Below are positions 1 through 64,000 of a stretch of DNA of 64,000 bases, in pieces. Where the stretch lies: the NCBI GenBank assembly GCA_019448385.1, contig JAGTXO010000026.1, positions 250,501 to 314,500 of the forward strand, written 5' to 3'. This DNA is from Diacronema lutheri. Taxonomy: Eukaryota > Haptophyta > Pavlovophyceae > Pavlovales > Pavlovaceae. Made by a program: the position numbers and the translations under genes. Below the pieces are notes generated by a model. It was not told the DNA's origin. It saw nothing but the letters and a program-made list of their open reading frames with translations, and did no database searches. Numbering within the stretch: position 1 is the stretch's first letter; the number at the start of each line of letters is the position of its first letter.

Positions 1-133
1 CGCGCCGGGCGGCGCACGCGTGAGCGCAATGTGCGGCGCGAACGCCCGCCGTGCGGCATGCCGGCCGTGGCCGAGAGGCGGCTGGCGCCGAGCGGTGAGC
101 GCAGGACAGCTCGGCATGAGCGGTTGCGCCCAC

Positions 134-1440
134 CTGATCCGCTGGTCAGCCGTGAGCACGATGAGCTGGCCGCTGCTGCGCGCGAGCGCGAGGTCGGTGA
201 CGCGCACGCCGTGCCACGCCTGCAGCACGGAGCCGTCGAGGGCCCACAGCAGCAGACGCTTGTCCAGCCCGCCCGAGATGAAGTGCCTCCCGTCGGGTAG
301 CCACGCGCACGCCTGCACCGCCTCCTCGTGCTGCGCGTATAACCGCTCGAGCGCACCGGTCGCCGCCGCCCATCGGCAGATCCGGCCGGCCGTGCAGCAC
401 GTGAGGAGCTGGCTGTCGTCCGGCGACCACTGCAGGTAACAGACGGGCGCCGAGTGGCCGTCGAGCACGTGCAGCACCTCGCGCGACTCAACCGCCGTGC
501 GCGCGCCCTCGTCGCCACCGACGACGTCGCACTCGCCGCTCGCGATCGTCGACGCAGCTCCATCGGTGCTCTGCGGGCTCGAGGCGCGGCGGTCGGGTGC
601 GAGCGCGCCGTCGGGCGTCGACCAGATGACGGCAAGCCCGTCCTTGCCTGCGGACGCGAGCCGCGAGCCGCCCCTGCAGAAGGCGACGCACCATGCCTCG
701 TCGCGATGCGCTTCGAGCACGCGCACGCATGCGGACGCGAGGTGCGCGCACGGCGGCGCGGCGTCCTGGAAGAGGTCCCAGCGCGGGCGCGGCGCGTGCG
801 CGGCGGTATCGCACGCGCTCGCGCTCAGCGCCTGCGCGGGCAGCGCCGCCTGCTGCGCCATCGCCTGCAGCAAGAGCGCCTCAAGTCGCCCCTCGGGCAC
901 GAGCACAGACGGCGGGATGAGCGCCTGCAGGGCGCGCAGCAGCCGCTGGCGGGCGGCGATGCGCACGTCGCCGGCACTGGCGCCAATGTTCGCCCAACCG
1001 CACCGCTCGTGCAGCTCGCGCCGCTCGGCGCACAGCAGGAAGGAGGCTAGCGTTCGCAGCTTGAGCGGGTTTGCGCCGAGCGGCACGAGCTGCGCGCGCA
1101 GGCAGTCGAGCGCGGGCGCAAAGCGCTGCTCGTCGACGAGCTCGAGGTACTTGTGCTCGAGGATCAAAAACTGCACCGCGCATGCCGCCTCGGGCGACTC
1201 GAGGCCAAGCGCTGGGATCCGCGCGCCCGCGTCGTCCCACCGGCCGTCGAGAATGCCACGCCGGAACTCGGACACGTCGGCCGAGAGCAGCTTCACGTGC
1301 GACTCGCCCTCAAGCAGCTCGGCGGAGCGGTGGTAGCCAAGCGCGTACAGGGACTGCGTAATCAGCCGCACCACGTCGCTCCGCGCGAATCCCGACGCGA
1401 GAACCTCGTCCGCCGGGTAGGCGTCGCAGCACCCGTCCAT
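134..1440 (-). CDS. WDR26: WDR26/GID7-like LisH-CTLH-WD40 protein (3' part outside window)
   Basis: Substrate-recruiting beta-propeller subunit of the GID/CTLH E3 ubiquitin ligase, by family. Reading from the ATG at 1440, residues about 17-45 form a LisH-type helix pair (SLYALGYHRSAELLEGES), followed by a CTLH-like helical region (FRRGILDGRWDDA, then VQFLILEHKYLELVDE). WD40 repeats start near residue 215 (DEAWCVAFCRGGSRLASAGK) and continue with APVCYLQWSPDDSQLLTCC and AVQACAWLPDGRHFISGG. After LTADQRIR the frame loses WD40 character at a CAG|GTGGGC donor, so I end this exon at 134; the last repeats must lie left of the window. The start is divergent from the next gene, with the two ATGs only 14-38 nt apart. 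The family call is firm from the LisH-CTLH-WD40 order; the exon end is inferred. Confidence 0.85.
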
Positions 1441-1478
1441 GTTGCCCGCGGGGAATGCCTCCCGGGAACCCCTGCAAG
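1441..1478. promoter_or_regulatory. Very short divergent intergenic/promoter region
   Basis: The gap lies between the WDR26-like ATG on the minus strand and the ATG of the acidic membrane protein on the plus strand. It is 38 nt if the downstream gene starts at 1479, or 14 nt if at 1455. Promoter elements and 5' UTRs of both genes must overlap the neighbouring transcripts. No TATA box is visible. Confidence 0.4.
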
Positions 1479-2630
1479 ATGGCGACGGACGACGACGATC
1501 CCTTTGGCGAGCGGGATCCGGCGCCTGGGCCGGGCGCGGGCGGCAGTTTTGGCCCGTGTTGCGTGGTTGTGGCGCTCGTCACCGCGCTCGTTGGCGTCCT
1601 TGCCACGTTCGGCGGCGTGCCGCTCGCCGCGCATCACGGGCCGCGGCTGCCGCTCGCTGTGCAGCGCGCGATCCTCGACCTGCTCATGGGCTCGCACGTG
1701 CAGCAGCTGAGCGCGGCGCAGCCGGATGCGCTCAAGGAGGTGTTCTTCGGTGGCGAGCCGTGGATCGTGCAGTGCTCGCGCACCGGCGTCGTGTCTGCCG
1801 CCTTTGTCAAGGCACCCACGTACCTAGGCAACCTCACGACGTTTGCGCTGCTCGACTGCGAGGAGCCGCTCCCGTCGGGCAAGAGCACGCGCGAGCGCTT
1901 CAAGCTGGGCGGCGCGGCGCTCTTCACCGCGGCGAATGGAAACGGGCCTCGCCCGGTGCCCGCCTCGGCGCTCACCTCCGCCTACGCCCTCGCCGCGCAC
2001 GTGCGCTCGGCCGTCGCGCTCCCGCTCGCCGCCGTCACGTCCGACGAGCAGCTCGCCGCCGGCTGCCACGCGCGGCCGTGCCTCGTCTTGTCGGAGCGCG
2101 CGGTGAGCGGCGCGACCGCGCAGCGCATTGCCGCGCAGCACCGCACGCTGCGCATCGTCACCGTGCCTGCAAGCCATGAGCTGAGGCATCGTGACGGCGC
2201 GCTTGCGCTCGCGCTTGCACGCGTCGATGCGCTCGTGACCGCCGAGCCGACGGCGGAGGGTGACGGCGAGGACGGCGGCGCAGGCGCGCCAAGCGGCAGT
2301 GCGAACGCGCAGGCCAAGTGGCTCGAGCGCGTGTACGATGGCCAGCTCGGCGACGAGCGCGCCCTCGCCGCGTTTGCGTCGACCATCCCGCCGAGGGCGG
2401 CGGCCGCATCGCTCGGCTGGTTTGACGAGGTGCCGGCGCCGCCCGCGGTGGCGTCGCGCCGCACGCGCGGCCAGCAGCGCACCGACGAGGCGAGCCGGCG
2501 TGCGCAGATGGCGCGCGAGGAGGAGGCGTACGCAAAGTCGCTCTTCGCGGCGGACGATGCGGACGATGACGATGCCGATGGCGGCGACGAGGGTGACACG
2601 GTCGAGGAGGTCGAGCAATTCGACGAATAG
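1479..2630 (+). CDS. Single-pass membrane protein with acidic C-terminal tail, function unknown
   Basis: I do not recognise a named family with certainty. The 383-residue protein (an in-frame ATG at 1455 would add 8 residues) has one hydrophobic segment near residues 25-45 (CCVVVALVTALVGVLATFGG). A globular region follows (FFGGEPWIVQCSRTG ... FALLDCEEPLPSGKSTRERF ... LFTAANGNGP) whose pattern resembles a thioredoxin-fold domain lacking a CxxC site, as in some DnaJ-associated membrane proteins. The C-terminus is a charged helix (EEEAYAKSLFAADD) ending in a run of Asp/Glu. It could be an organelle or ER membrane protein with a redox-inactive thioredoxin fold. That is inference from pattern only. 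It shares a very short divergent promoter with the WDR26-like gene. Confidence 0.7.
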   Translation: MATDDDDPFGERDPAPGPGAGGSFGPCCVVVALVTALVGVLATFGGVPLAAHHGPRLPLAVQRAILDLLMGSHVQQLSAAQPDALKEVFFGGEPWIVQCSRTGVVSAAFVKAPTYLGNLTTFALLDCEEPLPSGKSTRERFKLGGAALFTAANGNGPRPVPASALTSAYALAAHVRSAVALPLAAVTSDEQLAAGCHARPCLVLSERAVSGATAQRIAAQHRTLRIVTVPASHELRHRDGALALALARVDALVTAEPTAEGDGEDGGAGAPSGSANAQAKWLERVYDGQLGDERALAAFASTIPPRAAAASLGWFDEVPAPPAVASRRTRGQQRTDEASRRAQMAREEEAYAKSLFAADDADDDDADGGDEGDTVEEVEQFDE

Positions 2631-2864
2631 CGCGGCGTTGGCGCGGCGTCGGCGCTCTCCTCGCGCGTCGCGAGCGCCTTTTAGTGGTCGGGGTAGGCCG
2701 GGCTGTTCACTCCAGTTCCCTTCCGCTCAGCTGTTCACTCCTTTCCCTTGAGCTGGGCCTCGCCAAAGGCCACAGCCACTCCCGTCTCCCACGCTGTCCC
2801 CGAGTCAGCCAGTGTCGGCGAGCCAGCGCAGTGTCGCGAGTCCGCGCAGAGGTTTGCGGTCGCA

Positions 2865-3356
2865 ATGACGAGACATCTCGCGTTGCTCGCGCTCGTGACG
2901 CTCGGCGCGAGCGCGAGCGCAAGCGCGGTGCGCGTCGGCGCGCGCCGCACTGCCACAGGCGTGGCCCCACCTGTGCGCTCGCGCGCGTGTGGCGCGCGCG
3001 CTTCGGCAATGATGGGCGGCAAAGCGGAGGAGCTCGACACGAACGGCTTCAGCCAGGCCGCGCAGGGGTCAGTGCCCCTGCTCGTGGACGTGTACGCGCA
3101 CTGGTGCGGGCCGTGCCAGCTCATGGCGCCACAGCTTGAGCTGGTCGCAGACGCGTACGCGGAGCGCGTGCGCGTCGTCAAGATCGACTCGGACAAGGAG
3201 GAGGAGCTCGCGGCCTACCTGCGCATCAACGGGCTGCCGACGCTGCTTTTCATCAAGGACAAGGCGGTCGTCGGGCGCATCGAGGGCGCGATGATGCAGG
3301 ACGAGATCTCGTCCTGGGTCGATCACTATTTTTTCGAGGGGCCGAAGCCCTCGTGA
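2865..3356 (+). CDS. Thioredoxin with N-terminal targeting leader, probably plastid
   Basis: Disulfide reductase of 163 residues. The active site WCGPC is at residues 80-84 and the cis-Pro at about 125 (INGLPTLLF), so the thioredoxin fold is complete from residue about 55 to 155. Residues 1-21 (MTRHLALLALVTLGASASAS) look like a signal peptide. An Arg/Ala-rich stretch follows up to residue about 48, the bipartite layout used for plastid import in algae with secondary plastids. I chose the ATG at 2865 because it gives this leader directly; the frame is open further upstream. The C-terminus (WVDHYFFEGP) is unlike cytosolic Trx-h. Which plastid thioredoxin type it is (z, y or other) I cannot decide. 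It converges with the FAD synthase gene, with 82 nt between the stop codons. Confidence 0.9.
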   Translation: MTRHLALLALVTLGASASASAVRVGARRTATGVAPPVRSRACGARASAMMGGKAEELDTNGFSQAAQGSVPLLVDVYAHWCGPCQLMAPQLELVADAYAERVRVVKIDSDKEEELAAYLRINGLPTLLFIKDKAVVGRIEGAMMQDEISSWVDHYFFEGPKPS

Positions 3357-3438
3357 GGCGCGCGTCTCGCTGGGCGGCCCGAAGCCGGGCCCCGCCGGAA
3401 TGTCATCTAGCCCCGCGGCCCCTGGCGGCCGCCGCCCG

Positions 3439-5346
3439 TCACTGCAGCATGTGCTCGAGGTTCTTGCTCGGCTGGCGGACGATCACGTCGGGGGGCATCA
3501 TGCGCGTGAGCGTGCCGAGCGCGGCCTGCACGGCGAGCTCGTCAGCGCCTTCGATGGTCACAACAGTCTTGTAATCGGCCTCGTCGACCGGGTAGCTGCC
3601 AAACGAGACGGCCGGGTTCGCGCGCACCGCCTCGTTGAGCTGCTTGACGATCTCCTCCTCGTGCACGGAGAGCACGAGCGTACGCGTGTGCGCGCGCGCT
3701 TGCCCGCCGCCCACAAAATGCGCGAGGATCACGTCGAGCTTGGCGGCAAAGAAGGCGGGGACGCCTGGCAGCACGAAGACGTTCTCCGCCTGCACGAGCG
3801 GCCATTTGGACGACGGCGGCTCGCCGTCCGCGGCGGCGGGCGCGATGCGCAGCGACACGCCGCGCGGGAGCAACGCCATCTTCTCCTGCTCGGGCGAGAG
3901 CGGCGCGCCGCCGCGTGCCTCGCGGATCATCGCCGCCATCGGCGCGTTGAACTCGATCGGCCGGTCGAGCGCGAGCGCGAGCGCGCGGATCGTCACGTCG
4001 TCGTGCGTCGGGCCGACGCCCCCCGACGTGAGCACAAGGTCGAGCTGCTGGCTCTGCAGCCGCACCTCGCGCGAGATCTCATCGAGGTCGTCGCGCACGA
4101 AGGCGATACGGCGAACCTCGAGCCCGCGCGCGCGCAGCTGGCGCATCGCGTACTGCCCGTTCGTGTCCGCAATCTGCCCCTTGAGGATCTCATCGCCGAT
4201 TATGACGACGCCGGCGGTGCGCGCGCGCTCGACCGGCCGACGCGCGCCGGGCTGCGCGCGCGCGGCGTCGGCGTCGGCGTCGCCGTTGTTTGCGGCCGGT
4301 GGCTTCGACGCCTTGCCCATCCGCCCCGCGCGCTCGAGCGAGTAGTCCGCCAGCATGTACGCCGGCCGAAACCGCGCGCGCGCCGCGCCGCCGCCGGCCG
4401 CCGGCTGCACGGGGTCGATGATGGCGAGCGCCGGGTTGGGCAGCGTGTCGTCCTGCGTGCCGAGCGAGGTGTAGCCACGGTCGTAGAGCGCGCAGTAGGG
4501 CAGCTCGTACGTGCGCAGAAACTGCCAGACGAGGCCGTAGTCCCAGTCGAGGATCGGGTTGACGCGCATGAATGGCGGCATCCACGCGGAAGAGGGCGCA
4601 AACGCCGTCTGGCCCTTGCAGTTCGGGTCGCCTTGCCGCGTGCCGAGGGCGAAGGCGAATGCGGCGGTGCGCCCCGCGGCCTTTTGCGCGTCGATGTGCG
4701 CGCGCAACCCCTCGACAATCCCGCCCTCGTACGTGTGCAGCTGCGCGTCCGCATCCGCGACCGCGGCCGCAACGAAGTCCTCAACCTCGCCAAACTCGCG
4801 CGCATCATGAAAGTAGATGAGCTGCGGCTTGGCGCGGAGCGGCGCGGGCGGCAGCTGGCCCGGCGCTGATGTTTCGCGATCGGCTAAACCCTGCTGGTGG
4901 TGCGCGAGCGCCGCGCGCATCAAGTGGAAGATGACGACCGCGTCCTTGCCGCCGTTGAACGAGCCGAGCACGCCGTCCGCGCCGTACAGCCGGAACGCGT
5001 CGGCAAAGATTTCGAGCGCACGCCGGAGCGGCGGGCCGAGGCGCGGACACTCACATGCCGCAAACCGCGCGTGCAGCCCAAGGGCCCGCGCGAACGCCGC
5101 CTCAGACTGCGCCGCCGGCTGCTGCGCGCCATCCGTCGGCACGAGCGACGCCAGAACGCGCGACAGCCCACCGCGCAGCCGTGCGGACGTCGATCCGTCG
5201 TGCGCAACGCTGGCGCAAACGTGCGATCGCGCGGCGAGCCCGCCGCGCTGAGGCCCCGGCGCGAGACGCGTGCTCGTGCCAACGACGACGTCGACGAGCA
5301 GCAGGAGGGCGGCGCTCACGAAAGAGCGCACGGCCATGAAAACCAT
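3439..5346 (-). CDS. FAD synthase: PAPS-reductase-like domain followed by MoaB/CinA-like domain
   Basis: Adenylates FMN to FAD, by family. The protein has 635 residues. Residues 1-23 are hydrophobic and signal-like; a second ATG at 5337 removes only three residues. The PP-loop SFNGGKD lies at residues 129-135, followed by LIYFHDAREFGEVEDF and, further on, RVNPILDWDYGLVWQFLR plus YTSLGTQDDTLPNPAL, all typical of the FAD synthase PAPS-reductase-like catalytic domain. From about residue 378 comes a molybdopterin-binding-like domain (VVIIGDEILKGQ, TSGGVGPTHDDVT, VFVLPGVPAFF), which in human FLAD1 gives hydrolase activity. Animal FLAD1 has the opposite domain order; plant homologues, as I recall, have the order seen here. 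Signal-like N-terminus suggests an organelle or endomembrane route, unlike cytosolic FAD synthases. One exon. Confidence 0.9.
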   Translation of the reverse strand: MVFMAVRSFVSAALLLLVDVVVGTSTRLAPGPQRGGLAARSHVCASVAHDGSTSARLRGGLSRVLASLVPTDGAQQPAAQSEAAFARALGLHARFAACECPRLGPPLRRALEIFADAFRLYGADGVLGSFNGGKDAVVIFHLMRAALAHHQQGLADRETSAPGQLPPAPLRAKPQLIYFHDAREFGEVEDFVAAAVADADAQLHTYEGGIVEGLRAHIDAQKAAGRTAAFAFALGTRQGDPNCKGQTAFAPSSAWMPPFMRVNPILDWDYGLVWQFLRTYELPYCALYDRGYTSLGTQDDTLPNPALAIIDPVQPAAGGGAARARFRPAYMLADYSLERAGRMGKASKPPAANNGDADADAARAQPGARRPVERARTAGVVIIGDEILKGQIADTNGQYAMRQLRARGLEVRRIAFVRDDLDEISREVRLQSQQLDLVLTSGGVGPTHDDVTIRALALALDRPIEFNAPMAAMIREARGGAPLSPEQEKMALLPRGVSLRIAPAAADGEPPSSKWPLVQAENVFVLPGVPAFFAAKLDVILAHFVGGGQARAHTRTLVLSVHEEEIVKQLNEAVRANPAVSFGSYPVDEADYKTVVTIEGADELAVQAALGTLTRMMPPDVIVRQPSKNLEHMLQ

Positions 5347-5819
5347 GTATGAAGACGCTTTTATACTAAAACGGCGCTTACGTCAGGACAGCGGGGCTTT
5401 TATGGGATGCAGGACCTACGACGCGTCTGGGCCTGTGGTGGCATCCCGCGTCCAGCACGCGCGCATCCCGCCACCATCAGCGAGCGCCGGCTGCGTCCAG
5501 CAGCCAACGCAACTGCTGGCGCAGCGTGCAGCCGCGGTTCGCTGCGCTCATCGTCGAGCAGCGGCTTCCCACAGCGCCCCCGGCGCGTGCATGGCGATGG
5601 CGAGGGGCGCCGACGCGCCGCTCCAGTTCGAGAGCGCGCTAGGCCGGCGGCTGCGCGCCAAGGCGCGCTGTGTAGTCCTGACCGGCCGAAGAAGAAGGAT
5701 GAGGAGGAGATGTTGGAGGAAAGAGCATGAGGAGCGTCGTGCCGCCCCGTCCACGCTGCGCGTGGCGGAGCTCGCACAGCGGCGACCGCGCTGGCGTGCA
5801 CGATGCGCGCCGCACGAGT
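5347..5819. other. Intergenic, no gene assigned
   Basis: Lies between the starts of the FAD synthase gene and the stop of eL33, both on the minus strand, so it should hold the FAD synthase promoter and the eL33 3' UTR. An AT-richer patch at about 5357-5402 (gcttttatactaaaacgg, then cttttatggg) stands out from the GC-rich background just upstream of the FAD synthase ATG and may be a promoter element. Open frames here are short and Arg-rich; I see no supported coding sequence. Confidence 0.4.
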
Positions 5820-6299
5820 TTAGACTCGGCTCGGGTACAGCATGACGCGCACGCGGCCGCCGATCGACTTGGGCGGAAGGTTCTTCGCAAACTTTGCGCG
5901 CACGACACCGCTGTTCCCGTGTGGCCGGCAGACCTTGCCCCAGATCACACGGAACTTGCTGCCGTCGATCTCGCGCTTGGCCTTGTAGATGTACGCCAGC
6001 CTGCGCGCGCGAGCGCGCAACGCCCAGACGAGCGCGCCGCAGACCCCGTGAAAAGCGTGCGGCATCGCCACGCGCGCGGACGCGCCGTGTGCACAGAGCA
6101 CGGCGCGGCGGTGCAGCGTGCCGCGTGTGCGCGCTCACCGCTTGCCGAGGTAGAAGTCCACGGCGGCGCGCTCGTCGACGCCCTCGATCTTAATGAGCGA
6201 CGTGTGGTTGTACTGGTTGGTAAGACCCCGCTTGTACCCCAGGATCGCGCCCTTGCACCAGAGCCGAACCTCACCACCCTTCTTCTGCGCCTCAGCCAT
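5820..6299 (-). CDS. RPL35A: Ribosomal protein eL33 (RPL35A), two exons
   Basis: Large-subunit cytosolic ribosomal protein, 113 residues; animal and fungal eL33 are about 107-110. Exon 1 is 6139..6299 and encodes the start through [20 protein letters not shown] and FYLGK. Exon 2 is 5820..6000 and encodes [37 protein letters not shown] and the end [13 protein letters not shown]. The intron 6001..6138 (138 nt, GTGAGC...CAG) splits an Arg codon and restores the conserved FYLGKR-AYIYK junction, which makes the splice call firm. The ATG at 6299 is the only sensible start. The gene is divergent from the ABC transporter gene, whose ATG is 69 nt away. Confidence 0.96.
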
Positions 6300-6367
6300 T
6301 TCTACGTGTGAGGAGCGCGTGGCAGGAGGGCCTCGGGCCAACCGGACTCGCCCCGGAGTGCTCAACG
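6300..6367. promoter_or_regulatory. Divergent promoter region, eL33 / ABC transporter
   Basis: 68 nt separate the eL33 ATG (minus strand) from the first ATG of the ABC transporter (plus strand). The ABC frame is open back to a GTG at 6308, but no in-frame ATG precedes 6368. The short gap implies a shared bidirectional promoter for a highly expressed ribosomal gene and a transporter. Confidence 0.4.
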
Positions 6368-8401
6368 ATGGCGGCGCGGATTCTTCTCGTCGCATTGCTC
6401 GGGCTCGTGTGCGCGTCCGAGCCCGGAACGGCGGCGCACGCGGCGTATGGGCCGAGGCGGCCAGCGGTCGCGCGGGCGTTTCGCTTGCGCGCGACCGGCA
6501 CGGCGCCCGCCTCTACCGCCGAGAGCCCCGGGCCGGCGGCGCGCGGCGACGACGCGCAGCGCTGGGCGACACTCGGGTCGCTCTGCGCGCAGGACCTGCC
6601 GCTGATCGCCTTGTCGACGGCGTTCATGGTGGCCGCGGCGGTTAGCGAGGCTTCGCTGCCGCACTACACCTCCGCCGCGCTCTTCGCCGCGACGAGCGGC
6701 GCGCCACGCGCGCACGTGGGCGGCGCGCTGCGCAGGCTGGTGGGCGTCGGGCTCGCCGCCGCGCTCTTCACGGGCGCGCGCGGCTGCGCGTTTTGGATCG
6801 CGGGCGCGCGGGTGCTGCGCCGGCTGAGATCCCGCCTCTTCGCCGCGCTCCTCGCCAAGCCCGCCCACTTCTTCGACGCCCACGAGTCAAGCACGCTCTC
6901 GTCGCGCCTCTCGTCCGACGTGGGCAAGATCTCGGACGTCGTCTCGTTCAACGTGAATGTGATCGCGCGGCAGTCGATCCAGGCGGTCGTCGCGCTGGCG
7001 TGGCTCGTGCGCATCCATGCGCAGCTCTCGCTCGTCCTTGTGAGCGGCCTGCTCCTCACCTTCGCCGCCAACCAGCTCTACTCGCACGCGAACCGCGAGC
7101 TGAGCCGCTCGACGCAGACCGAGGTTGCACGCGCCGCGACGGTCGCGACCGAGGACTTCCGTCTGATCCGGACGATCAAGGTGTATTCGACGGAGGCGCG
7201 CGAGGCCGCGCGGTACGACGCGAGCTGCCAGCGCATCGAGGACCTGCAGGACGCGCAGGGCAGGCTGTACGGCTCGGCGCGCGTCGTGAACGGCGCACTC
7301 GCACTGCTCCTCTCCGTGCTTGTGCTCGCGCGCGGCGCGCACCTCTGCGCGGCGGGGGCGCTGAGCGCGCAGCAGCTGACCACCTTCGTGCTGAGCAGCG
7401 CGACGATCACCGGCGCGACGATCGGCATCGGCGAGCAGTGGGTGAAGGTGCAGGAGGCGCTCGGCGCGGCAGAGGACATCTTCGCCCTCATCCAGCCGGA
7501 CGGTGGGCGCGCGCCGGACGGGCTGTTGCGCAGCTCGGGCATTGACGCGCGGCTCGCACCGGCGGCGCCGCTCCGTCTCGTGCCCACCGCCGCCCTCGCC
7601 CTCGCCGGCAGCGCCTCCGCCGCCGGCGCGCGTGCGGCCGAGCCGGCGGCGGCGGTCATGCTCCCGGCGCGGCCAGCCGCGCTCGAGCTCGAGAGCGTGC
7701 GCTTCGCGTACCCGTCGCGCAGCGGCTCAGACGTGCTGCGCTCGCTCTCGCTGCGCGTGCCCGAAGGCCAGCTCGCCGCGATCGTCGGCGCGTCCGGCTC
7801 GGGCAAGTCGACGGTGATGCGGCTGCTCTGCGGCCTCTACGACCAGGCGGAGGGTTCGGTCAAGGTGCTCGGCGACGAGCTGCGCTCGCTCTCGCAGCAC
7901 GAGCTCGCGAGCCGCGTGGCATGGCTGCCGCAGGAGCCGCAGCTCTTCTCGGGCACGATCCGCGACAACATCGCATACGGATTGCCGCCCGGCTCGTTTT
8001 GCGACGCGGACGTGCTGCGCGCGGCCGCGCAGGCGAATGCGGACGGCTTCATCGAGCAGCTCGGCGGGCTCGGCGCGCAGGTTGGCGAGGCGGGCGCGCG
8101 GCTGAGCGGCGGACAGCGCCAGCGTGTCGCTGTCGCGCGCGCCCTGATGCGCGGCGCGCAGGTGCTGCTGCTCGACGAGCCGACCAGCGCGCTCGACCCA
8201 ACCTCAGAGCGGCTCCTGCAGGACTGCGTGCTCGGCCTCGTGCCCGAGCGGACCGTCCTTGTCGTCGCGCACCGCATCTCGACCGTGCAGCGCGCGGACG
8301 TGATCTTCGTTATGGAGGCGGGCGCGGTCGTCGAGCAGGGGACGCACGCCGCGCTGCTCGCCGAGGGCGGCACGTACGCACGGCTGGTGAGCTGCTTGTG
8401 A
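6368..8401 (+). CDS. ABCB-type half transporter (one TMD plus one ATPase domain)
   Basis: ATP-driven exporter of the ABCB half-size class, 677 residues in one exon; it should act as a homo- or heterodimer. Residues 1-17 ([17 protein letters not shown]) are a signal peptide, followed by an Arg-rich stretch, so plastid or endomembrane targeting is likely. The transmembrane domain spans about residues 75-380 (for example [20 protein letters not shown], the coupling region). The ATPase domain carries Walker [10 protein letters not shown] at about 474, the Q-loop ([11 protein letters not shown]), signature LSGGQRQR at about 579, Walker [13 protein letters not shown] at about 600 and the switch His in VAHRIST at about 633. 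All catalytic residues are present. Substrate unknown; TAP-like and chloroplast ABCB families are both possible relatives. Confidence 0.93.
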
Positions 8402-8513
8402 GCTGCTTGCCTAGCTTTTCTAGCCGCACCTAGACTCGATACGCCACCGCCAGTGTGCGTGCTGATGTGCGTGTGCATCCATGATTCGGCTCTGAATGCT
8501 CAAGCCCGCCAGC

Positions 8514-8544
<31 letters not shown>

Positions 8545-8670
8545 ACAAAGCCCCCGCGCCTTCCTTGCAGCAGGCCCGTGGGAGCGCGCGCGGAGCTGCG
8601 CCGGAGGAAGAGCGCGCCGCCTCAGCCGCCGTCGCCGTCGCCGCGCGCGCCGTCGGCCGCCGCGCGGCGC
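8402..8670. other. Convergent intergenic gap with 29-nt poly-C tract
   Basis: Holds the 3' UTRs of the ABC transporter (plus) and asparagine synthetase (minus). An uninterrupted C run occupies 8516..8544. No gene seen. Confidence 0.6.
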
Positions 8671-10527
8671 TCACTTGCTCGCCGCGGCGGGCGCGGGCGC
8701 GGGCGCGGGCGTGCGGCTGAGCGCCGAGTCGTGCGAGCCGACAGCGCGACCGCTCGGATCGGCCATGCCCTTCCAGGCGGCGTCCCACTCGATCGCGACG
8801 GCGGAGGAGCAGGCGATGGATGGGCCGCCGGGCACAGTCGCAGCCGCCGACCAGTGCGGGAAGTGCGATTGGAAGATGGTGCGCAGGTAGTAAGCCTCCT
8901 TGGTGGGCGGCGTGTTGAGCGGGAAGCGCTGCTTGGCCGTCTTGAACTCCTCGTCCGTCACGACGCGCTGCGTGTGCTCCTTGAGACCGTCGATCCACGA
9001 GTAGCCGACGCCGTCGGAGAACTGCTCCTTCTGCCGCCACAGCACCTCGGGCGGCAAGAACTTGACGCCGTCGAGCTGGTCATCGTCAAAGGCCTTGCGC
9101 ATCAGCCACTTTTCAATCTGCTGCGTCGGCGCGCCCTTGCCCTTGGTCAGCTTGTACTCGGGGCTGGTGCGCATCGCGACATCGAGGAAATCCTTGTCGA
9201 GGAAGGGCACGCGCACCTCGAGCCCCCACGCCATCGTCGCCTTGTTTGCGCGCAGGCAATCGTACAGGTGGAGCATGCCCAGCTTGCGCACGCACTCCTC
9301 GTGCAGCGCCTGCCCGCTCGGCGCCTTGTGGAAGTAGAGGTAGCCGGCGAGCGCCTCGTCGGAGCCCTCACCCGACAGCACCATCTTGATCCCGAGCCCC
9401 TTGATCTTGCGCGCGAGCAAGAACATGGGCGTGCCCGCGCGGATCGTCGTGACGTCGTACGTCTCAAGGTGGTAGATCACGTCCGAGATCGCGTCAAGCC
9501 CCTCCTGCACGGTGAAGGTGAACGAGTAGTGGTCGGTGCCGAGGAAGTCGGCGACGCGCTGCGCCGCCGCCAGGTCGGGCGAGCCGACCAGCCCGACCGA
9601 GAAGGTCTTCAGCCGGTGCGGCTCATCGCCATACTGCCGCGCAACGAGCGACGCGACAAGGGACGAGTCGAGGCCACCAGAGAGGAGGACGCCGTACGGC
9701 ACCTCGGCCATCAGCCGCTTGGTCACGGCGGCCTGAAACGTCTCACGCACCGCCCTGAGGTCGAGCGGCTGCGTCGCGTGCGCCACGTCCGTCCACTGCG
9801 GGTTGTAATACTTGTGCAGCTGGCGCGTGCGAGACGAGTAGTAATGGCCGGGCGGGAAGACCATCACGCGCTCGCAGCTGCCGACGATTGCCTTCATCTC
9901 GGAGGCAAACCAGAGTGAGCCGTCGTGCCCGTACCCAAAGTAGAGCGAGTTCACGCCGATGTGGTCGCGCGCCGCGTAGAGCTCGCCGCTCTTCTCATCG
10001 ACGATCACAAACGCAAAGTCGCCGTCGAGCCGCGACGCGACGTCGAGGCCCCACTCGCGGTAGCCGTGCACGACGACCTCGCAGTCGGAGCCCGTGGCAA
10101 ACGGCCGCGAGTCGACCAGTGTGCGCCGCAGCTCGACATGGTTGTAGATCTCGCCGTTGATCGACAGCGCCGCGAGGCCGTCGTGCGAGTAGAGCGGCTG
10201 GTTGCCGCCCACGCCGCCGTTGATGGCCAGGCGCTCGTGCGCGACGACGTGCCGGCGGCCGGGCTCGGAGGACTCGGTCAGATGCACGCCCGATCCGTCC
10301 GGTCCGCGGTGCCGGATCATCCGCTGCAGCTGCAGCGCCTTGAGCCGCAGATCATCCGCGGGCATCGTCGAGTCGAACACGGCGAGGATGCCGCACGCGC
10401 GCGTGCGCGCCGCGGCGGCGGGCGCGCGCGGCGCGCGCGATGCGACGAGGCGCGCCGGCCGCGCGCCGCCGAATGCGCGCGCCGCGCACGGCAGCAGCAG
10501 TGCGAGCATCGCTCGCCGGCCGAACAT
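8671..10527 (-). CDS. ASNS: Asparagine synthetase (glutamine-hydrolysing) with plastid-type leader
   Basis: Converts aspartate, glutamine and ATP to asparagine, by family; 618 residues in one exon. The glutaminase domain begins with CGILAVFDS at Cys45 and continues with RHRGPDGSGVHL, NGEIYNH and GSDCEVVVHGY. The synthetase domain has the PP-loop LLSGGLDSSLVA and later FLGTDHYSFTFT, LSGEGSDEALAGYLYFHKAP and RVPFLDKDFLD. The ATG at 10527 gives MFGRRAMLALLLPCAARAFG, a signal peptide ending in an ARAF motif like the ASAF motif of secondary-plastid leaders. The frame is open further upstream but has no other ATG giving a better leader. The nucleophilic Cys must be N-terminal in the mature enzyme, so cleavage directly before Cys45 is required. 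Confidence 0.93.
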   Translation of the reverse strand: MFGRRAMLALLLPCAARAFGGARPARLVASRAPRAPAAAARTRACGILAVFDSTMPADDLRLKALQLQRMIRHRGPDGSGVHLTESSEPGRRHVVAHERLAINGGVGGNQPLYSHDGLAALSINGEIYNHVELRRTLVDSRPFATGSDCEVVVHGYREWGLDVASRLDGDFAFVIVDEKSGELYAARDHIGVNSLYFGYGHDGSLWFASEMKAIVGSCERVMVFPPGHYYSSRTRQLHKYYNPQWTDVAHATQPLDLRAVRETFQAAVTKRLMAEVPYGVLLSGGLDSSLVASLVARQYGDEPHRLKTFSVGLVGSPDLAAAQRVADFLGTDHYSFTFTVQEGLDAISDVIYHLETYDVTTIRAGTPMFLLARKIKGLGIKMVLSGEGSDEALAGYLYFHKAPSGQALHEECVRKLGMLHLYDCLRANKATMAWGLEVRVPFLDKDFLDVAMRTSPEYKLTKGKGAPTQQIEKWLMRKAFDDDQLDGVKFLPPEVLWRQKEQFSDGVGYSWIDGLKEHTQRVVTDEEFKTAKQRFPLNTPPTKEAYYLRTIFQSHFPHWSAAATVPGGPSIACSSAVAIEWDAAWKGMADPSGRAVGSHDSALSRTPAPAPAPAAASK

Positions 10528-10683
10528 GACGCCGCCGAGCGAGCTCGTGTCCACGGGCTCGTCAAGAGGCGCGACACAATTTCTCCCCCCACACCGTTTC
10601 ATTTTCGCGGCGACGGCGAGGAGCACGCGGGAGCGGCGCCGCGCGCGGTGGAGGCTGGGGTCCGACGCGCTGGCCCCTCGCGC
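10528..10683. promoter_or_regulatory. Divergent promoter region, asparagine synthetase / TKL kinase
   Basis: 156 nt between the two start codons. A less GC-rich patch (caatttctcccc, then cgtttcattttcg, about 10576-10609) is the only compositional landmark and could be a promoter element. Confidence 0.35.
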
Positions 10684-11772
10684 ATGCCCGTCGCGTTGGC
10701 GCCGTCAGCCTCTGTGCGCCTCGCGCCGCCCGCGCGCTCAGTCGCCGCGTCTCGGCCGGTGACGCCCGTGCCCGTCGCCAAGTCGCGCTCGCCGCCGCCG
10801 GCGGCGCACGCTCTGGTGTCGACACGGCTGCCAACGCCCGATCGGCTGCCACAGGCGGCGGTGCGCGCGCCGCGTGCCGAGCTGATTGCGCACAGCGAGC
10901 TCGCGCTTGGCGCCGAGATCGGCAGCGGCTCGTTTGCGGTCGTCTACGCGGCCGAATGGGCGAGCCGCGCGGTGTGCGTCAAGCAGTATCGCGAGCTGGG
11001 CGGCGCGGAGGCGAGCGCGGCGCGGCACAAGGAGGCGGAGCTCTTCGATCAAGAGGCGCGCGTGATGCGCCGTCTGCACCACAAGAACATCGTCGAGCTA
11101 CTCGCGTACACGCTCGTGCCGCGCGCGCTGGTGATGGAGCTCTGCCCGGCCGGCTCGCTCTTCCGCGTGCTGCACGACCCGAAGTTTGAGCTGCTGTGCT
11201 CACAATTGTCGGTCGTCAAGAAGTTCGCGACTGGCATCGCCGCGGGCATGCGACACATGCATACATGCGGCGTGATCCACCGCGACCTGCGCACGGAGAA
11301 CGTCTTTCTCTCCTTCTCGCGTGCGGCCAAGGGCGGGTTGCGCGTCAAAGTGGGCGACTTCAACCTGTCGCGCGAGTCGATGGCGCACAGCCTGACGATG
11401 ACAGAGTGCGGCACCTTCCAGTGGATCGCGCCCGAGACCGTTCGCGAGGAGAAGGCGTCGACCAAGGTGGACGTCTACTCGTTCGCGATTGTGCTCTGGG
11501 AGATTGGCACGCGCGCGGTACCGTTTGCCGACCACCCGGCAGGGCCGTGGTTTGCAAGCCTGCAGGCCGCCTTCCATGGCCTGCGCCCGCCGCTCGACGG
11601 CGTGCGGCACGCCAAGCATCTCGCGCCGCTCATCGGCGCGTGCTGGGACAACGACCACCACCGGAGGCCGTCCTTTGCAGAGCTCTGCGACTCCTTGCGC
11701 AAGATACCCGTCCTCACGCCGCTCAAGGATGCGCTCTACCTGCTGCCGGCGCGCGCGCGCCAACGTGACTAG
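10684..11772 (+). CDS. TKL (Raf-like) protein kinase
   Basis: Predicted Ser/Thr kinase, 362 residues in one exon. After an 80-residue Pro/Ala-rich N-terminus, the kinase domain shows the glycine loop IGSGSFAVVYAAEW at about 80, the VCVK lysine near 100, HRDLRTENV at about 200, and DFN in place of DFG (VGDFNLSR) at about 225. CGTFQWIAPE and SFAIVLWEI follow in the order and form seen in tyrosine-kinase-like MAPKKK-type kinases. The catalytic Lys, HRD Asp and metal-binding Asp are all present, so it should be active despite the DFG-to-DFN change. The ATG at 10684 is the first in-frame ATG after the divergent asparagine synthetase gene. The pathway is unknown. Confidence 0.9.
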   Translation: MPVALAPSASVRLAPPARSVAASRPVTPVPVAKSRSPPPAAHALVSTRLPTPDRLPQAAVRAPRAELIAHSELALGAEIGSGSFAVVYAAEWASRAVCVKQYRELGGAEASAARHKEAELFDQEARVMRRLHHKNIVELLAYTLVPRALVMELCPAGSLFRVLHDPKFELLCSQLSVVKKFATGIAAGMRHMHTCGVIHRDLRTENVFLSFSRAAKGGLRVKVGDFNLSRESMAHSLTMTECGTFQWIAPETVREEKASTKVDVYSFAIVLWEIGTRAVPFADHPAGPWFASLQAAFHGLRPPLDGVRHAKHLAPLIGACWDNDHHRRPSFAELCDSLRKIPVLTPLKDALYLLPARARQRD

Positions 11773-12274
11773 CGGCGGGCGCCTGTGCCAACGACAACGT
11801 GCTCTCACTCCCGATCCCAATCCCGACTCCCGACATCAGGGGTGGCGGGGCGCGCGTGCGCGGCCACGCGGCCAGCATCGCGGCGCTTGCCACGCTGGCG
11901 GCGGGTGGCGGTGCGCTTCGCGGCGGCGACAGGGAACTGCGACGCGGCGGGGAGGGTGGCGGCTCGCTGGCGGCGGGCGTCGCGCTCTGCAGCGGCGGCG
12001 GGCGGCTTGGCGACGTGGCAGGCGGCGGCTCGGGGGTGGCGGTCGTCGCCGACGATCTTCGGGCCTCGGCGTGCGCGTGCGCGTCGGCCGGTGGTGTGGT
12101 TGACGGCGGCCACCGGTGCGGCGGCGCGCGGGCGGCGGCGCGCGGTTGCTAGGCGCGTGTGGGCCTTTGGGCCTGCTCCGCCTGGCGCCTCGCTGCGCAC
12201 TTCCTGACCCCATCTGTTGACCCGGCGGAAAGCGTCGTTACCAGTCATCAGACGGTTGACAGCAAGCATCCGCC
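11773..12274. other. GC-rich intergenic stretch, no supported gene
   Basis: About 500 nt between the kinase stop and the next plus-strand gene. Several frames stay open on both strands because the region is Ala/Gly/Arg/Pro low-complexity. A minus-strand ATG at 12269 opens a short natural-looking sequence (MLAVNRLMTGNDAFRRVNRW) but then runs into Arg-rich filler, and it is only 5 nt from the neighbouring start. I cannot support it as a gene. Confidence 0.4.
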
Positions 12275-14017
12275 ATGGCGGGCGGAGTGCCGGACGCTGG
12301 CGGCACGCACACGCCACCGGCCGAGCCAACTGCGCTTCGCGGCGCGTTGCCCGCCTCGGCGGCGCGGCCCGCGCCCCGTGGCGCGGGCGCACGGTTGGCC
12401 GAGCTCGAGCGCGAGCTGGCGGCGGCAAAAGCCGCTGCCGCCGCCGCGTCCGCGTCGTCCGCGCGGCGCGAGGCTGAGCTAGTTGGCCTTTCATTTGCGC
12501 TGCGCGACGCGCTGCTCGCGCTCCAGCAGCCGGCAGCGACGCGCGGCTCAACGTCGTCCGCGGCGCGCTTTGGGCTCGTCGAGGTGCTCGGTCGTGTGCC
12601 GCCGCGAGCGGCGCTCGCGATCTGGCCCGAGCTCGACTGGGGTGGCGACGACGCGGACAGCGATTGCGCGAGCGACGATGGCGGAGCGCGCGCGCGGGCG
12701 AGCTTACCCGCGGACCTCGACGAGCGCAATGGCGCGCTCCTCGTTCGGCACCGCGGGCGCATGCACCTGATGAAGGAGGCGGCCATGCTACACTCGCCGA
12801 GCGCGGCTGAGCACGCCCGCGCCGCCGCGCGGCACGGCGCCAGTCGCGACGCGGCGCGCTACTCCGTGCCGGCCGGCGCGAGCGCGCCGTGGGCGGGCGC
12901 GCCCGCCGCCTGGCCCATCGTCGGCGCGGACATCCTCGAGCCAATGGCGGGCGGGGCGCTCGACGGCGCGCGGCGCGATGCGGCCGCGCGGGCGTGCCCG
13001 GTGCTCGACGCGCAGCCGCTCGCCGAGGCGCGCAAGGCGATCGGCGCGCTTCGCATGACACCGCGCGCCGCGATCAGCGCGATCGACACGTGCGCGGCCG
13101 CTGCGGGCGCGTGCACGCGCGCGGGCGGCGGCTCGGCGCCGCTCGCGACCGCCGCCATGGCACACACGCGTGCCGACTTTTCGAGCGGCGGCTGGGAGAT
13201 GAGCGGCGTTTGTGGCTCGTCGACCAGCAACGGCGCGAGCGCGCCGCACGGCGTGGGTGCCACGTCGCGCGGGCACGCCGGCACGCGCGGGGCTGCGGCA
13301 AGTCCGCGCCCAACGCCGCCGGCTGCAGCCCATTTCCTCGCGCCCGCGCGACGGCTGGGCACGCGATCCGTTGCTGAGGAGCGCGCGGGGCCCGACGCGT
13401 GGCGCGCGCCACACTCACCACGCGCGCTTGAGACGGCGCTCATCCTGCGCCAAGCCGAGCTGCTCGCGAGCAAGCACATGCCCGCGTACGCCACGCGCGA
13501 CGGCCAGCGCGACGAGCGCGAGGCGCGCGGCGTGGCCGCCGCCGCGGCTGCCGCGAGGCGCGCGCGCGCCGCCGGCGCGCGCGCGCCGCCGCCCGCCACG
13601 CCGCGCGCGCTCGCCGCGTCAGCGCCGCGCGCCGTGGAGATGTCGCCGCCGCAGCAGCGGCTGAGCGCCGCGCGCGAGCCCATCGTGGCCGAGCCGCCCG
13701 GCTTGGCGGATGACACGGCTGGCGGCGTGCATGTGCGCGCGCACACGCCGCCCGACGCCTCCGCGCTCTCTTTGCGCGTGCCGAGTGCGGGGCTCGTCGA
13801 GCGCGAGGGCAGCAGCGCCGATGGCGCGTCCAGCCCGTGCGCGCACGACGCCGTGCCAGCCGTGCGCTCGGCTCCTCCCGACGGCGCCTTGTCGCCCAGC
13901 GCGGCGGGGGTCGAGGCGGCCACCCTCGCCCGAACGGCGCCCGGCGAGGCCTTGCGGCCGCGCGCGGGGGGCGCGCCGCGGCCTCCATCTGCCGAGCTGG
14001 GGGGCAATGCCGGCTGA
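12275..14017 (+). CDS. Low-complexity Ala/Pro/Ser-rich protein, function unknown
   Basis: A long frame of 580 residues with a clean ATG. No domain is recognised. Residues about 38-75 form a short predicted coiled coil (ARLAELERELAAAKAAAAAA). A more ordered segment follows (GLVEVLGRVPPRAALAIWPE, then an acidic GGDDADSDCASDDGG). The rest is disordered Ala/Arg/Ser/Pro sequence with a short helix near LETALILRQAELLASKHMPA. Acidic and Ser-rich patches suggest a regulatory or scaffold protein. In this GC-rich genome a long open frame is weak evidence; what favours coding here is the acidic and Ser/Pro composition, unlike the Arg-rich shadow frames. An additional 3' exon in 14020-14320 is possible. 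Confidence 0.55.
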   Translation: MAGGVPDAGGTHTPPAEPTALRGALPASAARPAPRGAGARLAELERELAAAKAAAAAASASSARREAELVGLSFALRDALLALQQPAATRGSTSSAARFGLVEVLGRVPPRAALAIWPELDWGGDDADSDCASDDGGARARASLPADLDERNGALLVRHRGRMHLMKEAAMLHSPSAAEHARAAARHGASRDAARYSVPAGASAPWAGAPAAWPIVGADILEPMAGGALDGARRDAAARACPVLDAQPLAEARKAIGALRMTPRAAISAIDTCAAAAGACTRAGGGSAPLATAAMAHTRADFSSGGWEMSGVCGSSTSNGASAPHGVGATSRGHAGTRGAAASPRPTPPAAAHFLAPARRLGTRSVAEERAGPDAWRAPHSPRALETALILRQAELLASKHMPAYATRDGQRDEREARGVAAAAAAARRARAAGARAPPPATPRALAASAPRAVEMSPPQQRLSAAREPIVAEPPGLADDTAGGVHVRAHTPPDASALSLRVPSAGLVEREGSSADGASSPCAHDAVPAVRSAPPDGALSPSAAGVEAATLARTAPGEALRPRAGGAPRPPSAELGGNAG

Positions 14018-14790
14018 CGCGATGCCCAGCCGCGGCCTCCGCCAATGCTGTCCTCCCCACGCGAACGGGACCCGTTTGGCCTCGGCACGCTCGACGAGCA
14101 GCACGGGGCGCTCGCACTAGATCCAGCTCGCGCGCGCACGTGTCGGATCATCTGCGCGGAAAGCACCGTGCGGACCGCTCGTGCGAGCTCGCCGCGCTCG
14201 AGCGCACGAGCCGTGCGCCGCTCGGCGCTGCGCCGGAAGGCGGCGGGGTGGGCGACGGCGCGCCGACGGTGGCGTCGCTCAAGGCGGCACTGTGCGCAGG
14301 GCACATTGTGTGCAGGACGGCCGACGCGAATGCGCTGCCCGCCGTCAACGAATACGCTGTCCGTTGCAATGCGCTGCCCGCTGTCAACGAATGCGCTGCC
14401 CGCTGTCAACGCACACGCGCCGCCTCGGCGGCTTTGCGCGCGGCGCGCCGCGTGCGCTTGGCGTTAGGCGGAATTGCGCGCGGTGCGCAAGCTCGGCGTC
14501 GCAACGACTTTTGGCGCCCGAGCCGCTGTCGAGCAAACGCTGGTCGGTGCTCCGACTCAGGCTCGCGCTCGCGCGCCGCGCTGGGCGGGAGGGTGCGGGA
14601 GGGTGACCCGGTGAGAAGAATGCGGAGGTATATTCTTCCACGCGGATCGCTTAAACATTCCCGGACTCCCGTACTCGGTGGGCTGGTCGGGATTGCAATT
14701 AGCGACATTTCAGATGCCTCAGCGTACAGGTCAGATACGCACCGCAGGCGGTATCCAAGTTCTCGTCGGTCAGGTCCCCCTTCACGGAAC
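14018..14790. other. Intergenic region with short direct repeats
   Basis: About 770 nt without a supported gene. At 14324..14412 a unit of about 22 nt (aatgcgctgcccgctgtcaac) is repeated roughly three times with small changes. A less GC-rich patch around 14624-14660 (aggtatattcttccacgcgg) may belong to the promoter of the TIR-like/lectin gene. Frames at 14020-14320 stay open and could be 3' exon sequence of the preceding gene or 5' exon sequence of the next; I cannot resolve this. Confidence 0.4.
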
Positions 14791-17160
14791 ATGCCGGGGT
14801 CAGTCGAGATCCGCGTGCACCCGGCGAGGGCGGGCTCGTGTACGGAGACGGAGGTCAACGCCAGCGTCTCGCGCGCGCATGCCGCGCGCCGCGCGCGCAC
14901 CGCGCGCGTGACGGGCATTCCGCTCGCGCTCGGCGTCGCGTGCGGCGTGATCGGCTCGGCGCTGATCACGGTGTCGGACGTGTCGTCGACGGCGTGGACG
15001 ATCGGAGCGGAGCTTACAGTGTGCTGCCTGCCGTTGCTCCTGCTCTCTGCGCCGCCGACCGAGCGGCGCAACGTTACGCTCGCGTCGCTGGCCTCCATAG
15101 CCTTCTTTGTCGGGATTGGCGCGACGAACGCGCGGACAGCGCTCGCGATGCATGCGCAAGCGGCGCGTTTGCCCTCGTGCGCAACGGCTGCGCACCTGTT
15201 CACGCTCGTGCACGCCTACGGGATCACCGCGGTGCACCCGTGGGCCGCTGCGCTGCTCACGGCCGCGCGCCACCTCCGCCGGCTGCTGGCGAGCAGCCGG
15301 GCCGCGCGCGCGCTCGGCGGCGCGATCTCGACGCGCGAGCAGCTCGCGCACCTTTGGTCGACCGCGGCGTGGGTGTACGCTGTGTGCGCGCTCGCGTGGG
15401 GGTGGACACACGCGCTCGTGGGCTCAACCACGCCCCGCTATGCAACGACAGGTTTGTGCAAGATCGGCATCCCGTTCCTCGTCGTCTTCCTGTGCTGCGC
15501 GGCGTTTTGCGCGAACGGCCGCGTGCGCCGTCGGCTGCACGCATGGCTCGTCGCGCGTGGCGATGGCATCGGTGCGGCGGCGGGGATTGCGGTGCTGATC
15601 GGGAACGCCGACCCGCGCTCGGCCGTCGCCGACGGCGAGCGCCGCCTGCGCGCCGTGCCGTGCGCCCAGCTCACGGTCGATGTGTTCGCGTCGTCCGCCG
15701 TGTCGGCGCACTGGATCGGCATGTCGGTGCCGGCCGAGCTCGACGCCGTCGACGCGTTTGTCTCGCACTCGTGGCACGATCCGGCCGGGCCCAAGTTTGA
15801 CGCGCTGATGGCGTGGCGCGGAGACTTCATCTCCGCGCACAAGCGCGAACCGCTCGTGTGGCTCGACCGGTGCTGCATCACGCGGCTGGGCGACGACCTG
15901 CCGCACTTGCCCATCTTCCTCGCCGCGTCGCGCCAGCTGCTCATCCTCGCCGGTCCTACGTGGACGAAACGGCTGTGGTGCCTCGTCGAGTGCTTTGTCT
16001 TCGACCAGATGAAGCCGGACCTGCACGGCGCCGACGCGCCGACGCTCGCCGCGCTCGCGCAGCTGCGGCTGCTGCCCGGGTGCGACGAGGCCGTGCTCGC
16101 CACCGTCGACGTGAACACGTGCGAGTGCGCGCACCGTGACGATTACGACCGGCTGATCGGCGTACTCGAGGCGGCGTACGGCTCCGTCGAAGTCTTCAAC
16201 GAGCGGGCACGTTTCCTGCTGCAGCGCCTGCCGCGCGGGGGCGGGGCCGACGGCAGCACGCCGCCGGCGCGGCCGAGCCGCCTGTTGGCGCCCATTTCGA
16301 GCCCGTCGCGCAGCAGCCACGGGAGCGGAGGCAGCTGCGGCGATGGCAGCTGGCGCCTGTCGCGGACGGCGGTCAAGGGCTCCGCTGCGCCCAGCGGGCA
16401 GGGGGCGCCAGCCGCCGCCGCGTCTGGCGCGGCGACGCCGCCGGCCGCCGCGTCTGGCGCGGCGACGCCGCCGGCGACGGACGCCGCGTGCGCCGAGTTT
16501 GCGAGCGTGACGCTGACGCGCGAGCTTACGATGGCGGCGCCTGTGCAGCCCTCCCAGCCCGCCACGTCGGAGGCGCACGTCGCGCAGCCGGCGAAGCGGC
16601 AGGTGGCGCGCCGTCGGCTCAGCACCGAGGGGCTGCTCTCCGCGCTCGTCGTGTGCGTCTACGTGGTCCTCGCCGCCGTCTACTCGCGCTGGGCGCACGA
16701 GCCCGGCGCGGCAGAATGCGACTGGTGCGACGCGCGCCTTGCTCGGCTGCGCGCGACCGACGGCTCGGGCTGGGTCTTTGCGACCGACGGGGGCGCGCGC
16801 GCATCCGCCGGGCGCGCATGGCGCTACTCTGCGCAAAGGTGGCCGAACGGCCGCGCCTCGGCTGCGCTACCGTGGGACGAGGCTGCGCGCGCGTGCGGCG
16901 CTTCGTTTGGCGGCGCTCTCGCTCGGCCCGCAGACAGCGCCGAGGAGCGGCTGCTGCTGTGCGTTCTCGGGGAGCACGCGCTCAGCGCGTGGGTCGCGCG
17001 CCCTGCTTCGGATGGCCATGCGCCACGGGATGGGGCTGGCGCTGCCGAGGCTGCACGCGCAACGACACGGTGCCCCGAGCTCGCGCCGTGGGGGGTGCAG
17101 TCGATCGAATGCACGTACGCCACGCACTACGTGTGCGAGGCGCATGTTGCCGCCCCTTAG
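14791..17160 (+). CDS. Multi-pass membrane protein with TIR-like domain and C-terminal C-type-lectin-like domain
   Basis: 789 residues from the ATG at 14791; an upstream exon is possible. Residues about 45-265 hold six or so hydrophobic segments (for example IPLALGVACGVIGSALITV, CKIGIPFLVVFLCCAAFC). Residues about 318-430 form a domain starting AVDAFVSHSWHD, then VWLDRCCI and LLILAGPTWTKRLWCLVE. This is the SHSW-type TIR-superfamily module that recurs in algal membrane proteins. A single hydrophobic segment lies at about 615-633 (LLSALVVCVYVVLAAVYS). Residues about 641-789 look like a C-type-lectin domain: paired Cys (CDWC), WDEAARACGASFGGALARP, SAWVA, then a terminal CP...ECTYATHYVCE. A cell-surface or vesicle receptor is one plausible role; no ligand can be inferred. 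The stop codon lies inside the first copy of a tandem repeat. Confidence 0.72.
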   Translation: MPGSVEIRVHPARAGSCTETEVNASVSRAHAARRARTARVTGIPLALGVACGVIGSALITVSDVSSTAWTIGAELTVCCLPLLLLSAPPTERRNVTLASLASIAFFVGIGATNARTALAMHAQAARLPSCATAAHLFTLVHAYGITAVHPWAAALLTAARHLRRLLASSRAARALGGAISTREQLAHLWSTAAWVYAVCALAWGWTHALVGSTTPRYATTGLCKIGIPFLVVFLCCAAFCANGRVRRRLHAWLVARGDGIGAAAGIAVLIGNADPRSAVADGERRLRAVPCAQLTVDVFASSAVSAHWIGMSVPAELDAVDAFVSHSWHDPAGPKFDALMAWRGDFISAHKREPLVWLDRCCITRLGDDLPHLPIFLAASRQLLILAGPTWTKRLWCLVECFVFDQMKPDLHGADAPTLAALAQLRLLPGCDEAVLATVDVNTCECAHRDDYDRLIGVLEAAYGSVEVFNERARFLLQRLPRGGGADGSTPPARPSRLLAPISSPSRSSHGSGGSCGDGSWRLSRTAVKGSAAPSGQGAPAAAASGAATPPAAASGAATPPATDAACAEFASVTLTRELTMAAPVQPSQPATSEAHVAQPAKRQVARRRLSTEGLLSALVVCVYVVLAAVYSRWAHEPGAAECDWCDARLARLRATDGSGWVFATDGGARASAGRAWRYSAQRWPNGRASAALPWDEAARACGASFGGALARPADSAEERLLLCVLGEHALSAWVARPASDGHAPRDGAGAAEAARATTRCPELAPWGVQSIECTYATHYVCEAHVAAP

Positions 17161-17456
17161 CCAACAAACGCAGGCGTTGCACGCTAGGCGAAGGGGGGGA
17201 AAAGGGTTGGGAAATGTGCGAGGCGCATGTTGCCGCCCCTTAGCCAACAAACGCAGGCGTTGCACGCTAGGCGAAGGGGGGAAAGGGTTGGGAAATGTGC
17301 GAGGCGCATGTTGCCGCCCCTTAGCCAACAAACGCAGGCGTTGCACGCTAGGCGGAGGGGGGGAAAGGGTTGGGAAATGTGCGAGGCGCATGTTGCCGCC
17401 CCTTAGCCAACAAACGCAGGCGTTGCACGCTAGGCGAAGGGGGGAAAAGGATTGGG
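17131..17456. repeat. Tandem array, four copies of an 81-83 bp unit
   Basis: Copies start at about 17133, 17216, 17297 and 17379, with spacings of 83, 81 and 82. Each begins gtgcgaggcgcatgttgccg, includes a TAG and gccaacaaacgcaggcgttg, and ends in a G-run plus aaagggttgggaaat. Length variation comes from the G and A runs. The first copy overlaps the last coding residues and stop codon of the lectin-type gene, so the array is a multiplied gene 3' end. It sits between two convergent genes. Confidence 0.95.
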
Positions 17457-17487
17457 TCAAAATGCCCCGCAGGCCTCGCCCCGCCCG

Positions 17488-19320
17488 CTACAAGGCGCCC
17501 GCCAACGCCTTCAGGTGGTGCTCGTCGAGGCCCGCCCGCGCGAGTATTGGAGCGCTGACCGATGCGTCCAGCTGCACGCCGCCAAGCTCGAGGAGCAGCG
17601 CGGCGGCCACGTCGAGCTGTGCGCCGCTCAGCACGCCAGCGCTCTCAGGCACCTCAAGGCTGAGCGACCCGAGGAGCGCGTGCGCGCGCGCTGCTCCGCT
17701 GGCATGCGCGCCCGACGCCGGCGGGTTGGGCCCGACCGCAGCGGCGTGCGCTTGGAAAAGGGCGTGCAGCCGCGCGGTGAGCTCGGCGCCGCGCGGGCCG
17801 TGCTCGCGAATGCGCGCGCGCTCGACCGCGCCCATCCCGGCGGCGTGCGCCCGCCCGACCTCGCCGCGTGTGCGTGAGCGTGCCGCGTGGCGGTCAACGT
17901 CTGCGTTGGCGCAGACGCGCGGCGCGACGTGCGCTCGCTCGGGCGCACGTATGGCGTTGGCCTGGGCGCCTTGCTGCACGCGCGCCTTGATGCGCAGCGA
18001 CCTGTCGAGCATCGCCTCGAGATCCTCCTCTTCGCATCGCGCCGCCTTGTCACTGTCCTGTGGCCGAACGCCGCGTGCGCCCGCGCCTCCGCTGCCTCCG
18101 CCGCACGCGTCCACGCCGCGCGCGCCGCGCGCGTCGCCTGGGCCGCCGCGCGCGTCGCCTGCGTCATCGAGCTGCGCAGCCTCGCGCGAGAGCATCCGCC
18201 GCGTCTCGTCCGTCGCTGCCGCGCTGAGCGCTGTCCACAGCTGCCCAAAGGCGGAGAGGCCCGGCAGAGCGCCGCCGGTCGGCTGCTGCGGCGGCGCGGC
18301 GGCGCGGCGGCGCGTGAGCGCCGTGCGCTGCGCGCCGTCGCTGTCGCTGCTGTTGTCGTCCCCAGCCTCGCGCGCGCCAGCAGCCATGCGTGTCTCGCCG
18401 TTGCCCTGCGCCACTTCCGAGCTCCCCTCCGCGCCCGCAGGCCGTTGGTCGATCTCCATCGCGTCGTCGCGCTGCCGCGCCACTCCCGTCGCCCGTTGAG
18501 CGGCCATTGATGCCGCGGCCGGGGCGACATGCTCCGCAGGCACGAAGCCCTCAATCGATGCCGCCGTCTGCGCGCGCCCCGCGCAGCAACCGCGCGCATG
18601 CGCGCGCGGCAGCCCGTCCTCGCGCCCACCGACCGTGCCGCCGGGCGGCTGCGCTCGCGCGCGACCGGCCGGCCGCTCGCGCACGTTGCCGACGAGCGGC
18701 CGGGCGCCGTCCGCCTGGTCGCCGTCGGTGCGCGCCACGCGCCGCTCGCCCGCTGTGAGCGCGCGCTTGGGCTGCAGGTCGACTCCGACCGTGTCGCGCT
18801 GCGCGACCGGCTCAAGCGGCAGGGAACGCGCGTACTGCGCTGAGCGGCGCGCGCACTCGGTCGAGCAGAAGCGGTAGGCGGATGCTGTGCTGAGCACGCG
18901 GCCGGCGCCTCCCAGCCGCGAGAGCGTGAACTGCTGGTGCGGCTTGAAAGACGGCAAGCGCACGCTGCAGCACGGGAACGCGCAGAGCGCGTCGTTGGAC
19001 CGCTCCTCGAGCACGTCGTCGTAGTGCGACGCGTGAAGGAACGGCCGCGCCTCGTCGAGCAGCTCGGGCGGCACGGCCGGCTCCGTCAGCTTGAGCGAGA
19101 TGTCGTAGGCGAGCTTCTCGCGCGCCACGCGCATGCGAATCTCAAGCTCCAGCCCCGGCGGCGGGCTGAACGCGGGCACGCCGCCTACTGCGCGTGCTCG
19201 CGGCTGTGGGATCGGGAGCGGCCTAGGGCGCGGCGACGCGGACATCCTGATCTTGAGCGGACGGGTCCTCTTTTGTGTCATGACGTTCAGTTGCTCACGA
19301 CCGCTCAAAGACGCTTGCAT
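17488..19320 (-). CDS. RPAP2: RPAP2/Rtr1-family RNA polymerase II CTD phosphatase
   Basis: RNA polymerase II-associated protein that by family removes phosphate from CTD Ser5 and helps polymerase import. The zinc-finger domain starts near residue 90: HYDDVLEERSNDALCAFPCC, then FKPHQQFTLS, and then FCSTECARRSAQYARSLPLE. The Cys pairs and the FCS..C...S..Y..SL..EP ending are diagnostic of Rtr1/RPAP2. The remaining 400 residues are low-complexity, with an acidic Ser-rich patch (DDNSSDSDGA) and a C-terminal helical Ala/Leu-rich part. ATGs at 19320, 19281 and 19245 are all possible starts; I give the longest (610 residues). The N-terminus is not conserved in this family. One exon visible; it converges with the tandem-repeat array. 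Confidence 0.82.
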   Translation of the reverse strand: MQASLSGREQLNVMTQKRTRPLKIRMSASPRPRPLPIPQPRARAVGGVPAFSPPPGLELEIRMRVAREKLAYDISLKLTEPAVPPELLDEARPFLHASHYDDVLEERSNDALCAFPCCSVRLPSFKPHQQFTLSRLGGAGRVLSTASAYRFCSTECARRSAQYARSLPLEPVAQRDTVGVDLQPKRALTAGERRVARTDGDQADGARPLVGNVRERPAGRARAQPPGGTVGGREDGLPRAHARGCCAGRAQTAASIEGFVPAEHVAPAAASMAAQRATGVARQRDDAMEIDQRPAGAEGSSEVAQGNGETRMAAGAREAGDDNSSDSDGAQRTALTRRRAAAPPQQPTGGALPGLSAFGQLWTALSAAATDETRRMLSREAAQLDDAGDARGGPGDARGARGVDACGGGSGGAGARGVRPQDSDKAARCEEEDLEAMLDRSLRIKARVQQGAQANAIRAPERAHVAPRVCANADVDRHAARSRTRGEVGRAHAAGMGAVERARIREHGPRGAELTARLHALFQAHAAAVGPNPPASGAHASGAARAHALLGSLSLEVPESAGVLSGAQLDVAAALLLELGGVQLDASVSAPILARAGLDEHHLKALAGAL

Positions 19321-20004
19321 CTGCGACTCGAACTGCCCAATTCGGCGTGCACGAGGCCCGCCTTGCACAGCACCCGCCTACCATGTCCTCCACAAGGCGC
19401 CTCTCTCCGTCGTCGGCGCGCCTGAAGCCCGCAGCGCCCAGCTCCTACGCGAGCAGCACGAGCAGGCGCCGCCTCTGCGCCAGGACTTGGCTGAATGAAG
19501 CCCGGCGCAGACGAGGCTTACGCTGACGAATCCCACCTGCCAACGCGGACACCGCTGTGCCCGAGGGAGCGCAGCGCGGCGCTCGCGTTGGCTGCCGGAC
19601 AAGCACTCGTCCCTCCACCGCGATCTCCAGCGCCAACGCCAGCGCGGGCGCCCTGCAGACAAACTTGCCGCCGAGCGCCGTGCTCATGCAAAGCGCGAAC
19701 GGGCACCGCTTGCTGTCCATCGGCAGTAGCGCGTCGGGCGCGAACCGCACGCACGGCAGCATGGGTGCAATTGACCACTGACCGATGCGCGTCAGGTGCT
19801 CACACGGGGGCGCGCGCGCAGCGTGCGCAGCGCGCGCAGCTGCTGGACGACCGCGCACACGTGGCGCGGATCAGCCGCACCCCCGTGCGTGGCGAAGCAA
19901 TGCCGCTCGCCGTGCGCGCGAGCGCCGCGCGACTGTGGCGGTGCGCGCCGCTCTGTAATGGCGGTCGCATAAGGCCCGCCATCGCATCGCGTGTGTCCGA
20001 AGTG
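19321..20004. other. Divergent intergenic region, possible small minus-strand ORF
   Basis: Separates the RPAP2-like start from the mitochondrial membrane protein start. A minus-strand frame from an ATG at 19762 to a stop at 19445 encodes about 105 residues with a natural-looking N-terminal half (MLPCVRFAPDALLPMDSKRC, then FALCMSTALGGKFVC) and a poorer second half. It could be a small gene, or an upstream exon of the RPAP2-like gene, or chance. No family is recognised. Confidence 0.3.
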
Positions 20005-20961
20005 ATGCTGCAGGCCGTATTTCGCCTCCGCGCGGTGCAGCTGCGCGGGCGGCAGTTTGCCGCCGCGGCCACGCCCAGCGTGCGCGCGTGCGCCATGACT
20101 AAGTTCGCCGCAGCATGCACGCGGCCGCGCTCGATCGCACCGTGCCCCGTGCTGCCGTGCCTCCAACCGATCGTCTCGCGCTCGAGGCCGTCCGTGCTCG
20201 CAGCCCCGCTCAAGCGCGCGCTCTCGTCAGCTCCGGCGGGCGGCGGCGGCGGCGGCGGCAGCACGTTCGCGCACGTGCACGCCACGCGCGCGCGCCTCGT
20301 CACGCTCCTCAACGCGGCCAACGAGAACCGGTTCGTGCTGCTCACCGTCGGATGCGCGCTCGTCGCCATGTACGGCTTCTATAAGGTCACCGTCAAGACC
20401 ATGAGCTTCCTGCTGCACGTGTCCGACGCGACGATCTTCAACCTGGGCTTCTTGACCGGCCTCATCGCCGCAGCCTGCGTTGTCGCCGCCGCCGTCGCCA
20501 CCCACCGGTACACATCCCTCTCCGTAGACGGCCTCAAGCGCACGGCGCTGATCGCCGCGCAGCAGGACTACCGCGTCTCCAAGGCCCTTGGGAGCCAATA
20601 CTTTGAGGCGCACCCGACGTTCCGCGCCTACACCTTCGAGACGCTGCGCGACGCCCTCTTTGGCTCCGAGCGCCGCGCGCGCTCAAGCTACACGCAACTG
20701 CCCGCGCGCCGCTGCCGCCTCATGTTCCAGGTGCACGGCTCAGTGCACGATGGGGTCATCGCGGTGGAGGGGTTCAAGCGCGCGGGCGTGTACGAGATCG
20801 AGGCCATGTCGCTCTTCGTCACCGACACGGGCGAGTTTGTGACGCTCCAAGGCGACGAGGCGCGCAGCCGGCACGCGCTCTTCGAGGACGTCCTGACGCT
20901 CAAGACGCAGGTCAAGCGCGCGCGCGTCGAGGACATGGAGAACGTCGACCCGTTCCGCTGA
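20005..20961 (+). CDS. Mitochondrial inner-membrane protein, possibly COA1/TIM21-like
   Basis: 318 residues in one exon. The first 70 residues are rich in Arg, Ala and Ser with few acidic residues (MLQAVFRLRAVQLRGRQFAA), a typical mitochondrial presequence. Two hydrophobic segments follow at about residues 112-132 and 148-175 (FVLLTVGCALVAMYGF; LGFLTGLIAAACVVAAAVA). The soluble part (AAQQDYRVSKALGSQYFEAH, then CRLMFQVHGSVHDGVIAVEG) has the pattern of the COA1/TIM21 superfamily: a helix ending in ALG, then strands around a V.GS..G motif. A respiratory assembly or import role is inference. The ATG at 20005 was chosen because it gives the presequence directly. Confidence 0.65.
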   Translation: MLQAVFRLRAVQLRGRQFAAAATPSVRACAMTKFAAACTRPRSIAPCPVLPCLQPIVSRSRPSVLAAPLKRALSSAPAGGGGGGGSTFAHVHATRARLVTLLNAANENRFVLLTVGCALVAMYGFYKVTVKTMSFLLHVSDATIFNLGFLTGLIAAACVVAAAVATHRYTSLSVDGLKRTALIAAQQDYRVSKALGSQYFEAHPTFRAYTFETLRDALFGSERRARSSYTQLPARRCRLMFQVHGSVHDGVIAVEGFKRAGVYEIEAMSLFVTDTGEFVTLQGDEARSRHALFEDVLTLKTQVKRARVEDMENVDPFR

Positions 20962-21056
20962 CCTCGCGTCCGGGAACGTCAGAATGCAGCCCGGTCGTGT
21001 GACGGCCATAGGGCTCTGCCCTTGTGCTGACCCCCCCCCCACAAAAAAAAAAAAAC

Positions 21057-23252
21057 TCACTCACGACCGATGCTTTGCAAAAGGGCGCGCGCCTCCGCAC
21101 GTCGCGCTTCGAGCTCTCGGCGCAACGCGCCCACCCGGTCCGGCTCCGCGCCCGCCGCTCCACGTCCAACCAACTCGTGACGACTGCCAGCGCCGGTGTG
21201 CCCCGCGCCCGAGCAGAAGCTTTGCGTGTACGCATCAGCGGACTCGTCCTGCGCAAAGCTGAGCGAGTAGCCGTCCTCGGACGATGCGTCCGACCGATGC
21301 GCGCCCTCGCTCCGCGCTGCGCCCGCGGAGGTCGGCGGCAAGGCGGCAATGGGACCTGCGCCCGCAGCAAGCGCCGCGCGGAGCTGCTGCTGCGCACACC
21401 CGATCGCGGCTCCGCTTGGCGGCTGCGCAGCCTCTGACCGCGGCGAGCGCGGCGACGCGGGCGCGCGCAAGACAGCGTGTGCGGCATCAATGTCGAGCGC
21501 GAGCATCGCCTCCCATAGCGCAAGTGCGCGCGGCTCATCGCCCAGCTCGACGCGCGCGGCGAGCTGCTGCGCCGCCGCTGCCTGCCGGCTGGCGAGCTCG
21601 GTCACCTGCTGCCTGAGCGCGCCGAGCTGGGCGAGCAGAGTGCTGCCGTTGGCGTGCGCGCGCTCGTCGCCGCTGTTGACGTCCTTGCCGTCGAGCGCCG
21701 CCGCGGTGTGCGCACCCGATTCGCTCGCAGCGCAGCAGCTCAACAGCTCGCGCACCCGAGCGCCAAGCGCCACGCGCTCCTCCTCGAGCTGATCGCGCGT
21801 GCGCAGGTCTGCGCGCAGCGCCGCACGCTCGAGCCGCTCGACGGCCACGCGCGCCGCGCCGCGCACGCGCTCGCCGTCCTCGTCCGACACGCTCTCGGTG
21901 GCGCTCGCGCCCGCAGGCGCTACGCGTTGAAGGCGCGCGTGCCCGCTTCCGCCACCGCCGCTGAACCCGCCGCCGCCGCTGAGCGCCGCCAGGTCAGCGA
22001 CACTCTGCACGGCGCCACTGCGCGAGAGGCTGCCATCCCCAACTCCAAGCTCGTCGGCGGCAGACTCGGACACCGACTCGGCGGCGCACGAAAAGCTGCG
22101 CGCTGCGAGCCCGGCCGCGCACCCACCGTGGCGCGCAGACGCGCCCCACGCCTCGTCGACTGAGGAGAGAGACGAGTTCAATTCATCCGGGCGCATGGAG
22201 GCGTGGGGCGTGCCCGCGCCAGGCGCGCGACCGCCGGCGGTGCCCGGCTCTGTGCCAGCCCACGGGTTGTAACTGACGAGCTCATGCTCAACGGGCGCGA
22301 GCGCACGCGCGCCCGCGCCCGCCCGCCGCACGCCCGGGTAGAAGAGCTCTTCGTCAATCGGGCTTCGGGCCGCGAGCGATGTCGTTCGCTCGGCGAGCGA
22401 TGCGGAGGGCGAAGACGGCTGCGCGTGCGCACGCATCGCGCCGCCGTCTGCTCGCGCGTCAGGCGAGACGGGCGAGCGCGCCGACGATGGGCTCCCGGTC
22501 AACGTGGCGGCGCCGCTGCTGGGGCTGTGAGCAGCCGCGCGCGCGGCGGCGCGCAGGCCTGCGAAGAGCGCGGCGACGGAAGGCTCGGGCTCGTCCAAAA
22601 AGCCGGAGGTGCGGTGCGGACTAGACGCGCGGCTTGCATCGAGGAAGGAGGCGGGGGCGCCAAAGTCGCTCGGCGCGCGGGCCGGGGCGCCCGGCCGTGG
22701 CGAGCCGCGGTGCGCTGCGGCCTCGCTCGGCGCCTCTGCTCGTGCGCCACGCGGCGAGCCGCCTGACGCCGGCGCGCGATCCGCACTATCCGCAGCCGTG
22801 GCTGCATCGGCACTAGGAATAGAGTTGCCCGATACGCGCACGCCATCGGCGGTCGGGCGCAGCAGCTGCTCGAGGGGCATGCGGATGGCGCGCTCGGCCG
22901 CTTCGGCCTCGCCCGGCGTGAGCCGCGCCTCGTCGACGAGCGTGCGCAAGAGCTGGAGCGAAGCGCCCTCGGAGTGCGCAATCGTGGCGGCGTGCAGCTC
23001 GAGCATGGCCTCGCGCTCGCGCTCAAACTGCGCGTTTTGCGCCTCGAGCTGGCGTCCGACGGCCTCGTGGATGCGCAGCTCGGCGAGCGCGACCGATCGC
23101 TCGTGCTCAGCGAGCGCGCCGAGGTGGGTGTCCACAGCGGCAAGCCGCGCGGCCTGCGCGTCGACACGCGCGCGGCTGAGCTCGAGCGTCTGCGCGCTGT
23201 GCCGCAGGATCTCGACAAGTGCGTGCGCCGATGGGCGGATCGCGGCCGACAT
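21057..23252 (-). CDS. Large disordered coiled-coil protein, function unknown
   Basis: 731 residues from the ATG at 23252; the frame is open about 300 nt further upstream without a better start. The N-terminal 110 residues are a heptad-rich coiled coil (LVEILRHSAQTLELSRARVD onward to HEAVGRQLEAQNAQFERERE). The middle is disordered and Ser/Ala/Pro-rich, with acidic Ser motifs such as ESVSESAADELG and ATESVSDEDG. A second coiled coil covers VERLERAALRADLRTRDQLE and LLAQLGALRQQVTELASRQA. The C-terminus has EDGYSLSFAQDESADAYTQS and a last helix. Cytoskeletal or centrosomal scaffolds look like this, but I recognise no family. One exon visible. Confidence 0.65.
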   Translation of the reverse strand: MSAAIRPSAHALVEILRHSAQTLELSRARVDAQAARLAAVDTHLGALAEHERSVALAELRIHEAVGRQLEAQNAQFEREREAMLELHAATIAHSEGASLQLLRTLVDEARLTPGEAEAAERAIRMPLEQLLRPTADGVRVSGNSIPSADAATAADSADRAPASGGSPRGARAEAPSEAAAHRGSPRPGAPARAPSDFGAPASFLDASRASSPHRTSGFLDEPEPSVAALFAGLRAAARAAAHSPSSGAATLTGSPSSARSPVSPDARADGGAMRAHAQPSSPSASLAERTTSLAARSPIDEELFYPGVRRAGAGARALAPVEHELVSYNPWAGTEPGTAGGRAPGAGTPHASMRPDELNSSLSSVDEAWGASARHGGCAAGLAARSFSCAAESVSESAADELGVGDGSLSRSGAVQSVADLAALSGGGGFSGGGGSGHARLQRVAPAGASATESVSDEDGERVRGAARVAVERLERAALRADLRTRDQLEEERVALGARVRELLSCCAASESGAHTAAALDGKDVNSGDERAHANGSTLLAQLGALRQQVTELASRQAAAAQQLAARVELGDEPRALALWEAMLALDIDAAHAVLRAPASPRSPRSEAAQPPSGAAIGCAQQQLRAALAAGAGPIAALPPTSAGAARSEGAHRSDASSEDGYSLSFAQDESADAYTQSFCSGAGHTGAGSRHELVGRGAAGAEPDRVGALRRELEARRAEARALLQSIGRE

Positions 23253-23639
23253 GCTGCGTGCGTTCAAAACGTGTCCGCCATTTCGCGGAGTGAGGCTTGG
23301 GTGACCCGCTGACTGTGACGCGGTGACGCCGCGCTTAGCCCGAGAGCCTCCCGGGCCTTCCCATTCCGCGCGGGCACCCGCGCGGTCAAGCTGCACGGTG
23401 ACGCTCCGTCGAATCTGCTGGGGGCCGTCTGCGCTCGGCACCGCCGGCGCGCGGGCAAGCGCGCGCCTCAATGTCCATCCGGCCCGCCTGTCCCCGCCCA
23501 CTGTCACTCCCGACTCCGGCGGTGCGGATTCGCCTGCCCGCCAGGGCCACACGCCACCCTCGCCGCGCTGCGCGGCTGCGGACTGACTCTGCGGTCTGCC
23601 GCTTGGGCTTCGTCTGACGCTGGCGCCGTCCGCTTTGTT
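23253..23639. other. Intergenic, same-strand genes on both sides
   Basis: 387 nt between the exportin stop and the coiled-coil protein start, both on the minus strand. The frame upstream of 23252 stays open but has no convincing protein character. A promoter is expected here; no clear element seen. Confidence 0.4.
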
Positions 23640-26600
23640 TCAAAAGTCGTTCATATCGTCCGGTATCGCGTGCGGATTGATGATGCCAGGCACTGCTTCT
23701 TGCCGTTTCTGCAACTCCGCCGCCTGCGCGACGAGTGGCGAGGCGCGACGAGGGGCGGCGCGCGCGCGCGCGCGATCGGGGCCGGAGGCGGCGGATAGGA
23801 GCGCAGCGTGAGTCAACGCACGCCGACAGAGAGATCGTGCGGCGCGCGCTGCCGGCGGCCGCACGCCAGACCTTGCGCGCCACTTCCGCCTCGCGCTCCT
23901 CCGTGTACAGCTCGTCGCCGCCGCCAAACTCCTTGAGCGACACGAGGAAGTCGCGCAGGTGCTGTTTAAAGACGGCGCCGTCCCTGCAGTTGTCGAAGAG
24001 CCCGTTCACGAGGTGCCGCACCGTCGGCGGCGCGAGGTTGGGGAAGGACTGGCAGAACATACCGCTGAGCAGCTCGCGCAGGTAGCTCGAGTTGTCCACC
24101 GCCTGCACCGTGTTCGGGTCCCACAGTGGCGCTGCGCGACACGGTGCGGCGCAAGCGCGCGCGCGCGCACGGCGCGCGACGCGAGGCCGGCCGGCGTGAG
24201 CGGCAAAGCGCGCGCGCGCGCGCGAGAGCGCGCGCGCGCGTGCGCGCACCGGTGATCTGCTTGGACTCGACGATGAGGAACATGTGCGCGAGGATCTGCG
24301 CGTGGAGCTTGAAGCCCGGGCTGTGCAGCGTGTCGGTGAGCACGGAGAAGACGTCCTGCAGCAGGCCGAGATAATACTGCTGGTGGAAGGCGGACGCGAC
24401 CTGCGAGAGCGCGACGTTGTGGAAGAGCTCGAGGAGCGTGTTGAGCCCCGTCTCGGCAATGTTGCGCTCCGTGTGCTTGAAGGCCCACTTGATCGACTCG
24501 ACGATCAGCCCAAAGTTGGCTGACGAGCCGAGGAGCGCGGGGAAGCAATACTGGTTGATCGCGCGCAGCAGGTTGAAGAGGTTGATGCGGTGCTCGGGGA
24601 AGTCCTCAAAGTTGGCCGTGATCATGTCGAGCGTCGACTTGAAGACCGCCTCAAAGACGCGCGGCACCTCGTTCGTCATCAGCCCCTGCAGCTTCGAGAT
24701 GATGCACGTGAAGAGCGACAACACCTCGGGGTCGCGCGCCTCGGGGATGTTGCGAACGTAGTCGCCGAGCACGGGATCGAGCATCGGCGGCACGAAGCGC
24801 TGCAGGATCAGCTCGCTGTCCTCCGATCTCTCGATGTACGACTCGAGGAGCCGCAGCGTCTCGCGCTTCACCGCGCGCATGCCGCGCACGGCCGACGTGC
24901 TCGTCGCGTACTGCCCGCCCTGCGCGACCGCCGCGTTGATCATCTCCGAGTAGCCCTTGTACACGTGGAGCAGGTCAATGTACAGCCGGCCAATCTGTGA
25001 GGTGAACGGGTGGCCGAGCGCGAGCACAACGCGCTCGTTCGCCTTGATGATGTTGACGAGGTTCTTCATCGTGAGCGGCTCCTTGAGCACGCCGACGCCG
25101 CTGCTCGCCTGCGCCATGATGTCCGCCCACGTCTGGTTGGGCATCTCCATCAGCTTTGCGAGCAGCGCGTCGCGCGCCTTCCCGTCGGTCTGCGACTGAA
25201 CCATGTAGCCCACCGCCTCGTAGAAGGTGTGCACCTGCGACGGCTCGAGGTCGGAGACGATCGACGGCAGGTTGAGGCAGAGCTCGTCGACGAAGGGCAT
25301 CGCCTCGCCCACCTGCAGCATCGAGAACTTGCGCCGGCACTTTTGCGCGATCTTGACAAAGGTGTCGCAGGCCATGTCCTGCACGCCCGGGTGCAGCTCG
25401 TGCATGAACTCGAAGAGCTTGTTGACGACTGTCTTGAGGAACTTCCAGTGCGCCTTGAGGAAGCGTGGGTACTGGCCGACGACGTACATGATGTTCGACG
25501 CGATCACGGCCTTGTTGTCCTTGCCGCGCTTCATCTCGCAGAGGCCGAGCAGGTCTTTGATCACGGTCACGAGGAAGCGCTTCTCATCCTCCTCGCCCAT
25601 CGCGCCCGAGATGCTGCCGATCGCCCAGCACAGCGTGTTCAGGTTGTGCCACGACCACTCGGAGCCGTCCACCTGTAGCGCGAGTCGCTCGAGCATGATG
25701 TTCTCCGTGTCGTCGACGTTGAGGTGCGTCAGGTAGACGAGCGTCTCGCGCATCGTCTTGTACAGCGTGATCGCGTCCGAGTCCTTCATCGGCTCGCGGA
25801 TGATCTCGCCGTTCTCGTCCTCGATGATCAGCACCTCCTCCGGCTTGGCCATCCGCGAGATCATGACGCCGCGCACCTGCGTGAGCACGGCCGAGTAGAG
25901 CTGCCGGCGCGGCGACGCGGACGGGTTCGGCCCGCCGAGCTGAGGCGGCGGCGCGAGCAGCAGCGGTGCGGCGCCGATCGCGGGCACGATCCCGCACTCG
26001 CACGTGTACAGGTCCGACGCGAGGTGGTGCCAGAACTCGAGGCAGATCTTGAAGACCTCCAAATCGTCCACCTTGGAGATGCCGATGAGCGTGCTGAGCG
26101 CCGCGTGCAGCAGCTTGGGCTGCGTGGTCGCGTTCTTCTCGGCGATCGCGATGTGCGGGCGGAGGAAGGTGGTGTAGAAGAGCGCCAGGTTCTGGATGAA
26201 GCGCGCATCTTCCTCCGAACCCGACTCGAACGCCGCCGCAAAGTTGACGTCGGTCGGCAGCGTGAGCGTGAGCTGCGTCGTGACGATCACGAAGAGCTTC
26301 TCGAAGTGCGAGTTGTACGCGGCGCCAATGTCGAGGCCGGCGATCTCGGTGAGGCAGGCGAGCGTGTCGTTGCGGAAGAGCTGCACCGGCAGGAACTTCT
26401 GCACGAGCCGCTCGACCATCTGCGTCTCGAAGATGTAGCCGAGCGGGATCCAGTTGAGAAAGCGCAGCAGCGTCTGCAGCGTCATCGCGAGGAGCGATGG
26501 CTTCTGCGAGTGCTCCATGATGAAGTCGCAGAGCTGGTAGATGAGGGAGAAGTCCTGGTTGAACGACTCCTTCAACCGCTTCGCCTTCGCGCTCGTCATC

Positions 26601-27142
26601 TCGTCCTTCGAGAAGTCGAAGACCTCCTCGGAGAGCAGCTTGAGGATCGACATGTTGTTCTCGCACAGCGTCTCGTTCGCCTTGGACGCGTTCACGACGT
26701 CCGAGATGAACGTGGGCCAGTTGCGCGGCCACTCCTGCTTAATCACCTGCACCAGGATCAGGTTGAGCTTGTTGATGAACAGCCGCTGCCCGCGCAGCAG
26801 CGCCTCGTCCGACGAGAGCTTGATGACGAGGTTCACGATGAAGTCTTTGATCCCGTCGCACTGCTGGCGCGGCAGCGTGCGCCAGCGGTACTTGATGCAC
26901 GCATCGAGGATCTGCAGCGCGAAGAACTTGGTGTTTGGGTTGTTCGGCTGCTCGAGGATGAGGTCCACCCGGAACCAGTTGAGCGCGGCTGACGCGTCCT
27001 CCGAATTGATGCGCTCCTGCAGCTGCGTGAGCACGCGCTGTGCCTGGTCGCGCTCGGCGGGCGTGCCCGTGTACACGGCCTCGACGCAGCGGTTGAGCAG
27101 CTCGGAGTCGAGCGGCTGCGCAAAGTTGAGCAGCGCCTCCAT
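23640..27142 (-). CDS. XPO1: Exportin-1 / CRM1, three exons
   Basis: Nuclear export receptor for leucine-rich export signals, acting with Ran-GTP at the nuclear pore; 1078 residues, the usual family length. Exons: 24250..27142, 23872..24131 and 23640..23723. Introns 24132..24249 (118 nt) and 23724..23871 (148 nt) are GT-AG and restore the conserved C-terminus (FKQHLRDFLVSLKEF, EEREAEVARK, then VPGIINPHAIPDDM). The HEAT-repeat core is almost colinear with animal CRM1: WPRNWPTFISDVVNASKANE, LLRFLNWIPLGYIFET, LNTLCWAIGSISGAM and GVQDMACDTFVKIAQKCRRK. Cys505 corresponds to the leptomycin-B-reactive Cys528 of human CRM1, so the protein is predicted to be drug-sensitive. A second ATG at 27196 would add 18 residues. 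Intron 1 is almost pure alternating CG sequence. Confidence 0.96.
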
Positions 27143-27537
27143 CGGCGCGCCGATCGCGCGCACAGGCGCCGCCGCGCTCGCGCGCTCCGCCAGCACAAGC
27201 GGCAGAGAGCCGCGCTGGGAAGCAGGTCAGTGGCTCGTTTCAAAGGAGGCGCGATGGCGGAAAGATGTGAGTGGGGATCCTCGTGGACACGGCTTCGAGC
27301 TGGGCTCGGCGCGCGCCGCGCGGAGTCCGTGCGGGGCCCGCGCGCGCCAACCCTCGCTCGTCCGCGGCGGCCTGGACTGGCGCGCGGCCCGTCGCCTCCG
27401 TGAGCAGGAGCCCACACGCAGGCCATGGCCGAACTCTACAGAGCAGACGACCCTCGTCCCTCGCCTTTTCTCGTCGCGGCCTGCTCATCCGTGCACACGC
27501 GGCCATGGCGGAGAGCTACGCGCCGCGCCGATCAGTC
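27143..27537. other. Intergenic, CDC48 3' side and exportin promoter
   Basis: 395 nt between two minus-strand genes. Open frames here are Arg-rich shadows. No element identified. Confidence 0.4.
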
Positions 27538-30494
<2,957 letters not shown>

Positions 30495-30623
30495 TACCTC
30501 CACGTGTCGCGCCTCTTTTGAAAATGGCGGATGTCCGCACCTCTCCGTCGACCGTCGGCGACGACGACGCGCAGGTCAGCGCAGTTCATCCGCCCGACGA
30601 AGAATGCGGGCAATCAGCTCAGG

Positions 30624-31433
30624 TCAGCCTAATCGATGACCTGCCGCCGCGCCGAGCGCAACGGCGCTCGCCAGCCCGGCGACGGTCCCGCCGCCGCCGC
30701 CGCCCTCGCCCGCGGCGAGCGCGGCGTTGAGCGCGACCGCGAGCCACGCGTTCATTTCGACGCCGTACATGCTGAGCTTCATCCCCGGCCGCCGCGCCGC
30801 GAGCGCGGCCAGCCACCCAAGGCGCGCGCCGTTGCTCGAGCACGACGCGGCGCCCCGGTCGTCGAAGAGCCGCGTGCCCACGGCATGCGCGAGCATGCCG
30901 CAAAGCACAAAGAGCGAGAGGGCGGAGGCGGCCGAGCCGGGGCGGCGCTCGAGCTCGGGTCCGCACGAAAGCGCAGCAATCACGCAAAAGATCAGGCCCA
31001 TCAGCGAGTGTTGTGCGAACGGCGCGAGCACGAAGCTCGCGGGGCGCGCAAACCCCGCGTGCGGCGGCGTGAAGAATTTGAACGCCGTCGTCGGCCGAAA
31101 CTGGTAGGCGGCAAACGATGCGGTGGAAGTCACGAGGATGACCGCGATCGACAAGTCCTTCATCGGGAGCCGGATCCACGCGCCGAGCACGCCGACGTGT
31201 GTCGGGTGCGCACGCCGCTTCGAGAAGCGCACGGTGCACAGCACGAGATCGTCCACGTTGCGGTCCGGGCTGCCGCGCCACTCGAGGCGCGGCGGTCGCG
31301 CGAGGTGGGAGGCGAACTGGGCGGGCCAATTGGCGATGCTGGCGCGCAAACCGAGCGTTGCGACGTGTGGCCGCGTGTGGTGCAGCACGAGCGCGCCCAA
31401 GATCAGAGCGCATGCCCTCCGATCGACCGCCAT
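30624..31433 (-). CDS. Multi-pass membrane protein, derlin/rhomboid-like
   Basis: 269 residues in one exon. The first 20 residues after the ATG at 31433 (MAVDRRACALILGALVLHHT) look like a signal peptide. A soluble Arg-rich stretch is followed by hydrophobic segments at about 119-135, 160-190, 200-220 and 240-265. The block FVLAPFAQHSLMGLIFCVIA plus CGPELERRPGSAASALSLFV has the helix-loop-helix pattern and the xxLE/ELE turn of the derlin-rhomboid superfamily. I see no rhomboid GxSG serine, so it would be a non-protease member. Next to the plastid-type CDC48, a symbiont-derived derlin (a proposed SELMA channel component) is an attractive reading, but similarity is weak by eye. It is divergent from the SPX-PRPS gene. 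Confidence 0.6.
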   Translation of the reverse strand: MAVDRRACALILGALVLHHTRPHVATLGLRASIANWPAQFASHLARPPRLEWRGSPDRNVDDLVLCTVRFSKRRAHPTHVGVLGAWIRLPMKDLSIAVILVTSTASFAAYQFRPTTAFKFFTPPHAGFARPASFVLAPFAQHSLMGLIFCVIAALSCGPELERRPGSAASALSLFVLCGMLAHAVGTRLFDDRGAASCSSNGARLGWLAALAARRPGMKLSMYGVEMNAWLAVALNAALAAGEGGGGGGTVAGLASAVALGAAAGHRLG

Positions 31434-31510
31434 CGTGCGACCCACTTTTGACGACATCGGGCGGCCGTCGCGCGCCCACATCGCGCGCGCCCGGCACGCC
31501 GCTCCACGAA
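31434..31510. promoter_or_regulatory. Divergent promoter region, derlin-like / SPX-PRPS
   Basis: 77 nt between start codons. No strong motif seen; a shared bidirectional promoter is implied. Confidence 0.35.
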
Positions 31511-33398
31511 ATGACAACCATGAACCCGCCGGACGACAGGATCGACCGGCGCGACTCGCTGCGCGCTTCCTACGTGCGCGCCGAGGGCCTCGACAAGTTT
31601 ATGCAGGAGCTGCAGTCGTACGTGCAGCCCGGCTGGGAGGAGGACTACATCGACTACGAGCGCCTGAAGCTCCTCCTCAAGGAGCACGGCGGCGAGAAGG
31701 AGGGCGGCGTGCGCGTGAACACGGACAAGGACAAGCTCGATGCGGAATTCTTTCCCGTGCTCGAAAACGAGCTGGACAAGGTCAACGAGGCCTTTGTGCG
31801 CAAGTGCGACTACTTTGAGTCGGTCGTGCACTCGTACCACCCGCAGGGCCCGCAGGGCACCGTGCAGCTCTCGGGCGACTCGGAGACGTCGGAGGCCAAG
31901 GCGGCGCCCCGCCCCGCCAAGCACGTCACGCACGAGGACTATTGGACCGCCTTCAAGGACCTCGGCAAGATGACCACGTACGTGTGGATCAACCGGCAGG
32001 GCTTCTTCAAGATTATGAAGAAGTACGACAAGGTCTGCGCGCTCACAAACACTGGGCGCGAGCTCGGGCCCGACTTTGAGCGGCGGCTCGACCACGAGGT
32101 GTTCACCGGGCCGAGGCTCGAGACGCTCATCGAGCTCTACAAGAACAAGAAGCCGCAGGCCACCAGTGCGCGCGCGCACTCGCGCGAGCGCTCGCGCGCG
32201 CGGCGCGTGCTCGCGTGCGCGGACTGCGCGTTGCTCGGCCGACGGCGTCGCGCGTGCGCAGGCATCGGCTCGACGCTCGAGATGAAGCTCATCGCGGGCA
32301 CGGCCAACCCCGAGCTGGCGAACGAGCTGTCCGCGAGGCTGGGCGTGCCGCTCATGCCCGTCAAGATCGGCGCCTTTAACGATGGCGAGGTGGCGATTCA
32401 GCTGATGGAGAACGTGCGCAACGCGGAGGTGTACATCATCCAGCCGACCTCCACGCCGGTCAACGACAACCTCATGCAGCTGCTCCTCCTCATCTCCGCG
32501 TGCCGGCGTGCGTCCGCATCGCGCGTGATCGCAGTCGTGCCCTACTATGGCTACGCGCGGCAGGACCGCAAGGAGCGCTCTCGCGTGCCCATCTCCGCGG
32601 CGGACGTAGCAAAGCTGATGGAGAGCATGGGCGTCGACCGCGTCTGCTGCGTCGACCTGCACTGCGGGCAGATTCAGGGCTTCTTTGGCCCGCGCACGCC
32701 GGTCGACAACTTGTGGGCGTCGACCATTGCGCTGCAGTACTTCAAGTCGCGCGTCGACTCAGACAACGTGGTCGTCGTCTCGCCCGACGCGGGCGGCGTG
32801 GCGCGCGCCAAGCTTTTCAAGGACGGGCTCGAGGCGGTCAACATGAAGCCGTCGCTCGCCGTGATCATCAAGCAGCGCGTCAAGGCGGGCGAGGTCGGGC
32901 AGACGGACCTCGTCGGCTCTGTTCGCGACTGTGACGTCATCATCGTCGACGACATGATCGACACGGCCGGCACGCTCTGCGCGGCCGCGAACGAGCTCAA
33001 GCAGTTTGGCGCGAAACGCGTATTCGCCTTCGCGACGCACGGCCTCTTCAACAACCCGGCCGCTAAGCGCATCGAGGAGTCGTACCTCGAGGAGGTCGTC
33101 ACGTCGAACACGATTCCGCTGCGTGACGAGGTCGTGCAGCAGACCGCCAAGATTCGGCAGGTGCGCGCGCGCGAGCGCCAGCGCGCCGCGCCGTGCGAGC
33201 CGCGCCGTGCGAGCCGCGCACGGGGAGGCAGGCCCGCGCGCGCTCATGCGCCACGCGTCGCGCCGCGCGAACAACGAACGCCATGTCGCGCAGCTGTCCG
33301 TTGGCAAGCTGCTCGCCGAAGCGATCGTGAGCATCCATACGGGCAAGAGCGTCAGCCAGCTCTTCGACGTGAAGAATCATGCGATGGCCAGCGCGTGA
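31511..33398 (+). CDS. SPX domain fused to class I ribose-phosphate pyrophosphokinase, three exons
   Basis: 552 residues. Exons: 31511..32165, 32262..33160, 33294..33398. Residues about 27-216 are an SPX domain: LDKFMQELQSYVQPGWEEDY, IDYERLKLLLK, VNEAFVRKCDYFE, then KIMKKYDK at 167-174, the Lys cluster that binds inositol pyrophosphates in other SPX proteins. From about residue 221 comes a complete PRPP synthetase (MKLIAGTANPELA, FNDGEVAIQLMENVR, VVPYYGYARQDRK, VCCVDLHCGQIQGFFG) with the PRPP loop IIVDDMIDTAGTL at about 445. The last exon restores KIRQ-LSVGKLLAEAIVSIH. Intron 1 (96 nt, GTGCGC...GCAG) lies at the domain junction and is a multiple of three without stops, so both domains share one frame whether spliced or not. 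An alternative start at 31520 removes three residues. Confidence 0.93.
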
Positions 33399-33411
33399 GG
33401 GCCCGTGGGTT

Positions 33412-34248
33412 TCAGATGCGGATGGCGGAGAGCGTGTCCTTTCCTGCGTGGGTGAAGTCATTGAAGTCGCCCGTCTCCTGACGGGCGCACGGTACGCACG
33501 CACGAGTCAGCCAAAAAAAAAAAAAAAAAAATGGCAAGTGCAGCGTGGGTGGGTGCAGCAGGTGCAGACAACCGACGAGCGTGAGATGGGCGCGCGAGCG
33601 TCTGCAGCAGCCGCTCACGTTCACGAGGCCGTCGTTGCCCGCGTTGAGGTAGTCAAAGCGCGTGCGCAACGTGCGCGCCTTGAGCTGAATGGCCGCCTCG
33701 AAGAGCTCGACCTGGTTCTGCTCCTTGAGCGTCTCCTCGTGGTTGAGCTCGACCGAGCGTTGGCGCATCTGCCGTGCGCCCAAAACGCGCGTCCGAGCAC
33801 GCGACGGGCGGGATGGGCGTGGAGGCGTCAGGTTCAAGCCTCTGCGGCTGCGCATCGAGCATACGGCATTGCTCTTGGCGTGGGTGCACGCCGCGCGTGC
33901 ACGTACCTCCTCGACTTGCTTCAGCTCGCTGAAATCGCGCGCGACAAACGCGTGCATGTGCGCGGGCATCTCCGCGCTGGCAGAGCGGAATGTAAGGGAT
34001 GTGCGCACGCCGGCATACGGCCTGCTGGCCGGATTGAGCGGGTCGCGCATCGCCACCTCGCGCGGGTGCGCGAGGGCGTTGGATGTGCTCCACGCCGGTG
34101 CGCTGTCGTACGAAAACTCGCCGCGCCTGTGCGACACGCCCGCCGCGCCGGCAAACTCTGGTCGCTCGCTCAGCGGCGTCTCGTCCGGCCTGTGATCGAG
34201 GTCCCTGCCGTAGATCAGGTCGTCGGCCAGGCCGCGATGCTGGTCCAT
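33412..34248 (-). CDS. Small three-exon protein of unknown function, possibly flagellar
   Basis: 185 residues. Exons: 33907..34248, 33619..33768, 33412..33477; introns of 138 and 141 nt with strong donors (GTACGT, GTGAGC). The spliced product has ordinary composition: FAGAAGVSHRRGEFSYDS, MRDPLNPASRPYAGVRTSLT, FVARDFSELKQVEE, then an alpha-helical stretch EQNQVELFEAAIQLKARTLR and TGDFNDFTHAGKDTLS. No family is recognised. The NPASRPYAG-type turn and charged helices are reminiscent of axonemal microtubule-associated proteins, and a CFAP97-like gene is 1.3 kb away; both are weak hints. Intron 2 contains a 19-nt A run on the plus strand (a sense T run) at 33513..33531. The stop is only 13 nt from the SPX-PRPS stop. 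Confidence 0.7.
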   Translation of the reverse strand: MDQHRGLADDLIYGRDLDHRPDETPLSERPEFAGAAGVSHRRGEFSYDSAPAWSTSNALAHPREVAMRDPLNPASRPYAGVRTSLTFRSASAEMPAHMHAFVARDFSELKQVEEVRARAACTHAKSNAVCSMRSRRGLNLTPPRPSRPSRARTRVLGARQMRQRSVELNHEETLKEQNQVELFEAAIQLKARTLRTRFDYLNAGNDGLVNVSGCCRRSRAHLTLVGCLHLLHPPTLHLPFFFFFFWLTRACVPCARQETGDFNDFTHAGKDTLSAIRI

Positions 34249-34480
34249 CGCTTGCGGCTGCCTTCGCCGCTGCGCCGCGTCCCGCGCGCGGCAGAGGACG
34301 AGCCGGCACGGCTTGTAACGGTTACGGAGTCTTACGGACGTGGGCACCGCCAGCCCATTCCTCAGCGCACGCCCCTGCCAGAGCCGCACCGGCACGAGCG
34401 CGGCGCCGACCCGCGAAAACTTCGACACTTCCTGCAACACTCCTCTTCCCTTCTCTGACTCTTCCCTCTCCTCGATGGTG

Positions 34481-35335
34481 TCACCACTTGTCCCGCCGCT
34501 TGCGCAGCTCCGTGAAGACCGCCAAGTCGCTCGCGTCATCGCCAAGCTCGAGCGCGTGGCGGATGGTGGCGCTGCGTGAGCGTAGAAACGGGTTGGTCGC
34601 CAGCTCGAGCGCAATCGTGGTCGGCACCGTCGGCTTGCCCTGCGCGCGCGCGGCATCGATCTGCTCAGCGCGGCGCACGAGCGCCTCGTTGGTTGGGTCG
34701 ACGGTCAGCGCATACCGCGCGTTCGTCTGCGTGTACTCATGCGCGCAGTATACGACCGTGTCTGGCGGCAGCGACCCCAGCTCCTCGACCGACGCCTTCG
34801 CCTGCGCGGCGGACCCTTCGAAGAGGCGGCCGCAGCCGAGCGCAAAGAGCGCGTCGCCGACGAAAAGAAGCTTCTCCTTCTCGACGTGGAACGCAATGTG
34901 GCCCGTTGTGTGCCCGGGCACCTCAAGCACGCGCAGCTCGGTGGCGCCAAACGGGATGCACGAGCCGCCCGCGACGCCGACGTCCATGCCGGGGATGCGG
35001 TGCCGATCGGCCTCGGCCGCGACGATGATGCACTTGGGGTAGCGCCCCTTGAGCTCCAAGTTGCCACCCGCGTGGTCGTGGTGGTGGTGCGTGTTGAGGA
35101 TGTGCGTGAGCTGCCAACCGTGCTTGTCGCACTCGGCCGCGATCGCGCGCGCGTCGGGTGTGTCGATCGCGGCGGTGAGACCGGCCGCGTCGTCGCGCAG
35201 GAGGAAGCCGTAGTTGTCCTTGAGGCACGGAAATTGCTCGACGCGCAGCGAGCGCGCCGCTGTGCTCGCCATCTTCGACCGCGCCCCCAGACACAGGAGG
35301 AGACCGCGTATGGACGAGGATGCCGACGCGCGCAT
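34481..35335 (-). CDS. HAGH: Hydroxyacylglutathione hydrolase (glyoxalase II)
   Basis: Hydrolyses S-D-lactoylglutathione to D-lactate and glutathione, the second step of methylglyoxal detoxification. The metallo-beta-lactamase motif THHHHDHAGG is complete at about residue 82, followed by VPGHTTGHIAFH, LFVGDALFALGCGRLFEGSA and YCAHEYTQTNARYALTVDP. The last supplies the His and the Tyr/Asn-rich substrate region. The C-terminus (NPFLRS) is of the short bacterial/organellar GloB type. The first ATG (35335) gives a 20-residue Ser/Arg-rich leader (MRASASSSIRGLLLCLGARS) suitable for mitochondrial or plastid import. A second ATG at 35272 gives a cytosolic form. Alternative starts for dual targeting are known in this family. 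Confidence 0.93.
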   Translation of the reverse strand: MRASASSSIRGLLLCLGARSKMASTAARSLRVEQFPCLKDNYGFLLRDDAAGLTAAIDTPDARAIAAECDKHGWQLTHILNTHHHHDHAGGNLELKGRYPKCIIVAAEADRHRIPGMDVGVAGGSCIPFGATELRVLEVPGHTTGHIAFHVEKEKLLFVGDALFALGCGRLFEGSAAQAKASVEELGSLPPDTVVYCAHEYTQTNARYALTVDPTNEALVRRAEQIDAARAQGKPTVPTTIALELATNPFLRSRSATIRHALELGDDASDLAVFTELRKRRDKW

Positions 35336-35523
35336 GTGCACCCGCCTTTTTTGAAAGTTCTGATTGTTCGCACGAAACGGCCAAAGCGCTTGTTGGCGGC
35401 GCTCTCAACGGCCCACAGCTAGTCGAGCTCGACGAGCCCGTCGCCGGCGAGCCTACCGCCAAGCCCCTTGCCCGGCACTTCGCCAAATCGCCGCCGCCGC
35501 TCGCGTTCAGCCCGCGTGGGGCA

Positions 35524-36506
35524 ATGCAGGAAATAGGCCGCTCAAGGACGGCAAACAAGGAGCTGCCCATCGGCAGCCGCGTCGCGCACCAGAAGTGGGT
35601 CGACCACTGCCAGGATCTGCACCGCTACCGGCTCGCGACGGTTCGGCCAACCATCGACAACAAGTGGAGCAGCAAAGCGGGCGCGAAACAGCCCTCCTAC
35701 CCCCACCTGTCGAACAATGCGAAGAAGACGCAGGTGGCTGGCGACCTGCAGGCTGAGCGCGAGCTCGAGAACTACATTCTGCTCGCAAAGCTTTCCAAGT
35801 GCGCGTTGCACGCGTGGCATGCGCCAGAGGGTGGGTACTTCGCGTCGCTCACGGTCCGTCCATACGGCGCACGCGCGCGCGCGCGGTGCGCGCGTCTTCG
35901 TCGTGCGCGCGCAGGATCCTGCAGCGCGAGCCGGCCAACGGACAGGGCGGCGCGTACGCGCCAGCGGCGCCGCCAACGTCCGTGCCTCCGTCGCGCGCGC
36001 TCTACTCGACGCAGCGCTACAACGAGCTCAAGCGCATCCACGTCGAAAACCTCAAGATCGTGCAGCGCATCCAAGCGAGGCAGCCGCACATCTCAACCCA
36101 AGCGCTCGAGCGTGACTTTGAGCAGAGCCGCAAGTACAAGGAGATGATCTCGCTTTTTGGCGAGCAGCGCGTCAGTCGCGGCTCTTCCGTCACGCCCACG
36201 CCGCGCAGCGACCAGGGCGCGCCCGGCGCGAGGCACGCGCGGGCACGCCCGGCGTCCGCCTCCGTGCACAGGCCCGCGCCGCCCACGACGAGGCCGAGCA
36301 GCGCGGGGCCAACCATGATGCGCAGGCGGCAGCTCGACGCGAGCGCGTACCGCGCAGCGTCGCACGACCGGGCAGCGTCGTACGCGCGCGGCGCGTCGGC
36401 GTGCGGGCCGACTTCGGTCTGGTCGGAGGAGGCGGTGCCCGAAGAGGACGGTCCGCCGGGCGCAGCGCTCACGAGCGACGCGCAGCTCGGAGCAGCGGCG
36501 GACTGA
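35524..36506 (+). CDS. CFAP97/hemingway-like flagellar protein, two exons
   Basis: 288 residues; exons 35524..35798 and 35915..36506, with a GT-AG intron of 116 nt splitting a Lys codon. The family pattern is clear: KWVDHCQDLHRYRLATVRPT ending in TIDNK, then PSYPHLSNNAKKTQ, ERELENYILLAKLSK, and after the splice RYNELKRIHVENLKIVQRIQ with ALERDFEQSRKYKEMISLF. This is the arrangement of CFAP97 domains, which occur in axonemal proteins needed for cilia in animals. The C-terminal 110 residues are low-complexity Arg/Ala/Ser. The upstream frame is open, but the ATG at 35524 is the last before the conserved part and no earlier ATG gives recognisable sequence. It converges with the Rab5-like gene, with 35 nt between stop codons. 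Confidence 0.8.
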
Positions 36507-36541
36507 AACTGCGGCGGTGCGCGCTCTCGAAACGCCCGTGA

Positions 36542-37189
36542 CTAGGTGCAGCACCTCGACTCCCGTCGGCCACTCCCATCGGCTGAGCCGAGCAGGAGTG
36601 AGCCAGCAGCAGGGTCGGCGCAGCGGCCGCTCGCGAGACTGCGCGGCATCCGATTGGCGAGCTCGACGAATACGCGCGACACGTTCTGCGCACTCTGCGC
36701 CGAAGTCTCAAAGTAAGCCATCTCGTTCTGCCGCGCGTACATTTGCCCCTCCTGCGTCGTGACCTGGCGCGCCTCCTCGAGGTCGGCCTTGTTTGCGGCG
36801 AGTGCGACGACGCAGTTGGGCATCCCTTGCTCGCGCAGCTCGGACAGCCACATCTGTGCGCCCTCAAAGGACTCTTTCGAAGTCATGTCGTACACGATGA
36901 CGGCGGCCTGCGCTCCACGGTAGTACATGGGCGCGAGCGAGCGGTACCGCTCCGAGCCCGCCGTATCCCAGATCCCAAACTGGATCAGCTCGTTCGCCTC
37001 GGCCACTGGCACGCGATGCTGCGTGAACGCGGCGCCAACGGTGGCCGGCTGGGCGGCATTGAAGCGGTTTTTGACCAGTCGCACGACGAGCGAGGTCTTC
37101 CCCGCGTTGGCGTCGCCGAGCAGCACGAGCTTGCATTCGATCACCTGCGGCTGTCGGTCCGACGCGCTCCTCTGCTCGCCGTTCACCAT
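36542..37189 (-). CDS. RAB5: Rab5-family small GTPase
   Basis: Early-endosome type Rab, 215 residues. G1 is LLGDANAGKTSLVVRLVKNR, the switch I region reads TVGAAFTQH, G3 is WDTAGSERYRSLAPMYYRGA, G4 is ANKADLEEA and G5 is ETSAQSAQNV. The run RSLAPMYYRGAQAAVIVYD and the TVGAAF switch are Rab5-typical. The Gln of WDTAGQE, which positions the attacking water in GTP hydrolysis, is Ser here (TCG at 36953..36955). The C-terminus ends SRCCT, a double-Cys prenylation site though not the usual CCSN. The ATG at 37189 faces the next gene's ATG across 22 nt. Confidence 0.92.
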   Translation of the reverse strand: MVNGEQRSASDRQPQVIECKLVLLGDANAGKTSLVVRLVKNRFNAAQPATVGAAFTQHRVPVAEANELIQFGIWDTAGSERYRSLAPMYYRGAQAAVIVYDMTSKESFEGAQMWLSELREQGMPNCVVALAANKADLEEARQVTTQEGQMYARQNEMAYFETSAQSAQNVSRVFVELANRMPRSLASGRCADPAAGSLLLGSADGSGRRESRCCT

Positions 37190-37211
37190 CGTGCGTCCAG
37201 GTGACCCGACG
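37190..37211. promoter_or_regulatory. 22-nt divergent gap, Rab5-like / RCR E3
   Basis: The two start codons are separated by only 22 nt. Either the promoters overlap the neighbouring coding regions or one annotated start is too far upstream. Both proteins look complete from these starts. Confidence 0.4.
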
Positions 37212-38648
37212 ATGGCGACGGTGGAGGAGGACGCGGCGCTCTCGGGCCTCGACTTTGTGGTCGTCCGCTGCCCAGCAGGGTGCGGCACGCTCGTTGACTT
37301 GGGCCCACCCGAGTGGCACACAGGCATCCCGGGCTTCGACCGCACGCCGCCTAAGGCCTTCGTGGGCGCGGGTCTGCGAGGCGAGAGCGCCCGGCATTTC
37401 GCGACGCACCGCTTCCGCTGCCCGGGCTGCTCCAAGGACTTTTGCGGCAGCTGCCGAACGGCCCCGTACCATGCGGGCCTCACCTGCGAGGAGCACGCCT
37501 CGCCCAAGTGCGTGCTTTGCGACGAGGCGCCACAGCTCGCGTCGCGAGGCGTGCCGCGCGCGGACGAGGCCACGGTCTCGCAGATGTGCGCGGCGCTCGT
37601 CGCGCGGGGGTGGGAGTGCGCCGGCGCTGTGGAGAAGCGCGAGCTCGCGCAGCTGTACTCGCGGCTCGTCACGGCATGTGCGGAGTGCGCCATCGTCGCC
37701 GCGCGCGAGGCGTGCGCGCTCGTCCTTCCGTGCGGGCACGCGTGCGCTGGCGTCGCCGGCGAGTCGGCCGGCGAGCACCTCGGCTGCTTGCGCGAGGGCT
37801 GCGCGCACCAGCTGCTGCACAGCGGCGGCCCTGCGCCGGCGTACGGCGACGACGCGGCGGCCGGCGGCTCGCAGCTCGCGTGCTACGCGTGCCACGAGCC
37901 GCTGCGCCGCCTTGCCGCCATCCGCCTGCCGTGTGCCCACCTGATCCACCGCTCGTGCGCTGCGTCCATCATCGCCTCGCCGTCGGGCCCGCACATCACG
38001 TTCGCGCACCTCAACTGCCCGGCGTGCCGCGGCTCGCGCAAGCGGCCCGCGCGCGCCGTTGGCCTCGACCACCCCGCGTTGCGCGCATCGCTCGAGCCGC
38101 ACCTCGCGCTACGTAGCGCTGTCGTGCGCTGCGCCAAGCGGCAGCTGCGCGAGCGCGCGAGCGCCGCGGAGAAGGCACAGGTGCAGCCGGGCGGCGAGCA
38201 CGACGGGCGCGTGCTGGACTTTGCGCTCGAGGCGTGGACCTTCTTCCGCTGCGAGCGGTGCGACGACGTCTTTTGCGGAGGCGCGCGGCGGTGCGTCGAG
38301 GGCGCCGGGGCGCGCGCGCCGGCAGGCGCCGCCGACGGCGGAGGCGACACCGCGCAGCCGACGCACCGGCGGCTGTGCGAGTCATGCGCGTCGATCGGGA
38401 GCCTTTGCACGAGGGGCCACGACCCGTCTTTCCTCAGCTGGAAGTGCACGTACTGCTGCTCGGTTGCACGCTGGTTCTGCTGGGGGCACACGCACATGTG
38501 CGATTCGTGCCACACGCACGTCGAGGCGGGCACGCTCCGCTGGGCAGCCGGCACGGGCTGCGCGCTGGCCGAGCGCTGCCCGCTCGGCGTGTCGCACGGG
38601 CCGCACGGCACTCAGTTTTCGCTCGGCTGCTCTGCGTGCCGCCCATGA
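37212..38648 (+). CDS. Stand-alone RING-Cys-relay (PHR/MYCBP2-type) E3 ubiquitin ligase
   Basis: 478 residues in one exon, Cys/His-rich throughout. Residues about 18-105 form an IBR-like zinc region (VRCPAGCGTLVDLG, FRCPGCSKDFCGSCR, HAGLTCEEH). A RING follows at about 224-275 (CYACHEPLRRL, LPCAHLIHRSCAA, HLNCPACRG). From about 345 to the end is a tandem-cysteine domain strikingly like the C-terminus of animal PHR proteins (MYCBP2/Highwire): FFRCERCDDVFCGGARRC, LSWKCTYCCSVARWFCWG, HTHMCDSCH and FSLGCSACRP. In MYCBP2 this domain relays ubiquitin through two Cys residues and esterifies Thr. The giant N-terminal part of PHR proteins is absent. Catalytic Cys residues should sit in the ARRC loop and the HTHMCDSCH segment; I infer them by position only. 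Confidence 0.85.
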   Translation: MATVEEDAALSGLDFVVVRCPAGCGTLVDLGPPEWHTGIPGFDRTPPKAFVGAGLRGESARHFATHRFRCPGCSKDFCGSCRTAPYHAGLTCEEHASPKCVLCDEAPQLASRGVPRADEATVSQMCAALVARGWECAGAVEKRELAQLYSRLVTACAECAIVAAREACALVLPCGHACAGVAGESAGEHLGCLREGCAHQLLHSGGPAPAYGDDAAAGGSQLACYACHEPLRRLAAIRLPCAHLIHRSCAASIIASPSGPHITFAHLNCPACRGSRKRPARAVGLDHPALRASLEPHLALRSAVVRCAKRQLRERASAAEKAQVQPGGEHDGRVLDFALEAWTFFRCERCDDVFCGGARRCVEGAGARAPAGAADGGGDTAQPTHRRLCESCASIGSLCTRGHDPSFLSWKCTYCCSVARWFCWGHTHMCDSCHTHVEAGTLRWAAGTGCALAERCPLGVSHGPHGTQFSLGCSACRP

Positions 38649-38720
38649 TTCGCCGGAAGATCGGGGTGTCACGTCTCGTCACTGTCACCCGATGCATCGG
38701 TGAGTCCGCATCGGCGGATG

Positions 38721-39890
38721 TCACGCGGCCTCGTCCGCGTCTGCGCCGTCGTCCCCTTGCTCGTCCTCCGAATCCTCCTCGTCCTCGCCCTGCTTGTCGC
38801 CGCCCGCTCCCTCCTCCTCCTCCTCGTCGTCCTCGTCGACGATCGCGGGCTTGGCCGCCTTGGCCTTCGCCTTGGCGACCTCCTGCACCGGAGGCACGGG
38901 CGGGAACAGCCGCATATCGCGCGCGCGGTCGGCGGGCCGCACCCCATACCGCCTCTCGGCCGCGCGGTGCGCGCACGGCGCAGGGAGAGAGCGCGGAGGG
39001 CGCGCGCGCTGGCGCACCTCTTCGTACTTGGCCTGCAGCTCGGCATGCTCCTCCTCAAACTTGCTCTTCTTGTCAGCGGGGAGCGCCTTCCACTTGTCCT
39101 TAAGGTGCGTCTGCAGCTCGGCGTCGGAGACTCCATCATTCTTCTCGCGCAGCGACGGCAACCGCGCGGCGAGGTACAGCTCGAAGGCAGAGGGCGGCTT
39201 CTTGACGCCGCCGGCCGGCTCCTTGGCCTGGCCCGGCGCTTTGGCCGCCGGCTTCTTGCCGGCCGCCGCCTTGCCCTCCTTCGCCGACTGCGCCGCCTTG
39301 GCCGTTGGCGCCGGCGATGCCTTCGGGTTTGGCGTCGCCGCGCGCTTCCGCTTGCCGCCGGCGGATGCCGCCGGCACGGTGCCCGACTTTGCGGTGGGCT
39401 TGTCGAAGAAGGCGACGAGCCGCGCGGCGAGCTCCTCCTTCTTGCCGCCGCGCTCCAGGCAACAAATGGCGCATATCGCCTTGAGCTCGTCGCCCGTGCG
39501 CTTGGCGAGGTAGGCGTGCCGCTTGGCGAGCTCGGCCTCGCGCGCATCCGCGCCGTACGCAAAGCCGGAGAACTCACGCAGGTTGGCCTTAACCTTAACG
39601 CGTGGTCCCTTGCGCCCAAACGCCACGCTGTGCATGTGCTGCAGCACGTCGTCGGACGCCTTGTGCTTCTCGAGCATCGCGCACACGCCGGGGAGCTCGG
39701 AGAGCGCCTTGCCCTTGCCCTTAGCGATGACGAACTCCGCCTTCTCGGGCACGGACATGGTAAGCACTTCGGGCGCCTTGCGCTCGCGCCGCCCCGTCAC
39801 GACCAGCGACGGCTCGACCGCGTCCCGCGGCGCGCTCTTCGCCTTCGCCGTGGGCGCCTCGTGCGCCGGAGCGCCCTCCTCGGCCGACAT
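38721..39890 (-). CDS. DEK: DEK-like chromatin protein with SAP and HMG-box domains
   Basis: 344 residues; exons 39018..39890 and 38721..38882. The intron 38883..39017 is 135 nt, GT-AG and a multiple of three with no stops, so retention would insert 45 residues. Residues about 58-112 match the DEK N-terminal region (GKGKALSELPG, VLQHMHSVAFGRKGPRVKVK, LREFSGFAYG). A SAP-like helix pair follows (LKAICAICCLERGGKKEELA, RLVAFFD), then a Lys/Ala-rich linker. The HMG box is KKPPSAFELYLAARLPSLRE with HLKDKWKALPADKKSKFEEE. The last 40 residues are acidic (VDEDDEEEEEG). DNA- or nucleosome-binding architectural protein. Fusion of DEK/SAP with an HMG box is unusual relative to animal DEK. The start is the first ATG before the conserved region. 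Confidence 0.85.
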   Translation of the reverse strand: MSAEEGAPAHEAPTAKAKSAPRDAVEPSLVVTGRRERKAPEVLTMSVPEKAEFVIAKGKGKALSELPGVCAMLEKHKASDDVLQHMHSVAFGRKGPRVKVKANLREFSGFAYGADAREAELAKRHAYLAKRTGDELKAICAICCLERGGKKEELAARLVAFFDKPTAKSGTVPAASAGGKRKRAATPNPKASPAPTAKAAQSAKEGKAAAGKKPAAKAPGQAKEPAGGVKKPPSAFELYLAARLPSLREKNDGVSDAELQTHLKDKWKALPADKKSKFEEEHAELQAKYEEVRQRARPPRSLPAPCAHRAAERRYGVRPADRARDMRLFPPVPPVQEVAKAKAKAAKPAIVDEDDEEEEEGAGGDKQGEDEEDSEDEQGDDGADADEAA

Positions 39891-40032
39891 GGCCGTTGCG
39901 TCTTCACGCGCTGGCTCTGAGTTTTGACTGTGCCTTTGTGATGAGTGCGCGTGGCTGCCGTCGTGATGAGAGTTTTGACCTGGGTTTTGACTGGCGCCTT
40001 CAAGGAGTGGAAACGTTCGCGTCCTTCCCCGC

Positions 40033-42036
40033 ATGCGGGCGTCCTTTGGCGTGCGACTCTTCGTCCTCGCCGCGCTCGCAAGGGGCGCGAGCGCGGACGA
40101 GAGCGCGCCGTGGTGGACCAAGTTCATACCCGGCTTTGGTGGAGCACAGGTCGCCAACGCGACCGCGCCCGTGGCCGGCGGCAGAGCGTCCACGCCGGGC
40201 CAGCCGGGCGAGAACACCGACTGGATGAAGTGGATTCCAAAGGGCACGCCGCAGGGCCCGCCGCAAGGGGATGGCGGCGCGGTCGAGGAGCCCGCGGGCG
40301 CGGCTGCCACCGAGCCCTCGCCTGCGCCTTCCGCGGCGGCCACCGTCGCCGGCGAGGGCAGCGCGCCAGCTGCGCAAGCATCGCCAGCGCCGCCTCCGCC
40401 AGCGGCGCCACAGTTTGCCGCGAACGCGTCGACCGCGCCCGCGGACGCGGCGTGGTCAACCTTTCCCCCGGCGGACAGTGACGGTGGCGCGGCGCCGTCG
40501 ATTTCGGCTATCGTCGCCCTGCCCGTTCTCCTACCGGCGGAGGAGCCGCCGGGCAGCAGCAGCGTGCCGGACGCGACCTCGGTCTTGCCTGCCGGCGTTG
40601 GCGGCGACCTTGCGACCATCCCGGACATGGCGCGCGCGGTGCTCGGTGGCGACGCGACGTCCGTGCCCGGCGTTGGCGACGTCGAGGGCTCGGGAGGCGA
40701 CATGTCTTCGCTCCCGGCCATCAGCCAGCCGCCGCCTCTGCAAGTCACGCCGACCGAGCACGCCGCGCCGCGCGCGCGAGGGAGCGGTGCGCCCGTTTCT
40801 GCGCCCGTGCAGCTCGTCGAGGCGCCGTGGGCCAAGTTCATCCCAAAGGGCGTCCCGGGCGGCAGCGGCGGCGGCAAGACGGGGCCCGAGCCGGATCCCG
40901 ACGCGGCCGCGTCCCCGCTCGCTGCCGTGACCCCCTTCAAGCCGGCGCCAAAGGCCGCTCGCGACATGCCGAGCAACGTGAGCGGCACGTGGACGCCCGC
41001 GCACGGCGAGGCGGTGAACGTGTCCGCGCGCTTTGTGACGTCGTCCATCTTCCTCGGCGGCTTCATGGGTTCAGTCGTCGTGCAGCCGTGGACGCCCGGC
41101 GCCATTTTTATTCTCAACTATTCGACGACAGACGTTGTCGTGCAGCGGCTGTTCAACGCCGACATTCTCGACGAGAGGGGCGACGAGGTGGGCGCCTTTG
41201 CGCTGCTCACCGATCGCGTGCACCAGCAGTACCTCGTCCGGCTGCACAACGCGTCCGTCCACTCGGCGCGCGAGGCGCCACCCGACTCGTTCACCTTCAT
41301 GGCGAGCGGCACCGCTCAACCGCCGCAGATGGCCGTCGGCTGCGATTGGCTCGACGCCGCCGTCCTCGCGCCCAGCTCGGAGCGCTCGGCCGTGCTGCGC
41401 TACCATCCGTCGCCCTACCCGCACGGGGCGGGGCAGCTCGCAACGGTGGAGGTGCGGCCATGGGCGGTGGGCGCGCACGTCATCCTTGACTTTGGTGGCG
41501 CCGACGTGCTGCCCACATGGTGGCACAACGCCCAGCTCGTGAGCGCGTCCGGTGGGAAGTACACGGTCCGGCTCATCGAGTGGACGGCATCGTCGGACGA
41601 GCTGACGCCTGAGTCGTCCTTCTTGCTCAAGGCCTCCGGCTCGTCCGCCGCCCTCCCGCGCCTCTCCGTCGAACCGCCTGCCGACGCAGACGGCGCGCTG
41701 CACCGCCTGAGCAATGGCCTCGCCGCGCGCGAGCGGGGCGGCGCGGCCAAGGCGCCCGCCTCGCATCTGCTCGCCGCAGCGTGTGCCGCCGGCTCGCTGC
41801 TCGCGCTCGCGGCGCTTGGCATTGCCCACCGCGCCGAGCGCCGCACGCGCTTGCTGCACGCCGCACGCCCAGACGCGCGCGCCAAGCGGCCGCTGGGAGG
41901 CTGGCGCGCGGCGTATGGCGCGCGCGCGCGCGTCGGCTCGTCGATGTTGACGGCCGCAATTCTCGAGGGCGACTCGGAGGATGAGCGCGACGAGGAGCAC
42001 CTCGACGCTTCCTCCGCATCACTCGTGTGCGTTTGA
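40033..42036 (+). CDS. Secreted type I membrane protein with repeated W-x-K-F-I-P motifs
   Basis: 667 residues, one exon. A signal peptide covers residues 1-21 (MRASFGVRLFVLAALARGAS). A Pro/Ala/Ser-rich stalk carries three copies of a short motif: WWTKFIPGFGG at about 26, WMKWIPKGTPQG at about 64 and WAKFIPKGVPGG at about 269. Two related beta-rich domains follow, each with a PW..GA.(F/V)IL line (VVQPWTPGAIFILNYS; VEVRPWAVGAHVILDFGG), resembling carbohydrate-binding or C2-like sandwiches. N-glycosylation sites (NVS, NYS, NAS) are frequent. A transmembrane helix lies at about 580-600 (LLAAACAAGSLLALAALGIA), with a basic then acidic cytoplasmic tail. A surface, scale or vesicle glycoprotein is likely; the function is unknown. 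Confidence 0.8.
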   Translation: MRASFGVRLFVLAALARGASADESAPWWTKFIPGFGGAQVANATAPVAGGRASTPGQPGENTDWMKWIPKGTPQGPPQGDGGAVEEPAGAAATEPSPAPSAAATVAGEGSAPAAQASPAPPPPAAPQFAANASTAPADAAWSTFPPADSDGGAAPSISAIVALPVLLPAEEPPGSSSVPDATSVLPAGVGGDLATIPDMARAVLGGDATSVPGVGDVEGSGGDMSSLPAISQPPPLQVTPTEHAAPRARGSGAPVSAPVQLVEAPWAKFIPKGVPGGSGGGKTGPEPDPDAAASPLAAVTPFKPAPKAARDMPSNVSGTWTPAHGEAVNVSARFVTSSIFLGGFMGSVVVQPWTPGAIFILNYSTTDVVVQRLFNADILDERGDEVGAFALLTDRVHQQYLVRLHNASVHSAREAPPDSFTFMASGTAQPPQMAVGCDWLDAAVLAPSSERSAVLRYHPSPYPHGAGQLATVEVRPWAVGAHVILDFGGADVLPTWWHNAQLVSASGGKYTVRLIEWTASSDELTPESSFLLKASGSSAALPRLSVEPPADADGALHRLSNGLAARERGGAAKAPASHLLAAACAAGSLLALAALGIAHRAERRTRLLHAARPDARAKRPLGGWRAAYGARARVGSSMLTAAILEGDSEDERDEEHLDASSASLVCV

Positions 42037-42299
42037 GCATGCGCGCCCGTGCACAGCCTTGGTGCCTCGTCGCGCGCGTATGAACCGCGCCAGCGTGCGC
42101 GAAAGCGACGCTCTGGCGTCCACGCGTGCCGGCGATGCGCCGCGTGCCTCCCGCACACCGGTGATGCGCTGAGTGCCAGCACCGCCTCGTCAGCACTGAT
42201 GGTGCGAGATTGCGGGGCACGTTTTTAGCCACCTGAGGTGCTTTCGAGAACAACCTACGAGTTGCTTGAATCCGTCGATTCGCCGACGACCCGGCCGCG

Positions 42300-45200
42300 A
42301 TGCGCCCGTTCGTCGTCCTCGCGGCCGCGTCGCTCGCCGCCCGCGCCGACGCGTTCGTCCCGCCCTCGCCGTTCACGCTGCGCTACTACCCGCCTGCCGC
42401 CGTGCTCGTCGGTGGCGTCCCTGCCGCCGATTTGCCCGGCGCTGGCAACGTGACGTTCGCAAGCCCGCACGCCGAGCGCATGCGCCCCGGCGAGCCCGTT
42501 TACGTTGTGGCGACGTCCGAGATCGCCGTCGAGAGCGTCGAGTTCCTGCGCGCACGTTCGCTCAACTCGGAGTATTGGCAAGGACTGGTTGGCACGCTCG
42601 ACTACCGCGGCACCGACTCCAAAGGCCGACGCATCTACACCAAAGCGCTCATCGCGCCTGCGATCGAGGGCCTCTTCACGCTCACGATCGTTACCAAGGG
42701 CAACGAGCAGAGCATGCCGCAGCGCGCGAGGCGCATGTCCGCGGAGCTCGACGTCACTTGCTCGAACGGTATCTACTGCGACGGACAAGAGCGGCTGATC
42801 GATGGCGAGTGCATGCCTGCGCATCCGGCGACGCTCCCGTGCATCTACGGCACTGGCGACTGCTTCAAGCACGAGTGCATCGAGGCAGCGCGTACGTGCT
42901 CACAGGCGCCAATTGCCGTGCAGCTTGGCGGCCCGTCGGCATGCGTCGCGTGCGAGGCGCTGCCGTTCGCTCGAGGCTTTGCAGCATCTGTCGGCGCCAA
43001 CGTGGTCGGCGAAAAGCCTGCGCCCATCGATGGCACGTGCGAGTTCCCCAAGCCGCTCTTCGGCGCGCGCAGCGCTGAGCGGGGCGAGGAGACGTACGTC
43101 GTGCGCTTTAACGACGAGGCTAGTTTGGGCGAGGTGAGCAAGCTGACGGCGGCAAACGCGCCCTCGTCGCCGACGCAAGTGCCAGTTGAGGGCATCCGGA
43201 TGCGCGTCGTTCAAAAGACGACCGACGGCTTCGGTGACGCTGTCCGGCCAGTGTGCTCGGGTGCGCCTGCATCGCAGCTCGCACGCCGCGCACTAATGCC
43301 TCCGCCTCCGCGCCGCACGCGCCCGATCCCGCTTACCGCGCCTTTCTGCTTCCCCCCCCCCCCCCCCCCCCCCCCCGCCCTTTGGTGGCGCTCGATCAAT
43401 CTCTGCTCGCTCGCCCGCTCGTCGCAGGTGGCGACGGCGTGCGAGACGTCCTGTACGAATTTGAGATCGTCGCGCCCGACGGGCAGGGCTTCGAGGTGAT
43501 GATGCTTGGCTACGATGACTCCCAGCCGAATAGCTTTCCCGTTGGCGAGCGCGACACGCTCGTCGCGATCCACGAGGGCGCGGCCGATGGCTGCAAGCCG
43601 CACCCGATCGAGGAGCCGATCGACGAGCTGTGCAGCGACGATTCTTCGCTGCCGGGCGGCACGGGCAGCCGCGTGCACGGCGCACTTAAGCCCGGTGTCT
43701 ACACGATCGTCGCGTCCTTCTTTACCGACCGCCTCGCCGGCTCGTACCAGCTACTGATCATGTTCACCGATGCCACGTCCGGGCTCGTCCGCCCCGTGTG
43801 CAACGACCGCTTCTGTGGCACCTCGTCGGCGCAAGTCGACGGCGTCCAAGCCGAGTGCGGCCTCTTTCCCTACATCGGCATGTCCGCGTGCGCCGATGCG
43901 GACAGCAGCACGATCTGCGTAGCCGGCCGCTGCTCGCGCTGCGCGCCCGAGTACGTTGCGAGCCCGGAGTACGTGTCAACCTGCAACGCGAAGACGTGCG
44001 GCACGGACGCGTGCGGCCAGTCGTGCGGCGAGCTGGACGGCGGCTGCCCGACGCTGGACACCCCGTTCAACGCGAGCGTGTGCGACTTCCTCATCGGCAC
44101 GTGCAAGACCGTCCCCAAGTGCGACAATCTTGCGCCCATCTGCCCTACGCCGCCCGGACCCCGTCAGGGCTGGTGGTGCGGCTCGGACTGCAAGTGGCAT
44201 CGCCGCTTGGAGAAGCTCGTCGACCTCACGGCATCGACCGAGCTCGAGATCACAGCATCCATCGCCTTCAACACGCGCGACTTCTTCCTCGGCAGCTGCC
44301 CAATCGCCGAGGGATGCATCGGCGTCCCGCCGGCCGTCGGACCCGACACCAACTTTCAGCGCAAGCTCATGCGCTTCGCGACCTGGGTGCGCGCGGCGAC
44401 CAACGCGCGCGCGCTCACACGAGGCGAGCGTACGCGCGCGCTCTTACCTTCTGCTTTGCTCACGCGCGCGCGCGTCCACACGCTTGTGTACGTGCCGTAG
44501 GTTCACAACGTGGGCGAGAACTTCAAGCCGCCGCCGATCGACACGCGCCCCGACCTCTTCTCGTGGTCCGAGTACGTGCCGCCAGCCCGCGCGCGCGGCC
44601 GCACTCCGCATCGCACATTCCGCCCGCACTCTCCGTGGCTGCTTTCTGCGTGCTGCGCGCCGCATGCATGCATGCACGCGTGCGCATGCGTGCGTTTGCA
44701 CACGCGAGCGCGAGCGCCGTGCCGACGCTCGCGCCGTGCTCGGTGCGCACTGCGCGGCCGATGCGCGTGCACAGCTGCCACGAGCACTTTCACTTCAAAG
44801 GGTTCGCCGGCTTCTCGCTTCTCTACCTCGACTATGGCGTCGCGCTGCCCGGGCAGAAGCTTGCATTGTGCGCGCATGACTCTCGCCGGCGCGCCGCCTC
44901 TGCTCGTGCCGGTTGCGCAGCCGAGCGCACGGTCTCACGCGCGTGGGGCGGTGCGCGGGTCATCACCCCTTTGCTTTTGCGGCCGCGCGCGCGTCCGCCC
45001 TTTCCTTGCTCCTCCGTAGCTGCATGCTCGACTCGTACCCGTACCTTACCGGCCCGGCGGTCAGCTGCTACGGCGAGTCTGACTGCGTCAACCAGGGCAT
45101 TCAGCGCGGCTGGAGCGACCTCTGTGCGCGCGCGAGCGTCGAAAACCCGCCGGCGGCGCGGGGGAAGGGGGCGGGGGGGGGGGGGGGTGGGGGCAGAAGG

Positions 45201-46325
45201 GCATCGAGCGGATTGCCTTTTCACCCGCCACGCGCCCGCTGCGCCGCCTGCGCCCGCGCCATGCTGAGCGCAGACTCGCAGGACCTCGACTGCCAGTGGC
45301 TCGACGTGACCGACACGCCGAGCGACTGGTACATCCTGCGCATCTGTGTCAACTTTGAGCGCACCTTCCAGGAGTCGACGTTTGACAACAATTGCATGCA
45401 GTTCCCCGTGTGGGTGCCACCGACCGTCGACAGCAAGGTCCAATCGTACGCATCGTGGTTTGCCGCGAGCAGCGAGTCGAGTGCCCGCTGCCAGGACCTC
45501 TACGACCGCACGGAGGGCTCGATCAGCATGCCCATCGTCTGCAACGGCTTGTTCGAGGAGAAGCGGAGCAGTTCCATGAAGCCCTCGCCGTACCCTCCGC
45601 CAGCCGCCCGCTCGCCCGCCAACGCACCGCCTCCCCCGCGCGAGCTCGTAGAGCAGAGCCCAGCGCCTCCACCGCCCACCGGACCTACCAGCCTGCCAAG
45701 CCCCCCGCCGCCCAGCCCCCCCCCGCCTTCGCCGCCACCCCCGACGCCCTTTCCACCGCCGCCGCCGCCACCACCGCCGCCGCCCTCGCCGCCGTCCTCG
45801 CCGCCGCTTGCGCCGCCGCCCTCGCCGCCGACAATGCCACCTCCTTCAAAGCCGCCCAGCGCGCCGCCGCCCTCCGATCCGCCATCATCGCCGCCAAGCC
45901 CACCGCCGCCGCCGAGCCCGCCACCGCCGCCGCCAAGTCTGCCGCCGCCAACGCGCAGCCCGCCGTCGCCTCCGCCGGCGCCGGCGCCGTCGACCGCCTC
46001 GCCACCGACGCGTGAAGACGACATCGAGGCGAAGGACGAGTGCCCGCTCACAAAGGTGATCATCGTACCCGCGCCTTTTAAGCTGGCGTCGTGGGAGTGG
46101 AAGATCAGTGGCAACCACACAACGCCGGCGGCCTGCCGCTATGACGCGAACAACCTGCGCGGCCGTTACCCGCCCGGCAGCTACCGCATCACTATCACCG
46201 ACAAGGCGGGTAACGGCTTGGCCTACAAGGTGCGCGTCGGCCACAGCCTCGCCGCGCTAGGCATTATCCACTCGTCGCTCTCCCCGCCGGTGAGCGTCGA
46301 GCGCGCCTTCACCATCTCGCTCTGA
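42300..46325 (+). CDS. LOX: Lysyl oxidase-like protein with polyproline (HRGP-type) stalk, six exons
   Basis: 1079 residues. Exons: 42300..43260, 43428..44386, 44501..44571, 44775..44867, 45020..45123, 45274..46325; all five introns are GT-AG (114-203 nt). A signal peptide leads to Cys-rich N-terminal modules. The catalytic domain has the copper site CHEHFHF at 665-671 and GQKLAFCMLD, with Lys692 at the position of the LTQ-cofactor Lys. After the splice at 45123/45274 comes DLYSQDLDCQWLDVTD, with Tyr730 as the LTQ partner; the spacing of 38 compares with about 35 in animals. Then NFERTFQESTFDNNCMQF. Residues about 838-975 are an S-P-rich stalk (SPPPPSPPPP), followed by a C-terminal domain ending FTISL. 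It is predicted to be a secreted copper amine oxidase that cross-links wall or scale glycoproteins. Confidence 0.88.
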
Positions 46326-46480
46326 GACGAGCTCCATTATTCCCTTGCTCCACGCGTCAGGCTGGGTGTCGCCCACCTACCTCCGCTCTTGCCCATCTTT
46401 ATCGCCCCTCGCGGGGGGGCCGGCCGCCCCTCGCGTCGTGTCGGCGTCGTGTCAGGCCGCCCGTCCCTCTAGAGTCCCCC

Positions 46481-48366
46481 CTAATTCCGCTCTTGACCCT
46501 CCTTCTCCCCGGGCGGCGTGACGCATTCTCGGTGTGATGCGTTGCGCCGCCGCCGCGCGTCGTCGTCGTCCTCCTCCTGCGCCGCCTGCTCGAAGAAGGC
46601 CTGCGCTCGGCCGAGCGCGTCGTCGTCGGGGAAGGCGGTCGCGAAGAGCGCGCTGCTCGGCGGCTCGCCGCGCAGCAGCGCCTGCCGAGCCTGCGCGAGG
46701 TGGCCTGCGAGGAAGCGAGGCTGCGCTCGGGCGCGCGGTGCGCGGCACAAGGAGCGCACGCGGTGAGCACCAAGGCTGTAGTGCTCGGTCCGTGCGCGCG
46801 GGCGACGGCGCGTGGCGGCAGCGCACCGACAGAGAGCCGCGCAGCATCTCCGTGTTCACCTCCGAGCCGTACGCCGCGCCGATCAGCGCGGGAAGCATCG
46901 CCTGGCACGCGCGCGCGGACCGGGCGCGCGACGAGCGCCTTAAGCGCTCGCACGGTGCGGAGGCGGCGGGTGCGGGTTGGGCGGGAAGCGCTGGCTCGCG
47001 CTCGCGACGGCGTGCGCACGCCCAGCGCGAGGGACGAGGACGGACGCGCTCACGTGCTTCAGGTCGGCGCCGACGAAGGCGCCAATCGGCAGGGCGCACA
47101 GCAGGCCGAGCAGGTTGCATGAGCCGAGGCCGCACCGCCATGCAAGCATCTCCTGCAGCGCGCCGCAGCCGAGCACTGACAGGCCAAGCACGTCGAGGAA
47201 GACGCGCAGCAGCGCGAGCAGCGCCGCGCGCTCCGCCGGCCGAAGCACACGCGCGCCGCCGCCGCCGGCCGCCCGCTCACCGTCGCCGGGTTGCGCGTGC
47301 GTGGGCGCGAGCGCGGGCGCGGTCTGCTCGACGAGGAGATGTGCCGCGTGAAACCACGTGACGACGACCTCGTGCGCGCGCATGCACTCTTGCAGCACGT
47401 CGCGCCGGCAGCTGCCCACGCGGCGCAGCAGCAGCAGCAGCAGCCGGACAATCCCAGCCGTCCCGGAGTCACGGACAGGGCACGGCACGGCAGCGGCCGG
47501 TGCGCCCGTCGGCCTTTCGCGCCTCGAGCCGTCGGAGCCGAGGCCATGGTAGAGGCTCGAGGTGAGCAGCACGACCATCGAGCCGAGCGCGCCGCCGCGC
47601 AACAGCTCGACGACGGCCGTATCGCCGCGCACGGCTCGCAGCCCGCCGCGCCCACCGACGGACGGCGCGCCGCTCGCGCGCGCCGCGCCAAAGGCCGCGC
47701 CAATCCCACCGTCGGCGGCCGCGCCGTGCGTGGGCGGGCAGCCGTGCTCGACGAGGAGCAGCACGAAGCCGAGCGCGGCCTCAACGAGCGCCACCTTGGC
47801 CGGGTCGGCGCGCGCGCTCGCGCACGCGCCGACCGCGCCGTCGCCGCCGTCGCCGCCCGCGCGCAGCGCGTGGCCGCGCTCGGTGGCGATGTCGAGCGCG
47901 GCGGCGAAGGCGCCGCAGTGGCATGCGTACGAGGCGTAGTGGCCGCAGAGCACCGCGAGCGCATTCGCGTCCGCGTCACCCGCGCCGTCCGCCGGCCGCG
48001 CCGGCGCCCACGCGTCGGCCGCGCGCGGCGACGGGACGGAGCCGAGCGATGCGCTGAGCGTTGCGAGCAGCGCGCGTGTGCTCTCGAAGGCGCAGCGCTC
48101 GAGCGTGCGCTCCGCGCGTGCCGTGTGCGGCAGCATCTCGAGAAGCGGCGCGAGCAGCCCGCCGCGCAGCAGCGCGCGCGCGTTTGGTGCCGACGGCTGG
48201 GTGCACGCACGGAGCGCGTCAATAGCTGCGGCCTGCGCGCCGAGGACGGAGACAACGTTGCCGGCGAGCGCGCCCGGCTTCATCCCGTTCGTCGCCGCGT
48301 GCACGAGTAGGTAGAGGCAGTCCGTGCGTGCAAGACTGTCCACCTCGCCGCTCGAGCTGGCAGAGT

Positions 48367-48400
<34 letters not shown>

Positions 48401-48780
48401 AGGCGGCGCACGCGGCCGCTTGGCGCGCGCCGCGGCGGCGAGCGCGTCGATGTGTGCCGTCAGCTGGAGCGTGCGCTCGCGCGCCTTGCCCACGTCGCCC
48501 GCGAGCGGCTGCGCGCGCAGCTCGTGCACGAGGCGCAGCAGCTTGCCCGCACAGCCACCATCGAACGGCGCCGGCCTCGGCGGGAAAATGAATATGGGCT
48601 GCCCATCGGGCGGCGGCGTGCGCGGAGAGGGCAGCGCTGCGCTGCGCGGGGCGCCGTCGCCGGCCCTGCCCGCGCCGCGCGGCGAGCGGCCGCTCGACGC
48701 GTCGGCGTCGGCGGCGGGCGGCGAACCGTCGGGCGCGCCGTCGGGCCCCTCGTCGCTCACCTCCGAGTCGACGTCCGCGT

Positions 48781-48817
<37 letters not shown>

Positions 48818-51445
48818 CGAGCCGCCGGCGCCGTCGTCGGCCGCGCCCGCCAGTGCGCCACGCATCGCAGGCGCGTGCGCACGGGCGAGATGGAAGACGG
48901 CATGCGCAATGCGCGCACGCAGCTTTCGCATGCGCCGTCGCATTTGCTCCTTGCGCCGCATCTGCAGCCGGTTGTCGTGCGCGACGCGCAGCGCGGCGAG
49001 GTGCGTCTGTCGGTGCGGCAGGAGGGGCACGATAGGCAGCGATACCAACGCGGCCGCCTGCTCGGAGTGCAGCTTGGCCGATGCCTCCGCAAGGCGCGCC
49101 TCGTGCCGCTTCGAGTCGACGTGCGCGGGCAGCAGCTCGTACGTGAGGATCTCGCGGTCACACGCGCGGCAGTAGAACTTTGTGCGCATCGGCGAGCGGG
49201 CGGTCGCGCCATACGCGCCCGCCGCGCGCGCGCCGAGCGCGAGCGAATGGGGCGGCGAGGCGCGCACGTGCAGCGATCGCAGCGACGAGAAGGGTGGCGC
49301 GTGGCTTCCGCCATCGTCACGCCCCGACGCGCCCGCCGCCGACGCCGCGTCGTTGGCGCACGCGCCGTCGTCCGCGTCCGCGCCCGACTCGGCGGCACCC
49401 GACCTGCGCTGCGAGCGGCCACCGAGCTGCGACGACGACTGGGGCTCGCTGGCCTCGCTGAGCGAGCCGCCGTCGTCGCGCGCGAAGAGCATCCGACGGC
49501 TGCCGTGCGCGCCCGCCGACGCCGCGCCTGCCGCTCGCTGCCGCCGCTCCTCATGTCTCGCCTCAAGCGTCGCCGCCCGGTCCTTCTCAAGCTCGACGCG
49601 CCGCAACCGCGCGAGCTCGAGGCGCGCGGCCGAGTCGGGCCGGCGCTCGGCGGCCTCGGTGAGCGCCTCGCGCCGCCTCGCGAGCACTTGCTCGCGCCGC
49701 GCCTGTGCTTCGCTCAGCTCGCGCTGCCGTGCTTCGGTCAGCTCGCGCTGCCGCCGGCGCGCATCATCCATCCGCTTGTCGTCTTCGAGTGCGCGCCGTG
49801 CCACTTGGCCCGCGGCGGAGACGCGACGGCCGTGCGCGCCCTGCTGCTTGGCGTCGATGCGCAGCCGCGCCGCCGCAAGCTCCGACTCATACTCGCGCCG
49901 CCGCTGCTCGTCGAGCGCCTTGCGCGCCGCCTCGCGCGCCGCGCGCACGCCGAGCCGCCGCTGCGCCTCAACCGCGAGCGCGTGCAGCCGCGCGCCCGCC
50001 TCCGCCTCGCGGCGCCGCTGCTCGTCGTAGCGCTCGAGCTCGACCTGCTCGTTGATGAACGCCACCTCGCCCACCTTGAGGTTCTCCAGTCGCGCCTTGC
50101 GCGCCACCTCGCCGACGGCGGACGCGCGCAAGGACTCGGCGCGCGCGTGCCGTGCGGCGATCGTCTCCGCCTTCTCGCGGACCATTTCGCGCTGCCTCTC
50201 GGAGACGGCGGCGGCGATCGCCTTGCGCTCGGCGAGTTTGCCCAGCTTCACGCTCACCAGCTCCAGACGGCGCCGGTCGGCCGCCGCCTCGCGCTCGACA
50301 AGCTCCGCCTTCAGCTCGTCCGTCGGTCGGCGCGCGCGCGGCAGCCCGCCGCGCGCACCGGCCGCAGGCGCGCCGTCGGCGCCGGCGCCGCGCCCGACGA
50401 CGTCCGCCCACGACTTGCACCGCGCGCGTGTGAGCGCGCCGGACGGCGTCGGCGTCGCCGACCCGGCCGGTGCGCTCGCCGCGCTGAGAGCACCGACGGC
50501 TGCTGTCGCGTCGTCCCTTGCTCCGTGAGCGGCTGCTGGCGCATGCGGCGCCAAGGCGTCTGCGGGCGCGGCGATGCTCGGCGCGGCCAGCACGTCGCCA
50601 ACGCTCGGCGGCGCACGCTCAGCCTCCTCGCGAGGCTGCTGCGCCTCACCGCCCGCCTCGCGCGCTACGCCGCTCGCCGCTGGCGCGGTCGCCGCGGCCG
50701 CGCCAGCGCTGCTCGGACGCCTGCTCGAAGCGCTCGCCGCCGTCTGCACGCCGTCCGCGCCGCCCGCCGAGCCGCGCGGTGCATGCGCGTGCGTCGAGGG
50801 CTGTGCGTCATCGCCAAGCGCGGCGCACGTCGCCTTGGCGACCGACGGCGCGACCGGTGCATCCGCGCAGGGCGCCGGGCCTGCGCTTGCCGAGCCGGCC
50901 GCACCACCGCACGGAGGCCGCTTGCGAGCGGGCGGCTGGCGCCACGAGCGCAGGTCGACGTGCATCGCGACGCCGCCACTCGCCACGCGCAGCATGGCCG
51001 GTGCCACGTCGGACGAGGCCGTGTCCCACTTGCGCGAGTGCGCCTCCGAGCCGCGCATAGGCGGGTCGGCGATGCGCGATACGGCCTTTGGCGGCGGCTC
51101 GGTGTCTGCGTTGCTGCCGACGCAGAGCGCGCTGCCCGCGGTCGCAGCGGGAGAGAGGGGGTGGTGTACGTCGCGCTCGAGGTGCGCCTCGAGCGCGCGC
51201 ACCACCTCCGCGACCGACTTGCCCGGCGCGTGCTCGTGCAGGAAGCGGATCGTCCCCTCCGCGCTGCTCAGCGGCTGGCCGGGCGTGGCGGCAGCCGGGT
51301 CGCCGAGCGCAGCGACCTCATCGGCAGCATGGCGAAGCACGCGCGCGAGGAGCGCCGCGTCGTCTCGCGAGCCGCCCGCGTCCGCGCTCAGCGCCCCGTG
51401 GACGTGTTTCAACGCCCCAACCAGCGTGGCAAACTGTTCCGCCAT
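46481..51445 (-). CDS. SCAPER: SCAPER homologue, three exons
   Basis: About 1568 residues; exons 47054..51445, 46827..46901 and 46481..46720, introns of 152 and 106 nt. SCAPER is a cytoplasmic/ER-associated protein tied to cyclin A and ciliogenesis in animals. The diagnostic parts are a long Arg/Glu/Ala helix containing LENLKVGEVAFINEQVELE, which matches the SCAPER coiled-coil, and a single C2H2 zinc finger FYCRACDREILTYELLPAHV with DSKRHE at about residues 757-779. A helical C-terminal region follows (CLYLLVHAATNGMKPGALAG, VVSVLGAQAAAIDALRAC). Low-complexity tracts include a (Asp-Ala)n run from a GGCGTC hexanucleotide repeat at about 48777-48815 and a poly-Ala run from GGC repeats at about 48369-48400. 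Small C-terminal exons were placed by frame and splice sites and are less certain than the rest. Confidence 0.82.
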
Positions 51446-51525
51446 TGACGGTTGGGGCGGACAACGCGTCGCTGAGGAGGCGGGTCACCGTGGAGCTGTG
51501 CAAAGCTCTCCAACGGCGCACGCGT

Positions 51526-54504
51526 TTATGCCTCAATCAGATCGTCGAGCACCATGTGCTCGGACGCGAGCAGGTTGAGCCCGCGGCCGAGCAGCGCATG
51601 CAGGCTCGCCGGCTCCGCGCGCGCGCGCGGCATGGGCGGCAGCACCTCGACGCTCCGCACCTGCGCAGTGTGCACGCGCGCGGGCAGGCAGACGTGTCAC
51701 GCTCACAGAGCCACGGCGCTGCGCCGCGCGCGCTGCGCCGCGCTCGCCTGCGCCGCTCGCCACCCGCGGGTGGCTCGAGGCGTGGACCCGCCTCGTGCCG
51801 TGAGAATGCGGCGCAGGCGAGCGCGCGGGTGGCGAGCGGCGCAGGCGGAGGTTGCGCACCTCCAGCTCGCGGTCTGCCGTGTAGTAGCCATCGTGGCTGG
51901 GCGGAGAATGCGCGCCACCGGGAGCAGCGCTGTGCGCGCGCTGCACGGGAGCCGCGCGTCGCGCAGCTTGCCGCGTTGCTGGCGGGCCCCGCGAGAAGGC
52001 AGGGTCGTCTGCTGCAGGGTCGTAGAGGGGCGGGACTGCCTCGAAGCGCGAGCTGCCCCTTGGCATGTTGAGCACCTGCGTGAAAGAGCGACGGCGCAGC
52101 GGCAGCGCAGCGGCGGCGCAGGTCAGGGTGGGCGTTCTGGGAGGTAGGGGGGGGGGTGGGGGGGGTGCAGCAGCACACAACGCGATCGAGCGCGCGCGGC
52201 GCGGCGCGGCCGCAGCGGCGCGCGCGTGCCTGCGTCGACTTGCGCACCGTCTCGCCATCACGGCGTGGCGGCGGAGCAAACGGGCGCAGCCGCGTCGGAC
52301 TCGCGCGCGCGCGGTCGGCGTCGGCGTTGGCGTGCGTGCGGAGCGCCTCGGGCAGCAACGCATCGGCCTCGAGCTCGCGGTACAGCGACGCGAGCTCGCG
52401 CTCGAGGGCGGCCATCGAATTGGCGTGCGCGTTTGCGAGCGCGTTCGCCTGTGCAGCGGCCGACAGCGCACGCGCGCCAACGCACGCGGCGCGCGGGTTG
52501 CCGCCGCGCGGCGCCACGGCGCGTGGCGCCTCCGGCGCACTGTCGCCGTCGGTGTCTCGGACGGCGTCGCCTGCTGCATCGGCCGCCATGGCCTTCGCCC
52601 AGCCTGAGAGGACCGACTCTGAGCGGGGCACGGCGGGCGGCGCATGCCTCGTGGCGGAGCAGCGCTCAGACGCCGCGCTCTCGTCGCCGCTGCTGTACGT
52701 GCCGTCCCCGCCAAAGGTCTCGCACCCGCCGTGCGCGGCTGCGCGCGGCTGCGCGCACGGCGCCGACGAAGCCGCCGAGCCGCGCGCGGTGAGCGGGAGC
52801 GAGCCTCCGCCGCACCCGGCCCCTTCTCCACCATCCCGCTGCACGCGCACGTGCATACCCTCGTCGAGCAGCCGAGTGTGGCTGCTGACTGTGGCGGGGG
52901 CGCACCAACCGCCGCACAAGCACGGCTGGTGCCGCGGGCTGGTTGGATTGCTCAAAGGCGCGCGACCGGGCGGGATGGCGCCGCCGCGTGCGCGCTGCGC
53001 GCCGTGGGGCTCGTCCTCCGTGAGCGGGATGGTGCCGAGCGCGTGCGGCGGCCGCGCGGGCGCAACGCGGCGCGCTGGCGAGAGGGATGAGGTGGGCTGT
53101 GGTTGGCCTTGCTCTGCCCCGCTGCCGTGAAGCTGCTCGACGAGGATGTGCCCGTTGCGCACGGCCACGCGCCAGTGCAGCACGCGCCCATCCGCCAGGC
53201 AGATGTGCAATACCGCGGCCGAGGCGCCCAGCTCCCCCTTCCCCCACGCCGCAAGCACAACCTCGCCGCCGGCCACATCGCCACCGCCACCGCGCTCGTC
53301 GGGCGCGTCGGCGAGCGACCAGAGCCGGAAGACGCTGCTCTCGCCAAGCAAGAAGACGCGCACCACCTCCTCACCGCCGCCCGCTCTCGCATCGCACGTG
53401 CCGTACACCGCCGCCCCCATAGCACCGTCCTCGCTGATCGCGAGGTGTCGCACAAGGACGCCGCCGCCATGCGCGCCGCGTGCCGGCGCGCCGCCGGGCA
53501 CGGGCGGGTGGACGAAGCGGTCAGAGCAGGCGAGACCGTCGCCCTCTTCACGCAGCACGTGCAGCTCAAGCAGACCGCGCTCGCGCCCGCAGCACAGCAC
53601 GACGTCGCCGTGCACGCCGCCGGCCGCTGCCGCGACGCCACCCTCGCGCGCGAGCAACGCGACGCGCACGACTGACGGAGCGGCCGCGGCGCCGGCAGGC
53701 GCGAACGTGGCGAGCGCATGGCCGGAGAGCACGTCCCACAGCCGCACAGCGCCATCGTCCGCCGCGCTCGCGAGCAGCGCGAGCGAGAAGGCGGCCGATG
53801 AGCGTTGCAAGACATTGAGCAACACCACGCGGCCAGAGTGCGCGTGCGCCCGCATCGTCATGGACACCGGCATCGCATCCGCAATGGTGGCGCGCTCGGG
53901 CGAACGCAGCCGCCAGTATCCCACGCTCCCGTCCTCGTACCCAACCGCGGCGTACTCACCTGCCAGGGCCGCCGCGCGGCGCGCGCGCGCGGAGACGTCG
54001 GCGCTCGGCGTGGCGCTCGCGCGAGGCGGTGGCGACGGGCGCGCGCGGGAGCGAGCGGGCGCGCAGGCGCGCACCGGAACACTCGATGGCGCAAATAGAC
54101 GACTGGTGGAAGGCCACCGCCACCGGGATGACTGGCACCTGCGCGACCGCCGGCTCGGCGATCGGCAGGTCAGCGCTCAGCAGCTGCGCGGAGTGCTGCA
54201 GCGCAAAGAAGACGCGCGTGGACGAGCCGGGGACGAAGGCGACGGCGGCCCAGGCGCGCTCGATGTAAATCGCGCCACTCGCGAGCAGCTGCCCGTGCAC
54301 GTCCGCCTCCGGCCCGTACTCGTACATGACGAGCCGGAACGTGTTGCCGCTCGACGGGCGTGGAGTCGACCGGTAGCGCACGTGCCCGCGCGCGTGGAGC
54401 GTCAGCGCCTGCTCGGCGTCGGCGTCGCCCCAGACGGCGCGCTCGGCGAGCGACGTTGCCTCCTGCGTGCGCTGCAGGTGGAACGTCACCTGCTTGGCCG
54501 CCAT
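51526..54504 (-). CDS. WD40/beta-propeller protein of unknown function, four exons
   Basis: 830 residues; exons 54075..54504, 52248..53959, 51860..52075, 51526..51660; introns of 115, 172 and 199 nt, all with GTGCGC donors. The N-terminus begins MAAKQVTFHLQRTQEATSLA. The junction CAIECSG-EYAAVGYEDG restores a propeller strand, and LASAADDGAVRLWDVLSGHA is a clear WD40 repeat. VVRHLAISEDGAM-type and FRLWSLADAP-type strands follow, so at least one seven-bladed propeller is likely over the first 350 residues. The middle is disordered and Ser/Ala-rich. A helix MAALERELASLYRELEADAL precedes the C-terminal exons, which end LNLLASEHMVLDDLIEA. I do not recognise an orthologue. Intron 3 holds a strong inverted repeat. 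Confidence 0.72.
51739..51845. repeat. Inverted repeat inside an intron
   Basis: cctgcgccgctcgccacccg (51747..51768 in full, 22 nt) is exactly complementary to 51824..51845. The overlapping arm 51739..51756 is exactly complementary to 51808..51825. The intron of the WD40 gene can therefore fold into a long GC hairpin, with two alternative pairings. Confidence 0.85.
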
Positions 54505-54605
54505 CTCCTCCGCCCGTCTCGCGCGCCGAACGCACGGTGCGGCTGCCACCGGCCGGCGGTCCTGCGCGCCAAAAAGGAGTGGGCCCACGCGGGCCCACGC
54601 GATCC
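54505..54605. promoter_or_regulatory. Divergent promoter region, WD40 protein / EttA-like
   Basis: 101 nt between start codons. It contains tgggcccacgcgggcccacg, a 10-nt direct repeat of gggcccacgc at about 54582-54601, close to the EttA-like ATG. Confidence 0.35.
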
Positions 54606-56791
54606 ATGGCGTCGGGCACAGTGTGTCGGCTACTGCCGAGGCCGGTCGCGCGCGTGCTCGGCGGCGCGTGCCGCGCGCTCTCGAAGAAGGCGAAGAAGGC
54701 GGGCAAGCGGCTGAGCGCGGAGCCGGCGGCGAGCAGCGCCTCGGCCAAGCCCGGCAGCCGCGGCGGCGCGGCGGGCGGCACGGGCGTCGCGGGCAACATT
54801 GTCATGACGCTCAACAACGTGAGCAAGCGCGTGCCAGGGCGCGCGCTGCTCGACGGCGTGAGCCTCTCGTTCCTACACGGCGCCAAGATTGGCGTGCTCG
54901 GCGCGAACGGCGCGGGCAAGAGCACGCTGCTCAAGGTGATCGCCGGCATTGACCGCGAGGTTGACGGCGATGTGTGGCTCAAGCCGGGCCTCACGCTTGG
55001 CTACCTGCACCAGGAGCCGCAGCTCGACGCGTCCAAGGACGCGCTGGCTAACGTGCTCGACGGCGTGCGCGACAAGTACGAGCTCGTCCGCCGATACGAC
55101 CAGATCGCGACGGAGATGGGCGGCGCGGGCGCGGACGTGGACGCGCTGATCGGTGAGCAGGCGGAGGTGGCGGATAGGATCGACGCGCTCAACTGCTGGG
55201 ACATCGTGCGCGACGTGCAGTCGGCGATGCGCAACCTTAAATGCCCGTCCGACAGCTCGGACGTGACGACGCTCTCGGGCGGCGAGCGCAGGCGCGTCGC
55301 GCTCTGTCGGTTACTCCTCTCGCAGCCGGACGTGCTCCTCCTCGTGCGCGCTCGCGCTGCTGCCCTGGGCGCGCCGCGTGCTTCTCCGCCACGCGGCGCG
55401 CACGGCGCCGCACGCGCGCGCCGCGGCACGCGCGCTCCGCGCTGCTGACCCGCGCGCGCGCGCGCGCGCGTACGGACCGGCGCCGTCGGCGCGTGCGCCC
55501 TCGCCCTTGTACTCACTCACCTCACTCGCACTCACTCACCTCACTCGCACTCACTGACCTCACTCGCACTCACTCACCTCACTCGCACCCACTCACCTCA
55601 CTCGCACCCACTCACCTCACTCGTCAGGACGAGCCGACCAACCACCTCGACGCGTCGTCCGTCGCGTGGCTCGAGGGCTTCCTCTCCGCGTACCCGGGCG
55701 CGGTACTCGCGGTGACGCACGACCGGTACTTCCTCGAGAACATCGCCGGCTGGATCCTCGAGGTGCAGCGCGGCCAGGCGCTGCCCTACCACACCAACTA
55801 TTCAGGATGGCTGCGCGCCAAGGCGGTGCGCGAGGCGCAGCGCGAGCGGCAAGAGGACGCGCACAGCAGGCACATGGCGCGCGAGCTCGAGTGGATCTCG
55901 CAGGCGGCGCGCGGCGGCCAGCGCAAAGGCCGCGCGCGCATCGCCGCCTTCGAGCGCGCTGCCGCCGCCTCCTCCGCCGCCGACATGTCGCGCAAGCTCG
56001 AGTCGGGCGCCATCGTGATCGTGCCCGGGCCGCGGCTCGGCGCGAATGTGCTCGAGCTCGTGGGCGCGAGCAAGGCGCGCGGCGAGCGGACGCTCTTCGA
56101 CGGGCTCTCCCTCCGCCTCGAGGCGGGCGACGTGCTCGGCGTCGTCGGCGCCAACGGCTCGGGCAAGAGCACGCTGCTCCGGCTGATCGACGGGTCCGAG
56201 GCGCCGGACGCGGGCGAGATTCGGCTCGGCGCGACCGTGCAGCTCGCGCACGTCTCGCAGTCGCGCGGCGGGCTGACCGCGAGCAACACGGTGTATGAGG
56301 AGATCTCCGAGGGGCAGGATCTCATCGCCATCGGCGCGGACGGCTGCCTGAACGCGCGTGCGTATGTGTCGTCCTTCAACCTGCGCGGGCCCGCGCAGGA
56401 GAAGAAGGTTGGCCTGCTCTCTGGTGGGGAGCGTGGGCGCGTGCACCTGGCCAAGGCGCTCAAGTCGGGGTGTAACTTGCTGCTGCTCGACGAGCCGACC
56501 AACGACCTCGACGTCGACACGCTCCGCTCGTTGGAGGAGGCGCTTTCCGAATACGACGGCTCGGCGGTGGTCGTCTCGCACGATCGCTGGTTCCTCGATC
56601 GCGTGTGCACGCATCTGCTGCTGCTGCACGAGGATGGGCGAACGACCTTCTTCGCGGGCTCGTGGGGCGAGTACGAGGCGCACGTCGCGCGCGCCGCGCG
56701 CGGCACCGGCGACGGCGTGGACGCCGAGCTGGCGCACCTCTCCGAGGCCGCGCTCAGCGCCGCGCGTACGGCGGGCCGGAGGGGAATCTGA
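54606..56791 (+). CDS. EttA-like ABC-F ATPase with organellar leader, two exons
   Basis: Translation factor of the ABC-F family, 633 residues; exons 54606..55343 and 55628..56791 with a 284-nt intron. Two ATPase cassettes: Walker A GANGAGKST at about 100, LSGGERRR at about 224, DEPTNHLD at the start of exon 2; then GANGSGKST at about 420, LSGGERGRVHLAKAL at about 510 and DEPTNDLD at about 533. The inter-domain P-site motif is of bacterial EttA type (ARELEWISQAARGGQRKGRA). EttA gates the bacterial ribosomal E site in response to ATP/ADP. A Lys/Arg-rich 60-residue leader without acidic residues (ARVLGGACRALSKKAKKAGK) points to plastid or mitochondrial ribosomes. The splice junction restores LLL-DEPTNHLD exactly, so it is secure. 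Confidence 0.92.
55511..55623. repeat. 19-bp tandem repeat, six units, in EttA-like intron
   Basis: Unit actcactcacctcactcgc, six copies with scattered C/T and C/G changes; the last copy lacks its final base and runs directly into the 3' splice site (tcag). It supplies the pyrimidine-rich tract of the 284-nt intron. Confidence 0.95.
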
Positions 56792-56973
56792 GCGGCGGCG
56801 TGCGCAGCGCGTGTGTAGAGTCTTGTACAATTGCTTGCGCCGTCGTGGAGGCGCCCTCCTTGATCTCCACGTGAGGCCGACTGACGGACTGACCGTCTGG
56901 CACTGTGCCACTCTCATTAATTTTCCCCTATGGAGGTACACTTTAATTCATTTGTGGTGCCGTGGCGCGCACA

Positions 56974-59895
56974 ATGCGGACGAGCAGCACCGTGGCGCGC
57001 ACAATGCTGTGCGCCATGCTCGCGGTCGCCGAGGGCGTGCGCCTGAAACCGCCGCGCGCGCGCGCGGCAGCCGTGCGCGCGCTATCGCCCCTCCCGCTGA
57101 GCGTGCGGCGACGGCTGCTCCTGCACGGCGCCGCCGGCGCGCTCGCGAGCGGGGCGCTCGCGCCACCGCGGCCGGCCTCGGCGGGCGGCGACGGCTTCGT
57201 GTGGATGCCGCTCGAGCGCGCGATGGGCTCGAGCCCGGGCGACGCGCGCGGGCGCGAGGAGTACCCACCGCGCTTCAGCACATACCTCGCGCGCTTCTTG
57301 CTCAAGTATGACCGGAAGAGCCGGCGGTGGTGGAACAGCAAGGCGGAGGAGATCCCGCTCTCCTTCTCCGCCTCAAAGGTGCGCGAGCTGCGCCTCGAGC
57401 ACTACGCCGAGTTCACGCGCTCGGTGGAGCTTGGACTTGAGAGAGAGTACGCCGGACCGCGCGGCGTGCAGGAGCTCGTCCAGCTGCTGCGCGCGCGCTT
57501 CACGAGCACGGCCGAGCGGAGGCAGCTCGCCCTCCTCCTCACTCTCCTCCCGCCCGCACACCAGCCGGCTGCGGACGTTGCCGAGCTGCTCGGCGAGGCG
57601 GACAACGCGACCGTGCGCACGGTGCGCGTGCTTGACGGCGGGGCGGGCTACGACGAGCTCGCACCGCCCGACGTGGCGCTCACGCCGCCCGCCGCGTCGA
57701 CCGCGGGCGGGCGCAACGGCGCGCGCGCGCAGCTGCGCGCCGTCGTCGAGCGCGGGCGCGTCGTTGCGGTCGAGGTGCTCGCGCCCGGCCTCGGCTACTC
57801 GTTCGTGCAGCCGCTCGAGCTCACGATCGCGCCGCCTCCGCCGCACCGCACCGCCGCGCCGCCGCGCGCCGCGGACTCGAGCGCGGCCGACACGGGCGTT
57901 GCGCTGCGCGCGCACGCGCGCGCCGACGGCGCGGTGGACAGCGCGGGCGCGCCGCCGGCCGGTCCAACGGCCGAGCCGCCATCCGAGCCGCCGCCCGAGC
58001 CGCCGCCCGAGCCGCCGCGTCGCGCGACGGCTGCGGCGGTGCTCGCCGCTCCGCCGCAGCTGGCGTCGCAGCAGGCCGGCGCGCGCGGCGGGCTGCTGCC
58101 CGAGAGTGCGACCTCGGTCGCTTTGACGACCCTGCTGCCCGACCGGACGCCACTCGTCTACGACGAGCGGCTGCGCGCGTTCCGAATCAAACCAAAGGTG
58201 GTGGCCGGCGGGGCCGACGCGGATGGCGCGCGCGGCGGCGCGCCCGCGCCCGCCGGCGCCGCTGGCGGCGCGCCGCCTCCGCCTGGCGCGTCCGGCCCCG
58301 CCTCGCCGCCCGCGTCGTCCGCCACATCGCTGCGATCGTCGCTGCTCGGCGCGGCGGACATTGCGCAGGAACGCGCGCGCGAGAGCGGCTCGGCGGCGGA
58401 GCGACTGCAGGTGGGCGGGCTTCGGCTGCCCGCAGCGCCCCGCCCTTTTGCCGTCTTCGATCCGGTCTTTGGCCCCATCGGCCGCTCGCCCGTCGAGAAG
58501 CAAGCGACGCTCGACGTCTCGCAGTACATGAGGCTCGCCTTCTCGGGCGGGCTGTGCGCGGCGATTGGGCACGCGCTGCTCACGCCGCTTGACGTGGTCA
58601 AGACGCGCGTGCAGGCCAGGCCCGACGACTTCCGCGACGCCAATTTCTTCCAGGCCGCGCAGCGCATCGTCGACATGAGCGCGGCCGAGCTGCTCGTGGA
58701 CGCGCGCGCCGCTCGGTCAGCCGACACGACGCGCGCGGCGGGCGTCGGTGAGGACGCGGTGCGCGCGACTGGCGCGCGGAGCGAGCAGCTCGGCGTGCGC
58801 GCGCTCGACGCGAGCGGCGCGCAGGCCGAGCGGCGCTCGAGCGCAGCAGCCGCACCGGCGCACGAGGGCGCGCACTCGGCTGCGGAGACGGAGCGACGGA
58901 TGGCTGCGATGGCTGCCGAGAGGGATCGGGCCTTGGAGGGCGAGGCACCCGCGGCTGGCATAGGCATGATGCCGTTGCTGCCGCTCGGCGTTGAGGCGCT
59001 CTTCCGCGGGATCGATGCGTCGGCGCTCGGCCACTTTGTGTCGGGCGCCATCTCGTTTGGCATCACCGAGTATTGCAGGCGCGTCTTCACCGCCGCGCTC
59101 AGCGTCGAGCGCGCGGCTGCGCTCCCGCCGGGCGCGGCGGTGATCGGCGCGTCAATTGTCGGCGTGTGCGTCGCGACGGTCGGGATTGCGCCCTTTGAGG
59201 CGGCGCGCGTCAAGATGGTGCGTGCGTCCGCCCGCCCACAGTCTGCTCCGCGCTGCAGGCGTGCACGCCCCTCGCCTCTCCCAGCAACCACCTTTCGCCC
59301 CCCCCCCCCTCCCTCCCTCCTCTCTCGCCCCGTGCCGCGCGCGCAGGTGTCGAGCGGCGACGCATTCGCGCGCAACGTGCTCGACGGCATCGCGCGACTG
59401 GCGCGCGAGGACGGGGTCGGCTCCTTCTACGGCCAGAAGTTCCGCACGCTCCTCCTCAAGGACGTGCCGTACGCGATGGTCAAGTTCAGCGCGTACGATG
59501 CGGTCTCGTCGGCGATCCACGCGATGCTGCCCTCGCTCGCAGAGGCCGTGCGCACCTCGCTCGCCGTTTCGCTCTTCGCCGGCTTTGCGTCGGGCGTGGC
59601 CGCGGCGGCCTTCTCGCACCCTGCGGATACAATCTTCACGCGCCTCTCCTCGCGCGCAAAGGGCGCGGGCGGCACGGGCGCCGCGCCGCCCGGACCCATC
59701 GCAACGGCGCGGGAGATGCTCGCCGCGGAGGGCATCGGCGCGCTCTACTCGGGTGTCGGTACGCGCGCAATCTTTTCCGGGCTGCTGCTCGCAGTCGAGT
59801 TCCTCATCTATGACGCGGTGCGAGGCGCGCTGCACGTGGGCGCCGACGACCTGCAGCTCTTCCTCGACGTCCTCGCCGGCGTGCGCGCCGAGTGA
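56974..59895 (+). CDS. Mitochondrial-carrier-family protein with long plastid-type N-terminal extension, two exons
   Basis: 930 residues; exons 56974..59217 and 59347..59895. The 129-nt intron is GT-AG, in frame and stop-free. An alternative ATG at 57004 gives MLCAMLAVAEGVRL. The leader has a hydrophobic start, an Arg-rich stretch, then RRRLLLHGAAGALASGALAP and PASAGG, which resembles a twin-arginine thylakoid signal. Residues about 85-190 (FSTYLARFLLKYDRKSRRWW, ALLLTLLPPAHQP) are a plastid-type helical domain. Two G-x-GY beta motifs follow (LDGGAGYDELAPPDVALTP; VLAPGLGYSFVQP), then a disordered Pro/Ala linker. The carrier part carries PLDVVKTRVQ at about 538, PFEAARVKM at about 740 and HPADTIFTRL at about 839, the three carrier signatures. 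The transported substrate is unknown. Likely location: a plastid envelope or thylakoid membrane. Confidence 0.82.
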   Translation: MRTSSTVARTMLCAMLAVAEGVRLKPPRARAAAVRALSPLPLSVRRRLLLHGAAGALASGALAPPRPASAGGDGFVWMPLERAMGSSPGDARGREEYPPRFSTYLARFLLKYDRKSRRWWNSKAEEIPLSFSASKVRELRLEHYAEFTRSVELGLEREYAGPRGVQELVQLLRARFTSTAERRQLALLLTLLPPAHQPAADVAELLGEADNATVRTVRVLDGGAGYDELAPPDVALTPPAASTAGGRNGARAQLRAVVERGRVVAVEVLAPGLGYSFVQPLELTIAPPPPHRTAAPPRAADSSAADTGVALRAHARADGAVDSAGAPPAGPTAEPPSEPPPEPPPEPPRRATAAAVLAAPPQLASQQAGARGGLLPESATSVALTTLLPDRTPLVYDERLRAFRIKPKVVAGGADADGARGGAPAPAGAAGGAPPPPGASGPASPPASSATSLRSSLLGAADIAQERARESGSAAERLQVGGLRLPAAPRPFAVFDPVFGPIGRSPVEKQATLDVSQYMRLAFSGGLCAAIGHALLTPLDVVKTRVQARPDDFRDANFFQAAQRIVDMSAAELLVDARAARSADTTRAAGVGEDAVRATGARSEQLGVRALDASGAQAERRSSAAAAPAHEGAHSAAETERRMAAMAAERDRALEGEAPAAGIGMMPLLPLGVEALFRGIDASALGHFVSGAISFGITEYCRRVFTAALSVERAAALPPGAAVIGASIVGVCVATVGIAPFEAARVKMVRASARPQSAPRCRRARPSPLPATTFRPPPPPSLLSRPVPRAQVSSGDAFARNVLDGIARLAREDGVGSFYGQKFRTLLLKDVPYAMVKFSAYDAVSSAIHAMLPSLAEAVRTSLAVSLFAGFASGVAAAAFSHPADTIFTRLSSRAKGAGGTGAAPPGPIATAREMLAAEGIGALYSGVGTRAIFSGLLLAVEFLIYDAVRGALHVGADDLQLFLDVLAGVRAE

Positions 59896-60024
59896 TGCGC
59901 ACGGCCCGCCGGCGGTGCGACGCGCTCGCTCGGGCTCGCCCGGTCGCGCGTCACTCGCTTGTTCTGAAAGACACCCCGTGACACCTCCAACATTGTTGTA
60001 CGCACATCACCCACACCCTTCCTG

Positions 60025-60073
60025 CGAAACGCCGAAAATCAAAATTGGGAGTGGACTGATTTTCGGCGTTTCG
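60025..60073. promoter_or_regulatory. Perfect 17-bp inverted repeat upstream of BTB gene
   Basis: cgaaacgccgaaaatca (60025..60041) and its exact reverse complement (60057..60073) flank a 15-nt spacer, ending 23 nt before the BTB gene ATG. As RNA it would make a stable 5' UTR hairpin; as DNA it could be a dimer-binding operator. It is unusually AT-rich for this window. Confidence 0.8.
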
Positions 60074-60096
60074 GCTCCGCCCAGCTCCCGCTCTGC

Positions 60097-60910
60097 ATGC
60101 CGACTTGCGACGAGCCAGTGAGCGCGGGTGCACCGGCGCCGTCGGCGTCGGCATCGCCCACGCCCTCCTCGGCTGAGGAAGACGCCGTGGTCTTTCGCGC
60201 ATCGGAGCGCGATGCAGGGTTGCTCGTCCGCGCCGAGGTCCTCAGCGCAGTCTCGCCCGTCTTCCGGGCGTTCCTCGCTCTCGGCCACGAGCCGCTGCCA
60301 CGGGTGATCACGACGCACTGCCCGCGAGAGAGCAACGCGGCGTTCCTTGAGCTCGTCAGCACGCTGGCGTTTGAAACGAGACCGTCCGATCAGCCGCCCA
60401 CGCCCGCACGGCTCACGCTTCGCCTGCTGCAGCTCGGCGCCGACGCAATGCCACTGCTGTTCAAGTACGACGTGCGCGGCGTCGTCAAGACGCTCAAGAC
60501 CGTCATGGCCGACGAGCTCGTGTGCAATTTTACGCATTGGGTGGCGACGCAGGTCAGGCGCGCAGCATCCAACGCCAACCTGCCGCCAGCGAGGCGCCCT
60601 GCGGCCCCTTGCCACCCGCGAGGGCCAATCTCCCGCCGCGCCCTCCGCCGCCGTGCAGACCAGGTTCCAGCTCGTCGACGCGCTCCTCGCGCTGTGGAAG
60701 GCGGACGCGCAGCAGCCGTGCTGCACAGACTGGGTTGGTGACAACGAGCAGGCGATCGACGCGCTCGCTTCTGCTGGTCGCTGGCTCGAGGTGACGAGCA
60801 GCGCAAAGGCGGAGTGCTTTTGGGCAGGTCTACCGGCCGACCTGGCGCGCAGCATCGCCAAGCGCTACGCACGGCTCGCGGTGGCCAGCCACGCTCGCGG
60901 CCGGCCGTAG
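60097..60910 (+). CDS. BTB/POZ-domain protein, two exons
   Basis: 235 residues; exons 60097..60552 and 60659..60910, with a GT-AG intron of 106 nt (GTCAGG donor). Residues about 27-145 have the BTB pattern: DAVVFRASERDAGLLVRAEV, LSAVSPVFRAFLALGHE, SNAAFLELVSTLAFE, LRLLQLGADAMPLLFKYDV and VVKTLKTVMADELV. The splice restores WVATQ-TRFQLVDALLALWK, continuing the helical region, and the end (LARSIAKRYARLAVA) is helical. BTB proteins usually act as dimers, often as CUL3 adaptors; no partner domain (Kelch, MATH) is present. A perfect hairpin lies just upstream of the ATG. Confidence 0.78.
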
Positions 60911-61150
60911 TGACGCCGCGCAGGCGTACTGCGTTCACGCACCGTGCACCCGTGCAGCCACTGTGCACCCGACGGAGAGGGAAGGGGTATGGGGTGGAGC
61001 GCATGCATCCGGTGGAGTCGGTGCTGTTCGTGCGCTGTCCCCTCTCCTCTCCCCCACTGCGTTCGTCACCGGCCGATTCGTCAGGACGCAGCTAGAGCCG
61101 CATCACTGCTGAGCAGGCAACGCAGCTAGAGCGCAGAACTGCGCGCGACA

Positions 61151-61941
61151 TTACTGCTGCGCGGGCGACGAGGAGGTTTCGGGGCCGCGCCTACTCGGCG
61201 AGTGCGTCCTGACGTTCGCGCCGCTGAGCACCGGTATGGGCGGTCTGCGCTTCGGCCTGTGCGGCGTCGGCGTCGCGCGATGGCGCGGTGGCGAGCCCTG
61301 CTCCCGCGTGGGGCTGCTCGCCTTGCGGCCTCGCCGCGGCGAGGTGGCCCGAGGGGCCGAGCGCATCGGCGCATATGAGCTGCCCCGAGCGCCCGCGCAC
61401 GCTGCCGTGAAGCGGCGCACCCGCGCGAGCGCGAAGCGAGCCTTCCACCTCCCCCTCCACCCCTCCAACCTCCCCTCCCACCCCTCCGATCGCTGAATCG
61501 ACACGCTCTGCCGAAAGCGTATCGCGCTCGTCAGCCCAGCTGGGCGCCGCTTCGTGTGCGCCGGCGTCGTCGGCGCGCGCGAGGGCCCCGCTCGGCCGGT
61601 CATCGGCGCTGCTGCCCTTTGCACTCGCGCTGCCCGCGCCGCGCAGCAGTGCTCGCGAGTGGAGCGCGCGTCAAGCATCCCCTCGCGCTGCGCGGCCGAG
61701 AAGGGCGTGTGCACCGCGTGGCCCTCGCCCGCGCCGTTGAGCGCCTTCACGATGAAGAGGGGCTGACTCGCAGCGAGCCGCGTGCGCGGGCGGGCGCGCC
61801 CATCGCTCGAGGGCGGAGCCACCATCCTCCCACGGCCGCACTGCGCCATGTTTGCCTGCGAGGCTGGCCTCGGGCTGCTCGTGCCGCGTGACACGCCGCT
61901 GCTGCTGCTGCGGTTGCTGCTGCGGCTGCTGCTGCTGCTGC

Positions 61942-61979
<38 letters not shown>

Positions 61980-62349
61980 CAGTAGCAGCAGAGCCTTTCG
62001 GCTCAGGCCATACCCGCTCGCACCGCCATCGCTGGAGGGGCCGCCTGCGCCCGCCGCATCCCACGCAGGGCGCTCGTCCGCGTGCTGCGCGCGCCCAGCG
62101 GCGGCCTCCGCACGCAGCTCGTCACGCACGCGCCCCTCGAGCGGGTCGACGCGCCCCTCGAGCGCCCTGATCTGCGTGTGCTCATCCGCGACAATTGCAG
62201 GCGCAGCCGGCGCGAGCTGTGCGTGCGGCGCGTGCGGCCCATTGACCGAGGGAACGGGGAGGGAACGGGGGGGGTGGGGGGGGGGAGGGGGTAGTGCGTT
62301 GGGCATCGGCGAGGCGCGCGCGGGGGTATGCCGGAGAAAAGAAAGAAGA

Positions 62350-62401
<52 letters not shown>

Positions 62402-63208
62402 CGTCCTCGCGCGTCGGAGTGCGCTGGCGACGGTGCGGTGCGGCTCAAGCGCGCAAGGCGCGGGCGTGCGCCCGCCCACACCCGCCGCTCGCGAGCGCAG
62501 CCACGCGGCAGCCGTGCCGCGCCGCACATCGTCGGCGCCACCGTGGCTGCCCATCCTCGCAGGCTGCTCGTCGCCCTGCTGCTCGTCGCCATGCTGCTCG
62601 CCCTCGAAGCGCATGTGCGAGCGGCTCGCCGGGCGCGGCGAGCGATGCGAGCCGCGCGGCGAAGCCGCTGCGCTGTGTGACGGCAGCGCGTGCGCAGCGC
62701 GCCGCCGCGCGCCCGTGTGCGCGAGCGCAAAGGCGCCCCCTGCTCTTGCCGGTAGCTGATCATTTGCATCGAAGCCAGGCGACGGCGCCCGACGCGGCGG
62801 GCGATGCGCGGACGCGGCCCGGCAGCCAGCGAGCGGCGCGGGCCACGCCGAGCTCGCATGGCGATGCGGGGTCGGCGTGCGCGCTCTCCGCTGGGGGCTG
62901 AAGCGACTTGAGCGCAAGGCGCCGTTGTGGCGTCCCCCGGCCCAGCCGCTCCCCTGTCGTGGCTCGTGCAGCCCGTCGAGATCCAACGGTGCGCTCACTC
63001 GCGCAAGCGTGTCCGCGCCGCCGCGCCGCAGGAGGGCATCACGTGTGCGGTAGTGTTGCTCAATCTCGAGGAGGTGCTGGCGGCGGCTGAGAGCGTCCTC
63101 GGAAACGGGCGGCTGGCCGAGCTGCGCGTGCAAACTGCGGATCTGCCGATCGACGGCGTCGATCCGGTACGCCGTCCACACCTGGAAGGTCCGCCCTTCG
63201 GACTCCAT
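61151..63208 (-). CDS. Q-rich, low-complexity protein, exon structure unresolved
   Basis: From the ATG at 63208 the first exon is well composed: MESEGRTFQVWTAYRIDAVD, RQIRSLHAQLGQPPVSEDAL, LLEIEQHYRTRDALLRRGGA, a helical pair that may dimerise. It then becomes Arg/Pro/Ser-rich. Further on, the minus strand encodes DEHTQIRALEGRVDPLEGRV followed by LLLLKQQQQ, a poly-Gln tract from CAG repeats at about 61903-61980. A plausible splice (HGA-PLFIVKALNGAGEGHA, donor GTGCGG, acceptor GTCAG) leads to the last exon, which ends near 61151. A 48-nt G run (sense poly-C) at 62353..62400 probably lies in an intron. The gene is likely real; the exact protein is not. No family is recognised. Confidence 0.45.
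61903..61980. repeat. CTG/CAG trinucleotide repeat
   Basis: Runs of ctg interrupted by cgg and ttg; on the minus strand it encodes a Gln-rich stretch of about 25 residues with Pro interruptions. Confidence 0.9.
62353..62400. repeat. 48-nt poly-G tract
   Basis: Uninterrupted G run, the longest homopolymer in the window, probably within an intron of the Q-rich minus-strand gene. Confidence 0.95.
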
Positions 63209-63231
63209 GGACGTTTCACAAGTTCGACCCC

Positions 63232-64000
63232 ATGGACGCATCGTTGCGCAGGCTGCTCGCGTTGAACACGAGCGTCTCTCTGATGGCGCTGGCGGTGAGG
63301 GCATCCCTGTCCACTCCTCCCGCCGTGATCTTTCTGCGGTTTGACGCCTGCCTCACGCCCGCTTGTCACGCTCGCAGGTTTCTGCGTTTGCCGTCGCGCT
63401 GCATCGCTCCCCACCGTCAGCCGCGCGCGCGCGGCAAACGAGCGAACTGCAGCCCGACCTGCTGCGCACGCACGCTACTCTTTCCGTCGGCTTTGCCCTA
63501 GAGAAGGCCGCGGCGGCAGCCGCTGGCCCTAGCCCGAGTACCTCGACGTCGCAGCACGCGGCCGACGCGACATTCAACGGCGCGCTCACGCTCGCCCTCG
63601 CCGAGGGCTCCATCCGCGCGTTCCACGTGGCTGCGGATGCGATCGGTCCGTCCGAGCTCGCCGACGCGGCCGTCACGGGCCCAAAGCTTGCGCCGCTTGC
63701 CGTTGGCGCCGCCAACCTGCAGGACGCTTGCGTCAGCGCCGCCAAGCTCAGTGTGGGTGCGGTCACGGACGGCAAGATTGCGCCCGGCGCGGTCGCGACC
63801 GAGGCGCTCCGAGACAGCGCGGTCACGGGGGCCAAGCTGGCGAACGGCGCCGTCGGCAGCCGCCAGCTCAACAAGTACTCCGTCGATGCGGTTGCGCTCG
63901 CCGACGGCGCGGTCACGGGCGCGAAGCTCGCCGACGGCGCCGTCGATGGGACAAAGCTCGCGCGCGGCGCGGTCAGCGGCACGCACCTCTCGCGCGGCGC
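63232..64000 (+). CDS. Secreted repeat protein (GAVTGAKLA-type), runs off window
   Basis: Exon 1 is 63232..63294 (21 codons, MDASLRRLLALNTSVSLMAL); the intron 63295..63377 is 83 nt (GTGAGG...GCAG); exon 2 starts at 63378 and continues past the window. The joined N-terminus is hydrophobic and signal-like. From about 63600 the frame enters degenerate repeats of a 10-15 residue unit: ADAAVTGPKLAPLAVG, VGAVTDGKIAPGAV, DSAVTGAKLANGAV, DGAVTGAKLADGAV, DGTKLARGAVSG. This G-(A/S)-V-x-(G/D)-x-K-(L/I) unit is familiar from bacterial surface proteins and tail fibres and suggests an elongated beta-fold. It is divergent from the Q-rich gene, with 23 nt between start codons. Only about 200 residues are visible. 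Confidence 0.65.

Follow-up and report, generated by a model that had tools for sequence, protein, structure and literature searches.

A gene of the haptophyte Diacronema lutheri (Pavlovales) encodes an SPX domain and a PRPP synthetase (PRS) on one chain. This SPX-PRS architecture is common to several algal classes and is apparently undescribed in the literature. Both parts were already known; what is new to us is that a receptor of inositol pyrophosphate type is joined to the enzyme of PRPP supply. Nucleotides, NAD, His and Trp are all made from PRPP, and phosphate may directly control this central branch point. Two results go beyond an earlier sequence-only reading of the same DNA: the genome search turned up no PRS gene other than SPX-PRS, and prymnesiophyte relatives show decay of the catalytic loop.

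SPX and PRPP synthetase on one chain

The window, i.e. the whole stretch of 64,000 nt that was analysed, lies on contig C28 of the D. lutheri genome (43.5 Mb, 103 contigs). Three exons in the window (Table 1) match exactly the annotated gene KFE25_010554, whose product of 549 aa is called P0001 here (P numbers designate the proteins compared, one per row). Joined and translated, they give P0001 and its stop codon, the SPX and PRS exons meeting in phase. The sequence-only reading had let the feature begin at 31511; the annotation starts the protein with the ATG at 31520, and 31511 is an in-frame ATG further upstream. It had also seen one continuous frame joining the domains. The exons do join in phase, but the raw frame is continuous over the domain boundary because intron 1 is a multiple of three without stop, which is a matter of chance and not in itself evidence of fusion. 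The intron that it placed in the linker, at the domain boundary, is present in D. lutheri. The published gene models of this species are described as BRAKER2 predictions with RNA-seq alignments.

Table 1. Features of the SPX-PRS gene in the window (residue numbers are those of P0001 unless stated otherwise)
Feature	Position	Strand	Remarks
Alternative start upstream	31511..31519	+	In frame, three codons (MTT); from sequence; absent from annotated P0001
Exon 1	31520..32165	+	N-terminal extension and SPX; residues 1-215 and first base of codon 216; exact match
SPX domain	31583..32134	+	Residues 22-205; best solved match 5ijp_A, E 4.4e-7
SPX helix Y43, Y46, K50 (YIDYERLK)	31646..31669	+	Aligned to YIDYDGLK of 5ijp
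SPX N158 and lysine cluster K164/K167/K168/K171 (NRQGFFKIMKKYDK)	31991..32032	+	Aligned to NYTGFYKIIKKHDK of 5ijp
Intron 1	32166..32261	+	GT..AG, 96 nt, at SPX/PRS boundary, in frame without stop
Exon 2	32262..33160	+	Bulk of PRPP synthetase; exact match; PF13793 163.7 bits
PRPP synthetase domain	32282..33368	+	Residues 223-540, split by intron 2; NF002320, TIGR01251
Catalytic-loop K419-x-R421	32870..32878	+	Aligned to E. coli K194/R196, numbers counted from alignment
Intron 2	33161..33293	+	GT..AG, 133 nt, within PRS part
Exon 3	33294..33398	+	C-terminal PRS segment (SVSQLF) and stop codon; exact match to P0001

The linker from SPX to PRS counts 18-40 residues. Ahead of SPX Phe27 stand 23-34 residues in Pavlovales proteins and mostly 2 in other clades; given these long N-termini, the D. 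lutheri protein may be targeted to an organelle. Around the gene, a weak rhomboid-like frame (30624-31517, minus strand; 22.8 bits, cut-off 22.6) is divergent from the SPX-PRS start, and an adjoining frame is CDC48/p97-like (28404-30503, minus strand; CDC48_N, AAA and lid). A glyoxalase II-like gene (34481-35341, minus strand; HAGH_C 90.4 bits) and an 82-base unit repeated about 4 times in tandem with 97% matches (17132-17456) were also observed. No Rfam match at gathering scores was found in the 64-kb window.

The same architecture was sought among database proteins. PF03105 and PF13793 occur together in one protein in 68 of the 120 matches listed (the best of 1789 over threshold, 8000 candidates having been scored), and chance joining is therefore excluded. 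The groups concerned are haptophytes, dictyochophytes, pelagophytes and two clades termed B and D1. Members include Pavlovales sp. CCMP2436 beside D. lutheri, the prymnesiophytes Chrysochromulina and Prymnesium parvum, the dictyochophytes Octactis speculum and Rhizochromulina marina, and the pelagophyte Aureococcus anophagefferens. In databases they are named ‘hypothetical protein’ or ‘ribose-phosphate diphosphokinase’, and both Pfam domains are shown. Seven of the 68 two-domain matches (P0004, P0006, P0010, P0024, P0025, P0030, P0035) carry a source or identifier of MMETSP, a transcriptome project. With the Octactis SPX as query, both domains were found in 9 of 53 matches, query included, and with that of P0064 in 6 of 6. 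Among the best 80 of 474 viral-contig matches there was no SPX-PRS, all 80 aligning from query residue 188 onward. We found no description of such a fusion among the open-licence papers searched, which agrees with the sequence-only reading; the novelty is nevertheless not that of one locus, but of a family in haptophytes, dictyochophytes and pelagophytes. The idea of an SPX-PRS in trypanosomes was unsupported by the literature search and was dropped.

A careful PRS-domain tree of 87 rows, built with the catalytic-loop columns omitted and with 12 SPX-less rows chosen from 45 as outgroup, unites 75 family rows in one clade with support 100/100; in a quick tree made from all 120 rows the same 75 stand together (SH-aLRT 99). 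Clade B (11 rows, 100/99), dictyochophytes (10 rows, 100/100), clade D1 with pelagophytes (98/89) and haptophytes, i.e. Pavlovales with prymnesiophytes (97/90), are recovered within it, part of the group labels having been assigned by tree position; the branch joining all of these but clade B reaches no more than 93/85. When the SPX alone is put in a quick tree (65 rows), the six groups cost 6 changes, where 5 is the minimum and shuffling gives a mean of 36. Dictyochophytes (97), clade B (97) and Pavlovales (99) are clean clades there, the other three groups take one extra change each, and four rows are long. This fits a single fusion, with both halves inherited together.

Seven rows of the clade are without a database SPX call. 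In four of them (P0045, P0052, P0068, P0069), part of the SPX end precedes the PRS, and the trimmed PRS of P0067 is almost identical to that of SPX-bearing P0020. P0007 and P0074, inside the clade, start at the PRS and have no SPX; they are likely truncated models, or the SPX may have been lost. In a further PRS relative, P0119, the PRS N-terminal domain is matched twice (272.9 bits); its branch is very long.

That the fusion is genuine follows from the in-phase joining of the exons and from database relatives, some of them transcriptome-sourced, with both domains. The contrary explanation, that gene model or assembly joined two neighbouring genes, retains a negligible probability. The unspliced frame, open across intron 1, could indeed mislead, but the architecture recurs in many separate records across several algal classes, and the SPX and PRS trees show like grouping; the transcriptome-derived relatives in effect rule the artefact out.

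Ligand-site and active-site residues

The SPX profile (PF03105) scores 50.4 bits on the open reading frame and 51.3 bits, in two stretches, on spliced P0001 (Pfam cut-off 27.8). This is well over background, and the ligand-site residues are present. The sequence-only reading had described a complete SPX domain; the lysine cluster KIMKKYDK that it singled out does read so, its lysines being K164, K167, K168 and K171. Together with Y43, Y46, K50 and N158, they align with the inositol phosphate site of 5ijp. Y43 and Y46 are invariant (63/63 covering rows each, of 68), as are N158 (67/67) and the four lysines (68/68 covering rows each, of 69; K164 67/67 in the 68-row alignment), and K50 is kept in 61 of the 64 rows covering that position. 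By motif spacing, Y43, Y46, N158 and K164 were matched to Y19, Y22, N121 and K127 of Vtc2, residues reported as tested in the yeast VTC switch.

The SPX part has otherwise diverged, with a mean identity among six clade representatives of 38% vs 68% for the PRS part, and the ligand site therefore stands out. Mean conservation of six ligand columns is 0.992 vs 0.594 over 138 SPX columns, a level reached by 3 of 100000 random six-column sets, or 4 of 100000 if the draw is limited to 28 K/R/Y columns; these figures are descriptive, the rows being related by descent. The D. lutheri SPX is a putative inositol pyrophosphate-binding domain.

After the SPX, Pfam matches on the open reading frame are Pribosyltran_N (PF13793, 163 bits), Pribosyltran (PF00156, 53.1) and Pribosyl_synth (PF14572, 69.4), becoming 163.7, 53.1 and 94.4 bits on spliced P0001. 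NCBIfam gives full-length PRS matches (NF002320, 382.2 bits, cut-off 297; TIGR01251, 346 bits, cut-off 113) to what are general ribose-phosphate diphosphokinase models, no equivalog cut-off being reached by P0001. The nearest solved structure by sequence is that of E. coli PRPS (7xmu, E 1.7e-87). Counterparts of the residues named in publications on the E. coli enzyme (F35, D37, R99, H131, D170, D220, D221, T225, T228) are invariant or nearly so in the family. With the full-length profile matches, and the ATP, ribose-5-phosphate and catalytic-loop residues all in P0001, the reading as a complete class I-like PRPP synthetase is supported. The K419-x-R421 loop is kept in 7/7 Pavlovales rows. The Lys and Arg of this loop are said, from B. 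subtilis work, to be important for catalysis.

Four further conserved positions, R268 (68/68), S534 (58/59), S536 (55/59) and F539 (58/58), form a candidate Pi/ADP allosteric site 1; we take them to be R49, S308, S310 and F313 of that site in the human enzyme. Class I PRS needs Pi for activity. The AMP/ADP allosteric site 2 published for E. coli PRPS is not kept as such: E133 has become G351 (G/A in the family), R178 has become K399 and the S149 position is variable, with R102 kept as R321 in 61/68 rows. Filament control of E. coli type was rejected: the published contacts Y24, R301 and R302 are not kept as such, the first position being G in 68/68 rows and the other two R in 26/60 and 10/60.

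The only PRS gene found in D. lutheri and loop loss in prymnesiophytes

Searched with PF13793 and PF14572, the D. lutheri genome gave one match over cut-off, the SPX-PRS gene; as a control, both profiles match in 14/14 control genomes, archaea included. An Ectocarpus PRS as query returned the SPX-PRS place and one weak match on contig C89. The latter was discarded as a second PRS, being a phosphoribosyltransferase piece (PF00156, 34.3 bits) under the PF14572 cut-off. The SPX-PRS is therefore the only PRPP synthetase found by search in this genome. According to the published BUSCO figures the assembly is 80.8% complete, with 12.9% missing, and a second PRS could thus be unseen.

The same genome has two PPIP5K-type and four IPK-type loci (the latter from six matches), i.e. 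kinases of inositol-pyrophosphate type, and eleven SPX matches at eight places, SPX-PRS included. Two of these SPX lie beside EXS frames, and SLC13-type, RING and VTC partners each share one frame with an SPX. The place on C44 has Zn_clus and PAP_fibrillin matches in nearby frames, perhaps neighbouring genes, and that on C30 no domain in the frames tested. Judging from the kinase-type and other SPX loci, a setting for inositol pyrophosphate signalling is present in D. lutheri. SPX transcripts in general have been reported to respond to phosphorus stress in haptophytes and a pelagophyte, and PHO81-like SPX contigs appear in a published table; in 2017, marine-algal SPX proteins were described as largely uncharacterised.

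The K-x-R loop is not kept throughout the family. Among 75 family rows it is kept in 53, lost in 20 and too short in 2 (P0073, P0081). Two losses were dropped: in P0066 (Aureococcus) the gene model skips a stretch that P0070 and P0072 keep, and P0046 is a probable chimera, its loop identical to that of the prymnesiophyte P0015 and its remainder grouping with pelagophytes. The 18 genuine losses all fall in the prymnesiophyte clade, which has 26 rows in all, 6 with the loop kept and 2 unscored; the losses represent fewer independent sequences, as the trimmed PRS is identical or almost so within the pairs P0023/P0034 and P0020/P0067. The loop Lys is absent in 18/18, the Arg being kept in 5 (P0010, P0016, P0021, P0025, P0029), and the segment varies and is often extended, reaching 60 residues in P0020 vs 23 in P0001. 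All 12 outgroup rows keep K-x-R, and 52 listed rows without SPX call have Lys at the loop position in 51 and Arg in 51.

The SPX lysines are kept in 18/18 loop-lost rows covering them, or 17/17 without the chimera P0046, so that the SPX site is conserved where the loop is not. Rows such as P0012, P0013, P0020, P0023 and P0026 combine a lost, often expanded loop with an intact SPX site. This pattern suggests that the prymnesiophyte SPX-PRS is a sensing regulatory subunit, a role for which prymnesiophytes would need a second, active PRS. The D. lutheri protein, with K419 and R421 kept, is not of this non-catalytic type.

A possible link from phosphate status to PRPP supply

The reading that we favour, and hold to be somewhat probable, is that of a sensor-enzyme, in which an N-terminal SPX receptor for inositol pyrophosphates gates a class I-type PRPP synthetase. 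With ample cytosolic phosphate, inositol pyrophosphates would rise and fill the Tyr/Lys site of the SPX. The ligand would then free an inhibitory contact of apo-SPX, either with the SPX of another subunit or with the PRS core, allowing full PRPP synthesis by a presumably cytosolic enzyme. When phosphate falls, ligand-free SPX would throttle the PRS, and the supply of nucleotide, NAD, His and Trp precursors would track phosphate status. As the protein is the sole PRPP synthetase found in D. lutheri, the whole PRPP supply might be gated there; in prymnesiophytes, where the loop has decayed and the SPX site is kept, it would probably be the sensing regulatory subunit. The broader scheme, in which phosphate sensing acts on PRPP supply through the attached SPX, gating the sole PRS in Pavlovales and, as a catalytically dead subunit, controlling other PRSs in trans in prymnesiophytes, is put forward tentatively, and we would not bet on it as a whole.

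A precedent for such release exists in yeast VTC, where the ligand is reported to break an inhibitory SPX-SPX contact and activate the complex, and where point mutations at such sites activate too. Human PRPS1 is reported to bind inositol pyrophosphates with its activity unchanged; binding alone therefore need not regulate. Since SPX outputs are described both ways, VTC being activated and Pho91 down-regulated by ligand, the direction of control in SPX-PRS is a guess. Because the loop decays in prymnesiophytes, catalysis is not an output conserved throughout the family.

Two other explanations have to be weighed against the sensor-enzyme. The SPX might be a docking or assembly module, recruiting the PRS to other SPX proteins, such as the vacuolar VTC or SPX transporters, or setting its oligomer state, with no gating of catalysis within the chain. 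The further SPX loci of D. lutheri and the homotypic SPX contacts published for VTC would accommodate this; so would the retention of the SPX site where the catalytic loop is lost, i.e. a role that needs no catalysis in cis, and the loss of the E. coli filament contacts, by which assembly may be organised differently. The residues kept are nevertheless those of the ligand site and switch and not merely a surface, and docking may itself be ligand-controlled, which would only shift the output. We regard a pure docking role as unlikely. Rated as unlikely too is the reverse direction of control, in which inositol pyrophosphate inhibits the enzyme and PRPP synthesis is favoured at low and restrained at high phosphate. 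Such inhibition at high phosphate would oppose the Pi activation of class I PRS. PRPP moreover feeds nucleotide synthesis, which has been described as a major sink for cellular phosphate; Pho91, down-regulated when inositol pyrophosphate binds its SPX, is a published case of the reverse sign. The phosphate-purine links published for yeast run via AICAR and transcription factors. The natural fusion offers a direct one-protein test of inositol pyrophosphate control over PRPP synthesis.

Compared with class I PRSs (E. coli 7xmu, human PRPS1, B. subtilis 1dkr), the D. lutheri protein has a like full-length PRS domain, active-site residues and KxR loop; it differs by the N-terminal SPX, by GPRTPVDN, which exceeds the corresponding E. 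coli DVPVDN by two residues, and by changed residues of E. coli allosteric site 2 in its family. To our knowledge, human PRPS1 has no SPX domain. The SPX-VTC polyphosphate polymerase likewise has its SPX ahead of an enzyme domain, with switch residues matched by spacing, but its output is a membrane polyphosphate polymerase, whereas SPX-PRS, a soluble enzyme, serves the supply of nucleotide precursors. SPX-EXS (PHO1/XPR1), SPX-SLC13 (Pho91-like) and SPX-RING (NLA-like) proteins share the SPX sensor domain. Their outputs are transport or ubiquitin, acting on phosphate itself, whereas the partner in SPX-PRS is a metabolic branch-point enzyme. Human PAP39/PAP41 (PDB 2c4k, 2ji4), PRS-like chains thought to be non-catalytic regulatory subunits, are comparable in kind with the prymnesiophyte members, the D. 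lutheri protein differing by its kept loop; we know of no SPX domain in them.

The SPX-less brown-algal PRSs P0112 (Ectocarpus) and P0118 (Pylaiella), outgroup in the PRS tree, are 63% identical to the D. lutheri PRS exon and have in common with it the GP-x-x-P segment; they carry an N-terminal extension resembling an organelle presequence, with no SPX call. N-terminal extensions of 18-205 residues, mostly 42-148, were observed in SPX-less PRSs outside the clade (P0112, P0118, P0086, P0082, P0097, P0075, P0105, P0113), and several of 13 such extensions inspected look like a mitochondrial presequence with a hydrophobic stretch after it, as if the enzyme were organelle-anchored.
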